In this document: positions 1-64,000 of the stretch, piece by piece | Numbering within the stretch: position 1 is the stretch's first letter | How the letters are laid out: each line of letters opens with the position of its first letter | From: Chryseobacterium sp. LJ668 | GTDB lineage: Bacteria > Bacteroidota > Bacteroidia > Flavobacteriales > Weeksellaceae | Direction of reading: 5' to 3' | Length of the DNA: 64,000 nt | Assembly: GCF_019613955.1 (NCBI RefSeq) | Contig: NZ_CP080443.1 | Location: forward strand, 3,271,001-3,335,000 | Position numbers and translations under genes: made by a program | Notes under the pieces: generated by a model | Database searches by the model: none | Told to the model about the DNA's origin: nothing | The model's input: only the letters and a program-made list of their open reading frames with translations

Positions 1-244
1 CAATCACAGGGATATGACTGATTGACGGCGTTTGGCGTATCAATTTAACGGCTTCATATCCATCCATTTCAGGCATCATCATATCCATCAATACCAAATC
101 AATCGCAGGATTTTTTTCTAAAATCTGAATAGCATCTTTTGCCGTTGTACAGGTTTCCAATTCAAAACCGCGGGCTTTTAACGTTAATTTCAGAGCAAAT
201 ATATTACGGGGATCATCATCCACAATCAAAATTTTCTTTTGCAT
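1..244 (-). CDS. Response regulator receiver protein (partial, 3' end outside window)
   Basis: Reading from the ATG at 244, the protein begins MQKKILIVDDDPRNIFALKL and runs off the window edge, so only about 81 residues are visible. The acidic pair DDD near residues 9-11 and the phosphoacceptor Asp54 in LVLMDMMMPEMDGY mark a CheY-like receiver. The visible part resembles the third receiver of the hybrid kinase encoded just upstream, sharing the LMDMMMPEMDGYE block, which suggests a duplication. It lies 15 bp after that kinase on the same strand, so the two are almost certainly co-transcribed. Whether an output domain follows cannot be seen. Confidence 0.85.
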   Translation of the reverse strand, partial: MQKKILIVDDDPRNIFALKLTLKARGFELETCTTAKDAIQILEKNPAIDLVLMDMMMPEMDGYEAVKLIRQTPSISHIPVI

Positions 245-259
245 AAGAGATTCTGTAAT

Positions 260-3200
260 TTAACTTTCGTATAACCAGACGCGCAACAAAGACAGCAGCT
301 GATCTATATCCACAGGTTTTGTAATATAATCTGAAGCACCCGCCTGTATACATTTATCACGGTCACCAATCATTGATTTTGCAGTTACTGCGATAATCGG
401 AAGCCTTTTGAATTTCGGCATTTTCCTAATTTCCTGAATCGTTTCATAACCATCCATTTCCGGCATCATCATATCCATCAAAACAACATCGATATCCTGA
501 TGTTCGTTGATCTGCTCTAGAGCCTGAACACCATCCATCGCAAGAACAACCTCCACTTTATATTTTTCTAAAGCTTTAGTCAGAGAAAAAATATTACGGA
601 CATCATCATCAGTAATCAGAATTTTTTTACCACTGAGAACTTCTGTTAATGACCCTAAAGTTTTATTTCTGATGGTTTCTACCGAGCTGTTTTTCTCTTC
701 AACCAAATGTAAAAATAATCCTACCTCATCTAAAATACGCTGGTAAGAATGTGCCGTTTTTACAACTATAGAATCAGCATATTGTTTTATTTTTAATTCT
801 TCCGAAGTTGATAAATTGCGTTCTGTAAAAATAATAATCGGAAGATTTTCTAATCCTTCATACCCTTTGATAGATTCTATAATTTTATAGGCGTTTCTTC
901 TGTTTGGCCCGATATCTAAAATTACACAGTCGACCTGATCGGTATTGAAAGCTCTCACGCTATCCTCCACATTATCTTCTACAGAAAGCGAAATGTCAAA
1001 ATTGCTTAGGAAATAAGACAATGCATTGGCATGTTTAGCATTTTCTTCTACAATCAGCACTTTTTGCGGAGACTTTTTCAGGGCATCCTCTATTTTTTTG
1101 AATATGCCGTTCATCTGTTGCAGTGCAACAGGTTTATTAATAAAATCAATTGCCCCTTTCATCAGACTTTCCTGCTTTACATGTAACGATGACATCATAT
1201 GTACCGGAATCGGTTTGGTCTGAAAATTAGATTTTAATTCGTCCATTACCTCCCAGCCATCTTTTACGGGAAGCTGAACATCCAAGAGAATTGCAACCGG
1301 ACGATACTGTATCGCAGCAGATAAGGCCTGGTCTCCCCTTACCACTACTACCCCTTTATATTTTTGCATTCTTGCATATTTTAGTAATGCTTTGGCAAAA
1401 TTGGTATCATCTTCAACAATTAAAATAACTTTATCATCTTTTCCGATGCTACTTCTGTCGTCGTCTACATCGTCAGGTATTTCTAAAGTTTTGAATGATG
1501 CTGAAATATCACCTTCATTGTAATCAATTATATGTTTAATTTCTTCCACATCTTCTAAAATGACATTTACCAAACTTTGATCTGATCCTGAATTTGACTG
1601 AACAACTTTCAGTTCTTCTTTTACCGGAATGATTAAACTGAATTCGCTGCCTTCATTGACTTTACTTTTCAGTTCTAGATAACCACCTAATAATTTAGCA
1701 ATTTCACGGCTGATTGACAAGCCTAAACCTGTTCCGCCAAATTTACGCTGTGTAGATCCGTCTGCCTGCTGAAAGGCCTCAAAAATAATTTTCTGCTTAT
1801 CATCCGGAATTCCGATTCCGGTATCCTTTACGGAGAAAATGATGAAATTTTTATTTTTCGGGTCTTTTTTAATATTTAATTCTACACTTCCTTTTTTTGT
1901 AAATTTTAAAGCGTTTGATAAAAGATTTCTCAGCACCTGATCCAAACGCAAACGGTCGGTTTCTAAGGTTTTTGCCAAATCATCTTCAATATTGATGTTA
2001 AATTCAATCCCTTTTTCTTTTACCAAAGGATTTATTAAACTTTTTAAATCATTTACCACTTCATCAATTACAACATCCTGATACTCAAGAGACATTTTAC
2101 CGGATTCTATTTTGGCTAAATCTAGAATTTCATCAATTAATGTTAAAAGGCTACTTCCGGAACTCTGAATGACCTTTGCTGATTCGATCTGATCTTCGTT
2201 TAAGTTTTCATCAGGATTTTCTGCCATCAAACGGGAGAGAAGCAAAATTGAGTTCAATGGTGTTCGTAACTCATGCGACATATTTGCTAAGAATTCAGAT
2301 TTGTACTGAGTACTGAGTGCGAGCTCTTCGGCTTTTCTCTGAATTTCAATATTGCGTTCTGCAATAAGATGGTTTTTTTCTTCAAGTAATTTTGAGCGCT
2401 CTTCCAGCTCGGTGTTGATCTGCATCAATTCTTCCTGTTGTACCTTCAGCTCTTCTTCTGAAGCCTGAAGCTTTTGGGTCTGAGCCTCGAGCTCTGTATT
2501 TAGATTTTCTAATTCAGAATGCTGAACCTGCAGCTCTTCTGACTGTGCTTGAGTTTCTTCCAATAAACGCTGCTCTTTCTCACGGCCTTTGGCGGAGCGT
2601 AAAGCAATACCAATATTTCTGCTGCTTTCAACAAAATAGTCGATTCTGTCCTGATCGAAATTTTTATCTGAACTTAGTTCTAAAACTCCAATGGTCTGTC
2701 TGTCAATCGTCACAGGAATTAACAAAATAGCTTTGATTTTCATTTTGCTGCCTGCAAAAGTGACTGCAAAGTCATTTTCATCTAAATCATTGTAGGCTTT
2801 CGGCTTTTTCTGGACAAAAACCTGCCCCACCATTCCTTCTCCCGGATCAAAAAACTGTTTCATACTGTCTTCTAATCCAAAAGAGCTGCTTAGTTTTAAT
2901 TTTCCGTTATCTTCTATTAAATAAATAGCACCATTGATGCAGTTTCCGTATTCAATTAACTGATTGAGAGCGTCTGTAGTTACCTGTTTTATAGATTTGT
3001 TACCGACCAGAGATTCATTTAATAAGGCCAGACCTTTCTGACGCCAATCACTCTTATTAATCTCATCAAAAGATAGTTTAAGAGAATCTGTCATATGATT
3101 TAATGATTCTACAAGATCGCCTAAATCACCATCAAAATCATCTACTATTTTTTGATTGTAATCACCATTTGAAACCCTGTTGGCTACCTGCTGAATGATA

Positions 3201-3880
3201 TTTACACGTTTAGAAATTTCAAGCTCTTTTGCTTTTAATTCTTTCTCTAGTTTGTCTCTTCGGAGTAGATCATTGCGCAGCTTTACATAAAAAAATGCTG
3301 TAACAGCAATTGCTGCCATAGATGAAAGTATGATAAATAATACTGTTGTGTTGGATGAGCTGTCTAGATCTTTATTCTTTTTTTCGAGTCCGTTTTCTTC
3401 AAATTTTACAAAATCGCGGACAAGAAGACGGCATTTATCCATGTACAATTTGCTCATCAGGATCTGCTCTTGAGTCATCGCAACACCTCGACGTTTATTT
3501 ATTACAAACTGCTTTAAATTATCAATATTATTATTGACATTTTGTTCAAGGGTTTTCAGGCGTTGGAGTTGAGAAGGATCGGTAATATCTAATGATTTTA
3601 CATAATCAATTGATTTTGAATATTCGGCTAAGCTCTGATTGTAAGGCTCTAAAAAACTTTCTTTTCCTGTCAGCTGATATCCTCTGTTCCCTGTCTCTGC
3701 ATTCAAAATTGAAATTAAAACATCTTTCACAGCCGTGACAGATTTTCTGCTTTTTGAAACACTTTCACGGTGCTGCATCTGATTTTTAATGCTTAGATAC
3801 GATGCGACCGAACTCGCTATTAAAATGAATATAGAAAAACCAATTCCGATTTGGAGATTTCTTATTACTTTTTTCGGCAT
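260..3880 (-). CDS. Hybrid sensor histidine kinase: CHASE3-HAMP-GAF-HisKA-HATPase-REC-REC-REC
   Basis: This is a 1206-residue inner-membrane phosphorelay kinase. A first membrane helix (about 11-31) is followed by a CHASE3-like helical sensor (35-170), a second helix (178-199), HAMP (200-270), GAF (about 290-430) and a long Glu/Gln-rich coiled coil (435-525). The dimerisation/phosphorylation box SHELRTPLN has His536. ATP-binding boxes follow: N655 region, DTGIGIP and FGGTGLGLS. Three receivers come next with phosphoacceptor Asp867, Asp989 and Asp1136. The second receiver is the most divergent (LDIGPNRRNAY in place of DxxLPxxDG) but keeps Thr and Lys in FTE and VVKT. The signal is unknown. It is encoded between another kinase and a response regulator on one strand, with gaps of 8 and 15 bp. 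ATG at 3880 is the start. Confidence 0.93.
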   Translation of the reverse strand: MPKKVIRNLQIGIGFSIFILIASSVASYLSIKNQMQHRESVSKSRKSVTAVKDVLISILNAETGNRGYQLTGKESFLEPYNQSLAEYSKSIDYVKSLDITDPSQLQRLKTLEQNVNNNIDNLKQFVINKRRGVAMTQEQILMSKLYMDKCRLLVRDFVKFEENGLEKKNKDLDSSSNTTVLFIILSSMAAIAVTAFFYVKLRNDLLRRDKLEKELKAKELEISKRVNIIQQVANRVSNGDYNQKIVDDFDGDLGDLVESLNHMTDSLKLSFDEINKSDWRQKGLALLNESLVGNKSIKQVTTDALNQLIEYGNCINGAIYLIEDNGKLKLSSSFGLEDSMKQFFDPGEGMVGQVFVQKKPKAYNDLDENDFAVTFAGSKMKIKAILLIPVTIDRQTIGVLELSSDKNFDQDRIDYFVESSRNIGIALRSAKGREKEQRLLEETQAQSEELQVQHSELENLNTELEAQTQKLQASEEELKVQQEELMQINTELEERSKLLEEKNHLIAERNIEIQRKAEELALSTQYKSEFLANMSHELRTPLNSILLLSRLMAENPDENLNEDQIESAKVIQSSGSSLLTLIDEILDLAKIESGKMSLEYQDVVIDEVVNDLKSLINPLVKEKGIEFNINIEDDLAKTLETDRLRLDQVLRNLLSNALKFTKKGSVELNIKKDPKNKNFIIFSVKDTGIGIPDDKQKIIFEAFQQADGSTQRKFGGTGLGLSISREIAKLLGGYLELKSKVNEGSEFSLIIPVKEELKVVQSNSGSDQSLVNVILEDVEEIKHIIDYNEGDISASFKTLEIPDDVDDDRSSIGKDDKVILIVEDDTNFAKALLKYARMQKYKGVVVVRGDQALSAAIQYRPVAILLDVQLPVKDGWEVMDELKSNFQTKPIPVHMMSSLHVKQESLMKGAIDFINKPVALQQMNGIFKKIEDALKKSPQKVLIVEENAKHANALSYFLSNFDISLSVEDNVEDSVRAFNTDQVDCVILDIGPNRRNAYKIIESIKGYEGLENLPIIIFTERNLSTSEELKIKQYADSIVVKTAHSYQRILDEVGLFLHLVEEKNSSVETIRNKTLGSLTEVLSGKKILITDDDVRNIFSLTKALEKYKVEVVLAMDGVQALEQINEHQDIDVVLMDMMMPEMDGYETIQEIRKMPKFKRLPIIAVTAKSMIGDRDKCIQAGASDYITKPVDIDQLLSLLRVWLYES

Positions 3881-3888
3881 AAAAAAAA

Positions 3889-5358
3889 TTAATTTAAAGG
3901 TAATGTAAAATAAAATGTAGATCCCTGATCTATCTTACTGGAGAGGCCAATTGTTCCGTGGTGTTGTTTGATAATCTCTGAGCAGATGTATAAACCGATG
4001 CCCATCCCCTGAAACTGTACAGATGATTCTTCAACCCGGTAAAACTTACGGAAGACAGCATCCTGTTTAAAATCAGGAATTCCTATCCCGAAATCTGTGA
4101 CGCTTACCTTCACTTCATTATCATCTACGAATGTGGTAACAATAACCTGATTGTTTTCCGGTGAATATTTGAGAGCATTGGTTAAAAAATTAATCAATAC
4201 CTGCTCAATACGAATCGCATCAAAAGAAATCAGCTGATTAATTTTGCTGATATGGCGGTCAATTTTTACGTTGGGATTGTCGTGTGTCTGCACTATAGTA
4301 TCGATCGTATTATGAAGCAGGGCTTCCAGATCGGCAGGTTTTTTATTGATTTTCAATTTACCGTTTTCGATCTTTGAAACATCCAGCAAATCTGTGATCA
4401 GCGTATTTAATTTTTCTACCTGATCTAAAGCTTTGGTTACAAAAACGGCTTCCGTGCTTTCGCTGTAAGATTTTAGTTTTCTATCGAGAAGCTGCATATA
4501 GGCCTTGATACTCGTAAGCGGTGTTTTGAGTTCGTGGCTGGCAATACTCAGAAATTCATCTTTTTCTTTTTCAACTTTTTTCTGGTCTTCAATATCGGTA
4601 AAAGTGCCTACCCAGTTTTTTACTTTTTCGTTCTGATAAACTGGCGACATTCTCAAAAGATGATATCTATACTCGTCGGAATCTTTATTTTTGATTCTTA
4701 TTTCCAGTTCCAGAGCTCTGCCTTTTTTTCTACATCTTTCAAATTCTTCTTGTATATTGAGATCGTCTTCATGTGTCTGCGGAAATTCCTGATCAGACGA
4801 TGAATATTCAAACCATTTTTTGTTTACAAAGTTCACATTACCATTTTCATCTAATGTAAAAGCGATTTGTGGCAATGCTTCGAGCATGAGATGAAAGTGG
4901 TCAATCTCAGATTTCATAGATACCTGCGCTTCTCTTCTACCCTTTACTTCCAGCTCCAGACTTTGTTGCGCCTTTTTCATTGCAATACTATTTTCCTGTA
5001 GGTTGTAAAAAGTTTTTACTTTGAGCAATAAAATTTCTGGATCTATAGGTTTGGTCACATAATCCATCCCGCCGGAATCGTATCCTTTTGTAATGAATCT
5101 TTTATCCGTATTGACTGCAGATAAAAATATGATGGGAATTTCTTTGGTCTTGCTGTACCCGGCAAAAGTTTCTGCCACTTCAAACCCGTCCATACCGGGC
5201 ATCTGGACATCTAAAATAATCAATGCATAATTATTTTTCAATGCTTTTCCCAATGCTTCTTCACCAGAATTGGCAGTATCAACCTGAAAATCTTTGGATT
5301 CTAGTAATTTCTTTAACGAATAAATATTATTTTCGTTATCATCGACAATTAAGATCAT
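3889..5358 (-). CDS. Sensor kinase with N-terminal receiver: REC-PAS-HisKA-HATPase
   Basis: This 489-residue protein has no membrane segment and should be cytoplasmic. The receiver (1-120) carries IVDDNENN and phosphoacceptor Asp50 in LDVQMPGMDGFE. A short coiled coil leads to a PAS fold (about 150-260), then HisKA with His275 in IASHELKTPLTS and an HATPase_c domain with the N box, DFGIGIP and GMGIGLY. The order receiver-first is common in Bacteroidota kinases whose activity is set by another kinase. It is the first gene of a three-gene signalling operon and stops 8 bp before the hybrid kinase starts. A phosphotransfer chain between the three proteins is my inference from the arrangement. Confidence 0.92.
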   Translation of the reverse strand: MILIVDDNENNIYSLKKLLESKDFQVDTANSGEEALGKALKNNYALIILDVQMPGMDGFEVAETFAGYSKTKEIPIIFLSAVNTDKRFITKGYDSGGMDYVTKPIDPEILLLKVKTFYNLQENSIAMKKAQQSLELEVKGRREAQVSMKSEIDHFHLMLEALPQIAFTLDENGNVNFVNKKWFEYSSSDQEFPQTHEDDLNIQEEFERCRKKGRALELEIRIKNKDSDEYRYHLLRMSPVYQNEKVKNWVGTFTDIEDQKKVEKEKDEFLSIASHELKTPLTSIKAYMQLLDRKLKSYSESTEAVFVTKALDQVEKLNTLITDLLDVSKIENGKLKINKKPADLEALLHNTIDTIVQTHDNPNVKIDRHISKINQLISFDAIRIEQVLINFLTNALKYSPENNQVIVTTFVDDNEVKVSVTDFGIGIPDFKQDAVFRKFYRVEESSVQFQGMGIGLYICSEIIKQHHGTIGLSSKIDQGSTFYFTLPLN

Positions 5359-5671
5359 AAAACGTAAAATAAACTTGTAAGAGGTTCATACTTGTTTAGC
5401 AATCAAAAATACTCACAAATTTTTAGAAAACATATATTATTTAAAGAATATTGAACCGATATGATATTATGGCAATAATAATTATGAACATAATATCTTA
5501 ATGATTAAAGATCAATATTGTTTTATAACTCATTTTTAATACCACAATGATCAAATATTGATGCCTACAAATATCATTTTGCTAATAAATGATAAATTCA
5601 AAATTACAAATGACTTTCTAGAAATTTAAAAATGGCATACTTTATTCTATGTCTTAAACTAAATTTAAATT
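5359..5671. other. AT-rich intergenic region
   Basis: About 310 bp between the divergent kinase operon and the small ORF at 5672. It must contain the promoter of the signalling operon. I see no RNA gene, repeat or convincing operator. Confidence 0.5.
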
Positions 5672-5902
5672 ATGACCTATAAAGAAGCATTGCAACACAA
5701 AAAAGAATCATTAGAAAAAGCTGATGAATCATTACTAAAACTATATCACCTTGTTATCACACCGGCCAATACTGAGGAAAGCTATAAATACATCGAAGAC
5801 TTTACAAAAGATCCTGACTCTTTCGATGATGAAAGCTGTAAAAAGTATTGTACAGATAATGAATATGAGGTTGTAAGCTTTAAAAAAGAAGAGGACAAAT
5901 AG
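5672..5902 (+). CDS. Small acidic protein of unknown function
   Basis: A 76-residue, highly charged protein, probably cytoplasmic, with no signal peptide and no membrane helix. The N-terminal half is predicted helical (KEALQHKKESLEKADESLLK) and the C-terminal half is rich in Asp and Glu. Two cysteines occur close together (SCKKYC). I do not recognise the family. The ATG at 5672, a clean open frame and a strong hairpin terminator just downstream support a real, separately transcribed gene. Confidence 0.6.
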   Translation: MTYKEALQHKKESLEKADESLLKLYHLVITPANTEESYKYIEDFTKDPDSFDDESCKKYCTDNEYEVVSFKKEEDK

Positions 5903-5923
5903 AAGTAACTGCTATTGTAAATG

Positions 5924-5950
5924 AAGATGGATTTTATTCCATCTTTTTTT
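5924..5950 (+). terminator. Rho-independent terminator
   Basis: An 8-bp perfect stem (AAGATGGA / TCCATCTT) with loop TTTTAT, followed by a run of T. It ends transcription of the small gene at 5672. Confidence 0.75.
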
Positions 5951-6104
5951 GGGTAAAAAGCATTATTATTGGAAAAAATAATAAGAGGTAGTTGTATACT
6001 AACAAGCTAATTAACCGGAAGTTGTTGGCGGATAGTTGAAGTATCCGGATAAAGTTTGTAATAAACAATCAAATTACGTTTGAAATGTTTTGTCTGATTA
6101 TAAA

Positions 6105-6323
6105 TTAAACTGCGTAAGCAGATTTATTCATAAAAATATTTTTCCCGGAAATTCTGTTTTTTGTGATACTGTAAATAATTTCTACCGAAAAAAATGAGAG
6201 CTCATACAATACGTATCTGGTATTGCTGACTGTGTTTTCGTTAATCATTCTACCCTGATTCAGTACCATATCATATTGTGCATCATCGGGAAGATTTGTA
6301 AAATCGTAGTAAGAAATGTTCAT
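6105..6323 (-). CDS. Small protein of unknown function
   Basis: I place the start at the ATG at 6323, giving 72 residues that begin MNISYYDFTNLPDD. An upstream in-frame start at 6350 would add nine residues that do not look conserved. The sequence is mixed polar and hydrophobic with no signal peptide and no motif I recognise. It stands alone, with spacers on both sides. The phrase DDAQYDMVLNQGRMI suggests a compact soluble domain. Function unknown. Confidence 0.5.
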   Translation of the reverse strand: MNISYYDFTNLPDDAQYDMVLNQGRMINENTVSNTRYVLYELSFFSVEIIYSITKNRISGKNIFMNKSAYAV

Positions 6324-6462
6324 TGCTATATACTTTTTGATAAAAACCAATTTACATTATTGATTTACTAATCATAAGCAATTTATCGACCAATTTTTTA
6401 AAATCTCTGAAAATTATTTCTTTTTTAAGTCTCAATAAATGATAAAGAGAAATTTAATGCTG

Positions 6463-7599
6463 TTAATTTAATATTTTTAGCATCATCTTATTTTTCACAG
6501 GATTGGCATACATTGATAAAAAGCTTTGCATAGAAATAACATCGGATGTATCAATACGCATTTCAAGCCTTCGTTCAAATAATTGTTTTTCCTGGTCTGT
6601 ATATTTTTCAGAAAAATGATTTGTTTGACCTAATAAATCATAAGCAATATAATTAGTAGGCCAAAGCTGGTAATTTTGTATAATGGAAGCATCAATCATC
6701 TGGGCAATTGCCTGCAGTTGCTTATTTTTATTATCACAATCTGGACCTAAATGATCGAACTGAGAATTTAAAACATCACCGGCATGAAGGTGAATTCGCT
6801 TTTTCTGTCCGAGAACACCACTGATCATTGTTGCAAAATCTTCATCTTTATCTTTTACATAGACCTCATCGTTATGCTTTGCCAAGAGTTGTGGCATTTT
6901 AAGAACATCAGTCGGGTCGTATTCATAAGAAATCGACAAGGGAACAATTTTTAGTTTTTTAAAAAAATCGGTTAGTGACATATTTCCGGCTGCCATAGCA
7001 ATCATTTTAAGTACACCCTGCTGCGTAGAATCATTACCATCTTTGGTACGCCCTTCACGCTGAGCAATCCAGACTGAGCGTTTTTCCTGATGCAATAATT
7101 CAAAAATATATTCAGATAATAGCCTGGAGCTCTTCAGTTGATCACGCAATGGCAAACCTCTCTGAACTAAAAAATTACGGTTTAGTTTCGCCAATTTATG
7201 AATAAACGATTTCTCAACAAGATTATCCCCGATTGCTGAAGATGTCATGATAAGGCCGCTTTCCAGCAATACCAAATTGAGCAGCGAGGTATCTAAGATA
7301 ATATCTCTGTGATTGGATATGAAAAGATAAGTTGTATTCTTGTCGAGTTTATCAAATCCTGAAATGGTTAATCCTTCAGAACTTTTTTCAAGTATGGTAC
7401 GAATGGTTTGCGATATAAAATTTCTTTGAAAATCAAATATCGAATGAGTATCGTTAAATTTCTTTAGCCAAATGCTCTCATCGACTTCAGGAAAGGTAAA
7501 ATTCATCAGCGCTTTCATCATTGGATGACGGGCTATGCTTTGCAGGGCTTCATTGACTTCACTATCATGAAAAGACCGGATATCATCAAACTTCGACAT
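6463..7599 (-). CDS. Glycerol-3-phosphate/lysophosphatidate acyltransferase-like protein
   Basis: A 378-residue PlsC/PlsB-type acyltransferase, expected at the inner face of the membrane and transferring an acyl chain to a glycerolipid. The catalytic block is seen as FISNHRDIILDTSLLN (about residues 94-109), where the His and Asp form the charge relay. The glycine-bearing substrate block appears as WIAQREGRTKDGND, and a PLSISYEYDPTD segment matches the third block of the family. No strong membrane helix is present. The protein is longer than minimal PlsC (about 240 residues), as in the Bacteroidota relatives. It is monocistronic. The exact acceptor lipid cannot be read from the sequence. Confidence 0.8.
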   Translation of the reverse strand: MSKFDDIRSFHDSEVNEALQSIARHPMMKALMNFTFPEVDESIWLKKFNDTHSIFDFQRNFISQTIRTILEKSSEGLTISGFDKLDKNTTYLFISNHRDIILDTSLLNLVLLESGLIMTSSAIGDNLVEKSFIHKLAKLNRNFLVQRGLPLRDQLKSSRLLSEYIFELLHQEKRSVWIAQREGRTKDGNDSTQQGVLKMIAMAAGNMSLTDFFKKLKIVPLSISYEYDPTDVLKMPQLLAKHNDEVYVKDKDEDFATMISGVLGQKKRIHLHAGDVLNSQFDHLGPDCDNKNKQLQAIAQMIDASIIQNYQLWPTNYIAYDLLGQTNHFSEKYTDQEKQLFERRLEMRIDTSDVISMQSFLSMYANPVKNKMMLKILN

Positions 7600-7822
7600 G
7601 GGATCAGATTTAACAGCTGCAAAAGAACAAAAATTTTTTCAGGAGTGAGTAATAATATTTGAATACATTTATCAGTTTGATAACATATTTTTACTATCAT
7701 GTTCAGAAAATTAATTTTAAACATTTCTGTAATTTATTTGAATAAATCAAAATGGTTTTCTGATTAAGGCTATTTGTCAGCGGCACAACCTTTGAAGTAT
7801 TTGCTGTTACAATATCTATTTT

Positions 7823-8164
7823 ATGAATAATAAAACAATATTAGAAAAAGCAAATGCTGCAGTATCAGAAGGAGACCATGAGACTTTTCTCAGCTATTGC
7901 ACTGATAATACAAAATGGACATTCGTAGGAGACAGAGTAATCTCAGGAAAAGAAAAAATACGGCAATATATGGCAGATGCTTACAAAAAACCGCCAAAAT
8001 TTGATGTTGACTACATAATTGCTGAAGCAGATTACGTAACAGCTGTGGGAACCATAAGCCTTTTCGAAGACGATAATCAATGGGTAGATTACTATTACTG
8101 TGATGTCTGGAGATTTGAAAATGGTAAAATGGCTGAACTGAGAGCTTTTGTGATTGAAAAATAG
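7823..8164 (+). CDS. SnoaL/NTF2-like protein
   Basis: A 113-residue protein with the cone-shaped NTF2 fold signature: an N-terminal helix pair (ILEKANAAVSEGDHETFLSYC), a WTFVGDRVISGKEKIRQYM segment that forms the ligand pocket rim, and C-terminal strands ending in DVWRFENGKMAELRAFV. Members include isomerases, dehydratases and proteins with no known enzyme activity, and the sequence alone does not choose between them. It precedes a serine hydrolase on the same strand by about 50 bp and may be co-transcribed with it. Confidence 0.8.
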   Translation: MNNKTILEKANAAVSEGDHETFLSYCTDNTKWTFVGDRVISGKEKIRQYMADAYKKPPKFDVDYIIAEADYVTAVGTISLFEDDNQWVDYYYCDVWRFENGKMAELRAFVIEK

Positions 8165-8217
8165 CTGAAAAAATAATCATTTAAATAAGAAGTATTAAAA
8201 TATCCGTCACGTTGAAC

Positions 8218-9348
8218 ATGAAGAAATTAATCTCAACCCTTATCGCAGGTACCGCGGCAACAGCTGCCGTTATTTATTTTTCTGGTTACGGATATATATT
8301 TAAAGCTCTTGCCATCAATTTAAAAAAAGGTCCTTTTACGCCTTCTACTGATGATGAGGAAAAGTTCCCATCCCGAGAAGTTCCCAATTTACATCCTCAG
8401 CCATGGGAAAAAGATGCCTCTTATAACAGCATTATCCTTAACGAAAATATTCTTAAAGATCTTACAAAAACACGGGCATCATCTCTTGTCATCATACGCG
8501 ACAACAAATTGCTTTATGAGCAATACTGGAAAGATCACGATGCATCTTCATTGATGAATTCTTTTTCGATGGCTAAAGGTATTTTAGCCATTTTAGTTGG
8601 CTGTGCTATTGACGATGGCTACCTGAAGTCTGAGGATCAGCTGGTATCATCTGTATTTCCTGTTTATAAGTCCAGCCATTTTGGGAAATTTCTTACTATC
8701 CGTCATCTGATGATGATGCAGGCTGGCTTAGACTGGAAGGAAGAATACCATCATCCTTTTGCACCCAACTCTAAACAGTATTTTGTTGATGATCTTGCAG
8801 AGCAGGCATTCAATCTTGAAATAAAAGAAATGCCGGGAGAAAAATATGAGTATCAAAGCGCAGCAGCCCAGCTTTTGGGTTTGGTTTTAAAAAAAGTAAT
8901 CGGCAGAGAACTTTCAACGTATCTTTCAGAAAAAATATGGCAGCCTCTGGGAATGGAATTTTCAGCTAAATGGAGCACCGATGAGAAAGGAATGGAAAAA
9001 GCATTTTGCTGTATTCATGCGACTCCCAGAGATTTTGCAAAAATTGGGCAGCTTATCATGCAAAGCGGTAGCTGGGAAGATAAACAGATTATCAGTAAAG
9101 AATATTGTCAAAGGCTGCTGGCTCCTACAGAACTCAATGATGCGTTTTGCTATACCATTTGGGCAGATGATGAGAGCGATATAAAATACCGGTTTTTTTA
9201 CGGATTTCTGGGTCAGTTTATCATTATGATTCCCGAAAAGAAAATGGTAATTGTAAAAACGGGATTTTATAACAGGCTGGATGTTGATAAAAAACAACGG
9301 CCACTTCAGGTGAAGCTACTTACAGATGAATTGTGCAAGATCTGTTAA
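8218..9348 (+). CDS. Serine hydrolase of the beta-lactamase/penicillin-binding family
   Basis: A 376-residue class C-type serine hydrolase anchored by an N-terminal hydrophobic helix (KKLISTLIAGTAATAAVIYF). The nucleophile lies in the SxxK box as SMAK, within NSFSMAKGI. The second box is YQSAAAQ, where YxN is usual, so the third position is Ser rather than Asn. I start at the ATG at 8218 rather than the TTG two codons earlier because the ATG begins a normal signal/anchor sequence. The family includes esterases, D-aminopeptidases and 6-aminohexanoate-dimer hydrolases, so a substrate cannot be assigned. It probably acts in the periplasm. Confidence 0.85.
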   Translation: MKKLISTLIAGTAATAAVIYFSGYGYIFKALAINLKKGPFTPSTDDEEKFPSREVPNLHPQPWEKDASYNSIILNENILKDLTKTRASSLVIIRDNKLLYEQYWKDHDASSLMNSFSMAKGILAILVGCAIDDGYLKSEDQLVSSVFPVYKSSHFGKFLTIRHLMMMQAGLDWKEEYHHPFAPNSKQYFVDDLAEQAFNLEIKEMPGEKYEYQSAAAQLLGLVLKKVIGRELSTYLSEKIWQPLGMEFSAKWSTDEKGMEKAFCCIHATPRDFAKIGQLIMQSGSWEDKQIISKEYCQRLLAPTELNDAFCYTIWADDESDIKYRFFYGFLGQFIIMIPEKKMVIVKTGFYNRLDVDKKQRPLQVKLLTDELCKIC

Positions 9349-9386
9349 ATTCATCGTCATTGAAAAATAATGGATTCTTTATGCAA

Positions 9387-9452
9387 AAAAAAGTTATCTC
9401 CGAAATACCTCTGAGATTTTCATCACATCGATATTTCAGAAATAACTTTTAG
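9387..9452. terminator. Long imperfect hairpin between convergent genes
   Basis: AAAAGTTAT near 9388 pairs with ATAACTTTT near 9443. Shorter inner pairing (CGAAAT / ATTTC) and a large loop are interrupted by mismatches. It lies between the converging genes ending at 9348 and 9495 and may serve both. Confidence 0.35.
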
Positions 9453-9494
9453 CAGATTCATTGATGAAACACTACTTCATCAATTGTCTGGTAA

Positions 9495-10106
9495 TTATTT
9501 TACGGCAGTTTTCGTCTTTTCAGATTCCATTAAATGATGCTCTAAAGTAGGAACAGTTTTGCCTGCGAAAGTTTTTAGTGAAGTTTCAGAACCTTCAGAA
9601 GCTTCTTTTTTGAATTCTGCGATATCTTTTTTATGATCAGTAACCATAAGATCAGCATACATACGGTCAAATTCTGCACCTTTCTTCATTTTCAGATCGT
9701 CATATTTTTTTTGTTGGTCAGCATTCAAACTGCTTGGCAACGTATATCCTGTTGCGGTTGCCCATGCTTTCAGTTCGTCATTGGCTTTACCATGATCTTT
9801 TGCCATCATTGCGCCTAATGATTTTACAGCTGCATTGGTACCATTACTTGCTGCAAGCTCACCCATCATTACTTCCATCATGCCTCCTGTTGCTGCTGCA
9901 TCCGCAAATTTTTTGTCCTGATCATTAAGAGATGCCGCTGCATTCGTAGCGTTTGGTGTTGCAGTAGAATCAGCAGGTACTGTAGATGAATCCATAGAAG
10001 TTGCTGTTGTCGTAGAGTCTGCAGACTGATCACCTACAGTAGTTTCTTTTTTGTTACATGCTAACATAGCAGTAATCGCCAAAATTGATAAGATTGAGTT
10101 TTTCAT
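9495..10106 (-). CDS. DUF4142 domain lipoprotein
   Basis: A 203-residue predicted lipoprotein. The signal peptide ends in MLAC, with the lipid-modified Cys17. A low-complexity Ser/Thr/Ala linker (about 22-60) precedes the DUF4142 helical bundle (about 62-198), seen in DKKFADAAATGGMMEVMMGELA, the MMAKDHGKANDELKAWA block and LEHHLMESE. The family is a ferritin-like four-helix bundle, often found in stress-related surface proteins of Bacteroidota. The metal or partner is unknown. It is monocistronic and faces a serine hydrolase gene tail to tail. Confidence 0.85.
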   Translation of the reverse strand: MKNSILSILAITAMLACNKKETTVGDQSADSTTTATSMDSSTVPADSTATPNATNAAASLNDQDKKFADAAATGGMMEVMMGELAASNGTNAAVKSLGAMMAKDHGKANDELKAWATATGYTLPSSLNADQQKKYDDLKMKKGAEFDRMYADLMVTDHKKDIAEFKKEASEGSETSLKTFAGKTVPTLEHHLMESEKTKTAVK

Positions 10107-10502
10107 AAATATATATTTGGTTGAGTAAATTGCAATATGATATTGCTTGATCTTGTGGTAACAATTTGTTTGCCAAAATTTTAATTAAATGTTTCATATC
10201 TGCCTTTATATTAAAAATTTAGATATATTTATATATACTTAGATATAAACTTCTTTTTTTAATACATTTTTTTCATTTAAATCGTTAAGCTTTGACTTCA
10301 TAGTTTAATTTTAATTTTTCAGAACACAGTCGAGTAAGCAAAAGTTCTTTCGCATTTTTGCTTTTTCTACATTTATAATACTCTACAGATTTCATGGTAT
10401 AAAATTGGTACAGATTAGAAAGAATTTTCTTTGGAAATTTTTGCAGCTATAAAATGCATCTTTTAAAGAAAAATAATTTACACTAATCACAAAAATCACA
10501 TC
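10107..10502. other. AT-rich intergenic region between divergent genes
   Basis: About 395 bp that must hold the promoters of the DUF4142 gene (minus) and the FAD/Rieske gene (plus). Several T-runs are present. I find no ORF of interest, no RNA gene and no clear operator. Confidence 0.5.
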
Positions 10503-12020
10503 ATGAACCGAGACGGAAACAACAAAAGCTTCTGGGAAAGCACAATTAATAATGATCTTCCCAAATCCCAAGTTAATACAGATTACGATACCATTATTGT
10601 CGGTGCAGGAATAACAGGTGTCACCTTGGCGAAAGAATTACAAAGCCGCGGGCGAAGCTGTCTACTGATTGAAAAGGAAAATCCCGGCTTTGGAACAACC
10701 GGTGGTACAACATCTCATCTTAATAATTTTTTTGACTCCTCTTACGATGAAATCATTGACAACTTCGGTGAAGAGCAAGCAATTTTATTGGCAGATGCGG
10801 CAAAAGAAACGATACGTTATGTGAAACAAAACGTTTTGCAGTATCATATATCATGCGATTATAGTGAGTGCAATCATTATCTTTTCAGCGTAGATGATAA
10901 GCAGACCAAACAGCTGGATAAAATTCTGGAAGCACATGGTAAAGTAGGTATTCCAACCGAACAGACCTACACTATTCCATTCGATTTAGAATTTAAAAAT
11001 GCTATAGAAATAAAGGGTCAGGCTCAGTTTCATCCATTACGGTACATTAATAAATTACTAAAAGAATATACCAAACAAGGTGGAGCAATTGTTACCGAAA
11101 CTCAGGTTACAGATATTGAAAATAAAGACGGACGGATAACCGTAAAAACAAATACAGATTCTGTTTATACCTCAAATAATCTAGTCTGGGCAACTCATAT
11201 ACCTCCCGGAAACAATAGATTTAGTGTGCTTTTGGCACCATACAGAAGCTACGTTGCTACATTGAAACTAGACAATCCGGTAAAAACCATGGCACAGACT
11301 GCTGATCTCTACGATCCTTATCATTATGTGAGATATCACAAATCCAATGATGATTACTATTTGATTGTCGGAGGATTTGATCACAAGACAGGGGATGAAA
11401 ATGACACAGAAAAACCATTTGAAGACCTCATGGAATATGTGAATGAAAATTTTAAATACAAAGAAGTGGCGGCAAAATGGTCTTCACAATATTATTTATC
11501 TGCCGATGGCCTACCATATATCGGTAAAATGCCGGGTGAAGAAAATATCTATATCTCTACAGGGTTTAGCGGTAACGGTATTACCTTCGGAACCATGACC
11601 TCGCTTGTTATTCCTGATTTGCTTGACAATAGAGAAACTGAACTCTCAAAGTTGCTTTCGCCCAGCAGAATAAAACCTGTAGCAAGTGCCAGAAATGTCA
11701 TTAATGAAGTGGTCTCTGCATCTGTACATTTTGTAAAAGATAAGTTCGTATCAGATAAAATTGCTGAGCTGGAAGAAATTAGTAATGGTGAAGGAAAAAT
11801 CATCAAACATGATGGTAAAACTTACGCCGCATACCGGGACGCTAAGTCTCAGCTTCATCTGTTGAGCCCGGTTTGTCCGCACACCGGATGCAATGTCACC
11901 TGGAATCCTTCTGAAATATCCTGGGACTGCCCTTGTCACGGCAGCCGCTTTGATATTGAAGGCAAACTTTTAAACGGACCCGCAATGTCTGGTCTTGAAA
12001 AAATTGAAGAGGTAGAATAA
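10503..12020 (+). CDS. FAD-dependent oxidoreductase (DAO family) with C-terminal Rieske [2Fe-2S] domain
   Basis: A 505-residue fusion. Residues about 25-390 form a DAO-type FAD oxidoreductase with the dinucleotide motif TIIVGAGITGVTLA followed by LLIEKEN, and the C-terminal FAD segment STGFSGNGITFGTM. Residues about 420-505 form a Rieske cluster domain whose ligands are the Cys and His of CPHTGCNV and CPCHGSRF. Proteins with this layout are thought to pass electrons from a reduced flavin to the iron-sulfur centre or the reverse. The natural substrate is unknown. No signal peptide is seen. The gene has its own terminator and faces the DUF6766 gene. Confidence 0.9.
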   Translation: MNRDGNNKSFWESTINNDLPKSQVNTDYDTIIVGAGITGVTLAKELQSRGRSCLLIEKENPGFGTTGGTTSHLNNFFDSSYDEIIDNFGEEQAILLADAAKETIRYVKQNVLQYHISCDYSECNHYLFSVDDKQTKQLDKILEAHGKVGIPTEQTYTIPFDLEFKNAIEIKGQAQFHPLRYINKLLKEYTKQGGAIVTETQVTDIENKDGRITVKTNTDSVYTSNNLVWATHIPPGNNRFSVLLAPYRSYVATLKLDNPVKTMAQTADLYDPYHYVRYHKSNDDYYLIVGGFDHKTGDENDTEKPFEDLMEYVNENFKYKEVAAKWSSQYYLSADGLPYIGKMPGEENIYISTGFSGNGITFGTMTSLVIPDLLDNRETELSKLLSPSRIKPVASARNVINEVVSASVHFVKDKFVSDKIAELEEISNGEGKIIKHDGKTYAAYRDAKSQLHLLSPVCPHTGCNVTWNPSEISWDCPCHGSRFDIEGKLLNGPAMSGLEKIEEVE

Positions 12021-12097
12021 AATTATATGATATCACCTTTCAATTAAATCTTTAAAATACCACTAAAATCAAGAAACTTTGATCATAATTTTATAGC

Positions 12098-12124
12098 AGT
12101 CCGGTTCCAGACCGGACTTTTTTT
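12098..12124 (+). terminator. Rho-independent terminator
   Basis: An 8-bp perfect stem (AGTCCGGT / ACCGGACT), 5-nt loop and a T-run. It serves the FAD/Rieske gene and touches the stop codon of the convergent DUF6766 gene. Confidence 0.85.
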
Positions 12125-12776
12125 AATGCTCGTCATAAGGCATATCAACAGGTTTTGATTCTGGTGAACCTTTCTCTCTCAGCCAGATAGATAAGATGAC
12201 TATTGATGCAACAGCTAAAAACTCGCTTTGCCAATTTTGGAAAGATTCAAACCAAAAACGTGAGTCTACAATATATTGCTGTGCACTTTCAAAAGGAAGT
12301 TTTTTTGCAATCTGTTCTGTACGGTACTCTACAAAGCTTCCGTAGAAATGAAAAATAAAACTGACCAAGAATAGTAAACCAAATGCAATTGACAGAGAAT
12401 GTTTATATAGACTGAGCCATACTCCACCTCGTTTTACAGGCCAGGGCGCTCTGGGATGTACTTGAGGCTCACGATCGACATCTTCCTTTCCTTCTATTGG
12501 CTTAGATTCGCTTGAGCCCTTTTGCCTTAGAAAAACCGTAAGCAGTACATACAGCATCATTTGCAAAAACTCACTTTCCCAATTCTCAAAAGTTGCCTGA
12601 ATAAAATGACCGCTGTGCAGATATTCTCCTCTGGTGAGTAACTTCTGGCCCTCTTCTGCTAATTCTTTATTTTCAGTTTTCCATCCCGTTACAAACTGTC
12701 CATACCAGCAGACGATCATGAGCGTTATCAGGACGATACCGAGACTATTGCGATAAAAAAAATTATGTTTTGCCAT
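12123..12776 (-). CDS. DUF6766-like membrane protein with internal duplication
   Basis: A 217-residue integral membrane protein with four hydrophobic segments in two similar pairs. Each half contains a first helix (IVLITLMIVCWYGQFVTGW; IAFGLLFLVSFIFHFYGSFV), a polar loop, a block WESEFLQ or WQSEFLA, a second helix, and the ending LRQKGSSESKP or LREKGSPESKP. The two halves therefore arose by duplication. The family is widespread but functionally uncharacterised. The loop after the first helix probably faces the periplasm. A weak CRP-like site lies about 105 bp upstream. Confidence 0.75.
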   Translation of the reverse strand: MAKHNFFYRNSLGIVLITLMIVCWYGQFVTGWKTENKELAEEGQKLLTRGEYLHSGHFIQATFENWESEFLQMMLYVLLTVFLRQKGSSESKPIEGKEDVDREPQVHPRAPWPVKRGGVWLSLYKHSLSIAFGLLFLVSFIFHFYGSFVEYRTEQIAKKLPFESAQQYIVDSRFWFESFQNWQSEFLAVASIVILSIWLREKGSPESKPVDMPYDEH

Positions 12777-13381
12777 TGTATATTTTTATAAACATTAAAT
12801 TAAGTATAAATTTTGGTTTGATAAATATTTTTAGAATTTGATGCGCTGGCAATTTGCAATTTATAGTGTCTTAAAATTATGATTTTAATCACATCAAAAC
12901 GAGAGAATTTTTAACGAGTTAAATAGTATTATCTACAAATGTCACCTCGCATTTACTAGTAAAATATATTCAGACAATAATATTATAAATAAAAAGACCG
13001 GCATAATGATACCGATCAGTTGTGTAAGCATATTAATAGCTTACTCCGTTAAGATATATAAGAATTTGTGTTCTTCCTTGTTATTATGATAATTAAAAGA
13101 GATAATTATTACTGGTAATTTATTGCATGTATTTTATTTTATTTATTTGTGAAGTTACACATAAAAATTCTTTTATATACATAATTTAATTAAAATTTTT
13201 ATTCATAAACATATAATTTCTTACTATTTGCAATCTATTCAACTTAAAAAGATTTTTTATATCTTATATTTGACAAATCGCAGGAACCAAAAGAATAGCT
13301 TTAGTCATTATGTCACATATTTTCAGAGCGTACCGCTATACTGTCGCTATACTCATTCTATACTCAGAATATTTTTGTATA
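12777..13381. other. Long AT-rich intergenic region
   Basis: About 600 bp with no gene I can support. Just upstream of the DUF6766 gene lies TATGA-N6-TCACA at 12878-12893, one base from the classical CRP consensus. A 66-codon open frame at 13228 looks like chance: it has no signal, no domain and overlaps the end of the next gene. Confidence 0.45.
12878..12893. promoter_or_regulatory. Weak CRP-like site
   Basis: TATGA-N6-TCACA, one mismatch from TGTGA-N6-TCACA. It lies about 105 bp before the DUF6766 start, nearly the same distance as the perfect site upstream of the Crp/Fnr gene at 29464-30060. Confidence 0.25.
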
Positions 13382-13945
13382 TTATAGAATCTGCGTTTTT
13401 TCTGACAGATTGGCAGGGAGGTCGGTAGCGGTTACTGTTATCTTATCTTCGGTCAGATCAGTATTCTGCACAGTGGCAATATAGATCCATTCTGCACCCT
13501 GCATCACTGCTGATCCTTCTTCTACGAGGCTGCCGTCTGAATTTTCTATTTTTACCATTACTCCTGTAACGCCAAAATCATCTGTTACCGTCACTCTTAT
13601 GGTATCCCCTGGATTCCCGGTGTAAGCAGAGAGATCCACGGTTTCAATATCTGGTGCATTTAAAAGGTCAGCAACCGCCACATTAAACGTAGTTTTTCCC
13701 TCGCTCTTATCTGACATTCCTTCATAAAGCTCTTTTTTATCGGGATCTGCCAGAACTGATTTTGCATACAATATTGCTTTCTGAAATTTGAGCCTATGAG
13801 CCTGCTGTTTTTCTGAAGCTTCCCCTGTACGTTCTCTTGGTACTTTAGACACGATGGTTTTACCATTTCTTTGGCTAAATACCAATAAGTCCCTTACTTT
13901 TCCACTTAATCCGTGGGTCACAATATTATTTTTACTTTCTGCCAT
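13382..13945 (-). CDS. Protein of unknown function with Ig-like C-terminal half
   Basis: A 187-residue protein without a signal peptide. The N-terminal part is basic and glycine-bearing (NIVTHGLSGKVRDLLVFSQR, then TIVSKVPRERTGEASEKQQ) and may bind nucleic acid or act in secretion. The C-terminal half (about 105-185) reads as beta-rich with DTIRVTVTDDFGVTGVMVKI and an EDKITVTATDLPAN strand, typical of Ig-like or bacterial-adhesion folds. I do not recognise the family. A TAnnTTTG-type element is present upstream at 13999-14006. Confidence 0.6.
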   Translation of the reverse strand: MAESKNNIVTHGLSGKVRDLLVFSQRNGKTIVSKVPRERTGEASEKQQAHRLKFQKAILYAKSVLADPDKKELYEGMSDKSEGKTTFNVAVADLLNAPDIETVDLSAYTGNPGDTIRVTVTDDFGVTGVMVKIENSDGSLVEEGSAVMQGAEWIYIATVQNTDLTEDKITVTATDLPANLSEKTQIL

Positions 13946-13998
13946 TTTTGTGTTTTTAATTGTTTATCTAAAAATATTATTTGAGTTATCACGATGTA

Positions 13999-14006
13999 CA
14001 AATATA
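13999..14006 (-). promoter_or_regulatory. Candidate Bacteroidota -7 element
   Basis: TATATTTG on the minus strand fits TAnnTTTG. It lies 54 bp before the gene starting at 13945. A -33 TTG at the usual distance is not obvious. Confidence 0.3.
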
Positions 14007-14180
14007 GATTGTATCAGATAAAATTAATAATCGAACTTGTAGATTTTTATCTACAAACTGTTAATTTTCCTAATAATTATAATTTAATTCAGCCAAAAGT
14101 TTTAGATTTGCAACAGAAACCCATTGATTTTGAAAAATTTTACTATTTTGCTTTCCCGTAAAATTGACGTGCTGAATATA

Positions 14181-14815
14181 ATGCATTCAGGCATTTTTCT
14201 AAAATGCATAAGTTTCCTTTTTCTTTTTTTTCACATTTGTTTTGTATATGCTCAGGATCATGTAGACCTCCAAAATCGGGATTCAGTATCAGTAATAGTG
14301 ATCAAAGGCGGAATAATATTTTCATCTGATGAAAGTTTTAATCAGCAGATCCTTAAAAAAAGATCCTCATTACAGGTTCACATGTTTCTTATACCGGTGA
14401 TAGTGATCAAAAACAGTGGGCAAGCTCAGACTCGGAAACAAAAAAATCTTCAGATAAAACTACGATCGCCAAAATAAAAAATGGTCAGAAAGATAAAACT
14501 GCGAAAGACTTGCATGATATTGCGGCAGAAATAGCTAAGTATGAGGCAAAGAAGGAAAATTTTCAAAAGAAATATATCAGTTTACCTCTATCCTCTTTAA
14601 TTTTTACTGGTGTTCAGAGTAATGGTAAAAGCTTTATAAGCCCTACATCGTTTCAATACAAAGTAGATAAAACAGACAGTAGAAAAATTTATCTTATTAT
14701 TCAGAATGCTCTTGATTTTCTATATCACAAGCAATACACCTACTGTAACAGCCAGCCTCTACATGAGTGTTACTGCATTATCTTTTCGGTAAGACCACCG
14801 CCTTTTTTCATTTAA
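14181..14815 (+). pseudogene. Exported protein of unknown function, frameshifted
   Basis: The ATG at 14181 opens a clear signal peptide (FLKCISFLFLFFHICFVYAQ) and a mature start DHVDLQNRDSVSVIVIKGG. The frame then leaves sense at an A-run near 14354-14361 (seven A). Adding one A there, or removing two, continues as ILITGSHVSYTGDSDQKQWA and on through DIAAEIAKYEAKKENFQ to a stop at 14815, ending SVRPPPFF. The gene is thus one intact coding region broken by a single indel in a homopolymer. Either it is a true pseudogene, a slippage-regulated gene or a sequencing error. Function unknown. It precedes other secreted proteins. Confidence 0.65.
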
Positions 14816-14888
14816 AATAAATTCAAATTTTACGTATGTCTCTAAAGATTAATTTAAGACATACATTTTTAAACACATAATTTAAAAA

Positions 14889-17800
14889 ATGAAAAAAATA
14901 AATATTCTTTTTTATGCTAAATCATTAGCATTCATATTCCTGTTCTTTTCCTTTTCTGTTGTATATGCACAGGACACCGACGGAGACGGGACCGCAAACT
15001 CAATAGATCTTGATGACGATAATGACGGAATTTTAGATGCTATAGAATGTACAGCAAGTAATACGGTAACCAACCCTTCTTTTACAGTGAATGCTGCAGG
15101 ATGGACATCAAACCCTTCTTGGATTGCTAATGCAGGAAATGTAAGCATTACCGATAATAATGTAACCAATGTAGATATATCGCAGTCATTAAGCAATCTC
15201 GCCAATACAAATAGCGTTATTCCGTTAACGGTGACGATAGGTGCGCAGGATGGAAGTAATGCGGCAGGTTCTACAGGAAGTCTGCAGATATTATTAAACA
15301 ATACCCTTTTTGCCACCATCAGTAACAGTACAACAAGAACTGTTGGAGTTAATAATGTTACCATTACCCTTTCGAATGGCGCAACCTCTACATTTACAGC
15401 TTTTAGTACAGCAAGTGTTACGGGTTTCACACGGCAGACCTTTACCCTGAATATTCCCAATACTGGTATTCCAAGTACTTCCACATTAGTATTCAGGGCA
15501 ACTATTGCCTTGGATGACTGGTTGCTAGATGATGTTTCGGTACCGGTATTTTCCTGTGACACAGATGGGGATACTGTTTTTAACCATTTAGATTTCGATT
15601 CTGATGGCGACGGATGCTTTGATGCCATTGAAGGTGACGAAAATGTGCTGCCTTCACAGTTAAATGCCAACGGAAGCATTAATACTACAGCTACGGGAGG
15701 CATAGGAACCACTGCAGGAACCAATAACGGGGTTCCTAATCTTGTGAATTCCGGCGGAAGCGCAGATATAGGCGGCGATATTGGACAGGGATTTGCCGAT
15801 TCGCAAAACAGTACCGTAAATACCCAGTGTATTGACACAGATTCAGATGGAATTCCAAATAACATTGATCTAGATGATGACAACGATGGGATATCAGATA
15901 GTAATGAAGGCTTCTGTATCTCACAGGGGGTATACTCTTTTGATAGCACGGCAACATTAGCCGCTGCATCTTTCGGAGCTAATGGCGGTACTTTTAATCT
16001 GGTATATAATCTTACATCAGGTACAGCAGTAACTGCCTTGGGAAATAGTTTTACAGTTCCTTTTACGTATTCAGATTTAAACAATGCAGTGAATGCACAA
16101 AACCATATCTGGAACTCATTCGGTACCAATTCTACTTCTTTTCTTATTATTCCCGGTACCACTTCTTTATACACCGGCTTACCGGCGACTAATACTACGA
16201 ATGAAGACACCACTGGGGCTTCACCTGCTACAGCAGACGGCAATTTCAGATTCCTTTTGAGATCCGGCGCAATTTTACAGCTGGGAACTTTTACCACTAC
16301 CATAGGGAATTTGCCGGTGGTAACGGGCGTGTCTACCTACAGCAGCAATACTTCTCTGGCTTTATTTTCAGGCTTTAATGCAACTTCCGTAGGAGGAAGT
16401 ATATTTAGTGACGGGTACTATGCCAAAATGCAGCTTCAAAATACGGCAAATCCTGTAAATACAGGAAATACATTATCGTTGCCGGTAAATTATGGCAGCA
16501 ATTATGTATGGGATTATACAGCCTTTACAGCCAATGCAGGTACAGGAGCGAATGCTGTAGGAAGAGGCCTTGTTACTATAAACCAGAATACCGTAACATA
16601 CTGTAATCACAGGGATACTGATAATGACGGAACACCGGATTATCTTGACCTTGATTCTGACGGTGATGGATGTTTTGATGCCCTTGAAGGAGACGAAAAT
16701 GTTCTTACTGCACAATTGAATCCTAACGGAAGCATTTCAGGAGCAGTTGACACTCAGGGTGTGCCTGTGCGTGTAAACACTGGTGGATCTGCAGATATAG
16801 GATCAGATCAGGGACAAGGTGCAGGCACTTCAACCAATTCATTGAATCAGGATGCACAGTGTATATCGGCAGTCGGATGTACCAATACGATGTACCTTTC
16901 TCAAACGAATATTTTATACAGTATTGGGACTGCAACAAATCCTTTTACCTATACCCAGATTGGATCACCTGCGGCAGTAAACTATAATGCGATAGGGGTT
17001 AACCCACTCGATGGGTTTATATATGGATTGATTCCTAATACCACTACGCTTATCCGTGTGAATGCAGATGGTACTACTAACACACTTGGGAATGTAACAG
17101 GGTTGCCGGGTGGGGCATCAACCTATATTACCGGAGAAATAGACAACTTAGGTAATTATTATGTGAAAGCCGGCGGACTCAATAATGAACTGTATAGGAT
17201 CAATCTTTCTACCTTAACGGCTACATTGATTACGCTTTCAACAAGTGTTAATCTCTCGGATTTTGCATACAGTGTAAGTACAGGACTTTTATATGGTGTC
17301 AATACTTCAAACGGTCAATTGGTTTCAATTAATCCGAATACCGGTCTGGTTACCGGAATAGGAATTACACCCGGCGGCCAGAATTTTGGGGCTATGTTTG
17401 CCTCCAGTACCGGTGAGATCTATGGTGCTAACAATGTGGGTGGATTTTATCAGTTTAATATCATTACCGGGAGTAGAGTGTTGCTTTCCAATGCACCTGC
17501 GAGTAACGTAAATGACGGGGCACATTGTGTGACTGCTCCGATAGCTTTTGGAACCGATCTTTCGGTAACCAAAACAGATGGGGTGACCACCTATGCATCC
17601 GGTACAGTCACTACGTACACGGTAACTGTGAGTAACAGCGGCCCGACCGGAGCTCAGGGAGCCACGGTTTCAGATCCGGTTCCTGCAGGAATTCCTGCGG
17701 CCAATGTGAGCTATACTGCAGCAGTATCCGGTGGGGCAACCACCTCGGTATCGGGTACGCAGACCGGTGCCATCAACGATGTGATCAATATTCCGATTGG

Positions 17801-18266
17801 TGGTACAGTAACCTACACGGTTTCGGTAAGTATTCCTTTTGCGTATACAGGAAATCTTGTGAATACGGCAACCGTTACCGCTCCTTCCAACATCACCGAT
17901 AGCAACACTGCAAATAATACGGCAACGGATACCGATACTCAGGCGGTATGCTACAGACCTGTTGTAACGACTGGTACTATATTAAATACCAATCACGGAA
18001 TCACTTCTCTGAACAGAGCAGGAAGCGATGCAGCGTCAGGTAACTGGCCAATGGTAAGAAAAGGAGCATGGACTGTTTTAGAATCAAAAACAAAAGGTTT
18101 TGTATTGAATAGATTAACGACAGCTCAGATTGCAGCGATCCCTGCAGGAAATTTAGTTGAAGGTATGATGGTTTATAATATTACATTAGATTGTCTGCAG
18201 GTTAATACCACAGGAACTCCGGCAGGATGGTCTTGTTTTAATAATCAGACATGTCCGTCGAACTAG
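14889..18266 (+). CDS. Large secreted surface protein with TSP3-type calcium repeats and a DUF11 domain
   Basis: A 1125-residue exported protein. The signal peptide ends at VVYAQ. Thrombospondin type-3-like calcium motifs appear as DTDGDGTANSIDLDDDNDGI, DTDSDGIPNNIDLDDDNDGI and DTDNDGTPDYLDLDSDGDG. A module of about 85 residues around DSDGDGCFDAxEGDENVL is present twice (coding about 15553-15832 and 16611-16863). A beta-propeller-like stretch follows (about residues 660-890), then one DUF11 domain (about 895-1025, DLSVTKTDGVTTY to NTATDTD). The C-terminus has the KGFVLNRLT...GMMVYNIT module shared with the next two surface proteins. No standard T9SS C-terminal domain is evident. Its role is probably adhesion or matrix building. 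Confidence 0.82.
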   Translation: MKKINILFYAKSLAFIFLFFSFSVVYAQDTDGDGTANSIDLDDDNDGILDAIECTASNTVTNPSFTVNAAGWTSNPSWIANAGNVSITDNNVTNVDISQSLSNLANTNSVIPLTVTIGAQDGSNAAGSTGSLQILLNNTLFATISNSTTRTVGVNNVTITLSNGATSTFTAFSTASVTGFTRQTFTLNIPNTGIPSTSTLVFRATIALDDWLLDDVSVPVFSCDTDGDTVFNHLDFDSDGDGCFDAIEGDENVLPSQLNANGSINTTATGGIGTTAGTNNGVPNLVNSGGSADIGGDIGQGFADSQNSTVNTQCIDTDSDGIPNNIDLDDDNDGISDSNEGFCISQGVYSFDSTATLAAASFGANGGTFNLVYNLTSGTAVTALGNSFTVPFTYSDLNNAVNAQNHIWNSFGTNSTSFLIIPGTTSLYTGLPATNTTNEDTTGASPATADGNFRFLLRSGAILQLGTFTTTIGNLPVVTGVSTYSSNTSLALFSGFNATSVGGSIFSDGYYAKMQLQNTANPVNTGNTLSLPVNYGSNYVWDYTAFTANAGTGANAVGRGLVTINQNTVTYCNHRDTDNDGTPDYLDLDSDGDGCFDALEGDENVLTAQLNPNGSISGAVDTQGVPVRVNTGGSADIGSDQGQGAGTSTNSLNQDAQCISAVGCTNTMYLSQTNILYSIGTATNPFTYTQIGSPAAVNYNAIGVNPLDGFIYGLIPNTTTLIRVNADGTTNTLGNVTGLPGGASTYITGEIDNLGNYYVKAGGLNNELYRINLSTLTATLITLSTSVNLSDFAYSVSTGLLYGVNTSNGQLVSINPNTGLVTGIGITPGGQNFGAMFASSTGEIYGANNVGGFYQFNIITGSRVLLSNAPASNVNDGAHCVTAPIAFGTDLSVTKTDGVTTYASGTVTTYTVTVSNSGPTGAQGATVSDPVPAGIPAANVSYTAAVSGGATTSVSGTQTGAINDVINIPIGGTVTYTVSVSIPFAYTGNLVNTATVTAPSNITDSNTANNTATDTDTQAVCYRPVVTTGTILNTNHGITSLNRAGSDAASGNWPMVRKGAWTVLESKTKGFVLNRLTTAQIAAIPAGNLVEGMMVYNITLDCLQVNTTGTPAGWSCFNNQTCPSN

Positions 18267-18294
18267 AATTTGTTAATAATTAAAGAAAATTAAA

Positions 18295-18828
18295 ATGAAA
18301 AATATATTCACAGTACTATTTGCATTATTTTCAGTATTTGTTTTTTCCCAAGTAGCTATCGGGAAAACAACAGTGGCTTCACCATCGGTCTCCTTAGATT
18401 TCGGAACTGAAAACAAAGGAATTGTTTTGCCATGGGTTACCTCTACAGGCGCAGTTACCGGTGTGGTAAATGGAACAATGGTTTATGATCTTACTGATAA
18501 AAAAGTAAAAGTAAAATATAATGCAGCCTGGAAGGACTTATCTGTAAATACTCAAGGTACTACAGTTGATCCTTTGACTTCTATTGACGGAGTTACCATT
18601 CAAAATGCAGGGACCGAAGATATACTTGCGAAAGTGGCAATAGGAACGCTTTCTGGAACCCCCGGTATTTTAGTTCTGGAAGATTCTGACAAGGCAATGG
18701 TTTTGCCAAAAGTTGCTAGTCCGCATCTTAACATCATTAATCCGGCTCCCGGAATGATTGTTTATGATACGTTCAATAAGCAGCTGGCTGTTTTTAACGG
18801 TAACGTCTGGTCTTTCTGGAAACAGTAA
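18295..18828 (+). CDS. Small exported surface protein with two KGxxLPR-VYD modules
   Basis: A 177-residue exported protein beginning with a signal peptide that ends FVFSQ. It contains two copies of a roughly 45-residue module: KGIVLPWVT...GTMVYDLT...AAWKDL and KAMVLPKVA...GMIVYDTF...NVWSFWKQ. The same module closes the 1125-residue protein that ends 28 bp upstream, so the two are probably one operon. A strong terminator follows. Function unknown. The module is common in Flavobacteriia surface proteins resembling tail-fibre parts, but no enzymatic residues are visible. Confidence 0.75.
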   Translation: MKNIFTVLFALFSVFVFSQVAIGKTTVASPSVSLDFGTENKGIVLPWVTSTGAVTGVVNGTMVYDLTDKKVKVKYNAAWKDLSVNTQGTTVDPLTSIDGVTIQNAGTEDILAKVAIGTLSGTPGILVLEDSDKAMVLPKVASPHLNIINPAPGMIVYDTFNKQLAVFNGNVWSFWKQ

Positions 18829-18851
18829 AATTATTAACATCACTATAAATG

Positions 18852-18880
18852 AAGCCACTTCTTTTCGAAGTGGCTTTTTT
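18852..18880 (+). terminator. Rho-independent terminator
   Basis: A 10-bp perfect stem (AAGCCACTTC / GAAGTGGCTT) with a 5-nt loop and a T-run. It ends the surface-protein operon. Confidence 0.88.
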
Positions 18881-19013
18881 GCTCAATCAATTTAACATAC
18901 AAGATCTGACGTGGTTTTTACGTTTTTCAGTTATAGAGGCGTACCCATCAGTAATCAAATGCTTTCAATGCTGACTTTAATTATAATCTTTTTATGAACA
19001 AACCATTTCATTG

Positions 19014-19042
19014 AATAAGAAAAGCCATTCTGCTGAATGGCT
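19014..19042 (-). terminator. Rho-independent terminator
   Basis: An 8-bp stem (AGCCATTC / GAATGGCT) followed on the minus strand by TTTCTT. It lies just past the stop of the gene at 19096. Confidence 0.7.
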
Positions 19043-19095
19043 CTCCTTGTTCCTTTATAAGTGGTCTTATCATTTTAGTTTTCTCAATTCAGAAA

Positions 19096-20589
19096 TTATT
19101 TAATCGTAATTGACATATTCGGAACCACAATATCACCTGTAGACCCGGAATAACGTTGTGCAAATATTTCTATATAATCATTATTCACAAGTTCTGTAGT
19201 TCCGTTGATAGGAATTACCACAATATCATTAGTAGCCGAGCCTCTTCCGTATACTTTGAACTGGCTTAGCACCGTTCCGTTCTTTGCAATATAGATAATA
19301 TACGTTCCTGCTGCAGGCACCTGAAAAGATACAGAACCTGTAATCTGGAATATTCTCTTGTTTTTCCCAACATACTTTAATCTGTTTGGTACTCCGTCTG
19401 TTGAAAATCTAAATAAATTTGAAGAGGTAGAAATTGAGCTTAAAGTACCAATTTTCACAATATTACTTGGATTGCTAGTGTTGAAACTAACTCCTATACC
19501 ACTTCCTACAGCATAGTCTACGGTAAAATCTCCAACTGCATTGTTGTCAGATTCTGTCGGGATGCCGGAAGATCTTACGATCCAGTTATTATTAAAATTA
19601 TATCCGGGAAATGTTCCTGTAGTATATGGCTTAATATAACCTGCCGAATTGGTACCTGTAAAAACTACAGATTCCAAAATTCCGCTTCCTACTGACAGAC
19701 CGGCCGTAGAAACATCAAAGCCAGTCGCGGTACCAAGTTCTACATGACTGAAACCACCCTGTTTTTCAACCAGACTAAATGCACCTGTCAACTTTTCGTA
19801 AGTGCCTGAATTATTACCGAACCAACCCAAATTACTGAGCAATAACTGCGATATGTTGTTGTAGGTGATCCCATTGGTATTCCCTATAAATTGTACAATG
19901 CTTAAGAAAACCAAGCCAAAGCCGGAAATTGTTCCTACAGAATTGGAGCCTGTAACCACACAATCTCTGAACACAAGGTTTTGTGCAGCGGTTCCATTAA
20001 GATTAAATACATTTCCTCCTGTAGCAGTTATTGTAACATTTTTTATACTTCCTCCTGTAGCGCCTTCGAAAATATTCCCGGTTGGACGTATAATAATATC
20101 ATTATTGGTATCTATGCCCTGAATATATGAATTGTTGATATCGATAGGAAAATCAAACTGTACCTGGCCATTAATCTCATATAAAGTATTGGCATTCATC
20201 ACATATTTTGATCCGCCACCCGCTGCTAGTTCAGCAGATAGTACGGTAGATAAAACATCTGTCGATTTTATACGCTTAAAATTTGATCTGGCAGTTAAAC
20301 CACTACTTACAGGCGACCAAGACGCTGTAGAACTCGTATAATAATGAAACAATTTTAATGTAGTATCGTATACAAGTAAGCCATCTACAGGTGTAGAAAT
20401 TGCTATTCTCTGTGCTGTGGTCATCCTTGGAGCCAACATTCCTTTCGTTGTAGAGCTGAGATCTAATATAGAACTTGCATCTGGCGTCGTAGTACCAATT
20501 CCTACCTGAGAAAAAGCTAAGTTACAACATAGAAAAAGTGCTAACAGCGATAATTTTTGATAATAACTAAAAATAAAGATCTTAATCAT
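19096..20589 (-). CDS. Exported surface protein with VGIGTTTP start and beta-helix-like middle
   Basis: A 497-residue exported protein. The signal peptide ends NLAFSQ. The mature start VGIGTTTPDASSILDLSSTT is the hallmark of a large flavobacterial family of surface or tail-fibre-like proteins. The KGMLAPRMT...GLLVYDTT...SWSPVS module sits at residues about 48-93. The middle (about 140-330) has repeated short strands such as NDIIIRPTGNIFEG and SIKNVTITATGGNVFNLNG, typical of right-handed beta-helices. The C-terminal 100 residues look like a TNF/C1q-like jelly roll (SFQVPAAGTYIIYIAKNGTV). Role unknown, likely cell-surface binding. Confidence 0.75.
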   Translation of the reverse strand: MIKIFIFSYYQKLSLLALFLCCNLAFSQVGIGTTTPDASSILDLSSTTKGMLAPRMTTAQRIAISTPVDGLLVYDTTLKLFHYYTSSTASWSPVSSGLTARSNFKRIKSTDVLSTVLSAELAAGGGSKYVMNANTLYEINGQVQFDFPIDINNSYIQGIDTNNDIIIRPTGNIFEGATGGSIKNVTITATGGNVFNLNGTAAQNLVFRDCVVTGSNSVGTISGFGLVFLSIVQFIGNTNGITYNNISQLLLSNLGWFGNNSGTYEKLTGAFSLVEKQGGFSHVELGTATGFDVSTAGLSVGSGILESVVFTGTNSAGYIKPYTTGTFPGYNFNNNWIVRSSGIPTESDNNAVGDFTVDYAVGSGIGVSFNTSNPSNIVKIGTLSSISTSSNLFRFSTDGVPNRLKYVGKNKRIFQITGSVSFQVPAAGTYIIYIAKNGTVLSQFKVYGRGSATNDIVVIPINGTTELVNNDYIEIFAQRYSGSTGDIVVPNMSITIK

Positions 20590-21004
20590 AATGGGTATAT
20601 TTTATTAAATTCAAAATGTTAAAATAACCATTATCTGAGTTCGATCAACTTCGCTCAAAAAGCTGTGTCAATTGATTATAAGACTTAAAAACTGAGAACA
20701 CACGATAAATAAGATTATTAAATACCTGCAAATGTAATCTAAATAAAACATAAAATACTATGATTTTGCTCATAATAATCAATTATATTTTTTTATTATT
20801 ATAAAATTTTTAATAATATTTTGTTTTTATTAAAAATTCATTAACATCTATTTTCAGTAAATATCAGGTATCAAGCCGAGAACTGCTAGAAATTGAAAAT
20901 AAATCAATACGCCAAATGATGACTGTAGGCAAAGATTTAGATAATAAAATTTTAAATTATAATTATAAAAAAGATAAAGATTATTATAAAATATTAAGAA
21001 TATT
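20590..21004. other. AT-rich intergenic region
   Basis: About 415 bp, very AT-rich, between the end of the usher-like gene and the start of the surface protein at 20589. It should hold that gene's promoter. No RNA gene or clear repeat seen. Confidence 0.45.
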
Positions 21005-23797
21005 TTAATTACCAAATTTTTTTGTATTGATTTTCTTTTCCTTTACTTTGATGATAAAATCAGGAACTGTTGATATTTTCCCTGCTGTAATCTGGATTTT
21101 CTGAGTTTTAATTTCTGAGAAAGTATTATTGGGAAGTGACGATTCGCTCAGAACGACTGTGTAATCTCCGGTCGGAAGAAAAGAGCTGAAATTACCTTCA
21201 TCGTCCGTAAATATTTTCTGCACGGGCTGATCATCTTTTAAAATACTGAAGGTAATGCCAGAGCCTCTTCGCTCAAAATCAACTGCAGTTTTTACATTAT
21301 AATCGAATGAAACCTTCCCTTTTAGAGAACCATTTTGATGAAGAGGTATCAAAAGATCATGAACATAGCCGTCTACATTAAATTCAGCTTCGTCATAGTA
21401 CCACCCTTGCTGGATCAACTGTTTCAGATTATATTTTCCAAAAGGAACGCCTTTATATGATGCTTCACCAAATTTATTGGTCTGCAATGCGACATTATTG
21501 ATAGTGAGAATATAATCTGCGGCAGGCTCTTCATTTTCATCATAGATATTGTTGCCATTGGTATCGTAAAAAGCATATGCTTTAATATTAGATTTTTTAG
21601 AAGAGTTTAAAACATTTTTACGGAGATTTAAACTAACGCCAACTTCAAATGTCATAATGCTGCTATTAACAGCTCCTGAAGAATAGTTATACCAAGATGA
21701 ATTTAAAAATGCACTAAAATTTTTTCCGCTATATTTTGAATTGATAAAAGCAGATGGCGACTTGCCATAGACTGCATCATCAATATAGGATACTCCGGTG
21801 CTGAAAATAATTTTATCTTTAAAAAAGCTGTCATTATAAAACAGAGAGAAAGTCATCTTTCTGTATTCTTCCGTTCCTATTAATGTTGAAAATGCATATT
21901 CGGACAAGTAATAGCTCCCTGACTGAAAAATAGTATTGATATTGAATTTTTTGAAGCTGTAATTACCACTTAATTTCATCTGAAACTGCTTAGTTTCAGA
22001 TGATGGGTATTTGACCAGTCCTGTCTCTATACCTACTATCAGAGTTTGCCTAGAAGGACTATTGACCCAGGATATCTGCTCAATTATACGATGAGCTGTC
22101 ATACGTCTGACATCCTGATCGTTCCAGCCAGAAAACAGATTATTATAGCTGTTTGAACCTTCATTTTGATATTGATACAGTATATTGAATGTAAAATCTT
22201 TTACTTTAGGAAACCTGTTCCCGATCTCAAATCTTTTATTTTGCGACAGCTGAGCCCTGTCATAGAAGAAAAACTTTGGTGAGAAATCAGAAATACTGAT
22301 GTTTGCATGCAGACTCTGTTTTTTAATCTGAGTCGAAATGTTCTGCTGCAACAACAGACTTCCTCTTCTGTTTCCGGGATAGTAATCTGAACTGTAGAAA
22401 TAATTCCCGTTGAGATAAAACTGATCAATTTTCCCCGAATAATTAGTTTCAGCGGCCATAGAAGGCTTTACAGAAGTTTGAGATTCATACACACTTACTC
22501 CGCCGTTAAGCTTTGCATTGACTCTCCAGAATTCATTAAAGTCATAGTTGCCTTCAGTTCCCAAAGTGTGATGCTTCACCTTTTCGAACGGATCATGGCG
22601 GTAAATATAAGCGGCAGATAAATTCCGGGTACTGTTGTTAGACTGTAGAGTTCCTTTCGTAAAAAAGCCGTATCCGTTTTTTAGCCAGCCGTTCTTTTCG
22701 GTAAGATTAAAATTCTGATCTACGAAACCTACTTCCAGCTTCTGATTTTTCGAAAATGTATGAACGTACTCAGCACCTCTTCCAACAAGAGTCATATCCA
22801 AAAGCTTATTGATGCTTCCCACATTGTATTCGCTTTTTCCCTGTCTGAAAATAAGATTGGTATTGGTGACCAATGGATTTTGTTGGCTGTTTAGAATGGC
22901 GATATTTCCTCTTACAAATAGAGATCCTGCGGACAGATTAACTCCTCCGGAACCTGTTATCTGAAAAATATCTACTTCTTTTCCAACTTTTCTGTAGCTC
23001 GTGGTAATCTGGTTCTGATTTTCTTCTGAAAAATTATACAGATCAAGATTCTGGTATTTCTGAACACTTGATATATTCTGTACACTTATATTAGCAGAAC
23101 CAAACAGTTCTTTTTCAGGATTTCTGAAGCCCGTAATGCTAATCACAAAATTAGACTGTCTTGCTAAAGCTTTTGACGGAAGATAGGTAAAGGTAAATAC
23201 AGAATCTTTTTTAGCCTTGATGCTTGCATTCTGTTCAAAAAAAATATTGGGTTCTGACGGGTCCGGAAATTTGCAGACTACCGTAAGATCCTGAGTAACA
23301 TTTCCTGTATTTGAAACTTTCACTTTAACTGAAATGGGATCATCTGCTAAAGATCGATAATAAGAGGTCACAAGCGGACTGATCGTAAGACTGGAATCTA
23401 TATTGATGATATGCTGAATCTCTTTCTGAACCATTAAAGCTCCCGACTGGCTTAGAAGTCTGGTAACAATTACAGAAGTTCCTGCATCAGCAGCTTCATC
23501 AATCATCATTTTTACGGGTATATATCTGACTTCGTTTGGTCCTAAAGTGATCTGGAGATCTTCACCATTAATGTTTTTGAAACCTTTTGGGCATACAAAA
23601 TTCAATTTTCCCTGAAAAATTTCTGATTGTTGATTTTTGACAGTAATGACCAAATTGAGCAGCCTTGATTTTTGTGCTGATGCAATATTTTCAACATCTA
23701 AAATAATATTTGATTCAATTTTTTGTGCGCGAAAATTACTGCCCCCAAAAAGAAACAACATTATACTTAGAAAAAGCTTTAATTTGAAAAAACGCAT
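21005..23797 (-). CDS. Usher-like outer-membrane protein (beta-barrel with flanking Ig-like and carboxypeptidase-regulatory-like domains)
   Basis: A 930-residue protein with a signal peptide (LKLFLSIMLFLFGGSNFRAQ). Residues about 25-245 are two Ig-like domains. About 250-730 is a series of alternating amphipathic strands with many aromatic residues, as in an outer-membrane barrel. The tail holds an SdrD/carboxypeptidase-regulatory-like segment (AYAFYDTNGNNIYDENEEPA) and a second one near 860-905. Known PapC-type ushers also end in small beta domains of this sort, but I do not see the PapC N-terminal domain. The usher role comes from the operon: pilin, chaperone and adhesin precede it. It starts 9 bp after the adhesin gene ends. 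Confidence 0.6.
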   Translation of the reverse strand: MRFFKLKLFLSIMLFLFGGSNFRAQKIESNIILDVENIASAQKSRLLNLVITVKNQQSEIFQGKLNFVCPKGFKNINGEDLQITLGPNEVRYIPVKMMIDEAADAGTSVIVTRLLSQSGALMVQKEIQHIINIDSSLTISPLVTSYYRSLADDPISVKVKVSNTGNVTQDLTVVCKFPDPSEPNIFFEQNASIKAKKDSVFTFTYLPSKALARQSNFVISITGFRNPEKELFGSANISVQNISSVQKYQNLDLYNFSEENQNQITTSYRKVGKEVDIFQITGSGGVNLSAGSLFVRGNIAILNSQQNPLVTNTNLIFRQGKSEYNVGSINKLLDMTLVGRGAEYVHTFSKNQKLEVGFVDQNFNLTEKNGWLKNGYGFFTKGTLQSNNSTRNLSAAYIYRHDPFEKVKHHTLGTEGNYDFNEFWRVNAKLNGGVSVYESQTSVKPSMAAETNYSGKIDQFYLNGNYFYSSDYYPGNRRGSLLLQQNISTQIKKQSLHANISISDFSPKFFFYDRAQLSQNKRFEIGNRFPKVKDFTFNILYQYQNEGSNSYNNLFSGWNDQDVRRMTAHRIIEQISWVNSPSRQTLIVGIETGLVKYPSSETKQFQMKLSGNYSFKKFNINTIFQSGSYYLSEYAFSTLIGTEEYRKMTFSLFYNDSFFKDKIIFSTGVSYIDDAVYGKSPSAFINSKYSGKNFSAFLNSSWYNYSSGAVNSSIMTFEVGVSLNLRKNVLNSSKKSNIKAYAFYDTNGNNIYDENEEPAADYILTINNVALQTNKFGEASYKGVPFGKYNLKQLIQQGWYYDEAEFNVDGYVHDLLIPLHQNGSLKGKVSFDYNVKTAVDFERRGSGITFSILKDDQPVQKIFTDDEGNFSSFLPTGDYTVVLSESSLPNNTFSEIKTQKIQITAGKISTVPDFIIKVKEKKINTKKFGN

Positions 23798-23806
23798 TGA
23801 AAAATA

Positions 23807-24829
23807 TTATTGAGGCATAATTTCGTACTGAAGCGTTGTAGCATAATCTTCAGGCTTTGCATTGATCAGGCGTTCATCTTGCGGAGATGTAAAATATTTT
23901 ATATCGTAATTATAAGATGTATTTTGAGAACTGATAGCCTGAGCCAACGTTTGGCTCGACATATTTAAAGTGATAGGATGTACCGTCTGATTCGGATGAT
24001 CCAGAGGTGACAGCAACAAATGAATAACCCCTACAGGAATAGAAGTGCCCGTAGAAGAAATAAGATCGTTTTGCAGCGATCTTACTTTAATCTGAAAATT
24101 GCCTGTACTTGTTACCATCAATCCGTTTGAGTACGTAACAGAAGTTCCGTTAATATAATCCTGCATACTTTTAAACTCTAAAACACCATTCGCTGCATTC
24201 ATATTTATTTTGAGTGTCATCACATCGGCCGGTGGTGTTCCTGTAATATTACCGATCTGAAACTGAAACTGATGACTTATCTTCCCTATAACAGAGTTGT
24301 ACTGATCGTATGCTGTAAACTCAACAGGTGCCGTAAATTTTGTCCATGCCGGAAAGGCTGCGAGATATGAACCTCCTAAGGCCGTCATGGCATATTTCAA
24401 CTGCAGATTATAATAACCATTAGGCTTTGCAGGTACATTATACAGCGGCGCATTAGACTGAGGAATCAAAAAAACTTCACTATTTTCCTGAAGCATTACA
24501 TTCAAAGAAGCACCAATCTCAGCAATTGACGGTATTGGGTTGGGATATGACTGGCCGGTAGATGAGATCGGCTGAAAAGCTATTTTATTCGCAGGAATGA
24601 TATAGGCACCATCGTTAGACTGAATACTCTGCTTGAGTCTTACCGACAGCTTCCAGTAAGGTAAATTGATATTTCCATTTCCTGCAAATGTTACGGTATA
24701 GGCATCAGGGTTTGTTTCACCACTGTATGAACTGATCTGCATATACCCATTGACCCACGAGGTAAAGGAAACCTGTGCTTTTGCAGATATACATATGAAA
24801 ATAAATAGTAAAAAATGAAATTTACTCAT
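23807..24829 (-). CDS. Two-domain pilus adhesin-like protein
   Basis: A 340-residue exported protein (signal peptide ending SAKAQ). The N-terminal half (about 20-205) is a beta-rich domain of unknown ligand. The C-terminal half (about 210-340) aligns with the 173-residue pilin-like protein of the same operon: LEFKSMQDYINGT against LDYVTKDDYANGV, STGNFQIKVRS against STGGFQVKVKS, and the last strand YATTLQYEIMPQ against YTTELTYTIVSQ. This is the layout of a tip adhesin: a receptor-binding domain joined to a pilin domain. It overlaps the chaperone gene by 8 bp. Confidence 0.65.
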   Translation of the reverse strand: MSKFHFLLFIFICISAKAQVSFTSWVNGYMQISSYSGETNPDAYTVTFAGNGNINLPYWKLSVRLKQSIQSNDGAYIIPANKIAFQPISSTGQSYPNPIPSIAEIGASLNVMLQENSEVFLIPQSNAPLYNVPAKPNGYYNLQLKYAMTALGGSYLAAFPAWTKFTAPVEFTAYDQYNSVIGKISHQFQFQIGNITGTPPADVMTLKINMNAANGVLEFKSMQDYINGTSVTYSNGLMVTSTGNFQIKVRSLQNDLISSTGTSIPVGVIHLLLSPLDHPNQTVHPITLNMSSQTLAQAISSQNTSYNYDIKYFTSPQDERLINAKPEDYATTLQYEIMPQ

Positions 24830-25613
24830 AATTAAAATTTAATTCTCCAATCTCCAACGATGAAGGGTCTCCGTAGTCGATCATTACCGATGCATTGTAA
24901 GATCCTTTTTCAAGCACACTTCCCATCGGAATAGTGATTTTTCTGAGATCACCTGGTAAGGTATAAAAAACTATATCATCAACTGGAACTTTTTTCCCTG
25001 TACTGGTGTTGATGATTTCGGTTGAGATCTTTCCGTCTACCCAGATCGAAGACTGATTTTCAAATTGTAAAGCCAGATTGCTTTTAGCTTTATCAAATTT
25101 CAGATCTTTTATTTCGACTTTTTTGGTAACAGCCTCTGCAGATTTATGGAATATTTTAATACCCGAGCGAATACTTACCTTAATATTTGCACCTTTACTG
25201 TCTACATCATCCACAGGATTCATTTGGCTGATGTACAAAAGCGCGGTGTGCGAAGAAAGAGTATCTTTAGCAATAGCGGGAACCGTGATGGTAACATCCA
25301 GCTCCTTTCGTTCTCCAGGCGCCAGTGTAAAATAATTGTCACTTTTTTTTACAGAAATCCAGCTTGCACAAGAATTCTTCAATGTATTGGCAGCGTGCAT
25401 CATGTTTTCTCCGTATTGGTCATATTGCCAGTCACCAAGACTTACTGCAAGATCAAGAGAATTTTTTGTGCTTACGTTGGTTACCGTAATTTTTTGCGTA
25501 CTGCTGCTTCCTGATCCGGAGTCGAAATATACTCTGGGAGGCGAGACTGAGATACCGGTCTGAGCACTGATCTGGATCACTAAAAAATAAAACAGGAAAG
25601 TAATTTTATTCAT
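24822..25613 (-). CDS. PapD-like periplasmic pilus chaperone
   Basis: A 263-residue protein with a signal peptide (ending QISAQ). Two Ig-like domains follow in the pattern of PapD-family chaperones. The first opens GISVSPPRVYFD, has ITVTNVSTKNSLDLAVSLGDW and the strand KVSIRSGIKIFHKS, which corresponds to the chaperone G1 strand and its hinge. The second domain covers about 165-263. Such chaperones hold pilin subunits in the periplasm by donating a strand. It is longer than typical FimC/PapD (about 220) and lacks their exact motif set, so it belongs to a divergent branch. Confidence 0.7.
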   Translation of the reverse strand: MNKITFLFYFLVIQISAQTGISVSPPRVYFDSGSGSSSTQKITVTNVSTKNSLDLAVSLGDWQYDQYGENMMHAANTLKNSCASWISVKKSDNYFTLAPGERKELDVTITVPAIAKDTLSSHTALLYISQMNPVDDVDSKGANIKVSIRSGIKIFHKSAEAVTKKVEIKDLKFDKAKSNLALQFENQSSIWVDGKISTEIINTSTGKKVPVDDIVFYTLPGDLRKITIPMGSVLEKGSYNASVMIDYGDPSSLEIGELNFNYE

Positions 25614-25625
25614 TATAATTTTTTA

Positions 25626-25660
25626 AAATAAAAAAAGTGTCACAGTTTCTCATGACACTT
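25626..25660 (-). terminator. Intercistronic terminator between pilin and chaperone genes
   Basis: On the minus strand an 8-bp perfect stem (AAGTGTCA / TGACACTT) with a 10-nt loop is followed by a T-run. It lies in the 69-bp gap after the pilin gene. Because the downstream genes are tightly packed and have no evident promoter, it probably acts as a partial terminator that gives more pilin than the other parts. Confidence 0.7.
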
Positions 25661-25682
25661 ATTAATTTTGATCCGAAACCAA

Positions 25683-26204
25683 TTATTGGCTTACGATCGT
25701 ATAAGTCAATTCAGTAGTATATACTGTAGGGTCCTGACCTGCGATATAATTGTCTATATACGCATTAGCACCTGCACCCTTATACTCTATGTTGATTTTT
25801 TTGTTTACACCACCAGTTGTAGATGTTACCAAAGTAGCTTCATTAGCTGATAACTGTACGTTTTGTGCATACTGAGCTCCATTTACAGCCTCAGATCCTG
25901 CAGTAGCTTTAATCTGGATCGTGTTTGCCTGGATACTCTTACCACCATTTTGCATAGCTGCATTAGCACTTTTTACTTTCACCTGAAAACCTCCTGTACT
26001 GAATACGTTCAAATGATCCGCATTAACAGAAGTTACACCATTGGCATAGTCATCTTTTGTTACGTAATCAAGGTTTACGATTTTTTGAGCGTTATTTACC
26101 ACCAATGTTTGAATTGGCTTTAATCTAACGTTTAATGTTACATTTTGAGCATTAACTGTTGCGAACCCCAAGACAGCAAGGGAGCCCATCACGAATTGTT
26201 TCAT
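25683..26204 (-). CDS. Pilin-like major subunit
   Basis: A 173-residue exported protein with a signal peptide (MKQFVMGSLAVLGFATVNAQ). The mature N-terminus NVTLNVRLKPIQTLVVNN has the alternating hydrophobic pattern expected of a donor strand. The body is beta-rich with no Cys. The last strand YTTELTYTIVSQ recurs at the end of the adhesin-like protein. It is the first gene of the operon, followed by a terminator, and has its own promoter elements, as expected of the most abundant subunit. The family is not one I can name with certainty. Confidence 0.6.
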   Translation of the reverse strand: MKQFVMGSLAVLGFATVNAQNVTLNVRLKPIQTLVVNNAQKIVNLDYVTKDDYANGVTSVNADHLNVFSTGGFQVKVKSANAAMQNGGKSIQANTIQIKATAGSEAVNGAQYAQNVQLSANEATLVTSTTGGVNKKINIEYKGAGANAYIDNYIAGQDPTVYTTELTYTIVSQ

Positions 26205-26243
26205 TTAAAATTGTTTAATTGTTTCTTAGTAAGTTTCTGGGTG

Positions 26244-26251
26244 CAAAATTA
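26244..26251 (-). promoter_or_regulatory. Candidate -7 element of the pilin operon
   Basis: TAATTTTG on the minus strand fits TAnnTTTG and lies 40 bp before the pilin ATG. No -33 TTG occurs at the right distance, which suggests dependence on an activator. Confidence 0.45.
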
Positions 26252-26271
26252 CTCACTTTTGACATTATGGA

Positions 26272-26301
26272 ATTGTGAAAAAATACCTAAATATTGTGAA
26301 A
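26272..26301 (-). promoter_or_regulatory. Direct repeat, candidate AraC-type activator site
   Basis: ATTGTGAAA (plus-strand reading) occurs at 26272-26280 and again at 26293-26301, exactly 21 bp apart, two helical turns. The pair starts 21 bp upstream of the -7 element, where a -33 box would be. AraC-family activators typically bind such direct repeats. Confidence 0.45.
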
Positions 26302-26607
26302 TTTAACAGTGATTTAAAACAATGTTAACAGTTTGTTTTTATTAAATTATCAATCATAATATTAATATATTAACTATAATTCAATATGATTTATTTATGA
26401 AGAAAATAATTTGATGACTTTAAATATTATGTAAACATATTGAGAAAGAATATTTAAAATAAAAAACTATTCATCGCATAGTATTATTATTAAAAAAGTA
26501 TATTTTACTCCTATAAATTTAAATAATCAGAAATATGTTGAATGATTAATTTTCAGTCAGAAAGACGAAAACAGAAAAAAAGATAAATTGGCAGGCTAAT
26601 TCGTTTG

Positions 26608-27453
26608 CTAAATTGTAACAACTCTCAACTCAGACGGTTTTTTACCGGTATGTTTTTTTATAAAATTACTAAAGTTACCTTCATCACTAAATCCCATATC
26701 GTAAGAAATCTCAGAAATCGTCATATCTGAATATTTTATAGCTTTCTCACATTCAAGTTTAATTTTATCAATAATGATCTGCTTTGCCGATTTGCCATAA
26801 ACATATTCTGTCATTTCGGTAAGCCTTCTCGCAGATAATCTCAACTCATCTGCATAATAAGAAACTTTTTTTGCAGTTTTGAAATCGCGCTGAAGCAAAA
26901 TTTTAAATCTGTTCACATTTGAAACAAACATTAAGCGTTCGTCATTTTCACTATGGTGTTCTTCAACGTGCAAGTAGGCATCCAAAATCAAAGCTTCAAT
27001 TGCGTTATGTACCGCTGAAATATAAAGGCTTTCGTCTTTATCTTTAAATTTTGACAATCGCTCTACCAATATAATCTTATTGTAATCGGTATTGCCAAAA
27101 TAGGGAGCAATAAAAATTTCTGATTGAAAATTATAGAATACCTGAGAATTCAGGAAGAGACTGTCTTTAGATGACCGATCGTAGAAATCTGATGAAAATG
27201 CGATTACATAAATCTCTTTACGATAGGCATCACCGAATTCAACATCTTTCTGTGGGCCTATAAAAACAGCATTTCCCCCTTTTATATTGTAGTTGATTTG
27301 CCCTACGGTAAGCTCAAGATCTTCTGAAACCAAATATATATTGTAAAAATTTGAGGTATTAAACTTATTGCTGTAATTATTTCTTTTAATAATGTCGCTC
27401 ACCAAAGTGATACTAAAACCTATTTTTTCAAGTTGATTTGTTATTGTATACAT
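26608..27453 (-). CDS. AraC-family transcriptional regulator
   Basis: A 281-residue regulator. The C-terminal region (about 185-281) holds the two helix-turn-helix units of the AraC family, with ELRLSARRLTEMTEYVYGKS in the first and the family signature ISEISYDMGFSDEGNFSNFI followed by KKHTGKKPSELR in the second. The N-terminal 170 residues would form the sensing domain. It ends 404 bp before the pilin gene on the same strand and is the natural candidate to control that operon. A TAnnTTTG element at 27495-27502 may drive it. Confidence 0.88.
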   Translation of the reverse strand: MYTITNQLEKIGFSITLVSDIIKRNNYSNKFNTSNFYNIYLVSEDLELTVGQINYNIKGGNAVFIGPQKDVEFGDAYRKEIYVIAFSSDFYDRSSKDSLFLNSQVFYNFQSEIFIAPYFGNTDYNKIILVERLSKFKDKDESLYISAVHNAIEALILDAYLHVEEHHSENDERLMFVSNVNRFKILLQRDFKTAKKVSYYADELRLSARRLTEMTEYVYGKSAKQIIIDKIKLECEKAIKYSDMTISEISYDMGFSDEGNFSNFIKKHTGKKPSELRVVTI

Positions 27454-27768
27454 CAGAACATTAGTTTAAATCCCATTACCGAGACGCTAAAATACAAAAA
27501 TAAACAGTTATTAATATTAATAAATTGTAATAATACACTTATATGTGATGATTCATTTAAAATCAGGATCTTTTACAACTAAATATTTAATTATTATTTA
27601 AAATCATTGAAAACTTACACAGACAGTACCATTATCGTATACTTTTTCCCCATAGTAGAAACATAATGATTTATTTGTTTAAATACAGGATGTAAGTCAA
27701 TGCATAATTATAAATTGTGAAATAATCTATTGTTTTTTTATATATTTACAATAAATTATGAATAATTC
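27454..27768. other. Divergent promoter region
   Basis: About 315 bp between the AraC-type gene (minus) and a receiver gene (plus). TATTTTTG (minus strand, 27495-27502) fits TAnnTTTG. A third copy of the 9-mer ATTGTGAAA lies at 27714-27722, but a 9-mer this AT-rich could recur by chance. Confidence 0.4.
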
Positions 27769-28125
27769 ATGAAAAAGAAAGTTGTCCTTATTCAGGATAA
27801 TGCTGAGATTTTGGATGCGATGGATGAAGTTTTGAAAGATGAGGGCTATCAGGTAACCTCTTCATTGACTACTGAGCCTATCGAAAAAATTGAACATATT
27901 GAGCCCGATGTCATTATTGTTGATGATCACATTAAGGGCCATAAAAAAGGTTCTGAGGTTATAGAAGAAATAAAATCTGATCCTCAAACTGAGGATTTAT
28001 CAGCAATCCTTACCTCCACATCTATTAATCTAAAAGAGAAAGCAGACGAATGCGGAGCAGATGATTATATTGAAAAGCCATTTGATATAGATCACCTTAT
28101 TGAGGTTGTCAAAAAAAATACCTAG
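27769..28125 (+). CDS. Single-domain response regulator
   Basis: A 118-residue stand-alone CheY-like receiver. The phosphoacceptor is probably Asp52 in VIIVDDHIKG, and the switch Thr/Ser and Lys are seen in AILTST and IEKPFD. The N-terminal acidic pair is changed to Gln-Asp (LIQDN), so metal binding may be weaker than normal. No output domain is present and no kinase is adjacent, so the partner is unknown. It is followed by a terminator. Confidence 0.85.
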   Translation: MKKKVVLIQDNAEILDAMDEVLKDEGYQVTSSLTTEPIEKIEHIEPDVIIVDDHIKGHKKGSEVIEEIKSDPQTEDLSAILTSTSINLKEKADECGADDYIEKPFDIDHLIEVVKKNT

Positions 28126-28195
28126 TTATGTTATGTGTTAACACCTTTTGGCAATTCAAAACTTATTTCATTAATTATTAAAATGTATTTATAAT

Positions 28196-28224
28196 AAGGT
28201 CTGATTCTTTTTCAGATCTTTTTT
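28196..28224 (+). terminator. Rho-independent terminator
   Basis: A 9-bp stem with one G-T pair (AAGGTCTGA / TCAGATCTT), then T-run. It ends the receiver gene at 27769. Confidence 0.7.
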
Positions 28225-28331
28225 GTGAAATCTACTTAACATTACTATATCCAAAATCATTTAAAAGATAAACGATTTAAAAATATTTATTTTTTCTTGC
28301 ATAGTTGGCTTTGTTTTTGCCAAGCAAGGGT

Positions 28332-28688
28332 ATGAAAACTATTTTTATTGTAGAAGATGAGACAGGCATTAGAGATGCATTGCAATTGCTCCTGTCATTT
28401 GAAAATTATGATGTACGTTCTTTTTCTACCGTAAAGGCGTTCAACGAAAGGGACAAATCTGCAGTTCCTGATATTTTTATACTGGATGTGATGCTTCCCG
28501 ACGGATTGGGTACAGATTTGTGCAATCAGCTTAAAAAAGAACCGGAAACTTTTGATATTCCCGTTGTTATTATCAGTGCACATGCTAAGGCTGAAAATAT
28601 CATCAATTCTTGTGAGGCAGATGAATTTATTCCTAAACCTTTTGACATAGATGATGTTCTGATGAAGATTGAAAGACTGACTAATTAG
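28332..28688 (+). CDS. Single-domain response regulator
   Basis: I start at the ATG at 28332 (MKTIFIVEDETGIRDAL), nine codons after the longest frame, because the receiver fold begins there. The 118-residue protein has the acidic pair ED, phosphoacceptor Asp52 in FILDVMLPDGLGTD, Ser in VIISAH and Lys in FIPKPFD. It is a stand-alone receiver, the second within 600 bp. The two differ in sequence and have separate transcription signals. Kinase partners cannot be told from this window. Confidence 0.88.
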   Translation: MKTIFIVEDETGIRDALQLLLSFENYDVRSFSTVKAFNERDKSAVPDIFILDVMLPDGLGTDLCNQLKKEPETFDIPVVIISAHAKAENIINSCEADEFIPKPFDIDDVLMKIERLTN

Positions 28689-28762
28689 GCAGATAAGATT
28701 AATATACAATTTACATATGATTTATTAGTTTTATGCAATCAAATATCCACCTGTAAATTTTC

Positions 28763-29368
28763 TTGAAACTACCTCGCTCATACTATCATCATACTGACGC
28801 CGCCTTTCTTGCAAAAGATTTGTTAGGAAAAGTATTGTTGACCTGCAAAGATGGCAACTTAACCGCCGGGATTATTGTAGAAACAGAAGCCTATTTTGGT
28901 GTCGATGACAAAGCATCGCACGCATTCGGCGGAAAACGGACATCCCGCACTGAGGCGATGTATCAGGAAGGCGGCACGGCTTACGTTTATCTATGTTATG
29001 GCATTCATCATCTGCTGAATATTGTTACATCAGTTGAAAATGATCCCAAGTGCGTCCTTATCCGGGGCATTGAACCTTTAATAGGTTTAGAATTCATGGA
29101 AATAAGAAGAAAAATGAAGGCTACCAGGAAAGAAATTTCATCAGGACCCGGCTCTGTTGCAAAAGCGCTGGGAATAGATTCTTCATTTAATCAAAAAATA
29201 TTCACAGGAGACGAAATATACATTGAAGATCATGGGATATCTTACGAAAGTTCCCAAATCAGCACTGCAGCAAGAATCGGCATTTCGTATGCGCAGGAAC
29301 ATGCAGATTTGCCTTTACGCTTTTATGTAGCAGATTCTAAATATGCAAAAAAACATAATTTGAATTAA
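28763..29368 (+). CDS. DNA-3-methyladenine glycosylase (AAG/MPG type)
   Basis: A 201-residue base-excision repair enzyme that removes alkylated purines such as 3-methyladenine. Family blocks include FLAKDLLGKVLL, the catalytic Glu in IIVETEAYFG, KASHAFGGKRTSRTEAMY and YVYLCYGIHHLLNIV. The start is the TTG at 28763: an in-frame TAA lies three codons upstream, and homologues begin with the same MKLPxSYY pattern. The gene appears monocistronic. Confidence 0.93.
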   Translation: MKLPRSYYHHTDAAFLAKDLLGKVLLTCKDGNLTAGIIVETEAYFGVDDKASHAFGGKRTSRTEAMYQEGGTAYVYLCYGIHHLLNIVTSVENDPKCVLIRGIEPLIGLEFMEIRRKMKATRKEISSGPGSVAKALGIDSSFNQKIFTGDEIYIEDHGISYESSQISTAARIGISYAQEHADLPLRFYVADSKYAKKHNLN

Positions 29369-29463
29369 TAATATTAAAGTTTTTTTGTAATGCTTATAGG
29401 TTTCACCTCATACAATTTCAAAGATTGTAATTGAAGAAAATCATTACTCATTTCAAGACCCTT

Positions 29464-30060
29464 TTAATAAAAAATTTTTCCGTCCACGATTTTTACAAAG
29501 TTTTCCTTCTCCATCAATTTAACGATCCTTACCACAGTCTCCGTTCTCAGGCCGGTCATTCCAGCTAACTGTTTTCTGGTATAAGGTATCTCATACTGAA
29601 AACGTCTGAACTTCTTTTCTTTAATTTTGAGGTAATCAATCACCGCCATGATCCTGTTTCGGGAGTCGCTGTAAGCCACTTTGTTCATAAGTATCTGATG
29701 ATAATTAATATGCAGGCAGGTGTATTCATACAACTTGACTGTTGTCTCAGGATTTTTTTCCAAAAGCTTATAAAATTCATCTCTACCCAAAGCATAAACT
29801 GTGATCTGACTTAAAGCAACTGCATTAACCGTATAAAGACTTTCCGAAAAGAGAAATGTTTCCCCTACGGGATCTCCTATTCCGGAAATCTGGTGAATAA
29901 ACTCATTTAGCCCAATCTTGTCACTGGTAATTTTTAGGCTTCCGCTTTTGATCTGATAATAGTTGTAAGGATATGTATGTGTTGAAATAAGATACTCATC
30001 TTTTTCCAGAGTGATAATCTGAGCTCCATGTGCTTTCAGCAATTGTTCATCAATAATCAT
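29464..30060 (-). CDS. Crp/Fnr-family transcriptional regulator
   Basis: A 198-residue regulator with a cyclic-nucleotide-binding fold (about 15-125; block GDPVGETFLFSES) and a C-terminal winged helix with the full Crp-type recognition segment TRKQLAGMTGLRTETVVRIV. It lacks the clustered Cys ligands of Fnr, so it is not an iron-sulfur sensor of that kind. Its effector is unknown. A perfect palindrome 105 bp upstream of the start is a good candidate for autoregulation. Confidence 0.9.
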   Translation of the reverse strand: MIIDEQLLKAHGAQIITLEKDEYLISTHTYPYNYYQIKSGSLKITSDKIGLNEFIHQISGIGDPVGETFLFSESLYTVNAVALSQITVYALGRDEFYKLLEKNPETTVKLYEYTCLHINYHQILMNKVAYSDSRNRIMAVIDYLKIKEKKFRRFQYEIPYTRKQLAGMTGLRTETVVRIVKLMEKENFVKIVDGKIFY

Positions 30061-30374
30061 AATCTGCCATTTAATGATTAAGAAAGTTCAGGTTACGTTT
30101 AAGAATAAACAAAAGATGAGCTTTACGTATAATTTACTAAGATACAAAGAATTACTCAGAGATATTGTGATTAAGGTCACAATCACACTTTACCCTGATA
30201 TGATACATTTAAAGATTAATTTTCATTTTATAATGAATACTTTAGTTTAAAAACAATTATCTATTCAGAGTATGTTTTAAAACATACTTTTTACGAAATA
30301 CATTTATTATCTTTAAAACCTGAAATCTGAGATCGGAACTTCCCTTCTAAATAATTGTACAGTACGAAATTTTC
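30061..30374. other. Intergenic region with CRP-like palindrome
   Basis: About 310 bp between the divergent Crp/Fnr gene and the ORF at 30375. It contains the palindrome at 30065-30084... offset within the same spacer as annotated separately at 30165-30184. Nothing else notable. Confidence 0.4.
30165..30184. promoter_or_regulatory. Perfect CRP-like palindrome
   Basis: ATTGTGA-TTAAGG-TCACAAT: seven-base arms, spacer of six. It contains the classical TGTGA-N6-TCACA consensus and lies 105 bp upstream of the Crp/Fnr gene starting at 30060. Confidence 0.6.
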
Positions 30375-30734
30375 ATGAATTATAAACTTGAGCGCCAGCT
30401 AAAGGACTCACACTCTAAAATAATATTTAATAACATATTTTTTGACACCTTTAAAATAAACATTATTGAACGATATACGGGGCGGATGAATTTTAATCCT
30501 ACTCTATTAGAAGTTTACATTAAAGTAAGAACATTAGATGACCAACTTATCAAAAAGAAAGATGGCAATATCCGAATACATCTTGTTGGTGAAGAATTTA
30601 TGATCTATAAGAGACTCGCTGGAGTTTTTAATTCGCTACGATATCAAAATAAACTTGAAGTCCGCGAAAGTGCAGATCAGGATTTCGTCTATTTTATTAT
30701 CCGGCTGGTGATTGCTAGTTATGAACTAAGCTGA
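30375..30734 (+). CDS. Protein of unknown function
   Basis: A 119-residue basic protein with no signal peptide or membrane helix. The pattern of charged and hydrophobic residues (IIFNNIFFDTFKINIIERY, then VRTLDDQLIKKKDGNIRIHL) suggests a small alpha/beta fold. I do not recognise the family. The ATG at 30375 is the first in frame. The gene stands alone. Confidence 0.55.
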   Translation: MNYKLERQLKDSHSKIIFNNIFFDTFKINIIERYTGRMNFNPTLLEVYIKVRTLDDQLIKKKDGNIRIHLVGEEFMIYKRLAGVFNSLRYQNKLEVRESADQDFVYFIIRLVIASYELS

Positions 30735-30964
30735 TAAAGTATAATACTTAATATTCACGGGCCTTAAACGATAATATATAGAAATCAGCTATTTAAAAAA
30801 ACTGTATCATTACTATTTAATATTAATACAATTTGCCTTCAAAAGCTGTACTCCGTGTATATAAATACCAGGTCTTTAAATCCTACCATTTCAGCCTTTT
30901 CTATAATTTTGGCTATTACTATTTAATGATTAACTTTACTTTTCACTGAATTAATCTTTATCCT

Positions 30965-31369
30965 ATGAAAAAAATAATACTGTTTCTATTATTTCCTTTC
31001 TTTTTAACTGCCTGTGGTGACGATTGCTATAATGCACCGCAGCCGATTCTCTTCGAATTTGTAAATGCTGATAACGAAAACCTGATTACAAATGGAACTC
31101 TTGGTACATTTTCGATACGTGATGAAAACCAAGTGGGAATACAGTTGACCAAAACAGATGACGGAAAAGTTATTTTAGAAAATGTAGGATCGTATAACGG
31201 CACGAAAAATTACACTTTTTATTCTTCAGTTAGGGTTTTTGATTTTTCTATAGAGTCTTCTGAATTTAATAGTGGATGTGAGGGTTACCAGATCGACAAA
31301 TTGACCTTTAAAGGTATCGGCATTGATGTCACAGATGAAAAGGGATATTATAAGATTATACTGAAATAA
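30965..31369 (+). CDS. Small lipoprotein of unknown function
   Basis: A 134-residue predicted lipoprotein: signal peptide ILFLLFPFFL with the lipobox LTAC and lipid-bearing Cys17. Two further cysteines (near residues 20 and 99) may pair in the periplasm. The mature part is beta-rich with no motif I can name. It ends about 50 bp before the DUF1826 gene and may be read with it. Confidence 0.7.
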   Translation: MKKIILFLLFPFFLTACGDDCYNAPQPILFEFVNADNENLITNGTLGTFSIRDENQVGIQLTKTDDGKVILENVGSYNGTKNYTFYSSVRVFDFSIESSEFNSGCEGYQIDKLTFKGIGIDVTDEKGYYKIILK

Positions 31370-31420
31370 GGAAATTTTGCCTTAAACTTTTCGCATTTAA
31401 AATTGACAACTCCACAACTT

Positions 31421-32119
31421 ATGGTCCATACATTTTCTGACAACGATCAAATCAGAGTAGTTTCTTCTTTTTCAGAACTTATAAATACTCATTTTACGGA
31501 AACCCAAAATACGGTTGGCTGGCTCAGAAATTTGGATGGAGATTTTAAAGAAATAGTATCAAAACTTCAATTAAATGAAAGCATAACTGAAGTTTACCCG
31601 AAAGATATTTTGGAGTTGCAACTATCAAAAGAAGGCAGCATTGCACGGGAAATTATCCTGCAAGATTTACAATTATTAACAGATTTCGGAGCAAAACCAT
31701 CACTTAATTTACTCAAAAATTACGAACGAGATACAGAGCTTGACTTCATTTCAACAGATGTATATTCTTATCATATCGACCGCTCTCCCATCGCTACCGA
31801 TACTTTTTTGTGCACGTATTATGGTGCTGCAAGCGATATTTTACCTAATGAAAAGGCTGTGCAAAAAATTTTAATCCCTGAAATCAGAGAAAAACTGAAA
31901 GAACTACACAACGATACTGATGCAGAATTCGAAAACTTTTTGGAAGACTGCTGTTTTGATCTGCACTATCAGCCAAAACCCAATGCACAGCCAATAAATT
32001 TAGGCATAGGAAATCTTTGGAAATTAGCTGTAGATTATCCTGATCAAAAAGCTTTGCCCTGCATTCATCGTGCTCCTGTAGAAAATGATGGTGAATATCG
32101 ATTGTTGTTGATTTGCTGA
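31421..32119 (+). CDS. DUF1826 family protein
   Basis: I prefer the ATG at 31421 (232 residues). A TTG at 31403 would add six. Family blocks are visible: VGWLRNL near the N-terminus, FISTDVYSYHIDRSPIATDTFLC shortened here to YHIDRSP, the TYYGAASD turn and the C-terminal IHRAPV. In other bacteria DUF1826 genes are often found beside zinc-starvation genes such as COG0523 GTPases, but no such partner is present here. Biochemical activity is not known. A lipoprotein gene precedes it. Confidence 0.75.
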   Translation: MVHTFSDNDQIRVVSSFSELINTHFTETQNTVGWLRNLDGDFKEIVSKLQLNESITEVYPKDILELQLSKEGSIAREIILQDLQLLTDFGAKPSLNLLKNYERDTELDFISTDVYSYHIDRSPIATDTFLCTYYGAASDILPNEKAVQKILIPEIREKLKELHNDTDAEFENFLEDCCFDLHYQPKPNAQPINLGIGNLWKLAVDYPDQKALPCIHRAPVENDGEYRLLLIC

Positions 32120-32181
32120 CAGATCAGATCAAATGGAAGAAATAAAAATTAAATCATTAAATTTACACAAACTATTGATTA

Positions 32182-32979
32182 ATGGGTGTTCTCAAAAGAA
32201 ACAATGTCACTGTAAGCGGGAATGGAGAAAATGTGCTTTTTTTTGCTCATGGCTTTGGTTGTGATCAGAATATGTGGCGCTATGTGGCACCTGCATTTCA
32301 GGATAATTATACAATAGTACTTTTCGATCATGTAGGCGCAGGAAAATCAGATCTTACTGCATATTCTTTTGAAAAATATGATCAGCTTGATGGCTATGTG
32401 GATGACATCATCGAGATCGCCAGAGAGCTTACTATCAATAATGCAGTATTTGTAGGACATTCTGTAAGTGCAGTGATGGGACTTATGGCTGCAAACATTG
32501 CTCCCGAACTTTTCAAAAGCCTGATACTGGTGGCGCCATCACCATCATATATTAATCAGGATGGTTATGTAGGCGGATTCAGCAGACCTGAGATTGATGA
32601 ACTGCTTGAATCATTAAACAGCAATCATTTGGGATGGTCTATGACAATGGCACCTGTCATTATGGGAAATCCTGATCGAGAAGAGCTGGGTAACGAGCTT
32701 GCAAACAGCTTTTGCAATACTGACCCTGAAATCGCTAAACATTTTGCCCGTACTACCTTTTTAACAGACAAAAGATATATTTTACCTGATACGAATGTGC
32801 CTGTACTTATACTCCAGTGCAGCAATGATGTAATTGCGCCTGCAGAAGTTGGACGCTACATGCACAAAAACATTCCCGAAAGCAAACTTGTCATTATGAA
32901 TGCAACCGGGCATTGTCCCAATTTGAGTGCTCCGGAGGAAACCATTGCAGCGATTAGAAATTTTTTACATGAATCATAA
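32182..32979 (+). CDS. RsbQ-like alpha/beta hydrolase
   Basis: A 265-residue alpha/beta hydrolase with the triad Ser94 (VGHSVSAVMG), Asp216 (QCSNDVIAP) and His244 (NATGHCPNLS), and the oxyanion segment HGFGCDQNMW. This block set is typical of the RsbQ/D14/KAI2 branch. In Bacillus, RsbQ is needed for the PAS-domain phosphatase RsbP to respond to energy stress. Here the gene overlaps by 11 bp a PAS-domain histidine kinase, so the same hydrolase-PAS partnership is likely. No signal peptide, so cytoplasmic. Confidence 0.88.
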   Translation: MGVLKRNNVTVSGNGENVLFFAHGFGCDQNMWRYVAPAFQDNYTIVLFDHVGAGKSDLTAYSFEKYDQLDGYVDDIIEIARELTINNAVFVGHSVSAVMGLMAANIAPELFKSLILVAPSPSYINQDGYVGGFSRPEIDELLESLNSNHLGWSMTMAPVIMGNPDREELGNELANSFCNTDPEIAKHFARTTFLTDKRYILPDTNVPVLILQCSNDVIAPAEVGRYMHKNIPESKLVIMNATGHCPNLSAPEETIAAIRNFLHES

Positions 32980-34075
32980 TTCGGCTCCCCTTTCAGAAGA
33001 TTTTGACGATTTTTTTGAATCTTCTTTGTGCGGATTTGTCGTTACCGATCGTGATGGAAAAATCACCCGCATCAACAGATGTGCAGCGATATGGCTCAAT
33101 GGAAGTGCAGATCAATTTCTTGAAAAACGTTTTTCTGAAATTTTATCAGTTGGCAGTAAGATTTATTTCGAAACTCATCTTTTTCCTTTGCTCCGTATGC
33201 AGGGACAATTTGACGAAGTGGCTGCCGAATTGATGGATACGGGTAATGGAAGAATGCCTGTTTACATCAATGGATATGAAAGAAGAGATGAAAATAATCA
33301 GCCCCAATTTATGCGATTCACCTTATTTAAGGGTTCAGACAGAAGACTTTATGAGGAAAATCTTAAAATAGCCAAAAAACTTGCAGAGACAGAACTTAAT
33401 ATAGAAAAGCAAAATGCAGTCATCAGAGAGCAGTTCATAGCAGTTTTGGGTCATGATCTGCGGAATCCGCTTGGTGGCATTATGAGTGCAGCTCAATTAC
33501 TTACAAGATCAGACTTATATGACCGTGATAAAAAACTGGTAAGTATCATACACAACAGCTCAAAAAGGATGTACGAGATGATCAATAACATCATGGATCT
33601 CGCACGAGGCAGATTGGGTGGAGGTATTTCGATCAATCCGGTTGCTGTAGATTTAAAGGAGCTGCTGGATCAGGTGAGTGACGAATTACAGGTAAGATGG
33701 CCACAAAGAACTATTGAATCAAGATATAATGTCAACAATTTGATAGATTGCGATGCAGCACGCATTTCACAGATGGTTTCTAATCTTTTGGCTAATGCCA
33801 TTACACACGGATCGTCTGATACTCCAGTGCTGTTAAAAGCCGAAGCGAATGACCGGTTTTGGGAAATTTCGGTAACCAATGAGGGCAACCCAATACCTGA
33901 AGAAATTTTAAAAAATCTATTTCATCCTTTCCATCGAAATCATTCAGAATCTCAGCACAATGGTTTGGGTCTGGGATTATACATAGCATCAGAAATTGCA
34001 AAATCACATAATGGCGTACTGACGGTTACTTCAGATAATAAACAAACCTGCTTTACATTTCGTGCTCAATTGTAA
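32969..34075 (+). CDS. PAS-domain sensor histidine kinase
   Basis: I start at the ATG at 32969, inside the end of the hydrolase gene, which gives 368 residues beginning MNHNSAPLSEDF. A PAS fold (about 10-125) opens FESSLCGFVVTDRDGKITRI. A short coiled coil leads to HisKA with VLGHDLRNPLGGIM and then HATPase_c (NLLANAITHG, GLGLGLYIASEIAKSH). It has no membrane helix and no receiver, so it must act on a regulator elsewhere. The overlap with the RsbQ-like gene implies translational coupling and a shared signal. Confidence 0.9.
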   Translation: MNHNSAPLSEDFDDFFESSLCGFVVTDRDGKITRINRCAAIWLNGSADQFLEKRFSEILSVGSKIYFETHLFPLLRMQGQFDEVAAELMDTGNGRMPVYINGYERRDENNQPQFMRFTLFKGSDRRLYEENLKIAKKLAETELNIEKQNAVIREQFIAVLGHDLRNPLGGIMSAAQLLTRSDLYDRDKKLVSIIHNSSKRMYEMINNIMDLARGRLGGGISINPVAVDLKELLDQVSDELQVRWPQRTIESRYNVNNLIDCDAARISQMVSNLLANAITHGSSDTPVLLKAEANDRFWEISVTNEGNPIPEEILKNLFHPFHRNHSESQHNGLGLGLYIASEIAKSHNGVLTVTSDNKQTCFTFRAQL

Positions 34076-34190
34076 GTTTTCAATTTTACCGTAGAATTTA
34101 AAATGATTATTTTCAACAATAAATCATTAGTATCATTTTTGTACTAAAAAATTATCATAATATTTTTTAAGACTTATAAATTTGATAATT

Positions 34191-34391
34191 ATGCTAAAAA
34201 AAGGAGACCATGTAAAATGGCAGTTTCAAAATGGAGAAACTTACTGGATCATCACTGAAATTCATACAAAAGATTTTATATTTATGAATCGCCGGCGCAG
34301 AGCATCTGAAGATCAGCCTCAATACGAGGTCATCAGTGAAAAGACTGGCAAAAAAGCAGTACATAAAGGCTCCGCTTTAAAGAAAAATTAA
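34191..34391 (+). CDS. Small tudor-like protein (DUF2945/HVA1-type)
   Basis: A 66-residue protein starting at the ATG at 34191. The pattern KKGDHVKWQFQNGE near the N-terminus and GKKAVHKGSALKK at the end match the hypervirulence-associated tudor fold, a small beta-barrel. Function is unknown. It is basic and cytoplasmic. It converges with the cold-shock gene, and a hairpin lies between. Confidence 0.75.
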   Translation: MLKKGDHVKWQFQNGETYWIITEIHTKDFIFMNRRRRASEDQPQYEVISEKTGKKAVHKGSALKKN

Positions 34392-34396
34392 GCATA

Positions 34397-34430
34397 CAAA
34401 AAAGAGCAGATAAAATAATTATCTGCTCTT
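34397..34430 (-). terminator. Terminator between convergent genes
   Basis: A 12-bp perfect stem (AAGAGCAGATAA / TTATCTGCTCTT) with a 5-nt loop. The T-run is better on the minus strand, so it mainly serves the cold-shock gene. Confidence 0.8.
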
Positions 34431-34459
34431 ATATAACGTTTGAAAGTTATTTAATGAAG

Positions 34460-34651
34460 TTAAACTAATTTAACGTTAACTGCATTAACTCCTTTGTTTC
34501 CATTTTGTAAATCGAATGTTACGACATCATTTTCACGAATGTTATCTACTAAACCTGAAGTATGTACGAAAACGTCTTGACCACCTGTTGATGGAGTAAT
34601 AAAACCAAATCCTTTGGTATCGTTAAAGAATTTTACTGTTCCTTGTTGCAT
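34460..34651 (-). CDS. Cold-shock protein (CspA family)
   Basis: A 63-residue OB-fold RNA chaperone. RNP1 is KGFGFI and RNP2 is DVFVHTS, with Phe residues in the usual binding positions. It melts secondary structure in RNA after temperature drop or in growth. Length is typical. The 5' untranslated stretch upstream is long and AT-rich, as is common for cold-shock genes. Confidence 0.95.
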   Translation of the reverse strand: MQQGTVKFFNDTKGFGFITPSTGGQDVFVHTSGLVDNIRENDVVTFDLQNGNKGVNAVNVKLV

Positions 34652-35032
34652 TGTAATATGTATTAAAAATTATTGTTCTTATTTAAAAGGATTACATCCT
34701 TAAGTGCTTTGATCTAAAAAACCAAAACGATAATAAATTTTTGAAAAAAAAATATGGATGAGTAAAATTTAAGAGCGAAAAATCGAACTTCTTAAAAGGT
34801 AGAACACCTAAATATTAATAACAAAATTGAGCGGCTGTTGTGATGTCTGAGTTAATAATCTCATTCAGTCTGATCAGTTGCCTTATTATTCTACAAACCT
34901 ACAACAATTAAATGACATACACAATTTAAAGTGAGAATTATTTTAAAACATGTGAATGAAGATATATTTTTACATTAAAAAAATAAATTACGGTATAATG
35001 ATTTAAATTTGACTTTATATAATTAACTAAAA
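34652..35032. other. Intergenic region with two divergent promoters
   Basis: About 380 bp between the cold-shock gene (minus) and the cupin gene (plus). The cold-shock leader occupies the left part. A TAnnTTTG element for the cupin gene lies at 35004-35011. Confidence 0.45.
35004..35011 (+). promoter_or_regulatory. Candidate -7 element
   Basis: TAAATTTG fits TAnnTTTG and lies 22 bp before the cupin ATG at 35033. No -33 TTG at the expected spacing. Confidence 0.3.
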
Positions 35033-35470
35033 ATGGAAAAATTAGCCAAATTTATATTAGTCCTGTTTATTGGTGCTTTTGCACAGTTAGGATATGCTCA
35101 AAAAGCCATCTCAACAAAAGAATCAAACAGGTACACGATAGAAGACTGTGTGAACACTTTTGATGTGAATAAAGCTGTAAAAACGAAATCGGGTTATCAA
35201 TATTGGTTTGCAGATAAAAAAAATACTGAAGAGAATACCTTGAAAATGAGCATTGTTGAGCCTGGGAAATCTACACACGAACCTCATCGCCATCCCGAGG
35301 AAGAATTTTTCTATATACTCGAAGGAAAAGCCACTTTTTATCTTGACGGCAACACAGTGGAAGCCGGACCAAATACCAGTTTGTATTGTCCTCCGAATGC
35401 CGAACATGGTATAAGCAACGCAGGAAACAGCAACCTAAAATATTTGGTTATTAAAAAAGATTTACGATAA
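35033..35470 (+). CDS. Exported cupin-domain protein
   Basis: A 145-residue protein with a signal peptide (ILVLFIGAFAQLGYAQ). The cupin barrel motifs are seen as HEPHRHPEEEFFYILEG, giving the His, His and Glu metal ligands, and NAEHGISN, giving the third His. The fold binds one divalent metal, and activity could be isomerase, dioxygenase or sugar-binding. It is predicted to be periplasmic. Single gene. Confidence 0.85.
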   Translation: MEKLAKFILVLFIGAFAQLGYAQKAISTKESNRYTIEDCVNTFDVNKAVKTKSGYQYWFADKKNTEENTLKMSIVEPGKSTHEPHRHPEEEFFYILEGKATFYLDGNTVEAGPNTSLYCPPNAEHGISNAGNSNLKYLVIKKDLR

Positions 35471-35598
35471 AATAATCATTAGGATTAAATTGATCTTGCT
35501 TTAATATTATTTTATCATTCCATTTGAGATGTTTTTGGCTGACTTCTTGCCATCTGTAAATGGAATGGCAGCATGATAGTTCAAAAATTAAATTTTTT

Positions 35599-37023
35599 AT
35601 GAAAATATTTCTTACAGGTGCAACCGGCTACATTGGTAAAAGGCTTCTTATTCAACTTCTTTCCGGTGGGCATGAAGTCATTTGCTCTGTAAGAGACAGC
35701 AGAAGATTTGACACAAGCCTGTATACAAATCATAAGCACAATCTCACCATTATCGAACAAGATTTTACTGATGAGAAAACGCTGAAACCAATCGACCAAG
35801 ACATAGATGTCGCGTATTATCTTATTCATTCCATGTCTGCAAATAATAATTTTAGTGAATCTGAAAAAATCTCTTCTAAAAATTTTTCTAAATTAATTTC
35901 CGGGACCCGATGTCGACAGGTGATCTACCTAACCGGAATTGTTAATTCTGAAGTATTATCTAAACATTTGCAATCCAGAAAAGATGTTGAGGAGCAACTA
36001 AAGTCACCCAACTACAAGCTAACTGTTCTAAGAGCAGGTATCATCATTGGATCAGGTTCTGCTTCTTTTGAAATCATAAGGGATCTTGTGGAAAAACTGC
36101 CTGTAATGGTTGCACCTAAATGGTTGAAAACACTTTGCCAGCCGATAGCTGTGCGTAACGTAATCGAGTTTTTAACTGGTGTCATTGACAAAGAATATAC
36201 TTTTAACCGGCATTTTGACATCGCAGGACCCGATATTTTATCATACAAACAAATGCTTTTAATATTTGCAGAAGAACGAAAGCTAAAAAGAACCATTATA
36301 TCCGTTCCGGTTTTAAGTCCTAAAATCTCTTCGTATTGGTTATATTTTATCACTTCTACTACTTATGCTCTTGCAAAAAATCTTGTAGACAGCATGAAAA
36401 TCGATGTAGTTGCCGAAAAGAATGATCTAGCGAATAAGCTAAACATTAAACTCCTGAGTTATCGTGAAAGCTTAAAACTGAGCTTTGATAAAATTGAGCA
36501 AAATGACGTACTTTCAACATGGTATGATTCATTCGGAGATTATAGATATTCAAAAAACGTGTGGAATTTTTTAGAAGTTCCTAATAAAGGTGTATTTAAG
36601 GATAGAAAAGAAAGAAATATTGTAGATGAACAGCACACTATTCAGAAGATTTTCGGGATTGGCGGAAAGAATGGGTGGTACCATGCTGATTATTTGTGGA
36701 GCATCAGAGGGTTGATCGATAAGCTGTTTGGCGGTGTTGGTCTGAAAAGAGGCAGAAAAAATCAGGAGATGCTTTCAGCCGGAGACTCTCTTGATTTTTG
36801 GAGGGTTTTGTATGCAAGCCGCGATGAAAAAAGATTACTCTTATTTGCCGAAATGAAATTGCCGGGAGAAGCATGGCTCGACTTTCAGATTAAGGATGGA
36901 AAACTCATACAGGAAGCAACTTTTCGTCCGGTAGGTTTATTGGGTAGACTGTATTGGTATGCTTTCCTACCCTTTCATGGATATATTTTTAACGGAATGA
37001 TTAAAAAATTAATAACCGGTTAA
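35599..37023 (+). CDS. SDR-family protein with DUF2867 C-terminal domain
   Basis: A 474-residue fusion starting at the ATG at 35599. The N-terminal Rossmann domain carries IFLTGATGYIGKRLL and belongs to the extended NmrA/UDP-sugar-like reductases, probably binding NAD(P). The C-terminal region (about 330-474) is DUF2867, seen as GWYHADYLWSIRGLIDKL and KLPGEAWLDF. This fusion is widespread but its substrate is unknown. No signal peptide is present. Confidence 0.85.
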   Translation: MKIFLTGATGYIGKRLLIQLLSGGHEVICSVRDSRRFDTSLYTNHKHNLTIIEQDFTDEKTLKPIDQDIDVAYYLIHSMSANNNFSESEKISSKNFSKLISGTRCRQVIYLTGIVNSEVLSKHLQSRKDVEEQLKSPNYKLTVLRAGIIIGSGSASFEIIRDLVEKLPVMVAPKWLKTLCQPIAVRNVIEFLTGVIDKEYTFNRHFDIAGPDILSYKQMLLIFAEERKLKRTIISVPVLSPKISSYWLYFITSTTYALAKNLVDSMKIDVVAEKNDLANKLNIKLLSYRESLKLSFDKIEQNDVLSTWYDSFGDYRYSKNVWNFLEVPNKGVFKDRKERNIVDEQHTIQKIFGIGGKNGWYHADYLWSIRGLIDKLFGGVGLKRGRKNQEMLSAGDSLDFWRVLYASRDEKRLLLFAEMKLPGEAWLDFQIKDGKLIQEATFRPVGLLGRLYWYAFLPFHGYIFNGMIKKLITG

Positions 37024-37137
37024 AATAAAATTCTCGCATAGTTCATCATAATATTAATCCTAATATCTCTATTTAGCATTATTTGTTACTTTTGATTATT
37101 TGAATATATATAAATACTCGTGATACCAATTCAAATT

Positions 37138-37443
37138 TTATCTTCTAATTGTTCCAGAAGATTCACCAACCTGAGAATTTTGTGATGAACCGTTTTGAGT
37201 GTTTTGTGACGAACCATTTCGAGAGTTTTGCGATGAATCTATTCTGGAAGGATTTGGAATAGCCGCATTCTGAGATTCCTTGTTCAGACTATCTGTTGGC
37301 ATTGATGAAGAGTTGTTAGTAGGAATGCTGTTGTTATCGGCAGATGCCGAATCTGTATTGTTTGAAGACTCTTTAGATGCATTTTTTGTGCAGCTGATGA
37401 TCGCAAACGCTAAAACAAGTACTGTAGTGATAACTAATTTCAT
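37138..37443 (-). CDS. Ser/Asn-rich small lipoprotein with short repeats
   Basis: A 101-residue predicted lipoprotein with lipobox IISC and Cys18. The mature part is low-complexity, nearly all Ser, Asn, Asp, Thr and Gln. Near the end the unit NGSSQN or close variants occurs three times in tandem. Such tails are usually flexible spacers. No domain is visible and the function is unknown. Confidence 0.55.
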   Translation of the reverse strand: MKLVITTVLVLAFAIISCTKNASKESSNNTDSASADNNSIPTNNSSSMPTDSLNKESQNAAIPNPSRIDSSQNSRNGSSQNTQNGSSQNSQVGESSGTIRR

Positions 37444-37641
37444 ATTTATTTCTTTGGTGTACTCAAATTTATCATTATCATCACGAGGAAATTATGACTT
37501 TGCGCATACCATACAGTAATTTTGAAATATTAATCAATCGGAATCAGAAAAACCAGTAATCGAGTGGATTTGATGTTTAAATTAAAATAGATTAGAATAT
37601 TTCTAAAAGCTTATACTTTATTATAAATCATACCTAAATCA

Positions 37642-38814
37642 TTATGATTCTTGAACTTTAAGATAGAAATTTTCAAGCCGCTTGAGACCTTCAATCAAAA
37701 CTATTCTCGGACAGCCAATATTTATTCTTAAAAAACCTTCTCCTGCGGCTCCGTACATTGTTCCTGAGTTTAGCCAGAGTTTTTCTTCCTCTAGTAAAAT
37801 TTCTGATAATTCCTGGGATGTTTTTTTTATAAGACTGCAATCTAGCCAAACCAGGTAGGTAGCTTCTAAAGTGATCACTTTAATGTCAGGCAGATATTCT
37901 TCAATATAATTTTTTAGATACAGAAAGTTTTGATATACATATTCTTTCAATTCCTCCATCCATATTTTTCCATTTTTGTATGCGGCAATCAATGCTTCAA
38001 CAGCGATAGGATTCGGATAATCTGTTTCCTGAATCTGCAGCGTTTTCTGAATTTTATTTAAATATTTTGCATGATTACCAACTACGTACGAAATCGGCAA
38101 ACCCGCCAAATTAAACGTTTTGCAAGGTGATCCACAAGTAAAAGAAACAAGATCATGATTTTCGGCGATCGATGCAAAAGCAATATGATGATGGCCTTCA
38201 AAAACCAGATCTGCATGGATCTCATCTGAAACAACGATAACCTTATTTCTCGAACAAATCTCAGCAATTTTTTCAAGTTCAATTTTTGACCAAACTTTAC
38301 CCACGGGATTGTGAGGATTGCAGAGTAATAAAAGTTTGGTGTTCGGATCCGAAGTTTTTGCTTCAAGATCAACGTAATCTATCTGATAATTGCCGTTTTG
38401 AAAGATCAGATTATTCTCAACAATACCAAACTGACAGTTTTTACCAATGGTGTAAAAGTGATTGTAAACTGGTGGTTGAATAATTATATTCTCACCGGAT
38501 TTCACAAAAGTTCTTACAATAGCGGATAGTGTCGGGATCATTCCTGGACCGGGTAAGATCCATTCTTTTTTGATATTAAACTGATGATTTATTGCCCACC
38601 AATCAATAATCGCTTCAAAAAAGGCGGGTGGAGTAATGCTGTAACCAAAAACTCCCTGCGATATCTTGTTCACAAGTGCTTCAGTAATTTCGGGCACTGT
38701 TTTAAAATCCATATCTGCGACCCACATTGGCAACACTTCTTGATTTTCAGCCAGATCCCATTTTACAGAATTGGTATTTTTTCTGTCAATGATTTCGTCA
38801 AAATTATATTTCAT
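37642..38814 (-). CDS. MalY/PatB-family PLP-dependent C-S lyase (putative EgtE role)
   Basis: A 390-residue fold-type I PLP enzyme. The N-terminal MWVADMDFKT and the cofactor segment ILPGPGMIPTLSAI match the MalY/PatB family, the catalytic Lys lies in CGSPCKTFNLAGL and the carboxylate-binding Arg in GFLRINIGCPR. Members cleave C-S bonds of cystathionine-like substrates. It is the last gene of the egt operon, 10 bp after the transporter gene, so I infer that it performs the final C-S cleavage of hercynylcysteine sulfoxide, as EgtE does. A general cystathionine lyase is the alternative. Confidence 0.85.
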   Translation of the reverse strand: MKYNFDEIIDRKNTNSVKWDLAENQEVLPMWVADMDFKTVPEITEALVNKISQGVFGYSITPPAFFEAIIDWWAINHQFNIKKEWILPGPGMIPTLSAIVRTFVKSGENIIIQPPVYNHFYTIGKNCQFGIVENNLIFQNGNYQIDYVDLEAKTSDPNTKLLLLCNPHNPVGKVWSKIELEKIAEICSRNKVIVVSDEIHADLVFEGHHHIAFASIAENHDLVSFTCGSPCKTFNLAGLPISYVVGNHAKYLNKIQKTLQIQETDYPNPIAVEALIAAYKNGKIWMEELKEYVYQNFLYLKNYIEEYLPDIKVITLEATYLVWLDCSLIKKTSQELSEILLEEEKLWLNSGTMYGAAGEGFLRINIGCPRIVLIEGLKRLENFYLKVQES

Positions 38815-38824
38815 CTTTCTCCTG

Positions 38825-40390
38825 TTAATTTGAATCGAGATAATGTTTCAGATCTGATATTGTCTTTATTTTAAGTTCTTTAGAGTGCGTTTTTCGCATC
38901 ATCAATGCATAAGAATTATTAAATCCGAGCGGCTGCAGCCATTGAATTCCATATTGCTTTTGAAATTCGGAATTGACGTAATTATAGGTACTCTCAGAAT
39001 TTTTGGCAACAGATGAAAGTTTTTTTTCGTCAGTTTTTAATAAAACTAAAAGTCCGGTTCCGGTATATTCAGGGTAAAAATCGATGGCATCATTCATCAA
39101 TGCATCAAAGCAAATTTTAGTTCCGCCCAATCCTGTTTTGGTTTCTACTTTGTAATCGGTATAGCCTTCAATTAACATTTTATAAACTTCTGCCAGAATA
39201 TACTGCTCCCCGAAAATTTTTGACCCGATCACAATCGTTCCGGCATTTTTGTTTCGTGGATTTTTAAACAAATGAGATTTTATTAAAAAATCTCTGCCTA
39301 TCTTTTCGGGGGTCTGATGTAGATAATCTGATTGATAATTAAGATCTGTCATTATAGAGTCTGTGAACTTTCCTGCTAACAGATTAAGCGTTTTTTCAAG
39401 GTCAGGAAATTTCTGTAAAGTTTTTGTTTTAATAATTGGCGCAGCAAAATAAGGCGGAAAAATCTTCTTGTCATCTTCTAAAACATATAAATCATAGGCT
39501 TTAATCCTGCCGTCCGTAGAATATCCGCTGATCAGATCGAGCTCGCCTTCATAAGCTGCTTTGTACATGATTGCATCACTGACAACTTTTGGATTCACAT
39601 TCAAACCGTACACAGAACGCAAACCGAGATTACCATCCTGCCTTCCCATAAATTCCGGTGTGAAGCCCGCTTTTAATTTTTGGTCAGACTTAGATGTAAG
39701 CCAATAACCTGCTCCAACAACTACAAATATGGCAGGAATGGCATATCTTAATCTTCGAAGATTATAATATTTAATTTTTTGAAAAATAGCAATGAGCTTA
39801 TCCAACAAAACAGCCAATAATGCAGCAGGAATTGCTCCAGCCAAAATCATATTGGTATTGTTTAATGAGATTCCTCCAAAAATAAATTCACCCAAACCAC
39901 CAGCTGCAACAAAAGATGCCAAAGTTGCCACCCCGACATTGATGACCGCCGCCGTTCTGATTCCTGCAATAATAACTGGCATTGCCAATGGAAGTTCAAC
40001 CTTAAAAAGCAATTGCATCCGATTCATTCCCACCGCTTTTGCGGCTTCTATGACTGCAGAATTTACCTCCGTAATTCCTGTGTAAGTATTTCGGATAATC
40101 GGTAACAAAGCGTAGATCAGTAAGGCAGCAATTGCAGGTGTTACACCAATTCCAAAAGCCGGAATCATAAAACCCAGCAGGGCAATACTCGGAATGGTCT
40201 GTAAAATTCCTGCAAAACCCAAAACAGGGCCTGATAATTTTCTTTTTCGGGCAATCAATATTCCTAGTGGCAAGCCGATGATAATTGCCAAAAGCAGTGA
40301 TAAAAAAGTCAGCCCCAGATGTTGCACAACCTGAGTCAGTAATTTTTCTTGCTGGCTGATAACAAACTGCCATAGAGTTTGCTGTGTCAT
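38825..40390 (-). CDS. egtU: ABC transporter permease fused to substrate-binding domain (EgtU/OpuC-like, domain halves swapped)
   Basis: A 521-residue fusion. Residues about 20-205 are the permease with six hydrophobic segments and the EAA loop (VIEAAKAVGMNRMQLLFKVE). A helix at 216-232 leads to a periplasmic binding domain. That domain is circularly permuted: the half that normally comes second (240-370, AGFTPEFMGRQDG... GYSTDGRIKAYDL... FPPYFAAPI) comes first, and the normal first half (385-520, IVIGSKIFGEQYILAEVY... FYPEYTGTGL... KTISDLKHYLDS) comes last. Fused OpuC-type proteins include EgtU, the ergothioneine importer. The operon supports that substrate. Its first codons overlap the ATPase gene by 4 bp. 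Confidence 0.8.
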   Translation of the reverse strand: MTQQTLWQFVISQQEKLLTQVVQHLGLTFLSLLLAIIIGLPLGILIARKRKLSGPVLGFAGILQTIPSIALLGFMIPAFGIGVTPAIAALLIYALLPIIRNTYTGITEVNSAVIEAAKAVGMNRMQLLFKVELPLAMPVIIAGIRTAAVINVGVATLASFVAAGGLGEFIFGGISLNNTNMILAGAIPAALLAVLLDKLIAIFQKIKYYNLRRLRYAIPAIFVVVGAGYWLTSKSDQKLKAGFTPEFMGRQDGNLGLRSVYGLNVNPKVVSDAIMYKAAYEGELDLISGYSTDGRIKAYDLYVLEDDKKIFPPYFAAPIIKTKTLQKFPDLEKTLNLLAGKFTDSIMTDLNYQSDYLHQTPEKIGRDFLIKSHLFKNPRNKNAGTIVIGSKIFGEQYILAEVYKMLIEGYTDYKVETKTGLGGTKICFDALMNDAIDFYPEYTGTGLLVLLKTDEKKLSSVAKNSESTYNYVNSEFQKQYGIQWLQPLGFNNSYALMMRKTHSKELKIKTISDLKHYLDSN

Positions 40391-41295
40391 ACAATCTGTA
40401 ATTTTCGGTACTCGTTAAACGCTTTGATCACCGCTTCGTATTGGTCTGTGTTTTTATTGTCCGAACTTAATTTCTGTAATATTTTCCAGATAGTAGAATC
40501 TTTTTGAAAACCAATTTTAAGATCGGCAAGAAATGGGAAAAGTTCTTTTAAAACGGTGACTTTATATTCTAGTAATAATCTGTTTTCTGCGAAGAAATTT
40601 TTAACAAAATCATTTTTAGGATGATAAAGGATTTCTTTTGGTGTTCCTACTTGAATGATCTTTCCTTTATCCATTAAACAGATGCGATGTCCCAGTTCAA
40701 AAGCTTCCTGAACGTCATGAGTGACGAGAATAATCGTCTTATTTTTTAATTCCTCTAAAGATTTAAATTCTGAATGAATAGTAGCTTTCGTAATGTTGTC
40801 TAATGCGCCAAATGGCTCGTCCATCAATAAAATAGGAGGATTAGCAATCAATGCTCTGGCAATTCCTACTCTTTGCTGCTGACCGCCACTTAATTCGCTT
40901 GGAAAAAGATTGAGAATATCTGCAGAAAGGTTAAGTTTGTGTAAAAGTTCTTCTGTGCGGCTTTCGATCTTTTTTTTGTCCCATTTCAGGAGCTTTGGAA
41001 CTGTTGATATATTTTCTTTAATTGTGTAGTGTGGAAACAAACCCGAATTCTGCATCACAAAACCAATTCTCATCCGCAGGTTCTCTACTTTTTGATCACG
41101 GATATTTTTTCCGTCAATGAGAATATTTCCTGAGTCAGCTTCAATCAGCCGGTTGATCATTTTCAGGGTCGTTGTTTTGCCACAACCGCTTATCCCCAAA
41201 AGTACCAAAATTTCTTTATCATTTGCATGAAAGGAAATATCGTCTACTGCTCTTCTTCCATCAAAATTTTTGGAGACTGATTCAACTGTGATCAT
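40387..41295 (-). CDS. egtV: ABC transporter ATP-binding subunit (EgtV/OpuCA-like)
   Basis: A 302-residue ATPase of the quaternary-amine/OpuCA class. Walker A is GISGCGKTT, the signature is LSGGQQQRVGIARAL, Walker B is ILLMDEPFGALD and the switch His is in LVTHDVQEA. The C-terminal extension after residue 240 has no CBS domains, unlike osmotically regulated OpuCA. It energises the fused permease/binding protein whose gene overlaps its stop. The ergothioneine assignment comes from the operon, not from this sequence. Confidence 0.85.
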   Translation of the reverse strand: MITVESVSKNFDGRRAVDDISFHANDKEILVLLGISGCGKTTTLKMINRLIEADSGNILIDGKNIRDQKVENLRMRIGFVMQNSGLFPHYTIKENISTVPKLLKWDKKKIESRTEELLHKLNLSADILNLFPSELSGGQQQRVGIARALIANPPILLMDEPFGALDNITKATIHSEFKSLEELKNKTIILVTHDVQEAFELGHRICLMDKGKIIQVGTPKEILYHPKNDFVKNFFAENRLLLEYKVTVLKELFPFLADLKIGFQKDSTIWKILQKLSSDNKNTDQYEAVIKAFNEYRKLQIV

Positions 41296-41301
41296 ACGAA
41301 A

Positions 41302-42495
41302 CTATTTAGCCAATCTGATTCCTGTGAACTGCCATTGCAGATGGGTCGGGAAAAAATTGCGGTAGGTATTTCTGCTGTGACCTGCAGGAGTCGCTTCTGA
41401 GGCCCCACGAAGAACAGTCTGGTTAACCATGAATTTTCCATTGTATTCTCCGACAGCACCTGCTTCTTTTTTGAAACCGGGATAAGGCAAATAAGCAGAG
41501 TTGGTCCATTCCCAACGTTTTCCCCAATCGAAAAGTTCTGATGCAACTTCCCATTCTGCTTCGGTTGGTAAACGCATTTCTTTCCAGGTAGCAAAAGCTG
41601 CCGCTTCAAAGAAACTGATATGACAAAGTGGTTCATTAAGGTTAATTTCCTTTAAGCCATTTAAGGTGTAATGCATCCATTTCCCATCAACAAAATGCCA
41701 ATATAATGGAGAGTTTGCACTGTTCTGTTTTACCCAGTCCCAACCTTCAGCATGCCAATGTCTGAAATCTGAGTAACCTTCAGCTTCCATAAATTGCAGA
41801 TATTTTCCGTTGGTCACGAGATGGTTTGAAATTTCAAAATCATTCAGGTACACTTTGTGCCTTCCTAATTCATTATCAAAACAAAAACCTTCACCTTCAA
41901 AACCAATTTCATAAACTCCTTCGCAAATTCTAATCATTTCCGGTTGAGTAACGGTTTGATCTTTATCTGTAATCTCCTTTTTGTAGGCAGGAAAAAGCGG
42001 ATTATGTCCTAAAATATATTTAATATCTGTCAATAATAATTCCTGGTGTTGCTGCTCATGATTTAAGCCTAATTCCAACAAAGCTTCAATGCTTTCATTC
42101 ATTAATTTATTTTGAAGAAAATCATTCATTCTTTCATCAACATATTCTCTGTATCTGTAAACGTCAGCAACAGAGGGACGGCTAAGATTTCCTCTATCTG
42201 TACGGATTACTCTTGCACCAACCGTTTCATAATAGCTATTGAACACAAAATTATATTGCGTATCAAAAACTTTATAATCCGGAATATTAGGAATGAGAAT
42301 AAAGGTCTCAAAAAACCAGGTGGTATGTCCTAAGTGCCATTTGGGTGGACTAACATCTATGATGGGCTGCACGACATAATCTTCTATTTCCAGAGGCTGG
42401 CAAATTGCAACGGAGTGATTTCTAATGTCTGAGTAGCGTTTTACCCAGTTTGTAGCAATAATTTCTTCAATGTTTAAAGTTGGATCTACTTTCAT
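41302..42495 (-). CDS. egtB: Ergothioneine biosynthesis sulfoxide synthase EgtB
   Basis: A 397-residue non-haem iron enzyme that joins hercynine to a thiol substrate with oxygen. The N-terminal DinB-like domain holds the iron ligands: HLGHTTWFFET and HEQQHQE, the HX3HXE motif. The C-terminal formylglycine-generating-enzyme-like domain has EMRLPTEAEWE, WTNSAYLPYPGF and the ending FPTHLQWQFTGIRLAK. Whether it uses cysteine or gamma-glutamylcysteine cannot be told, but no egtA or egtC gene is adjacent. It lies 15 bp after egtD. Confidence 0.93.
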   Translation of the reverse strand: MKVDPTLNIEEIIATNWVKRYSDIRNHSVAICQPLEIEDYVVQPIIDVSPPKWHLGHTTWFFETFILIPNIPDYKVFDTQYNFVFNSYYETVGARVIRTDRGNLSRPSVADVYRYREYVDERMNDFLQNKLMNESIEALLELGLNHEQQHQELLLTDIKYILGHNPLFPAYKKEITDKDQTVTQPEMIRICEGVYEIGFEGEGFCFDNELGRHKVYLNDFEISNHLVTNGKYLQFMEAEGYSDFRHWHAEGWDWVKQNSANSPLYWHFVDGKWMHYTLNGLKEINLNEPLCHISFFEAAAFATWKEMRLPTEAEWEVASELFDWGKRWEWTNSAYLPYPGFKKEAGAVGEYNGKFMVNQTVLRGASEATPAGHSRNTYRNFFPTHLQWQFTGIRLAK

Positions 42496-42510
42496 CTCAA
42501 TAATATTTGA

Positions 42511-43494
42511 TTAAACCACCTGCCAAATACAATCTACAAACCATTTTCTGTCGTCATTGATCTCATCAAGAATGTGAAATCCTGAATTCTCAGCTAGCCT
42601 TACAATATCATCTCTGGAAAATTTCTGCGAAATCTCCATGTCAATAACTTCATTTTCCTCAAAGCTGAATTCAAAAGTACCGATATGTACATTTTGTTTT
42701 ACTCTACTTACCAGGAAACTTTTACACGCTCCAGAAATCGGGTTATATGTCTGATAATGCTGAAATTCAGATACGTCGAAATCAGCATCGAGTTCACGAT
42801 TAATCCTTGAAAGAAGATTCAGGTTAAATGCGGAAGTTATCCCTTCTGCATCATTGTAAGCATTGAGTATCGTATGCGGGTTTTTCTTTAAATCAAATCC
42901 AATTAGGAGAAGATCACCCTGATTCAGTTTTCTTTTGAGCTCATGGCAAAAATGATAAGATTCTTCCATATCCATATTTCCGATATTGCCCCCTAAGAAA
43001 AGAACTATTTTTCTCCTTTTTGAAATGCTGGTGGCTTTATTGAGCATATCAAAATAATCACCTTCTAAGGCTATAATGTCTAATGAAGGAAGATCATCAG
43101 CTAATTTATCCTGTAGCACAGAAAGAATATTTCCTGAAATATCAATCGGCATGTAAGTGAAATCAACTCCTTTATCAACAAAATATTTTAAAAGAAAAGA
43201 TGATTTCTTTGCATCTCCCGCCCCTAATTCAATCAAATCAAAAGGTTCTTTATTGGATAATATAGTGTCTGCTAATTCTTTAGTTTTATTTTTAAATATA
43301 TCCAATTCACATTGGGTCAGATAATATTCAGGCATATTCATAATCTTCTGAAAAAGCTGATCACCGGTCTTGTCATAAAAGTATTTTGATAATAATTTTT
43401 TCGGATTTTTATTCAATCCTTCTAAGACATCAGATCTAAAACTATCGGTAGTGGCACTTTCCGCGTGTAATTCTGCATCAAGTTGTTGTTTCAT
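42511..43494 (-). CDS. egtD: L-histidine N-alpha-methyltransferase EgtD
   Basis: A 327-residue SAM-dependent enzyme that trimethylates histidine to hercynine. Visible are PEYYLTQCELDIF (histidine-site loop), the SAM motif LIELGAGDAKKSSFLL, LFLGGNIGNMD and the family block NAYNDAEGITSAFNLNLL followed by RINRELDADFD. Length matches EgtD. It is the first gene of a five-gene operon with EgtB, the transporter pair and the PLP lyase. Confidence 0.95.
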   Translation of the reverse strand: MKQQLDAELHAESATTDSFRSDVLEGLNKNPKKLLSKYFYDKTGDQLFQKIMNMPEYYLTQCELDIFKNKTKELADTILSNKEPFDLIELGAGDAKKSSFLLKYFVDKGVDFTYMPIDISGNILSVLQDKLADDLPSLDIIALEGDYFDMLNKATSISKRRKIVLFLGGNIGNMDMEESYHFCHELKRKLNQGDLLLIGFDLKKNPHTILNAYNDAEGITSAFNLNLLSRINRELDADFDVSEFQHYQTYNPISGACKSFLVSRVKQNVHIGTFEFSFEENEVIDMEISQKFSRDDIVRLAENSGFHILDEINDDRKWFVDCIWQVV

Positions 43495-43922
43495 ATAATT
43501 TTTTTGTTTTTAAGCTTTAGCAACTATCTTGCCGATACATAAATTGCATCACTTAACGGTGTGACTCTCAAATTTCATGTAATTTAAAAATACGTTTTAT
43601 TTTGGAATGCAATTTATTTGTTTATATTTTTAATAAACTTTTGAAAAATAATCGAAGTAATTTTGTTTTCGTGGTTATCAACCGTTACGTGCGATGCATA
43701 TATATTGATGAAAAGCTTTCTTAATTATTGAATAAAATAATTCAAAATTTCGAACATTATACAACACAAAAATACAAGGTGTAAGGATCAACTCCATTTC
43801 CTTGCTTAACCTTCACCATACTACCGTTTTCATACGCTAGATTAAATTTAATATTTGCTTGATATTAGCGCAACACGAATTGACTACTTTTGCCAAGCAT
43901 TGCTACAATGTAGTTCATTATA
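43495..43922. other. Divergent region between egt operon and sigma-factor gene
   Basis: About 430 bp. The left end is the egtD leader, where two short hairpins can form on the minus strand (GCAA-N5-TTGC and TCAC-N8-GTGA, 43517-43564). The right end has the promoter of the sigma gene (43859-43892). The middle is AT-rich with no gene. Confidence 0.45.
43859..43892 (+). promoter_or_regulatory. Candidate promoter of the sigma-factor gene
   Basis: TTG at 43859-43861, 23 bp, then TACTTTTG at 43885-43892 fits the Bacteroidota TTG-N17-23-TAnnTTTG pattern. The start codon is at 43923. Confidence 0.5.
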
Positions 43923-44411
43923 ATGAAGTATTTTGAAAAAATATATTTAGATTACAAACATCAGGTATACTTTTTTGTCAAAAAGTTTATTTCCAGTACG
44001 GAAGATGTGGAAGATGTTGTACAGGAGATTTTTGTACATCTTTGGAAACATTCTTCCGCGCTAAAAAACCCGCAGACTTTAGAATCTGTCATCTTCAAAA
44101 CTGCTCAACAGGAAGTTTCTAATTTTTACAGAAAAAACAAAATGCTCTTTTCATTTTCGGATGAAACTTTGATAACAGACGAAGCCGATTCAGAAAAAAC
44201 GGATCACGAATTTAAAGAAGAACAGCTATTAAAAATACAAACCCTTTTGGAAAAAGTTCCCGAAAGAAGCAAAACTTTTTTTTATAAAAACAAATTGGAA
44301 AAAATAAGTTATTCACAAATCGCAAGAGAAAATAACATCTCTAAAACAGCCGTAGAAAAGCAAGTAAATAAAGTCATCCGGCACATCAAGGCTAATCTTA
44401 GTATGTTTTAA
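43923..44411 (+). CDS. ECF-type RNA polymerase sigma factor (FecI-like)
   Basis: A 162-residue sigma-70-family factor. Region 2 holds DVEDVVQEIFVHLW, and region 4 holds the helix-turn-helix KISYSQIARENNISKTAVEKQVNKV. It is immediately followed by a FecR-like anti-sigma gene and a SusC/SusD pair, the standard Bacteroidota arrangement in which the outer-membrane receptor signals through the anti-sigma factor to this sigma factor. It should control the downstream genes. Confidence 0.92.
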   Translation: MKYFEKIYLDYKHQVYFFVKKFISSTEDVEDVVQEIFVHLWKHSSALKNPQTLESVIFKTAQQEVSNFYRKNKMLFSFSDETLITDEADSEKTDHEFKEEQLLKIQTLLEKVPERSKTFFYKNKLEKISYSQIARENNISKTAVEKQVNKVIRHIKANLSMF

Positions 44412-44443
44412 CGAAATATTAACCAGTTTAAATAAATCATTAA

Positions 44444-44470
44444 ATCCATCTCTTCGGGGTGGATATTTTT
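44444..44470 (+). terminator. Hairpin with T-run between sigma and anti-sigma genes
   Basis: A 7-bp stem (ATCCATC / GGTGGAT, one G-T pair) with a TTCGG-bearing loop and a T-run. It may weaken read-through into the anti-sigma gene. Confidence 0.4.
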
Positions 44471-44494
44471 ATTTTGCTGCGTAATCATAATAGT

Positions 44495-45325
44495 ATGAAA
44501 GATTCTCAAAAACATTTTAGAAAAATCTGGACAAAGGTTTCCGAAGAAAAACAGGAAATGGATTCTGCGGCTGATTCCAGAATCTGGAACGGAATAGAAA
44601 CGAGAATGAAGCAAAATAATAAACGAAATTATTATTGGATGACTGCGGCCGCTGTTTTGGTACCTTTATTCGGGATCCTGTTATTTTATAAAGATTTTGA
44701 GACGAAAAAACAAAAAAATAATTTCTCTGCTATTGTATTGCAAACCAATGAGTCTTCAAAAACTTTCAGATTATCAGATCAGAGTATAATCACCTTAGAA
44801 CCTCACAGCAGGTTGTCCATCAATAAAGATTTTGGAAAGAAATACAGGAATGTACAATTTGAGGGGAAAGGTTTTTTCTCGATCGCAAAAGATAAATCCA
44901 GACCTTTCATCGTAAATGCAGGTGGCTTTACTGTTGAAGTTTTGGGTACAAAATTTTCAGTTGATCAAAGATCAGAAGAGAAAAAAGTACAATTGTTGGA
45001 GGGAAAAGTAAAAATAGATCACAACGGCAAACTAACCTACCTCTTGCCCAATGAAAGCTGGAGTACCTCTCCGACAAAAAATGACTTCCATTTTTATGCA
45101 GTAACAACTGTACAAACTTTCACTTTTGAAAATACAACATTCGAGGATGCTATATCTAAGATAGAAAACAAATACGGAATAAAAATTACTTATCCCAAAA
45201 GCATTGCTAAAAACCAGGTTTCTGGGTCGTTCTCAGGAAACCTGAAAGAGATTCTTTCGATCATCAATTATCCGTTTAATCTAAAAACTACTGTTAAAAA
45301 TGAATATGAAGTAATACTATATTAA
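44495..45325 (+). CDS. FecR-family anti-sigma factor
   Basis: I start at the ATG at 44495 (276 residues). A cytoplasmic N-terminus (about 1-45) leads to a single membrane helix (YYWMTAAAVLVPLFGILLFY), then the FecR domain (about 85-190; GKGFFSIAKDKSRPFIVNAG and VEVLGTKFSVD), then a small STN-like C-terminal domain (FENTTFEDAISKIENKYGI). It would hold the sigma factor until the SusC protein reports its ligand. Confidence 0.92.
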   Translation: MKDSQKHFRKIWTKVSEEKQEMDSAADSRIWNGIETRMKQNNKRNYYWMTAAAVLVPLFGILLFYKDFETKKQKNNFSAIVLQTNESSKTFRLSDQSIITLEPHSRLSINKDFGKKYRNVQFEGKGFFSIAKDKSRPFIVNAGGFTVEVLGTKFSVDQRSEEKKVQLLEGKVKIDHNGKLTYLLPNESWSTSPTKNDFHFYAVTTVQTFTFENTTFEDAISKIENKYGIKITYPKSIAKNQVSGSFSGNLKEILSIINYPFNLKTTVKNEYEVILY

Positions 45326-45332
45326 AAAAAAC

Positions 45333-45361
45333 AGCACTAATAATGTGGCGTTATCAGTGCT
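45333..45361 (+). terminator. Hairpin between anti-sigma gene and susC-like gene
   Basis: AGCACT / AGTGCT stem extended by ATAA/TTAT with one mismatch. No strong T-run. Possibly an attenuator or mRNA-stability element. Confidence 0.3.
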
Positions 45362-45412
45362 TGTAATTAATTTAAAACCCGCTTAAGAATAATAGATTAA
45401 CTCTTCAAATTT

Positions 45413-48400
45413 ATGAAAAAAACTGCAATTTCTATTGCTTTACTCGTCGCTATGGGAATTCCTGTGCAAAATTATGCGCAAACCCAGACCAACATGCCCG
45501 TAACAAACAATCAGGGGCAGGTATCACTCGTCAAAATACTTAAAAAATTAGGAAAATCTACCAATACTGAATTCTTTTATTCTGCTTCAGATTTTAAAAA
45601 TATCTGGATCGATGAAAGCAAAATCAACTATTCATCATTAAAGCAAAGCTTAGATTATCTAAAAAAGAGTGTTCCTTTAGATTATCAAATCCAGAATAAT
45701 ACAGTAACTCTTAGAAAATTAATTTCTAATAATTCTCTTACTGAAAATGAAATAAAACCCCAAAACGACACGATAAATCAGCAGGAGAAAAAAATTGAAG
45801 AAGTTGTAGTTGTTGGTTACGGTACACAAAAAAAATCCATTATCACTGGGTCCGTATCTGTAGTGAAAGGCGCTGCAGCAGAAGGACAGCCGATACTTTC
45901 AGCCGGAAATCTTTTACAGGGTCTAGCGCCGGGCGTTACAGTAACTACACAAACCGGTGCACCGGGCGGGGATGCGGGGAATATCAGAATCAGAGGGATC
46001 AACAGTTTTGGAGGTTCTGACACCAATCCTCTTGTGATCATTGACGGCGTTGCGGGAAATATCAATGATGTTGATGTAAACATGATTGAATCTATTTCCG
46101 TACTTAAAGATGCTGCTTCTGCAGCAATATATGGCTCAAGAGCAGCGGGTGGGGTTATTCTTATCACCACAAAACGGGCTAAAGGAAATAAGCTGACAGC
46201 ACAATACCGAATGTATACCGGTTGGCAAATGGCAACAGCAATACCAAAGGTGACCGATGGTCTTACCTATATGAAAGTATTTAATGATGCCAGTATGAAC
46301 GACAACGGCACAAAGATTTATACTGATGAAGCGATCAATGCTTTTAAAAATGCATACGACAAAAACCCGGGTAACTATGATTGGCAGAAGGCCATTCTTC
46401 AAGGAAGCGGATTTCTTCAGGATCATTATTTTTCGTTATCAGCAAAATCAGGAATTATAAGCGTATCACCATCATTTGGATATTCAAATCAGGAAGGAAT
46501 TATTAAAAATACCGATTTTACAAGGTTTGTTTTCCGAAATAATATGGACATCACGCCGAATGACCAATGGAACATCAGACTTGATATGTCATTTATCAAT
46601 AAAGACAGAAAACAGATCGCAGATGAAGGCACCGTGTGGAATTATCTCGGAAGAATGCCGACCAATATTCCTATTTACTATGGCAATAATTATTCTGACG
46701 GATGGGTAAAGATCAATCCGGTCGGTTTTATCGAAAATGGAGGAAACCGCAATCAGAATAATTTAGAATTTATAGGAAATATGAACATTTCTTATAAACC
46801 TACAGATTGGTTAACATTAAAAGGTATGGTAGCTCCACGCTATCTTACAACGAATATTCATCTCTTCAGAAAAAGTGTGCCCACCTATTACGAAGATGGA
46901 ACCGAAGCCGGTTCTGCCAATACTTTTACAGAACTTACGGAATCTGCGAGACGCCAGTTTTACGGAACCTATCAGTTTCAGGCGGATGCAAAAAAAGAAT
47001 TTGGCAAACATAGTTTTGAGCTTCTTGCAGGAGCTTCCAGAGAAACATATAATGAAAAAATCTTATCCGGATACAGGAGAGATTTTCTATATGACAATTA
47101 CGAGGTGTTAGACGCCGGTGCAGATAACGAAACAAAAGATAACGGCGGAGCAGAATACGAATGGCTTCTGGTTTCTGCATTTGGCAGATTCAATTACAAT
47201 TACAATCAAAAATATTTATTTGAGGCCAACGTAAGATACGATGGTACTTCAAGGTTTATCGGCAAAAACCGTTGGGCAGTTTTCCCTTCATTTTCTGCCG
47301 GATGGGTGGTTTCAAGAGAAAGCTTTTTCGAAAATTTACGAGAAACAATCAGCCTTTTAAAATTCAGAGGTTCTTGGGGGAAACTGGGAAATCAAAATAT
47401 CAGTTCGTCGTACTACCCTTTCTCAGAACCGTTATCCCTAGGAAGTACTTCTATGAACGGAGTTGTCTATCAAACAATCCAGCAATTAATCATGTCTAAT
47501 CCTGATCTGAAATGGGAGGAGACTACCATGTCGGGTATTGGCGTCGATTTATCTCTATGGAGAAAATTAGATTTAACCTTTGACCTGTACAACAAAAAAA
47601 CAGACGGAATTCTTTTAAGATTAAATACTTCTCAGCTTACAGGTTTGGAAGCACCTGTACAAAATGCAGCAACGGTAAGCAACAAAGGTTGGGAAATCGG
47701 TGCACAATACAATGAAAGATGGGGAGATTTTAAAATAAATCTCGGTTTCAATCTTTCTGACGTGAAAAATGAAATTATCGACATGAAAGGTCAGTCTTCC
47801 GGAACATTGCTTCGTCAGCAGGTTGGCTCTTCGGTGAATTCTATTTACGGATTTATCGCTGACGGATTATATCAAAGCCAAGCAGAAATCAATGCCGGTC
47901 CTACACAATTCGGAACTTTAAAACCCGGAGATATCAGATATAAAGATATTGCAGGAGCTTTCGATGCAAACGGAAATCCGATCGGAGACGGAAAAATTAC
48001 TGATGCCGACAGAACCATTATCGGTAGTACAATTCCGAGATATACTTACGGGTTTAATATGGGCTTTTCTTATAAAGGCCTTAAATTATCTGCATTAATA
48101 CAGGGAGTTGGAAAAGTTGACGGTTATCTGGATTCTCACTACGTAATTCCTGCCGTCAACTCAAGTGCCGTAAAACCTTGGCAACTGGATTACTGGACAC
48201 CGGAAAATACAGATGCTGAGTTTCCACGAGTTTCTCTCACTTCCACAAACAATACACAAAACTCAACCAAGTGGATGAGAAGTGCAGCGTATATGAGATT
48301 AAAAAATGTACAGATTGGCTATGAATTGCCTAAATCTTTTACAGATAACACCTTTCTGCAGAGCATTTACCTCTACCTCAACGGACAAAACCTTCTGACA

Positions 48401-48535
48401 TTCACAAATTTTTATGAAGGGTACGATCCAGAGATTAATTATAATCTCGGAAGTTCCGATGGCGTTGCTTTGGGAGGGGGAAACTACTATCCGCAGGTAA
48501 AAACATTCTCATTCGGTATTGATGTTAAATTTTAA
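45413..48535 (+). CDS. SusC/RagA-family TonB-linked outer-membrane protein with STN domain
   Basis: A 1040-residue TonB-dependent transporter. After the signal peptide (ending NYAQ) comes an STN domain (about 35-105, VSLVKILKKLGKSTNTEFFY), which signals to the FecR-like anti-sigma factor. The plug domain starts at EVVVVGYGTQKKSIITGSV and includes RIRGINSFGGSDTNPLVIID. The C-terminal barrel ends in FSFGIDVKF. It imports a ligand captured by the SusD-like partner. The substrate is not clear, but a secreted phosphoesterase is next in line. Confidence 0.94.
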   Translation: MKKTAISIALLVAMGIPVQNYAQTQTNMPVTNNQGQVSLVKILKKLGKSTNTEFFYSASDFKNIWIDESKINYSSLKQSLDYLKKSVPLDYQIQNNTVTLRKLISNNSLTENEIKPQNDTINQQEKKIEEVVVVGYGTQKKSIITGSVSVVKGAAAEGQPILSAGNLLQGLAPGVTVTTQTGAPGGDAGNIRIRGINSFGGSDTNPLVIIDGVAGNINDVDVNMIESISVLKDAASAAIYGSRAAGGVILITTKRAKGNKLTAQYRMYTGWQMATAIPKVTDGLTYMKVFNDASMNDNGTKIYTDEAINAFKNAYDKNPGNYDWQKAILQGSGFLQDHYFSLSAKSGIISVSPSFGYSNQEGIIKNTDFTRFVFRNNMDITPNDQWNIRLDMSFINKDRKQIADEGTVWNYLGRMPTNIPIYYGNNYSDGWVKINPVGFIENGGNRNQNNLEFIGNMNISYKPTDWLTLKGMVAPRYLTTNIHLFRKSVPTYYEDGTEAGSANTFTELTESARRQFYGTYQFQADAKKEFGKHSFELLAGASRETYNEKILSGYRRDFLYDNYEVLDAGADNETKDNGGAEYEWLLVSAFGRFNYNYNQKYLFEANVRYDGTSRFIGKNRWAVFPSFSAGWVVSRESFFENLRETISLLKFRGSWGKLGNQNISSSYYPFSEPLSLGSTSMNGVVYQTIQQLIMSNPDLKWEETTMSGIGVDLSLWRKLDLTFDLYNKKTDGILLRLNTSQLTGLEAPVQNAATVSNKGWEIGAQYNERWGDFKINLGFNLSDVKNEIIDMKGQSSGTLLRQQVGSSVNSIYGFIADGLYQSQAEINAGPTQFGTLKPGDIRYKDIAGAFDANGNPIGDGKITDADRTIIGSTIPRYTYGFNMGFSYKGLKLSALIQGVGKVDGYLDSHYVIPAVNSSAVKPWQLDYWTPENTDAEFPRVSLTSTNNTQNSTKWMRSAAYMRLKNVQIGYELPKSFTDNTFLQSIYLYLNGQNLLTFTNFYEGYDPEINYNLGSSDGVALGGGNYYPQVKTFSFGIDVKF

Positions 48536-48545
48536 TGATAAAAAA

Positions 48546-50276
48546 ATGAAAAACCTTTTAAAAATATTTTTATTGGCCATCATCACTTCTTGCTCAAGTG
48601 ATATGGATTTAGAACCTCTTAACGGCCCCACTTCCGGAACTTTCCCTGCATCTTATGACGAAGGAAAAATGGGACTTTTTGCAGCATACAGAAATCTCAG
48701 CACGATCGATGCTGCGAGTACACCAATTTGGCATGTGATGGATAATATAACAGACATCGGTTATGCAAGACCGGGAACCAACTACACTTCACCCATCACA
48801 AGTTCTATCACCACGACCAATGCATTAACCATAAAACCATGGGAAATTCATTATAAAACCATTGCAAGATGTCATGCAGTACTTGACAAATTAGATGGCA
48901 TTTCAGGACTTACCGCTGCTCAAAAGGCAGAGCTTGGTTCAGAACTAAGATTTATCCGTGCTTATGCGTATTCTCAACTGATCGAGCTTTATGGTGATGT
49001 TCCGCTGATTAAATCAGCAGTCACCCTGAACAATTCTAACGTGGCAAGAACTCCTGTTGCAGAAATTCAGCAATTTATTATTGCAGAACTGGGAGCAGTT
49101 GCTCCTCAGCTTCCGATTTCCCAATCGCAATACGGAAATGTGCGTGCTTCACGTATCGCAGCCTTGATGCTGAAAGCAAGAGTTGAACTTTACTCAAAAC
49201 AATACGCAGCAGCGGCGGTTACTTCAAAACAGGCTTTGGATGCAGCTGCCGGTGTCTATAGTTTGACACCATTCAATGCTTCGGTCAATTTTGCAGGTAA
49301 AGATCACACCGTGGGAGAGCCCGATCCAAGTAACATATTTGGACATAATGGTTTTTCAACGAGCAAAGAATGGATTTGGGTGGCAGAATTCAACAAAAAT
49401 GTACCGGGATATCTTCATAATCAGCAATATTATGCAGCATCACGTCTCGGTAAAGGAGTTTGTTATTGGGGACCTACTCAAAATCTTATCGATTCTTACG
49501 AAATGACAGACGGTCTGTCAATACTGGAATCTCCGCTGTATGACAATGCAAATCCTTTTAAAAACAGGGATCCACGTTTAGATATGTATGCTGTACGTCC
49601 GCATTCAAGATATCTAGGATACCAATTTGAGCCGAATACATCTTTCGTAAAAGTAAACAACTACTGGTCAGCCGGAGTACCAACTCAGGTTACGAATGCC
49701 GATGCGACCAATGCGTATCGTTCTTTCAGTGGTTATCTCTGGAGAAAAGTGGTGGACATTGCTGATTTTAATTCAACCTCAGTAAGTGGAAATTCAGATT
49801 TGAATGTCGGGATTTTCAGATTATCAGAATTAATGCTGATCCATGCAGAAGCAAAAATAGAATCGAATCAGCTCGATAGTTCTGTGTATGATATGATTAA
49901 CCAAATCAGAATACGTGCAAAAATGCCGGCTTTACCTACAGGAATGTCTCAAGCGCAATTGAGAAAAGCACTTCGATATGAAAGAAAAGTGGAATTGGCC
50001 AATGATGGACTACGATGGTATGACATCAGACGTTGGGGGATTGCAAATAATGTGATGAACGGATATTTATATCTCAACCGTAACGCCAACAACTGGAATA
50101 AATCTGTAGTGACCGGCTTTGATGAAAGTGCAAATCCTATTTATAATCATTCACAGGCTTCAGCATCTTTTTCTACACAGCAGGTGGTTTATACAATCAA
50201 TAAAGACGAATACTGGCCGATCCCGCAATCGGAAATGGATGCGAATCCTAATTTAAAACAAAACCCCGGATATTAG
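48546..50276 (+). CDS. SusD/RagB-family outer-membrane lipoprotein
   Basis: I start at the ATG at 48546 (576 residues), which yields a signal peptide with lipobox TSC and Cys16. The longer frame would begin inside the susC-like gene. The helical TPR core of the family is seen at about 85-200 (KAELGSELRFIRAYAYSQLIELYGDVP shortened here to RFIRAYAYSQLIELYGDVP) and the C-terminal block RYERKVELANDGLRWYDIRR, ending EYWPIPQSEMDANPNLKQNP. It lids the SusC barrel and binds the ligand. Confidence 0.94.
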   Translation: MKNLLKIFLLAIITSCSSDMDLEPLNGPTSGTFPASYDEGKMGLFAAYRNLSTIDAASTPIWHVMDNITDIGYARPGTNYTSPITSSITTTNALTIKPWEIHYKTIARCHAVLDKLDGISGLTAAQKAELGSELRFIRAYAYSQLIELYGDVPLIKSAVTLNNSNVARTPVAEIQQFIIAELGAVAPQLPISQSQYGNVRASRIAALMLKARVELYSKQYAAAAVTSKQALDAAAGVYSLTPFNASVNFAGKDHTVGEPDPSNIFGHNGFSTSKEWIWVAEFNKNVPGYLHNQQYYAASRLGKGVCYWGPTQNLIDSYEMTDGLSILESPLYDNANPFKNRDPRLDMYAVRPHSRYLGYQFEPNTSFVKVNNYWSAGVPTQVTNADATNAYRSFSGYLWRKVVDIADFNSTSVSGNSDLNVGIFRLSELMLIHAEAKIESNQLDSSVYDMINQIRIRAKMPALPTGMSQAQLRKALRYERKVELANDGLRWYDIRRWGIANNVMNGYLYLNRNANNWNKSVVTGFDESANPIYNHSQASASFSTQQVVYTINKDEYWPIPQSEMDANPNLKQNPGY

Positions 50277-50282
50277 ATTAAT

Positions 50283-51386
50283 ATGAAGAAGAATATATCA
50301 ATATTGCTAATACTATTGTCTGCAATAGTTTTTGGGCAGGAAAAATTTCAGACTCCAAAATTAGACCATGAAAAATCATGGAGTATCATACTCATCCCGG
50401 ATACTCAAAACTATGTGAAATGGAACAGAAATCAGCCTGTTTTAGATCTGATGGTACGATGGATTGAGGATAATATTTCTCCCCTCAATATTAAAATGGT
50501 TTGCCAGGTCGGAGATCTGGTGGAGCATAACAATATTTTGAATCAGGGATATGACGGCGACCAAAGTGCAGATGACCAGTGGAAATCTGTGCAGTCAATC
50601 CTGGGGAGGCTCAACGGAAAGGTACCTTATGTAGCTGCTACAGGAAATCATGACTTCAGCATTAATGAAGTAGGCCGAAGATTTTCACGCTACAACGAGT
50701 TTTTTCCTTCTAATTTTAATTATTTAAATCAGAAATATTTAGCACAGAACTTTTTTAATGATGCCGGCGCACCAAGCATGGAAAACTCCGTTCTGGAACT
50801 GAAAGGATTGAACGGGGTGGACTATTTATTTTTCAGCCTTGAATTTGCACCCAGAGATAAAACTTTGGAGTGGGCTAAAAAGGTTTTAGATATGCCTCAG
50901 TACAAAAACCACAGATCAATTCTAACGACTCATGCTTTTTTGAATGACAAAGATAAGAGAACGGATAAAGAGAATTCTTGGTTTATGTACGAGCCTTTTC
51001 TGGTCAACAATGTGCCGCAAAAATCTAAAACCATCCTGCTTCCGGAGTCTAATAACGGAGAACAAATATGGCAGAAGCTAATACAGCCGTCTCAAAATCT
51101 ACAACTTGTATTAAGTGGTCATATTTCTGGTGAGGGTTTCCGTGTAGACCCTAACAGTTATGGAAAAAACGTAAACCAGATGCTTTTTGACATGCAGAGT
51201 GAAGGTGGTGGTCATCGTGATGGTAACGGTGGTGACGGCTGGCTCAGAATTATTGAGTTTTATCCCGATAATAAAACGGTGAAAGTGAAAACCTACTCTC
51301 CCCTTTTCGGTATTTCGCCGGTCAGCCAAAAAAATGCTTACAAAACAGACCCGAGAAATGAGTTTACTTTTAAATTTTCTGAATAA
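50283..51386 (+). CDS. Secreted metallophosphoesterase
   Basis: A 367-residue exported calcineurin-type phosphoesterase. The signal peptide ends IVFGQ. Metal-binding motifs occur in order: PDTQNY, GDLVEHN, GNHDF, TTHAFLND and LSGHISGEG. It hydrolyses phosphate esters. It starts 6 bp after the SusD-like gene, so it belongs to the same regulated unit and suggests that the substrate of this uptake system is a phosphorylated compound. Confidence 0.9.
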   Translation: MKKNISILLILLSAIVFGQEKFQTPKLDHEKSWSIILIPDTQNYVKWNRNQPVLDLMVRWIEDNISPLNIKMVCQVGDLVEHNNILNQGYDGDQSADDQWKSVQSILGRLNGKVPYVAATGNHDFSINEVGRRFSRYNEFFPSNFNYLNQKYLAQNFFNDAGAPSMENSVLELKGLNGVDYLFFSLEFAPRDKTLEWAKKVLDMPQYKNHRSILTTHAFLNDKDKRTDKENSWFMYEPFLVNNVPQKSKTILLPESNNGEQIWQKLIQPSQNLQLVLSGHISGEGFRVDPNSYGKNVNQMLFDMQSEGGGHRDGNGGDGWLRIIEFYPDNKTVKVKTYSPLFGISPVSQKNAYKTDPRNEFTFKFSE

Positions 51387-51548
51387 TAACATTCGCATTT
51401 TTTGATGATAATCCAATATTTAAAGACTGCTTGATTACAAGCAAATTTCAGAAGTATAAATATGGCCGTGCAATTAAAACTGATGTCACACAACTGGAAT
51501 TAATCGTTATAAAGCTGAATGGCTACTTAAAAGCTAATTCAATAGAAT

Positions 51549-51836
51549 ATGTTAAATGAGTTAGAGAGAACAAGTGGTATCGAAATACATGACTCTATTA
51601 AACTAGCAGGAGTACAGGAAGTAGAATATTTAATTGATAAAGACCAACTTATAAAAATTTGGATTATAATGAGTTTGAATTAGTATGGTTGATAAATGAG
51701 ATAAAGCTTGGGCTAATTTAGATAAGACAAAAAAGCAAGGTAGTATATCTTTAAATCTTTAAGCGGGTGTAGGAGTAAATTTTTCAGCAACTGAATTTTC
51801 ACGTCTATTTAATGCATCATTAACAGGGCCAATTTG
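51549..51836 (+). pseudogene. Decayed fragment of an unknown gene
   Basis: From the ATG at 51549 the frame reads MLNELERTSGIEIHDSIKLA and stays open to about 51650, then shifts at an A-run: the neighbouring frame gives IKNLDYNEFELVWLINEIKL. After a stop, a further piece reads GVGVNFSATEFSRLFNASL up to 51836. The pieces look like one protein broken by indels and stops. I cannot name it. Confidence 0.35.
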
Positions 51837-51911
51837 ATGGTTGGGAAATGAGGTATTTAAATCGGTAAAAGTTTATTGACATTGCTCAGTATCTTTTCTA
51901 ACAATAGCTTT

Positions 51912-51925
51912 TTACCATATGGTAA
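51912..51925. promoter_or_regulatory. Operator palindrome upstream of the Crp/Fnr gene
   Basis: TTACCATATGGTAA is a perfect 14-bp palindrome 34 bp before the start at 51960. A close copy, TTACCATTTGTTAA, is found upstream of the next gene, and the two share GCTTTTTACCAT exactly. Confidence 0.55.
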
Positions 51926-51959
51926 GTCCGTTGCTCAGAATATAAAGTATCTTTAGATC

Positions 51960-52529
51960 ATGAAAGAGTTTATTGACTACATCTTGCAGTTTGGTCATTT
52001 GAATAAGCAGCAAATTGATCTCATTACAAGCAAAGCAACAGAGCTTGACCTTCGTAAAGGCGAATATTTTTCGGAAGCTGGTAAAATTCCCAAACAAGTT
52101 GGGTTTATTCTGGAGGGAGTTGTGCGTTTCTGCTATTATAACAACAAAGGTCAAGAGATTACTCATCACTTTATTGACGAGCTCAATTTTGTTTCGGATC
52201 AACAAAAGTTTGAGGCACAAATAATAGCTTCTGATTACATTGAGGCAGTTACCGACTGCACACTGCTTTTTTTTTCGAAAAAAGATTGGGACGAAATAGG
52301 AAATACTATCGTTGGTTGGGATGTTATTACCGGGCTGATCTTAAAAAACTGTTTATTAAAAACAATTGAAAGAAGAAGTCCATTGGTTTCAGAAGATGCT
52401 ACTACACGTTACTTATCATTCATCGGAATGTTTCCAAATCTTGTCAATCGAATACCACTTTCTTACGTTGCTTCTTACTTGGGAATTACCCAACAATCAT
52501 TAAGCAGAATAAGAAAAAATATTCGATAA
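51960..52529 (+). CDS. Crp/Fnr-family transcriptional regulator
   Basis: A 189-residue regulator of the short Bacteroidota type. A cyclic-nucleotide-binding fold (about 10-125; LRKGEYFSEAGKIPKQVGFI) is followed by a helix-turn-helix ending (YVASYLGITQQSLSRIRKN). No Cys cluster for an iron-sulfur centre. It precedes an SDR oxidoreductase gene by 78 bp, and the same palindrome stands before both, so I infer autoregulation and control of that oxidoreductase. Confidence 0.9.
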   Translation: MKEFIDYILQFGHLNKQQIDLITSKATELDLRKGEYFSEAGKIPKQVGFILEGVVRFCYYNNKGQEITHHFIDELNFVSDQQKFEAQIIASDYIEAVTDCTLLFFSKKDWDEIGNTIVGWDVITGLILKNCLLKTIERRSPLVSEDATTRYLSFIGMFPNLVNRIPLSYVASYLGITQQSLSRIRKNIR

Positions 52530-52538
52530 AATCGCTTT

Positions 52539-52552
52539 TTACCATTTGTTAA
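52539..52552. promoter_or_regulatory. Operator copy upstream of the SDR gene
   Basis: TTACCATTTGTTAA, a near-palindrome, 55 bp before the SDR start. It shares the 12 bases GCTTTTTACCAT (52534-52545) with the site upstream of the regulator. Confidence 0.5.
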
Positions 52553-52607
52553 ACGTTTTCTTCTATGAGATCCCGAAATTTGTATTATTAATTTAAATGA
52601 CAAAAAA

Positions 52608-53471
52608 ATGGACAAAAAAGTAGTATTAATTACAGGTACAAATAGTGGATTCGGATGGCTTACTGCCAATAGTGTAGCAGCTTTAGGACATAAAGTGTAT
52701 GCTACGATGAGAAATACGGACGGAAAAAATGCCAATAAAGCAAAAGCCTTAGCAGAGGTAGAAAACATCACTATTCTTGATGTATCATTAACTGATGAAG
52801 CAAGTGTAAAAAGTGCAATCGACACCATTATAGCTAAAGAAGGAACCATTGATATCTTGGTAAACAATGCAGGTATTTCAATGTTTGGTGTTGCGGAAAG
52901 TTCTAGTCCTGAAGATTTGCAGAGAATGATCGATGTTAATGTGGTCGCTCCCTGGAGACTGATGAAACTGGCATTACCTTTTATGCGTAAACAATCAGAA
53001 GGTTTAATTATCAATATTTCGAGTGGATGGGGTCGATTCTCAGCTCCTTTTTTTGCAATGTATGGTGCATCAAAATTTGCTCTTGAAGGTTTAAGCGAAA
53101 GTTTGCATTATGAATTACGACCATTTGGAGTTGATGTAGCCATTATTCAACCAGGCTCGTTTCCTACCGAGATGTCTCAGAAGGTTCAATTCGGTTCTGA
53201 TACATCCGTTATTGATGATTATAAAATGATCGCTGATATTCCGGATAAAATATTTGGAGCAGTTGGTCAAATGTTTGAAAGGGTAAAACCTAATCCACAG
53301 GAGGTTGCAGACGCAGTAGTAAACCTGATCAATTTGCCAAAAGGGCAAAGACCGCTAAGAACAGTTGCAGACCCATCAACAGGCGAAATTGTTAAAACAG
53401 CTAATGACGCGGTAGAAACCGAATATACAAAAGTTTTAACAGCGTTTGGAATGCAGGAACTTTTGCCATAA
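52608..53471 (+). CDS. Short-chain dehydrogenase/reductase
   Basis: A 287-residue classical SDR. The cofactor motif is TGTNSGFGWLT, a variant of TGxxxGxG. NNAG is present in ILVNNAGISMFG, and the catalytic Ser is in INISSGWGRF with Tyr and Lys in YGASKFALEG. It is an NAD(P)-linked oxidoreductase whose substrate is unknown. Proximity to a Crp/Fnr gene and the shared operator tie its expression to that regulator. A strong terminator follows. Confidence 0.93.
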   Translation: MDKKVVLITGTNSGFGWLTANSVAALGHKVYATMRNTDGKNANKAKALAEVENITILDVSLTDEASVKSAIDTIIAKEGTIDILVNNAGISMFGVAESSSPEDLQRMIDVNVVAPWRLMKLALPFMRKQSEGLIINISSGWGRFSAPFFAMYGASKFALEGLSESLHYELRPFGVDVAIIQPGSFPTEMSQKVQFGSDTSVIDDYKMIADIPDKIFGAVGQMFERVKPNPQEVADAVVNLINLPKGQRPLRTVADPSTGEIVKTANDAVETEYTKVLTAFGMQELLP

Positions 53472-53480
53472 TTTAATTTA

Positions 53481-53518
53481 AAATACTCCAAAGTTTCTGG
53501 CTTTGGAGTATTTTTTTT
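53481..53518 (+). terminator. Strong bidirectional terminator
   Basis: A 13-bp perfect stem (AAATACTCCAAAG / CTTTGGAGTATTT), 7-nt loop and a T-run. It separates the SDR gene from the convergent thioredoxin-reductase-like gene. Confidence 0.9.
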
Positions 53519-53578
53519 GTTTCAAAATTAGAATTCTCTATGATAAAAACGTTTCTATTTTAAGCCGTTATATAAAAT

Positions 53579-55219
53579 CTAACCATTCATTTTTAATTCG
53601 GCTAAATATTGGTGAACCTGACTGATTGCCATAGAACCTTCACCTACCGCAGAGGCCACTCTTTTTACAGACCCTTTCCGAACATCGCCGACGGCATAGA
53701 AACCGGGAATACTCGTCTCAAGAGATTGTGGCTTTCTTTTTTTGTAGATAGAAGATTCAGCCATTGCCGATTCAATAACATCAGGACCTGTGTAAATAAA
53801 TCCTTTATCATCCATTGAAACAATTCCGTTTAACCATTCCGTGCACGGTTTTGCTCCTATAAAGGTGAATAAATTTGAAATACCTATCACTTGTGTCGTG
53901 CCATCTGTATCAAGTATCAAAGATTCCAAATAATGCGTTCCATTAAGCTGAGTAATATTGCTGTTCTTATGAACGATGATATTCGGAGTGGTCTCAATTC
54001 TCTGAACCAGATAATCGCTCATTTTGGCTCCAAGATCATTCCCACGAATAATTACATGAACCTCATGAGCATGTTCTGCTAAAAACAATGCAGCTTGGCC
54101 CGCAGAATTCCCGCCTCCAATCACTCCTACCAATTCATTTTTACATGCAGAGGCATTCATTCCTGTAGCTGAGTAGAAAACTCCACTACCTTCAAATTTT
54201 TCAATATTATCTACCGGCAAACGTCTGTAGTTGGCTCCGGTCGCTGCAATGACAGATTTTGCTTTAATGTTTTTACCATTTGAAGCGCACAAGATGAAGT
54301 AACTACCATTGTACTCTACTTTTTCTGCCTTCTGCGGGATAGAAAGCGTGCATCCAAATTTCTGGGCCTGAATGTATGCCTTATTGGCGAGATCATTCCC
54401 GGATATCCCGGTCGGAAAGCCTAAGTAATTTTCGATTTTTGAACTTTTTCCGGCTTGTCCTCCCGGAGCATTTCCATCAATGGTAATAACAGACAGTCCT
54501 TCTGAGGCGGCATATACACTTGCTGCCAAACCCGATGGACCCGCTCCTACTACCAGAACATCAAATATTTCATCCGTAAATTCAATTAAAACACCCGTTT
54601 TTCTTGCAATTTCAGCAACAGTAGGTTTTTTCGAAATCTCTCCTGAAATGCTTATAACGATCGGTAAATCTTCATTTAGCAGACCAAAACTATGTAAAAG
54701 CTCTTGAGCTTCTTCTGAAACATCGGTATTGAGGAACGTGTGCCAAATGTGGTTTTTTTCCAGAAAATCTCGTAACGCATAAGTTTCCTTAGATTTTTCG
54801 GGACCAACCACTTTTATACCCCCATTAAATTCTTTCAACATGGTTTCCTGTCTTTGAATAAAAGCAGTCAAAAGAACATCACATATATCGCTGTGCTTCG
54901 ATATGATTTCTTTAAGTTGAATAGGTGTAATGCTAAGAACGGTAGTGCCTTTTAAAGCATAGGCGCTAAATGGTATACTTCTGTCGGATAGCATACTGTT
55001 ATCACCTGTAAATTCATTGATTCTATGAGTTGCCAATACTTGATTTTTATTAAACGGATCTTTGATGACAACTGCTCCGTCTAAAATGACATAAAAATTA
55101 TATGCGCTATCCCCAGCTTCAAAAACTGCGGTTTCTTTTTCAAAGGTCATTACGGTACCTGACTCTTTTAGAATACTGATTTGTTTTTGGGTGAGTACCG
55201 GAAATCTTGGATCAGTCAT
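53579..55219 (-). CDS. Cyclic-nucleotide-binding domain fused to thioredoxin-reductase-like flavoprotein
   Basis: A 546-residue three-part protein. Residues about 10-130 are a cNMP-binding domain (FEAGDSAYNFYVILDGAVVI). About 145-215 is a short thioredoxin-fold-like linker. About 220-546 is a thioredoxin-reductase-type flavoprotein with VVGAGPSGLAASVYAASEGL and GVIGGGNSAGQAALFLAEHA. The redox CxxC of true TrxB is replaced (SATGMNASAC), so it cannot reduce thioredoxin in the usual way. An activity gated by a nucleotide or other ligand is likely. The gene is single. Confidence 0.88.
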   Translation of the reverse strand: MTDPRFPVLTQKQISILKESGTVMTFEKETAVFEAGDSAYNFYVILDGAVVIKDPFNKNQVLATHRINEFTGDNSMLSDRSIPFSAYALKGTTVLSITPIQLKEIISKHSDICDVLLTAFIQRQETMLKEFNGGIKVVGPEKSKETYALRDFLEKNHIWHTFLNTDVSEEAQELLHSFGLLNEDLPIVISISGEISKKPTVAEIARKTGVLIEFTDEIFDVLVVGAGPSGLAASVYAASEGLSVITIDGNAPGGQAGKSSKIENYLGFPTGISGNDLANKAYIQAQKFGCTLSIPQKAEKVEYNGSYFILCASNGKNIKAKSVIAATGANYRRLPVDNIEKFEGSGVFYSATGMNASACKNELVGVIGGGNSAGQAALFLAEHAHEVHVIIRGNDLGAKMSDYLVQRIETTPNIIVHKNSNITQLNGTHYLESLILDTDGTTQVIGISNLFTFIGAKPCTEWLNGIVSMDDKGFIYTGPDVIESAMAESSIYKKRKPQSLETSIPGFYAVGDVRKGSVKRVASAVGEGSMAISQVHQYLAELKMNG

Positions 55220-55306
55220 TGTTTGTAAAATTAAATGATATGGATATTTTTTTATGTTTGAATTTTTTCACCTTTCATCGACATGCAGTAAGTGGAATAA
55301 TCTGAA

Positions 55307-55510
55307 TTAAGATTCCTTATACAATAATGCCCCGGAAGGACATTTTTCTATTTGCGTCTTTAAATCTTTCACAGATGCGTGTTCACAATTAAGCCATGGT
55401 GATGCTTTTGGATGTAAACCTGCGGCAGGCTTTTTACACCAACATCGGCATGGATGCACATTTTGGGTTTCCAAACGATAGTGAAATCTCTTTTTTATAT
55501 TCTTTTTATA
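55307..55510 (-). pseudogene. YjdI-type [4Fe-4S] protein, frameshifted
   Basis: The C-terminal part, HPKASPWLN to TQIEKCPSGALLYKES, matches mono-cluster YjdI-type ferredoxin-like proteins. The N-terminal part, RDFTIVWKPKMCIHADVGVK, is in another frame. A single missing base between SLPQVY and HPKASPW would join them. An in-frame TAA also lies just before KRDFTIV, so a start is not clear. The usual Cys-x-x-x-x-x-Cys spacing near CIHA is also changed. This looks like a decayed gene. It follows a GNAT gene, a frequent partner of YjdI. Confidence 0.6.
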
Positions 55511-55520
55511 TCTCCCAAAA

Positions 55521-55811
55521 TTAATTATTGTTTTGTAATACGTCTCTAATATTTTTTTCTTTTTTGAACATCGCTGCCGCAAAAGGACATAACGGAATGA
55601 TTTTCATTTCTTTTTCCCTAGCCATCTCAACAATTTTGTACAACATTTGAAGACCAACTTTTTTACCCATGTATTCTGGCTCAACCTCAGTGTGGTCAAT
55701 GATGAGCAAATGTTCTCCTGCTGAGGAGTATGTCATTGCTCCCGCCCTCTTTTCATTATCCCTTGCTATGGCAAAGCCTCCGTTTTCGCGCTCTTTGATG
55801 AATATTTTCAT
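55521..55811 (-). CDS. GNAT-like N-acetyltransferase (YjdJ type)
   Basis: I start at the ATG at 55811 (96 residues, MKIFIKERENGGFAIARDNE). The short YjdJ-type acetyltransferase pattern shows as AGAMTYSSAGEHLLIIDHTEV and the acetyl-CoA loop YMGKKVGLQMLYKIVEMARE, ending with the typical PLCPFAAAMF. It would move an acetyl group to an unknown acceptor. The YjdI-type partner downstream is broken. A palindrome 62 bp upstream may be an operator. Confidence 0.85.
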   Translation of the reverse strand: MKIFIKERENGGFAIARDNEKRAGAMTYSSAGEHLLIIDHTEVEPEYMGKKVGLQMLYKIVEMAREKEMKIIPLCPFAAAMFKKEKNIRDVLQNNN

Positions 55812-55872
55812 AACATGAAACAAATTTAGATTTATCATTAGTAATTAAAGACGACATTTGACAACAAATATC

Positions 55873-55888
55873 GTAGACATAGATCTAC
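55873..55888. promoter_or_regulatory. Palindromic operator candidate
   Basis: GTAGACATAGATCTAC: arms GTAGA and TCTAC with a 6-bp spacer. It lies 62 bp before the GNAT gene. A very similar sequence stands before the hydrolase gene at 56792. Confidence 0.5.
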
Positions 55889-56071
55889 AAATCGAAGGAA
55901 AATTATTATTAAATTTCTAACAAAAATCAATTTATTTGAAATCGAAGGCTTTAAAAGAATCGGTCATTAAAGAAAATTGAATCCGATATTTTGTATTATT
56001 TAAATCTTAACTCAATCGAAAAACAGAATCTTGTCCGCATCACTGAAATATTTTCAAATTCAAAAAATAAT

Positions 56072-56079
56072 TAACTTTG
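56072..56079 (+). promoter_or_regulatory. Candidate -7 element
   Basis: TAACTTTG fits TAnnTTTG and lies 20 bp before the Crp/Fnr start at 56099. Confidence 0.35.
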
Positions 56080-56098
56080 TTTGAGCTAATATTATTCC

Positions 56099-56680
56099 AT
56101 GCATCCACTATTGAACTATATCAATCGATACACTACTACCCCAATTTCTGTAGAAGATTTTAAAGTCTTTCAGAGTTACTTTATCAAGAAAAAGCTGCGA
56201 AAAAAACAATTCCTGTTAGAAGAGGGAGAAATCTGCAAATATTTTGCATTTATCGTAAGAGGTGCCATGAGACAATACTACACAGACGAAAAAGGTACTG
56301 AACATATTGTCAATCTTTTTGTTGAGAATTGGTGGGCAGGTGACCGTGAAAGTTTTGCAATGTCAACACCAAGCGCATATCACATTGATGCATGGGAAGA
56401 TTGTGAAGTTTTTTTGGTCACGAGAGAAAGCAGCATAAAATTAGCTCAAGAATGTCCTGCTTTCAATGAACTTTTATTAAAACTTGATGAGAGAAATAAT
56501 ATCGCAACACAGAGAAGAATAACATCTTCGATCAGTTCTGTTGCAGAAAAACGTTATAATGATTTTGTTGAATGTCACCCCTATTTTGTTTCTCGATTCC
56601 CTCAGCATATTATCGCATCTTATTTAGGAATAACAAAAGATACACTAAGCAGAGTACGAAAAAAGTTACTTAGAAAGTAG
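56099..56680 (+). CDS. Crp/Fnr-family transcriptional regulator
   Basis: A 193-residue regulator with a cNMP-binding fold (about 15-130; EEGEICKYFAFIVRGAMRQY) and a C-terminal helix-turn-helix (IIASYLGITKDTLSRVRKKL). It belongs to the same short type as the gene at 51960 but is only moderately similar. It stands between the GNAT/YjdI pair and a hydrolase cluster, each of which has the GTAGA-N6-TCTAC-like palindrome upstream, so I infer that it controls both. Confidence 0.9.
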   Translation: MHPLLNYINRYTTTPISVEDFKVFQSYFIKKKLRKKQFLLEEGEICKYFAFIVRGAMRQYYTDEKGTEHIVNLFVENWWAGDRESFAMSTPSAYHIDAWEDCEVFLVTRESSIKLAQECPAFNELLLKLDERNNIATQRRITSSISSVAEKRYNDFVECHPYFVSRFPQHIIASYLGITKDTLSRVRKKLLRK

Positions 56681-56698
56681 CTCTTGCCAGTCTCTGAT

Positions 56699-56714
56699 TT
56701 AGACATATATCTAC
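56699..56714. promoter_or_regulatory. Second copy of the palindromic operator candidate
   Basis: TTAGACATATATCTAC shares AGACATA-N-ATCTAC with the site at 55873. A further half-site TATCTACT follows at 56731-56738, 23 bp downstream of the first. The hydrolase gene starts at 56792. Confidence 0.45.
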
Positions 56715-56791
56715 TTTTTTTTTCGTCTTTTATCTACTATTTTGATGGCTTATTTCATCCATTTTTGTGATACTAATTATATCATAAAAAA

Positions 56792-57445
56792 ATGGAAAAG
56801 TCTCCGAAAATCGGCCTTCAAGGTCTTTTGCGTCCTGAGGACAGCATTGTTGTACTGATTGATCATCAGCCTTATCAATTTACCAACCTCAACAGTCATG
56901 AGCCGACAATGATTGTAAATAATGCGACAGGGCTCGCCAAAGCAGCAAAAATTTTTAATGTTCCTACAATACTTACCACCGTTATTGAGGAACGGGGTGG
57001 AAACATTATCAAACAACTGCAGGATGTCTACCCTGATCAAAAACCTATTAACAGGACATTCATCAATACATGGGAAGACCCGAAGGTTACCGACATCGTA
57101 AAAGAAAGCGGTCGTAAGCAGCTGATTCTTGCTGGTTTATGGACAGAGATCTGTGTGGCGATGCCTGCAATTCAGGCATTAGGTGAAGGTTATGATGTTT
57201 TTGTGGTGACCGATGCGAGTGGTTCAACAACATTAGAAGCACATGATATGGCAGTACGCCGTATGGTTCAGGTAGGTATTGTACCAATCAATTGGCTTGC
57301 GGTGATCGCTGAGTGGCAGCGAGATTGGGCACGTATGGAAACAGCAGGTCAGCTGTCTGAAGTGATCATTGAACATGGTGGCGCAAGCGGTGTAGCACTT
57401 GCATGGGAACTGCAGCTTCTGAATACTCCTGTATCTACAAATTAA
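56792..57445 (+). CDS. Isochorismatase-like cysteine hydrolase
   Basis: A 217-residue hydrolase of the isochorismatase superfamily. The Asp of the catalytic triad is in VVLIDHQPYQF, and the nucleophilic Cys is in AGLWTEICVAMPA. The Lys member is less clear. Family members hydrolyse nicotinamide, ureidoacrylate or similar amides, and this one cannot be narrowed down. It starts a run of small enzymes on the same strand and is followed by a hairpin. Confidence 0.88.
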   Translation: MEKSPKIGLQGLLRPEDSIVVLIDHQPYQFTNLNSHEPTMIVNNATGLAKAAKIFNVPTILTTVIEERGGNIIKQLQDVYPDQKPINRTFINTWEDPKVTDIVKESGRKQLILAGLWTEICVAMPAIQALGEGYDVFVVTDASGSTTLEAHDMAVRRMVQVGIVPINWLAVIAEWQRDWARMETAGQLSEVIIEHGGASGVALAWELQLLNTPVSTN

Positions 57446-57454
57446 ACATTTTGC

Positions 57455-57487
57455 AGCACGTCTTGCGATCATCAAGATGTGCTTTTT
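57455..57487 (+). terminator. Rho-independent terminator
   Basis: An 11-bp stem with one G-T pair (AGCACGTCTTG / CAAGATGTGCT) and a T-run after the hydrolase gene. Confidence 0.75.
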
Positions 57488-57514
57488 GTTAAAAAAAAAC
57501 CTAAAATCAAGAAT

Positions 57515-57871
57515 ATGAAAAATCAAGAAATCCAAATGATGGAAGACAACCTTCAACAGGTTTGGAATGAAAAAAATTCCACCACAAGACTGGAAGCTAT
57601 CAAAAAAATATACGGGGAAGAAGCTAAACTGTACCATGTAGGACATAAGGTAAAGGGATTAGATGCCATTAATGATAGTGTAACTACAACACTTCAAAAA
57701 TTACCACCTGATTTTATTTTCACTCAACTTAAACCTGTTACCATAAATAATAATTTGGGCAGACTCATCTGGGGAGCCGGTCCTGAAAGCCAGCCGCATG
57801 TTGCTACAGGAATGGATATCGCCCATTTTAAAGATGGAAAAATTAAATCATTGTATGTTTTTCTTGATTAA
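57515..57871 (+). CDS. SnoaL/NTF2-like protein
   Basis: A 118-residue protein from the ATG at 57515 (MKNQEIQMMEDNLQQVWNEK). The NTF2 pattern shows as HVGHKVKGLDAINDSVTTTL, the pocket strand IWGAGPESQPHVATGMDIAH and the ending FKDGKIKSLYVFLD. The enzyme activity is unknown. It is followed by a second, different NTF2-like protein. Confidence 0.8.
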   Translation: MKNQEIQMMEDNLQQVWNEKNSTTRLEAIKKIYGEEAKLYHVGHKVKGLDAINDSVTTTLQKLPPDFIFTQLKPVTINNNLGRLIWGAGPESQPHVATGMDIAHFKDGKIKSLYVFLD

Positions 57872-57972
57872 GCAAAAAGAGAAATGTTTTATCATGTTGT
57901 TTATTTGATCTAGATGAAATAAGATCATGTTCTGTCATTAAATGAAAGACAATAAAATTAAAATTAATAAAA

Positions 57973-58362
57973 TTGAAAAATAAAGAAATCGTAGTAAAAG
58001 CAATGAATGAATTGTTTCACGAAAAAGACAGTACTGCTTTAGACCGCTATTGGCATGAATCATATGTTCAGCACAATCCTGCAATGATTAGCGGGCACCA
58101 AGGTCTCAAAGATCTTTTAACCATCCTAGATCCAAAGTTTAGATGGCAACCGGGTATTATTGTCGAAGAAGGAAATGTTGTTATCAGTCACAGCGTAGTC
58201 AACGGTTGGGGTACAGTACCGGTAATTGTTGTGGATATCTTTCGGATCGAAGATGGTAAAATTGCCGAGCATTGGGATGTCGTTCAGGAAGAAATTCCTG
58301 CATCAAAATCTGCAAATGGAAATTCAATGAACTCTTTTAATATGATTAAAAATGACAAATAA
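57973..58362 (+). CDS. SnoaL-like polyketide-cyclase-type protein
   Basis: A 129-residue protein of the predicted SnoaL-like aldol-condensation family. The TTG at 57973 is the best start: it gives the usual MKNKEIVVKAMNELFHEKD opening and there is no upstream ATG. Typical blocks are WHESYVQHNPAMISGHQGLK and the ending DIFRIEDGKIAEHWDVVQEE. It overlaps the next gene by 11 bp, so the two are translationally coupled. Confidence 0.85.
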   Translation: MKNKEIVVKAMNELFHEKDSTALDRYWHESYVQHNPAMISGHQGLKDLLTILDPKFRWQPGIIVEEGNVVISHSVVNGWGTVPVIVVDIFRIEDGKIAEHWDVVQEEIPASKSANGNSMNSFNMIKNDK

Positions 58363-58681
58363 ATTAATAGGCAACAAATACAGAATGGAAATGGACGGTT
58401 TGAAAACAGAACTGTTTTTCGATTCCGATGAATCTTTAGTTTTTACCATTATTGAAGGAGGCTCATTAACTAAAAATGGTTACTCAGAAAAAGTAAAAAC
58501 GAACATTGCAGAAATACGAGCCAATGTTTATATGGTTGCTTGGAAAGAAATTTCGGGCGCAACCGTTACACATATTGAAGATCATGAAAATGGAATTATT
58601 TATAGCAATGCCACCTTGCCTGACGGTAGTTTTTATACAATGAAAGGAACTATCAATGGGATCGACGAAGGATTATCCTAA
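58352..58681 (+). CDS. MoaF-related small beta-barrel protein
   Basis: A 109-residue protein. The MoaF/lipocalin-like pattern is visible in YRMEMDGLKTELFFDS, NVYMVAWKEISGATVTHIED and NGIIYSNATLPDGSFYTMKG. Such proteins bind small hydrophobic ligands, but no ligand is known here. It overlaps the SnoaL-like gene and closes the cluster. Confidence 0.75.
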   Translation: MTNKLIGNKYRMEMDGLKTELFFDSDESLVFTIIEGGSLTKNGYSEKVKTNIAEIRANVYMVAWKEISGATVTHIEDHENGIIYSNATLPDGSFYTMKGTINGIDEGLS

Positions 58682-58829
58682 TCTATTGTCCAAAAATAAA
58701 AGAGGAGTGCCGCAAACCAAATTATGTATCTTACTGTTTGGATAGGAAGTGCGTATGCTACAATCGTTATTAAGGAAACAGTTAAGTGTAAAACGGTTAT
58801 CTTTTTGATCCACTAGAACCTGTAGAAAA

Positions 58830-58970
58830 ATGTATTATGACAGAAAATCATATCAGCCAGACGTTATTAAGGAAGTATGTACCTGGTCTGATGGGGTCTA
58901 CACTCATAATCTGTTCAAAAACGCAGGCGGCACCTCGTGCGGAAATCCACTGTATGAAATTCCTAATTAA
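58830..58970 (+). pseudogene. C-terminal remnant of an unknown gene
   Basis: A 46-codon open frame from ATG to TAA reads MYYDRKSYQPDVIKEVCTWS and ends GGTSCGNPLYEIPN. Sequence just upstream in another frame (NGYLFDPLEPVEK) seems to belong to the same protein, so a frameshift is likely. The two Cys and the composition suggest an exported protein. The hairpin immediately after is consistent with the true 3' end of a former gene. Confidence 0.4.
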
Positions 58971-58978
58971 TTAAAGTA

Positions 58979-59000
58979 AAGGGTGCTATTACGCACCCTT
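58979..59000 (+). terminator. Rho-independent terminator
   Basis: An 8-bp stem (AAGGGTGC / GCACCCTT) with a 6-nt loop, followed by CATTTG. Confidence 0.6.
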
Positions 59001-59189
59001 CATTTGTTTATGAATCCATTATTGTCGTTTATATTCTAAATTAATTATAACTTCCTATACTATTACTTAGTGAATCTTGAATCCATGCTTCTTTAGTAAC
59101 TACTTAGTGGCACACAATGACAGCTATGGTTTCCTCTGCTGTATACGCTCAAGTTTATGTTTACTAATCGATTACTGATGATTTATAAC

Positions 59190-59550
59190 TATTATAGGGT
59201 GACATTAAGGATGTATATTTTTTACCTACCATAACTGGTGCGTATATATCTAGTCCGAGAGATGATTTAAGATCTAACTAGCCTTTTTCGCCGTCATAGT
59301 TAGTAGAGTTATAAGCTAAACCAACTAAATCATCCATGAAACTCTCATTGCCATTGTTTGTATTATAGCTATACTTTTTTAATAATGCAAATAAATCTAA
59401 TGAAGTATTAAGGGTAATATTTTTCTTGTCATTGGTTTTTGCTACTCCTCCAAATGTGCCCGTCTCATCATTAGTAAATAAGAAGTCAAAAGAATTATTT
59501 AATGTGCCGACTCTTTGACTTTTATTAACATCATATAGATTTATTAAATT
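59190..59550 (-). pseudogene. Decayed gene fragment
   Basis: On the minus strand an open stretch reads LYDVNKSQRVGTLNNSFDFL, then TGTFGGVAKTNDKKNITLNT and FMDDLVGLAYNSTNYDGEKG, followed by an in-frame TAG and then LDLKSSLGLDIYAPVMVGKK. No start codon or domain can be assigned. It is clearly former coding sequence, perhaps of a surface protein. Confidence 0.4.
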
Positions 59551-59705
59551 AAAATATTAATTTTCAATTATTTATCGCACTCTTCTTCAATCTGAGATTT
59601 CTTATAATTGTAAATATGTAGCAGATCCAAATAACAACGGCTCTGCTTTTAACGCATTAATATGTTAAGTGGGTTACGAAATCGATCCTCAATTGTTTAA
59701 ATATA

Positions 59706-61283
59706 CTAACTTTTCATATTCAGTCTTTCCTCCTGAAGATCTAGCAGCCGAAGATGTTTTCTGATTATTTCTTCATCTAAAAGAAGTTCTTCACGGTTTT
59801 TATTGATCAGCCAACTTCTCTGAGTTTCGAGAATATCAATATAAATATTCCTGTATTCATCAAAATTTAGAATAATCTCAGAGCTGCTCAGCTGGTTTTC
59901 ATATTTCTGCAATTGCTCTTTCAAAGCCGGAAAGCTGCCTATCTTATCAAAATAATCGCTCCTTATTTTATCAATTGCTACTTCAGCAAGACTGTTTCGA
60001 ATTTCATAATCGATCTCTTTTTCACTTTTTACAAAGTCCTTGTCAATTGGAGGAAATCTTTTAATTAAAACAGGTAGAGTAAGCCCCTGTAACAACAGAG
60101 TGGAAAGAATAACAATAAAAGTGATAAAAAGGATCAGATTTCTCTGTGGAAAAGGCGTTCCGTCATCAAGAGTCAAAGGAATGGAAAGTGCTGCCGCCAA
60201 AGATACTACGCCTCTCATACCAGTCCATCCGATAATCATGGGCGTTTTCCAACCCGGTGATTCTGCATCTGCAACGGTGATAAAATTTCGCATTATTAAA
60301 GTGGTAATCACCGCAGCATATCCTGCAAAAACTCTCACAATAATCAGGACAGCAGTAACGGCAACGCCATATCCGATTGCAGTAAGCAGATCAGTTTCAC
60401 CTAAGCCGGAAACAATTTCAGGTAAATCTAAACCGATCAACATGAATACAATCCCATTTAACAAAAAACAAAAACTTTCCCAAACTGTTACCGTACGTAT
60501 TCTTGAAGCACTGCTTAAAAAATCATGACTGCGATATGAAAGAAACAATCCGCCGGTTACTACCGCCAAAACTCCTGACGCATGGAGCTGTTCCGCTACC
60601 AAATACATTGAAAATGGAGCAATGAAAGTAAGCAGAATATCAATGTTGGAATCAGTCGGCAAAATTTTATGCATTTTCATAAAAATATACGCAATGACGA
60701 CTCCGATTCCGACACCACCAACACACATCCATACAAAACTTCCTGCTGCCTCTTGCCAAACAAATTGTCCCGTTGCAGCGGCAATCATTGCAAACCTAAA
60801 GATAATCAGGGAAGAAGCATCGTTCAGCAGACTTTCACCTTCGAGTATCGAGGCGAGGCTTTTCGGCACTTTGACAAATTTTAAAATTGCTCCCGCACTG
60901 ACTGCATCCGGCGGAGAAACGATTCCACCTAATAAAAACCCAAGGGCCAGAGAAAACCCGGGAATAAAATAATTGGCGAAAACAGCTACTGATAATGCAG
61001 TAAAAAAAACGACTACAAATGCAAAACTGAAAATAATCCGGCGCCATCGCCAAAGTTCTTTCCAGGACGTAGACCATGCAGCTTCATAAAGCAGCGGAGG
61101 TAAAAAAATAATAAATAATAATTCTGGCTCTATTTTAATAAGTGGTACACCGGGGATAAAACTGATAAGAAGTCCAGCTAAAACCAGCAATACAGGATAT
61201 GCGACCTGTATTTTTTTGGCAAGCATAATCAGCATGGTGATGAGAAGTACCAAAAACAGGTAAAATTCAAAATTTTCAAGCAT
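59706..61283 (-). CDS. Na+/H+ antiporter of the CPA1/NhaP type
   Basis: A 525-residue transporter with 12 or so hydrophobic segments up to about residue 410 and a hydrophilic tail. The signature GGIVSPPDAVSAGAIL and the ion-binding pair in EGESLLNDASSLI (Asn-Asp) are present, as is TGMRGVVSLAAALSIPL. It exchanges Na+ (or K+) for protons across the inner membrane. The helical C-terminal 110 residues may sense ions or pH. Confidence 0.92.
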   Translation of the reverse strand: MLENFEFYLFLVLLITMLIMLAKKIQVAYPVLLVLAGLLISFIPGVPLIKIEPELLFIIFLPPLLYEAAWSTSWKELWRWRRIIFSFAFVVVFFTALSVAVFANYFIPGFSLALGFLLGGIVSPPDAVSAGAILKFVKVPKSLASILEGESLLNDASSLIIFRFAMIAAATGQFVWQEAAGSFVWMCVGGVGIGVVIAYIFMKMHKILPTDSNIDILLTFIAPFSMYLVAEQLHASGVLAVVTGGLFLSYRSHDFLSSASRIRTVTVWESFCFLLNGIVFMLIGLDLPEIVSGLGETDLLTAIGYGVAVTAVLIIVRVFAGYAAVITTLIMRNFITVADAESPGWKTPMIIGWTGMRGVVSLAAALSIPLTLDDGTPFPQRNLILFITFIVILSTLLLQGLTLPVLIKRFPPIDKDFVKSEKEIDYEIRNSLAEVAIDKIRSDYFDKIGSFPALKEQLQKYENQLSSSEIILNFDEYRNIYIDILETQRSWLINKNREELLLDEEIIRKHLRLLDLQEERLNMKS

Positions 61284-61791
61284 ATAGAAATTTTAGATAT
61301 CTAAATATATGTTAAATTATAAAATTATTTATTGTTTATTACAAATATAATGAGCTTAGAATCACAACGGGAAATGTTGTCCATTCGTAAAGAATCTATA
61401 TTTTAATCATATAACCTACCATGTAGGATTTTTACTTCGATTCTTCGACGACCTGTAATGACATCATAACTTAAATTATGTACGCTGTTCTTTTTTTTCC
61501 CTATATTTAAGCAGATCTTAGTAGATGAAAACTGTATGTTTATTGCTGTTACAACAAATATTAATGGAGGTAATCCTGATGATGGAAGGACAGAATTTGT
61601 AGTCAGTTAAATGCGTTTCTTTGGCACGCAATTTTTTACGGTCATTGTGCCACGATTCTGCCACAAAAATTATGTTTTATTATAAAAAATTTAGCCATTA
61701 TAAAAACACAAAAAAAGCTGTAATTACTTAAATTACAGCTTCTTAATAGATTTTTTGAGCGTTTTTGAAAAGTTTTTTTTCCTTACTCTGC
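61284..61791. other. Intergenic region
   Basis: About 500 bp. A frame at 61509-61610 reads KQILVDENCMFIAVTTNING and ends FVVS-stop, but has no start codon and is probably another remnant. The tRNA terminator lies at 61706-61741. Otherwise AT-rich and empty. Confidence 0.45.
61706..61741 (-). terminator. Terminator of the tRNA-Ser gene
   Basis: An 11-bp perfect stem (AAGCTGTAATT / AATTACAGCTT), 5-nt loop and, on the minus strand, a run of T. Confidence 0.8.
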
Positions 61792-61875
61792 GGAGAGAGA
61801 GGGATTCGAACCCCCGGACCTGTTACAGTCAATAGTTTTCAAGACTATCGCAATCGACCACTCTGCCATCTCTCC
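61792..61875 (-). tRNA. tRNA-Ser (anticodon TGA)
   Basis: Read on the minus strand the gene begins GGAGAGATGGCAGAGTGG and ends with the TTCGAATCC loop and CTCTCTCC. The acceptor stem pairs GGAGAGA with TCTCTCC. The anticodon loop contains CTTGAAA with anticodon TGA, preceded by a long variable arm as in serine tRNAs. The 3' CCA is not encoded. A terminator follows. Confidence 0.95.
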
Positions 61876-62000
61876 TTCAACTCAGATTACATCTTCGTTT
61901 TCAGTGGTGCAAATATAAAACGTTTTTCGATTCTGACAAAATATATTTTTATTAAATTATTCATTATACATTAATAAGCTAAAAATCAGTTTAATTATTT

Positions 62001-62372
62001 TCACAACCATGAAGTATGAATTTTCATTCCTAAAATTACAGCTCCAAAACCGAGCACCACGCTCAGAATTATATATAAAAACAGTGCGGTATAATTTTGA
62101 TTCTGCCATAACGAAAAGCTTTCAGCAGAAAAAGTAGAAAATGTTGTAAAACCTCCGCAAAATCCTGTAATCAGAAGATATTTTAAATAATTATCCGCTT
62201 TCAGAAAGTATGATGTAAGAAAACCGATGATACAACATCCCAGTATATTCACCACAAAAGTTCCCATCGGAAATGCGTTGATTTTCCAGAGTTTTTGTGT
62301 GTAATCTGAAATAAGATAACGCAGTATGCTTCCAGCTCCACCACCCAAAAAAACAAGTAAAACATTTTTCAT
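62001..62372 (-). CDS. crcB: Fluoride efflux channel CrcB
   Basis: A 123-residue membrane protein with four helices. It dimerises to form a fluoride channel in the inner membrane. Family motifs are GGGAGSILRYLISD at the N-terminus, GTFVVNILGC and the pore sequence GFCGGFTTFSTFSAE. I see no fluoride riboswitch upstream. A terminator lies between it and trxB, so it has its own promoter. Confidence 0.95.
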   Translation of the reverse strand: MKNVLLVFLGGGAGSILRYLISDYTQKLWKINAFPMGTFVVNILGCCIIGFLTSYFLKADNYLKYLLITGFCGGFTTFSTFSAESFSLWQNQNYTALFLYIILSVVLGFGAVILGMKIHTSWL

Positions 62373-62380
62373 AATAAAAC

Positions 62381-62404
62381 AAACGCACCACTTCGGGTGC
62401 GTTT
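62381..62404 (-). terminator. Terminator between trxB and crcB
   Basis: A 9-bp perfect stem (AAACGCACC / GGTGCGTTT) with a 6-nt loop and a T-rich tail on the minus strand. Confidence 0.75.
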
Positions 62405-62424
62405 TTATATTTTAAATTTGAAAG

Positions 62425-63366
62425 TTAATGTAATTCAGCTAAATATTTTTCAGCATCCATGGCTGCCATACAGCCGCTTCCTGCTGCCGTGATCGCTTGT
62501 CTGTAAATATGATCCTGAACATCTCCTGCAGCAAAAACTCCGGGCAAATTAGTTTTCGTAGATCCTTTTTCAGTGGCGATATATCCGTTTTCATCCAGAT
62601 TGATCTGGCCTACAAAAATATCAGTATTCGGTTTGTGACCGATAGCGATAAAGATACCGTGAACATCAACTATTGATTTCTCCTGAGTCTGATTATTGAT
62701 TACAACCGCTCTTTCAACCAGATTATTTTCACCTTCTATGCCAATCAATTCATGATGAAATTTCACTTCAATATTCGGAGTATTTGAAACGCGGTGAATC
62801 ATTGCTTTTGAAGCCCTGAATTGATCTTTTCTTACCAGCATTGTTACTTTATTCACCAATTTTGCCAGGTAAGTCGCTTCTTCAGCGGCAGTATCACCAG
62901 CTCCTACTACAACAACATCTTTACCTCGATAAAAAAAGCCATCACAGGTTGCACATGCCGAAACACCCCCTCCGTTATATTTTTTTTCGTCATCTAAGCC
63001 TAAATATTTTGCCGTAGCACCGGTAGAAATAATTACGGTTTTAGCAAAAAGCTCTTTATTACCTGCATATAATTTATGAATACCACCAACTTCCTTTGAA
63101 AATTCGACTTTGGTAATCATTTCATAATGCACTTTTGTATCAAATCTTTCTGCCTGCTTCTGCAGATCCATCATCATTTCAGGACCTGTAATTCCTTCAG
63201 GATAACCAGGGAAATTATCAACTTCAGTGGTTGTAGTCAACTGCCCTCCAGGCTCTAAACCAGTATATAGTTGAGGTTTAAGGTCTGCTCTTGCTGCATA
63301 AATTGCTGCTGTAAAACCGGAAGGTCCAGATCCTACGATCACACAATCTAAAATATTTTCTTCCAT
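62425..63366 (-). CDS. trxB: Thioredoxin-disulfide reductase
   Basis: A 313-residue flavoprotein that reduces thioredoxin with NADPH. FAD is bound by VIVGSGPSGFTAAIYAARA, NADPH by VVVVGAGDTAAEEATYLA and the redox pair is CATC in SACATCDGFFYRG. The closing FAD segment is GVFAAGDVQD. All features are canonical, unlike the CxxC-less relative at 53579-55219. Confidence 0.96.
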   Translation of the reverse strand: MEENILDCVIVGSGPSGFTAAIYAARADLKPQLYTGLEPGGQLTTTTEVDNFPGYPEGITGPEMMMDLQKQAERFDTKVHYEMITKVEFSKEVGGIHKLYAGNKELFAKTVIISTGATAKYLGLDDEKKYNGGGVSACATCDGFFYRGKDVVVVGAGDTAAEEATYLAKLVNKVTMLVRKDQFRASKAMIHRVSNTPNIEVKFHHELIGIEGENNLVERAVVINNQTQEKSIVDVHGIFIAIGHKPNTDIFVGQINLDENGYIATEKGSTKTNLPGVFAAGDVQDHIYRQAITAAGSGCMAAMDAEKYLAELH

Positions 63367-63479
63367 AATTCTCTTTTCAAAAAGATTTAAATTTTAAGAC
63401 ATCAAAGTTCGTGATTTTTACTATTTAATTAAAGAAAAATTAATGTTAGTTTTCGATATCTAATATGCCGAATTTCAAT

Positions 63480-63560
63480 GGTTGATCGTTATTAGCTTCT
63501 GGTGGTTGGTTATGGGTTTTTTTAGGTTGTTTTGGAGGGTTTAACTAATAACTGACAACC
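63480..63560. repeat. Imperfect inverted repeat
   Basis: GGTTG-ATC-GTTATTAG at 63480-63495 pairs with CTAATAAC-TGA-CAACC at 63545-63560, interrupted by a 3-base mismatch and separated by about 50 bases that are rich in G and T. It lies between trxB and the holA end. Confidence 0.5.
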
Positions 63561-63583
63561 ATACCTAAACAATGATAACTAAA

Positions 63584-64000
63584 TCAGACTTTCATCTTAA
63601 TCTTATCAACATTGATAATTTTATAAACTAATTCCTTAATAAGTTCCGCTTCACTCATATTAACTGCGCCCAACCCTTTACCTTTCATATCAAATTCTCT
63701 CAAGATGGAAATTACTCTGGTCGAATGTTTCAAAGGAAAGAGTCTTGCAGCTTCGGCATAATCTTTCAAAAAATAAGGATTAACACCCATCTGCGATGCA
63801 ATAACCTGTGGTGACTGACCCAACATCGTGTTATACATAATAACATTCGAAAAATAATTGTAAAGACTTGACAGCAACATTACAAAAGGATTATTTTTCG
63901 GATTTTTTCCCATAAAATGAGCGATTTTGAATGCCGCGTTTGCATTTTTTGTTCCTAAAGCTTTCTGAAGTTCAAAAACATTAAACTCTTTGCTGATTCC
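63584..64000 (-). CDS. holA: DNA polymerase III delta subunit, C-terminal part (gene runs off window)
   Basis: The reading frame is open from the window end to the stop at 63584, about 138 residues. Visible are KEFNVFELQKALGTKNANAA, MGKNPKNNPFVMLLSSLYNY and the C-terminal helices LGQSPQVIASQMGVNPYFLK and ILREFDMKGKGLG. This is the collar and C-terminal domain of HolA, which loads the sliding clamp. The N-terminal ATPase-like part lies beyond the window. An internal ATG at 63913 is not the real start. Confidence 0.85.
   Translation of the reverse strand, partial: GISKEFNVFELQKALGTKNANAAFKIAHFMGKNPKNNPFVMLLSSLYNYFSNVIMYNTMLGQSPQVIASQMGVNPYFLKDYAEAARLFPLKHSTRVISILREFDMKGKGLGAVNMSEAELIKELVYKIINVDKIKMKV

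Follow-up and report, generated by a model that had tools for sequence, protein, structure and literature searches.

Results

Layout and conservation of the operon

Four genes lie on the minus strand of the 64,000-nucleotide stretch of Chryseobacterium sp. LJ668 DNA analysed here (the window), in the order pilin, chaperone, tip subunit and outer-membrane protein (OMP). An earlier sequence-only reading of this DNA had claimed this order, and all four open reading frames were found at the positions it gave. A regulator gene beyond its coordinates and a hairpin that it did not mention are listed with them.

26608..27453, minus strand: AraC-family regulator, 5' of the operon (HTH_18, E 1.7e-13)
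25683..26204, minus strand: major pilin-like subunit, 173 aa, with a signal-peptide-like N-terminus (read from the sequence) and no Cys
25635..25660, minus strand: hairpin and T-run between the pilin and chaperone genes, proposed to act as a partial terminator (12-pair stem, covariation)
24822..25613, minus strand: PapD/WxLIP-like two-Ig periplasmic chaperone, 263 aa (AF2 model, Foldseek and VIA matches)
23807..24829, minus strand: two-domain tip/adhesin-like subunit, 340 aa, C-terminal domain similar to the pilin, 3' of the chaperone in 80/80 loci
21005..23797, minus strand: usher-like OMP, 930 aa (AF2 model, Foldseek)

The tip gene begins 8 bases before the chaperone gene ends, and 9 bases separate it from the OMP gene; by this spacing the four genes are predicted to be one operon. 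A chaperone search of the window genome returned one match, and the nearest named relatives are Chryseobacterium species. When named genomes were scanned with the chaperone alignment, the best 80 of 98 relatives were kept as loci, among which are 13 named Bacteroidota genera: Chryseobacterium, Flavobacterium, Niabella, Myroides, Paenimyroides, Mesonia, Arenibacter, Sinomicrobium, Dysgonomonas, Parabacteroides, Proteiniphilum, Fermentimonas and Leadbetterella. Chaperone, tip and OMP follow one another on one strand in all 80 of these loci, counting two in which the OMP is cut at a contig end and one (L146) in which it is represented by two overlapping ORFs; recurrence of order and strand on this scale indicates that the arrangement is not due to chance. 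Pilins stand 5' of the chaperone in 77 loci (one gene in 45, two in 32), and the remaining three, which have no pilin, start at a contig end. The 8-base overlap is conserved in 70 of the 80 loci, and an AraC-type homologue precedes the pilin on the same strand in 48.

Elsewhere in the window, 14889-18266 (plus strand) encodes a large protein of surface type that contains DUF6923 and DUF11, and 8212-9348 a serine beta-lactamase-family protein (PF00144, E 2.6e-23), a broad family for which we claim no resistance role.

Hairpin and promoter

Using a strict script, a hairpin like that between the pilin and chaperone genes is found in 45 of 77 loci, compared to 1.75% of base shuffles. Alignment A8 comprises the window and 34 of 66 loci, chosen by eye with near-duplicates left out; distant loci L134, L139, L141, L142, L145, L146, L150 and L152 lie outside it. 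In these 35 selected sequences 9 of the 12 stem pairs show changes on both sides and 94.5% of cells are paired, against 57.4% at best in slid controls. None of 500 shuffles reaches any observed stem measure, a comparison that related sequences can beat. By energy, the window stretch taken alone is unremarkable (z -1.62). A second helix 3' of the hairpin was dropped, with 43.3% of its cells paired. The hairpin is likely a partial terminator that raises pilin above the machinery.

The Bacteroidota promoter pattern has 36 matches in the window against 47.7 expected, no excess over chance. Upstream of the pilin gene there is a -7-like TAATTTTG, with no -33 element seen by eye.

Pilin and tip subunits

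26109..26147, minus strand: pilin residues 20-32 (QNVTLNVRLKPIQ), N-terminal extension and proposed donor strand (alignment and alternation score)
23810..24223, minus strand: tip residues 203-340, a pilin domain lacking the N-terminal extension (pilin/tip-domain alignment)

The C-terminal domain of the tip matches the pilin (E 2e-7, 27% identity), and a C-terminal strand of the form Y-x-T-x-L-x-Y-x-I is common to the 13 pilins and 13 tip domains aligned. A short extension (VTLNVRLKPIQ-like) is present in all 13 of these pilins and in none of the 13 tip pilin-domains. It is its own protein's most alternating block in 80 of the 104 pilins scored, which are those of 109 with a recognisable cleavage site and include many close relatives that are not independent. 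As far as sequence goes, a candidate donor strand on the pilins, its absence from the tip and the two-domain build of the tip are what chaperone-usher subunits should display.

The pilin has zero cysteines and hence no lipobox. Pfam and domain scans gave no T9SS sorting domain for the pilin or the tip, no Mfa/FimA match to the pilin at E up to 1, no WxL match among the pilins scanned and no DUF4402 match in the window pilin. When a diverse pilin profile is compared with K-12 pilins, the match is limited to the last 20 residues (E 7.8e-5; reversed control 0.45). Against PDB sequences, the pilin profile matched only the N-termini of Fab constructs, and these hits were rejected.

Chaperone

25149..25187, minus strand: chaperone residues 143-155 (NIKVSIRSGIKIF), strand G1 equivalent (model strands 143-146 and 149-157; aligned with the same FimC stretch), proposed to complement the pilin

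The AF2 model of the chaperone (pLDDT 87.9) has the PapD-like tandem Ig fold. Compared with known structures by Foldseek and VIA, it matches PapD-family chaperones, including CsuC (E 5.8e-9), and matches Gram-positive WxLIP better still; WxLIP is the best match by profile as well. No usher or PapD family was returned when the window proteins were scanned against Pfam and NCBIfam, or by PDB sequence searches with chaperone and OMP, and against the WxLIP Pfam domains the window chaperone reaches E 0.032 for PGBD, below cut-off, with no HBD match. Alignment A2 used 44 sequences from the 120 matches listed of 213. A 45-member chaperone profile yielded from the PDB one chance-level match, to an engineered protein, so more diverse profiles were required.

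Arg27 and Lys153 align with the classical carboxylate anchor pair, which we take to be Arg8/Lys112 in PapD numbering, and in the alignment both are invariant in all 80 family members; at the same positions, 17 divergent relatives have Arg in five cases and Lys in one. By contrast, a proline that passages of PMC4654587 describe as invariant in the whole superfamily is found in none of the 80, its aligned counterpart in the window, beside a gap, being Asp92. That proline is kept in 9 of the 17 divergent relatives and in all six K-12 chaperones.

Outer-membrane protein

23057..23710, minus strand: OMP residues 30-247, two N-terminal domains where ushers have their NTD (Ig-like from the model strand pattern)
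21626..23011, minus strand: OMP residues 263-724, barrel of 26 predicted strands (counted in DSSP of the model)
22646..22741, minus strand: OMP residues 353-384, strand pair 7-8 following strand 6, putatively at the usher plug position (model)
21044..21595, minus strand: OMP residues 735-918, two C-terminal prealbumin-like domains, compare usher CTD1/CTD2 (SpaA/CarboxypepD_reg on the second; FimD-tail alignment)

Known ushers are 24-stranded barrels with a plug domain. In the AF2 model of the window OMP (pLDDT 85.8), the barrel has 26 strands and lacks any insert large enough to be a plug, and no plug profile matches the window family or the Bacteroidia-type loci (best E 0.053). Its top 11 Foldseek matches are nevertheless all FimD/PapC, and a barrel followed by two C-terminal domains is the usher fold, a likeness to be read with low TM-scores and with the first rank that VIA gives to MtrB for the barrel; in VIA, PapC is aligned over residues 260-917. 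In the tail, SpaA scores above its cut-off and CarboxypepD_reg under its own. A conserved basic tail (KEKKINxKKF-like; 21008-21043) ends the family A OMPs, and system B OMPs (below) have a similar one.

The usher family PF00577 matches none of the OMPs scanned, from the window or its relatives, and is found in 0 of 148 genomes of the phylum, with the E. coli control matched. None of five relatives' OMPs scanned is named usher by NCBIfam, and a PDB search with a 50-member OMP profile gave no relevant hit. The window OMP family alone reaches K-12 ushers at E 0.041, and a pool of 18 diverse OMPs at E 2e-4 in the tail domains (FimD tail), compared to controls of 0.15 (TonB receptors), 0.12 (LptD) and 0.22 (reversed ushers). 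Four Chlorobium-type OMPs together with that of L067 match ushers at 1.3e-8 over 532 columns, plug region included, and for Chlorobium-type OMPs barrel and tail are both aligned in two of four profile comparisons. Among 15 of the 31 loci L154-L184 (plus-strand genes only), type 2 OMPs match ushers at 1.2e-6 over 592 columns, this set of five sequences including L183, part of a type 1 gene in the place of L172; ten type 1 OMPs reach only 0.016, and the two types pooled 9.3e-5 in the tail. In the tail domains, type 2 OMPs also match the window family (E 1e-6).

The Chlorobium-type loci L059-L064 were chosen among genomes that give a PapD_N match. Plug profiles match all six and, more weakly, L066 and L067; they were built partly from L060-L064 genes, and therefore only the L059, L066 and L067 matches are independent. 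Profile A1 (49 of 52 homologues; P0001, P0016 and P0041 left out) matches in 24 of 296 phylum genomes, 19 of them only from residue 667 on, mostly common tail domains, and these 19 were therefore not counted as this system.

Related loci

Two paralogous systems were also seen. System B (L036, L037 and L065, from two genomes of the genus Chryseobacterium and one of the same order) has two or three pilins, a chaperone, an OMP and then, last, a 477-478 aa subunit; in L036 and L037 the final stretch of this subunit matches the pilin. System C (L038-L041) has a WxLIP-like chaperone (by Pfam scan, L040 only), an OMP of 911-917 aa and three small subunits, and by eye it adjoins genes resembling a SusD/TonB-type locus. 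L044 has chaperone and OMP on opposite strands, L045 has an OMP-like gene with no chaperone found within its 11 kb, and in L064 a chaperone end is seen upstream of the OMP, the chaperone being absent from the ORF table. In two Chlorobium-type loci, L059 and L062, DUF4402 proteins occupy the expected pilin position beside a homologous chaperone and OMP, whereas the window pilin has no DUF4402 match. DUF4402 is named nowhere in the open-access literature searched; a place at the pilin position would give this uncharacterised family a function.

Discussion

The observations above make it very probable that this operon represents a distinct, plug-less Bacteroidota branch of the chaperone-usher type, working by donor-strand exchange, with predicted polymerisation, secretion and adhesion. 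The sequence-only reading had already suggested a chaperone-usher-like pilus operon, possibly of a distinct branch. Its components hold up well: the pilin-like subunit has a signal-peptide-like N-terminus and an alternating extension, the PapD-like two-domain chaperone is recovered in the model (with WxLIP closer), and the adhesin-like protein has a second domain that matches the pilin. For the usher-like barrel with tail domains, Foldseek and SpaA agree with the proposal and VIA puts MtrB first; in place of the PapC N-terminal domain, which that reading had missed in the sequence, the model has two Ig-like domains, which may bind the chaperone. The distinctness of the branch shows in the missing PF00577 match and, in the model, in 26 strands and no visible plug.

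The system shares with the classical pathway (FimC/FimD, PapD/PapC) a two-Ig chaperone in which an Arg/Lys anchor pair is aligned, a compact operon, a two-domain tip, an extension on the pilin only and a barrel with two C-terminal domains. It differs in an OMP that is unmatched by the usher Pfam family, has no plug insert and has 26 predicted strands and two Ig-like domains rather than the usher NTD, in a chaperone lacking the superfamily proline and in a pilin lacking cysteine. With neither a match to the usher family, nor a 24-strand barrel with its plug, nor the chaperone proline, the operon should not be filed as a plain chaperone-usher member. The archaic pathway (Csu, sigma type) resembles it in chaperone fold and in a short extension on a small pilin, as in the small Csu pilin. 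However, the window chaperone aligns residues of the classical anchor type, whereas CsuC, which lies outside our alignment, uses an archaic or alternate anchor (Arg89, Arg174, Tyr196), and PF00577 is again unmatched.

How might such a system work? Pilin and tip would reach the periplasm by the general secretory route, as their signal-like N-termini suggest, with pilin domains that are probably each one strand short. The chaperone G1 region would lend that strand while Arg27 and Lys153, by analogy of fold and conservation, grip the subunit C-terminus. The chaperone-subunit complex would then dock on the OMP, probably via its N-terminal Ig domains. The tip would be exported first, because its pilin domain accepts a strand but has no extension to donate, and the N-terminal extension of the next pilin would displace the chaperone strand by donor-strand exchange. 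The fibre would traverse the barrel while the two C-terminal OMP domains handle the chaperone-subunit complex. As the model shows no plug of the usual kind, the pore must be gated in another way; the extra strand pair may occupy the place of the plug, with gating perhaps by an N-terminal Ig domain. The covarying hairpin 3' of the pilin gene probably raises the level of pilin mRNA above that of the mRNA for the machinery.

The strongest competitor, which we still hold improbable, is a surface complex like those of WxL/WxLIP proteins, in which the chaperone would be a permanent scaffold completing the small subunit and tip, the OMP would only anchor or display them, and no polymer would form. 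WxLIP is after all the chaperone's best match in fold and profile, and a paralogous chaperone from another genome of the genus (L040:7176-7973) passes the Pfam cut-offs of both WxLIP domains. Gram-positive complexes, however, involve no outer membrane or usher, whereas here the OMP is usher-like, the N-terminal extension is found on the pilin only, a conserved Arg/Lys pair aligns with the classical anchor, and the hairpin would favour an excess of pilin.

It is less probable again that the OMP is an unrelated large barrel and that the adhesin set is exported by type IX secretion or a general export pore, even with MtrB first in VIA and PF00577 unmatched, and although type IX secretion is a generally known Bacteroidota route (treated in PMC3796261): pilin and tip carry no T9SS sorting domain, ushers rank first in Foldseek, and the OMP is constantly coupled with a PapD-like chaperone. 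Type V pilin precursors, as of FimA and Mfa1, are lipoproteins. Such pili belong to the same phylum, and donor-strand polymerisation is proposed for both systems. A type V pilus, a kind that passages of PMC5954841 describe for Bacteroidia, is nonetheless very unlikely and was already disfavoured by a pilin with neither lipobox nor Mfa/FimA match, the more so as those passages present precursors cut by a protease and systems with neither chaperones nor ushers.

Beyond the preferred reading of a plug-less chaperone-usher branch, we advance tentatively, with somewhat less than even expectation, that the Bacteroidota systems are an evolutionary bridge: their chaperones would unite the Gram-positive WxLIP family and the PapD family in one donor-strand superfamily, and within the phylum a strand pair would have replaced the lost plug of the usher, leaving a plug-less barrel of 26 strands with N-terminal Ig domains as its gate.

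Chaperone-usher pili are described in PMC4654587 for Proteobacteria and, for the archaic type, also for Cyanobacteria and Deinococcus-Thermus; PMC5954841 assigns those of Porphyromonas gingivalis and its Bacteroidia relatives to type V. Among the matches listed in the open-access literature, none describes a Bacteroidota system of this kind. A conserved chaperone-usher-like operon across Bacteroidota would add a pilus type to this phylum, which is abundant in many habitats. A natural plug-less usher would let the role of the plug be tested, and how donor-strand chaperones of the WxLIP and PapD kinds arose would become a testable question.
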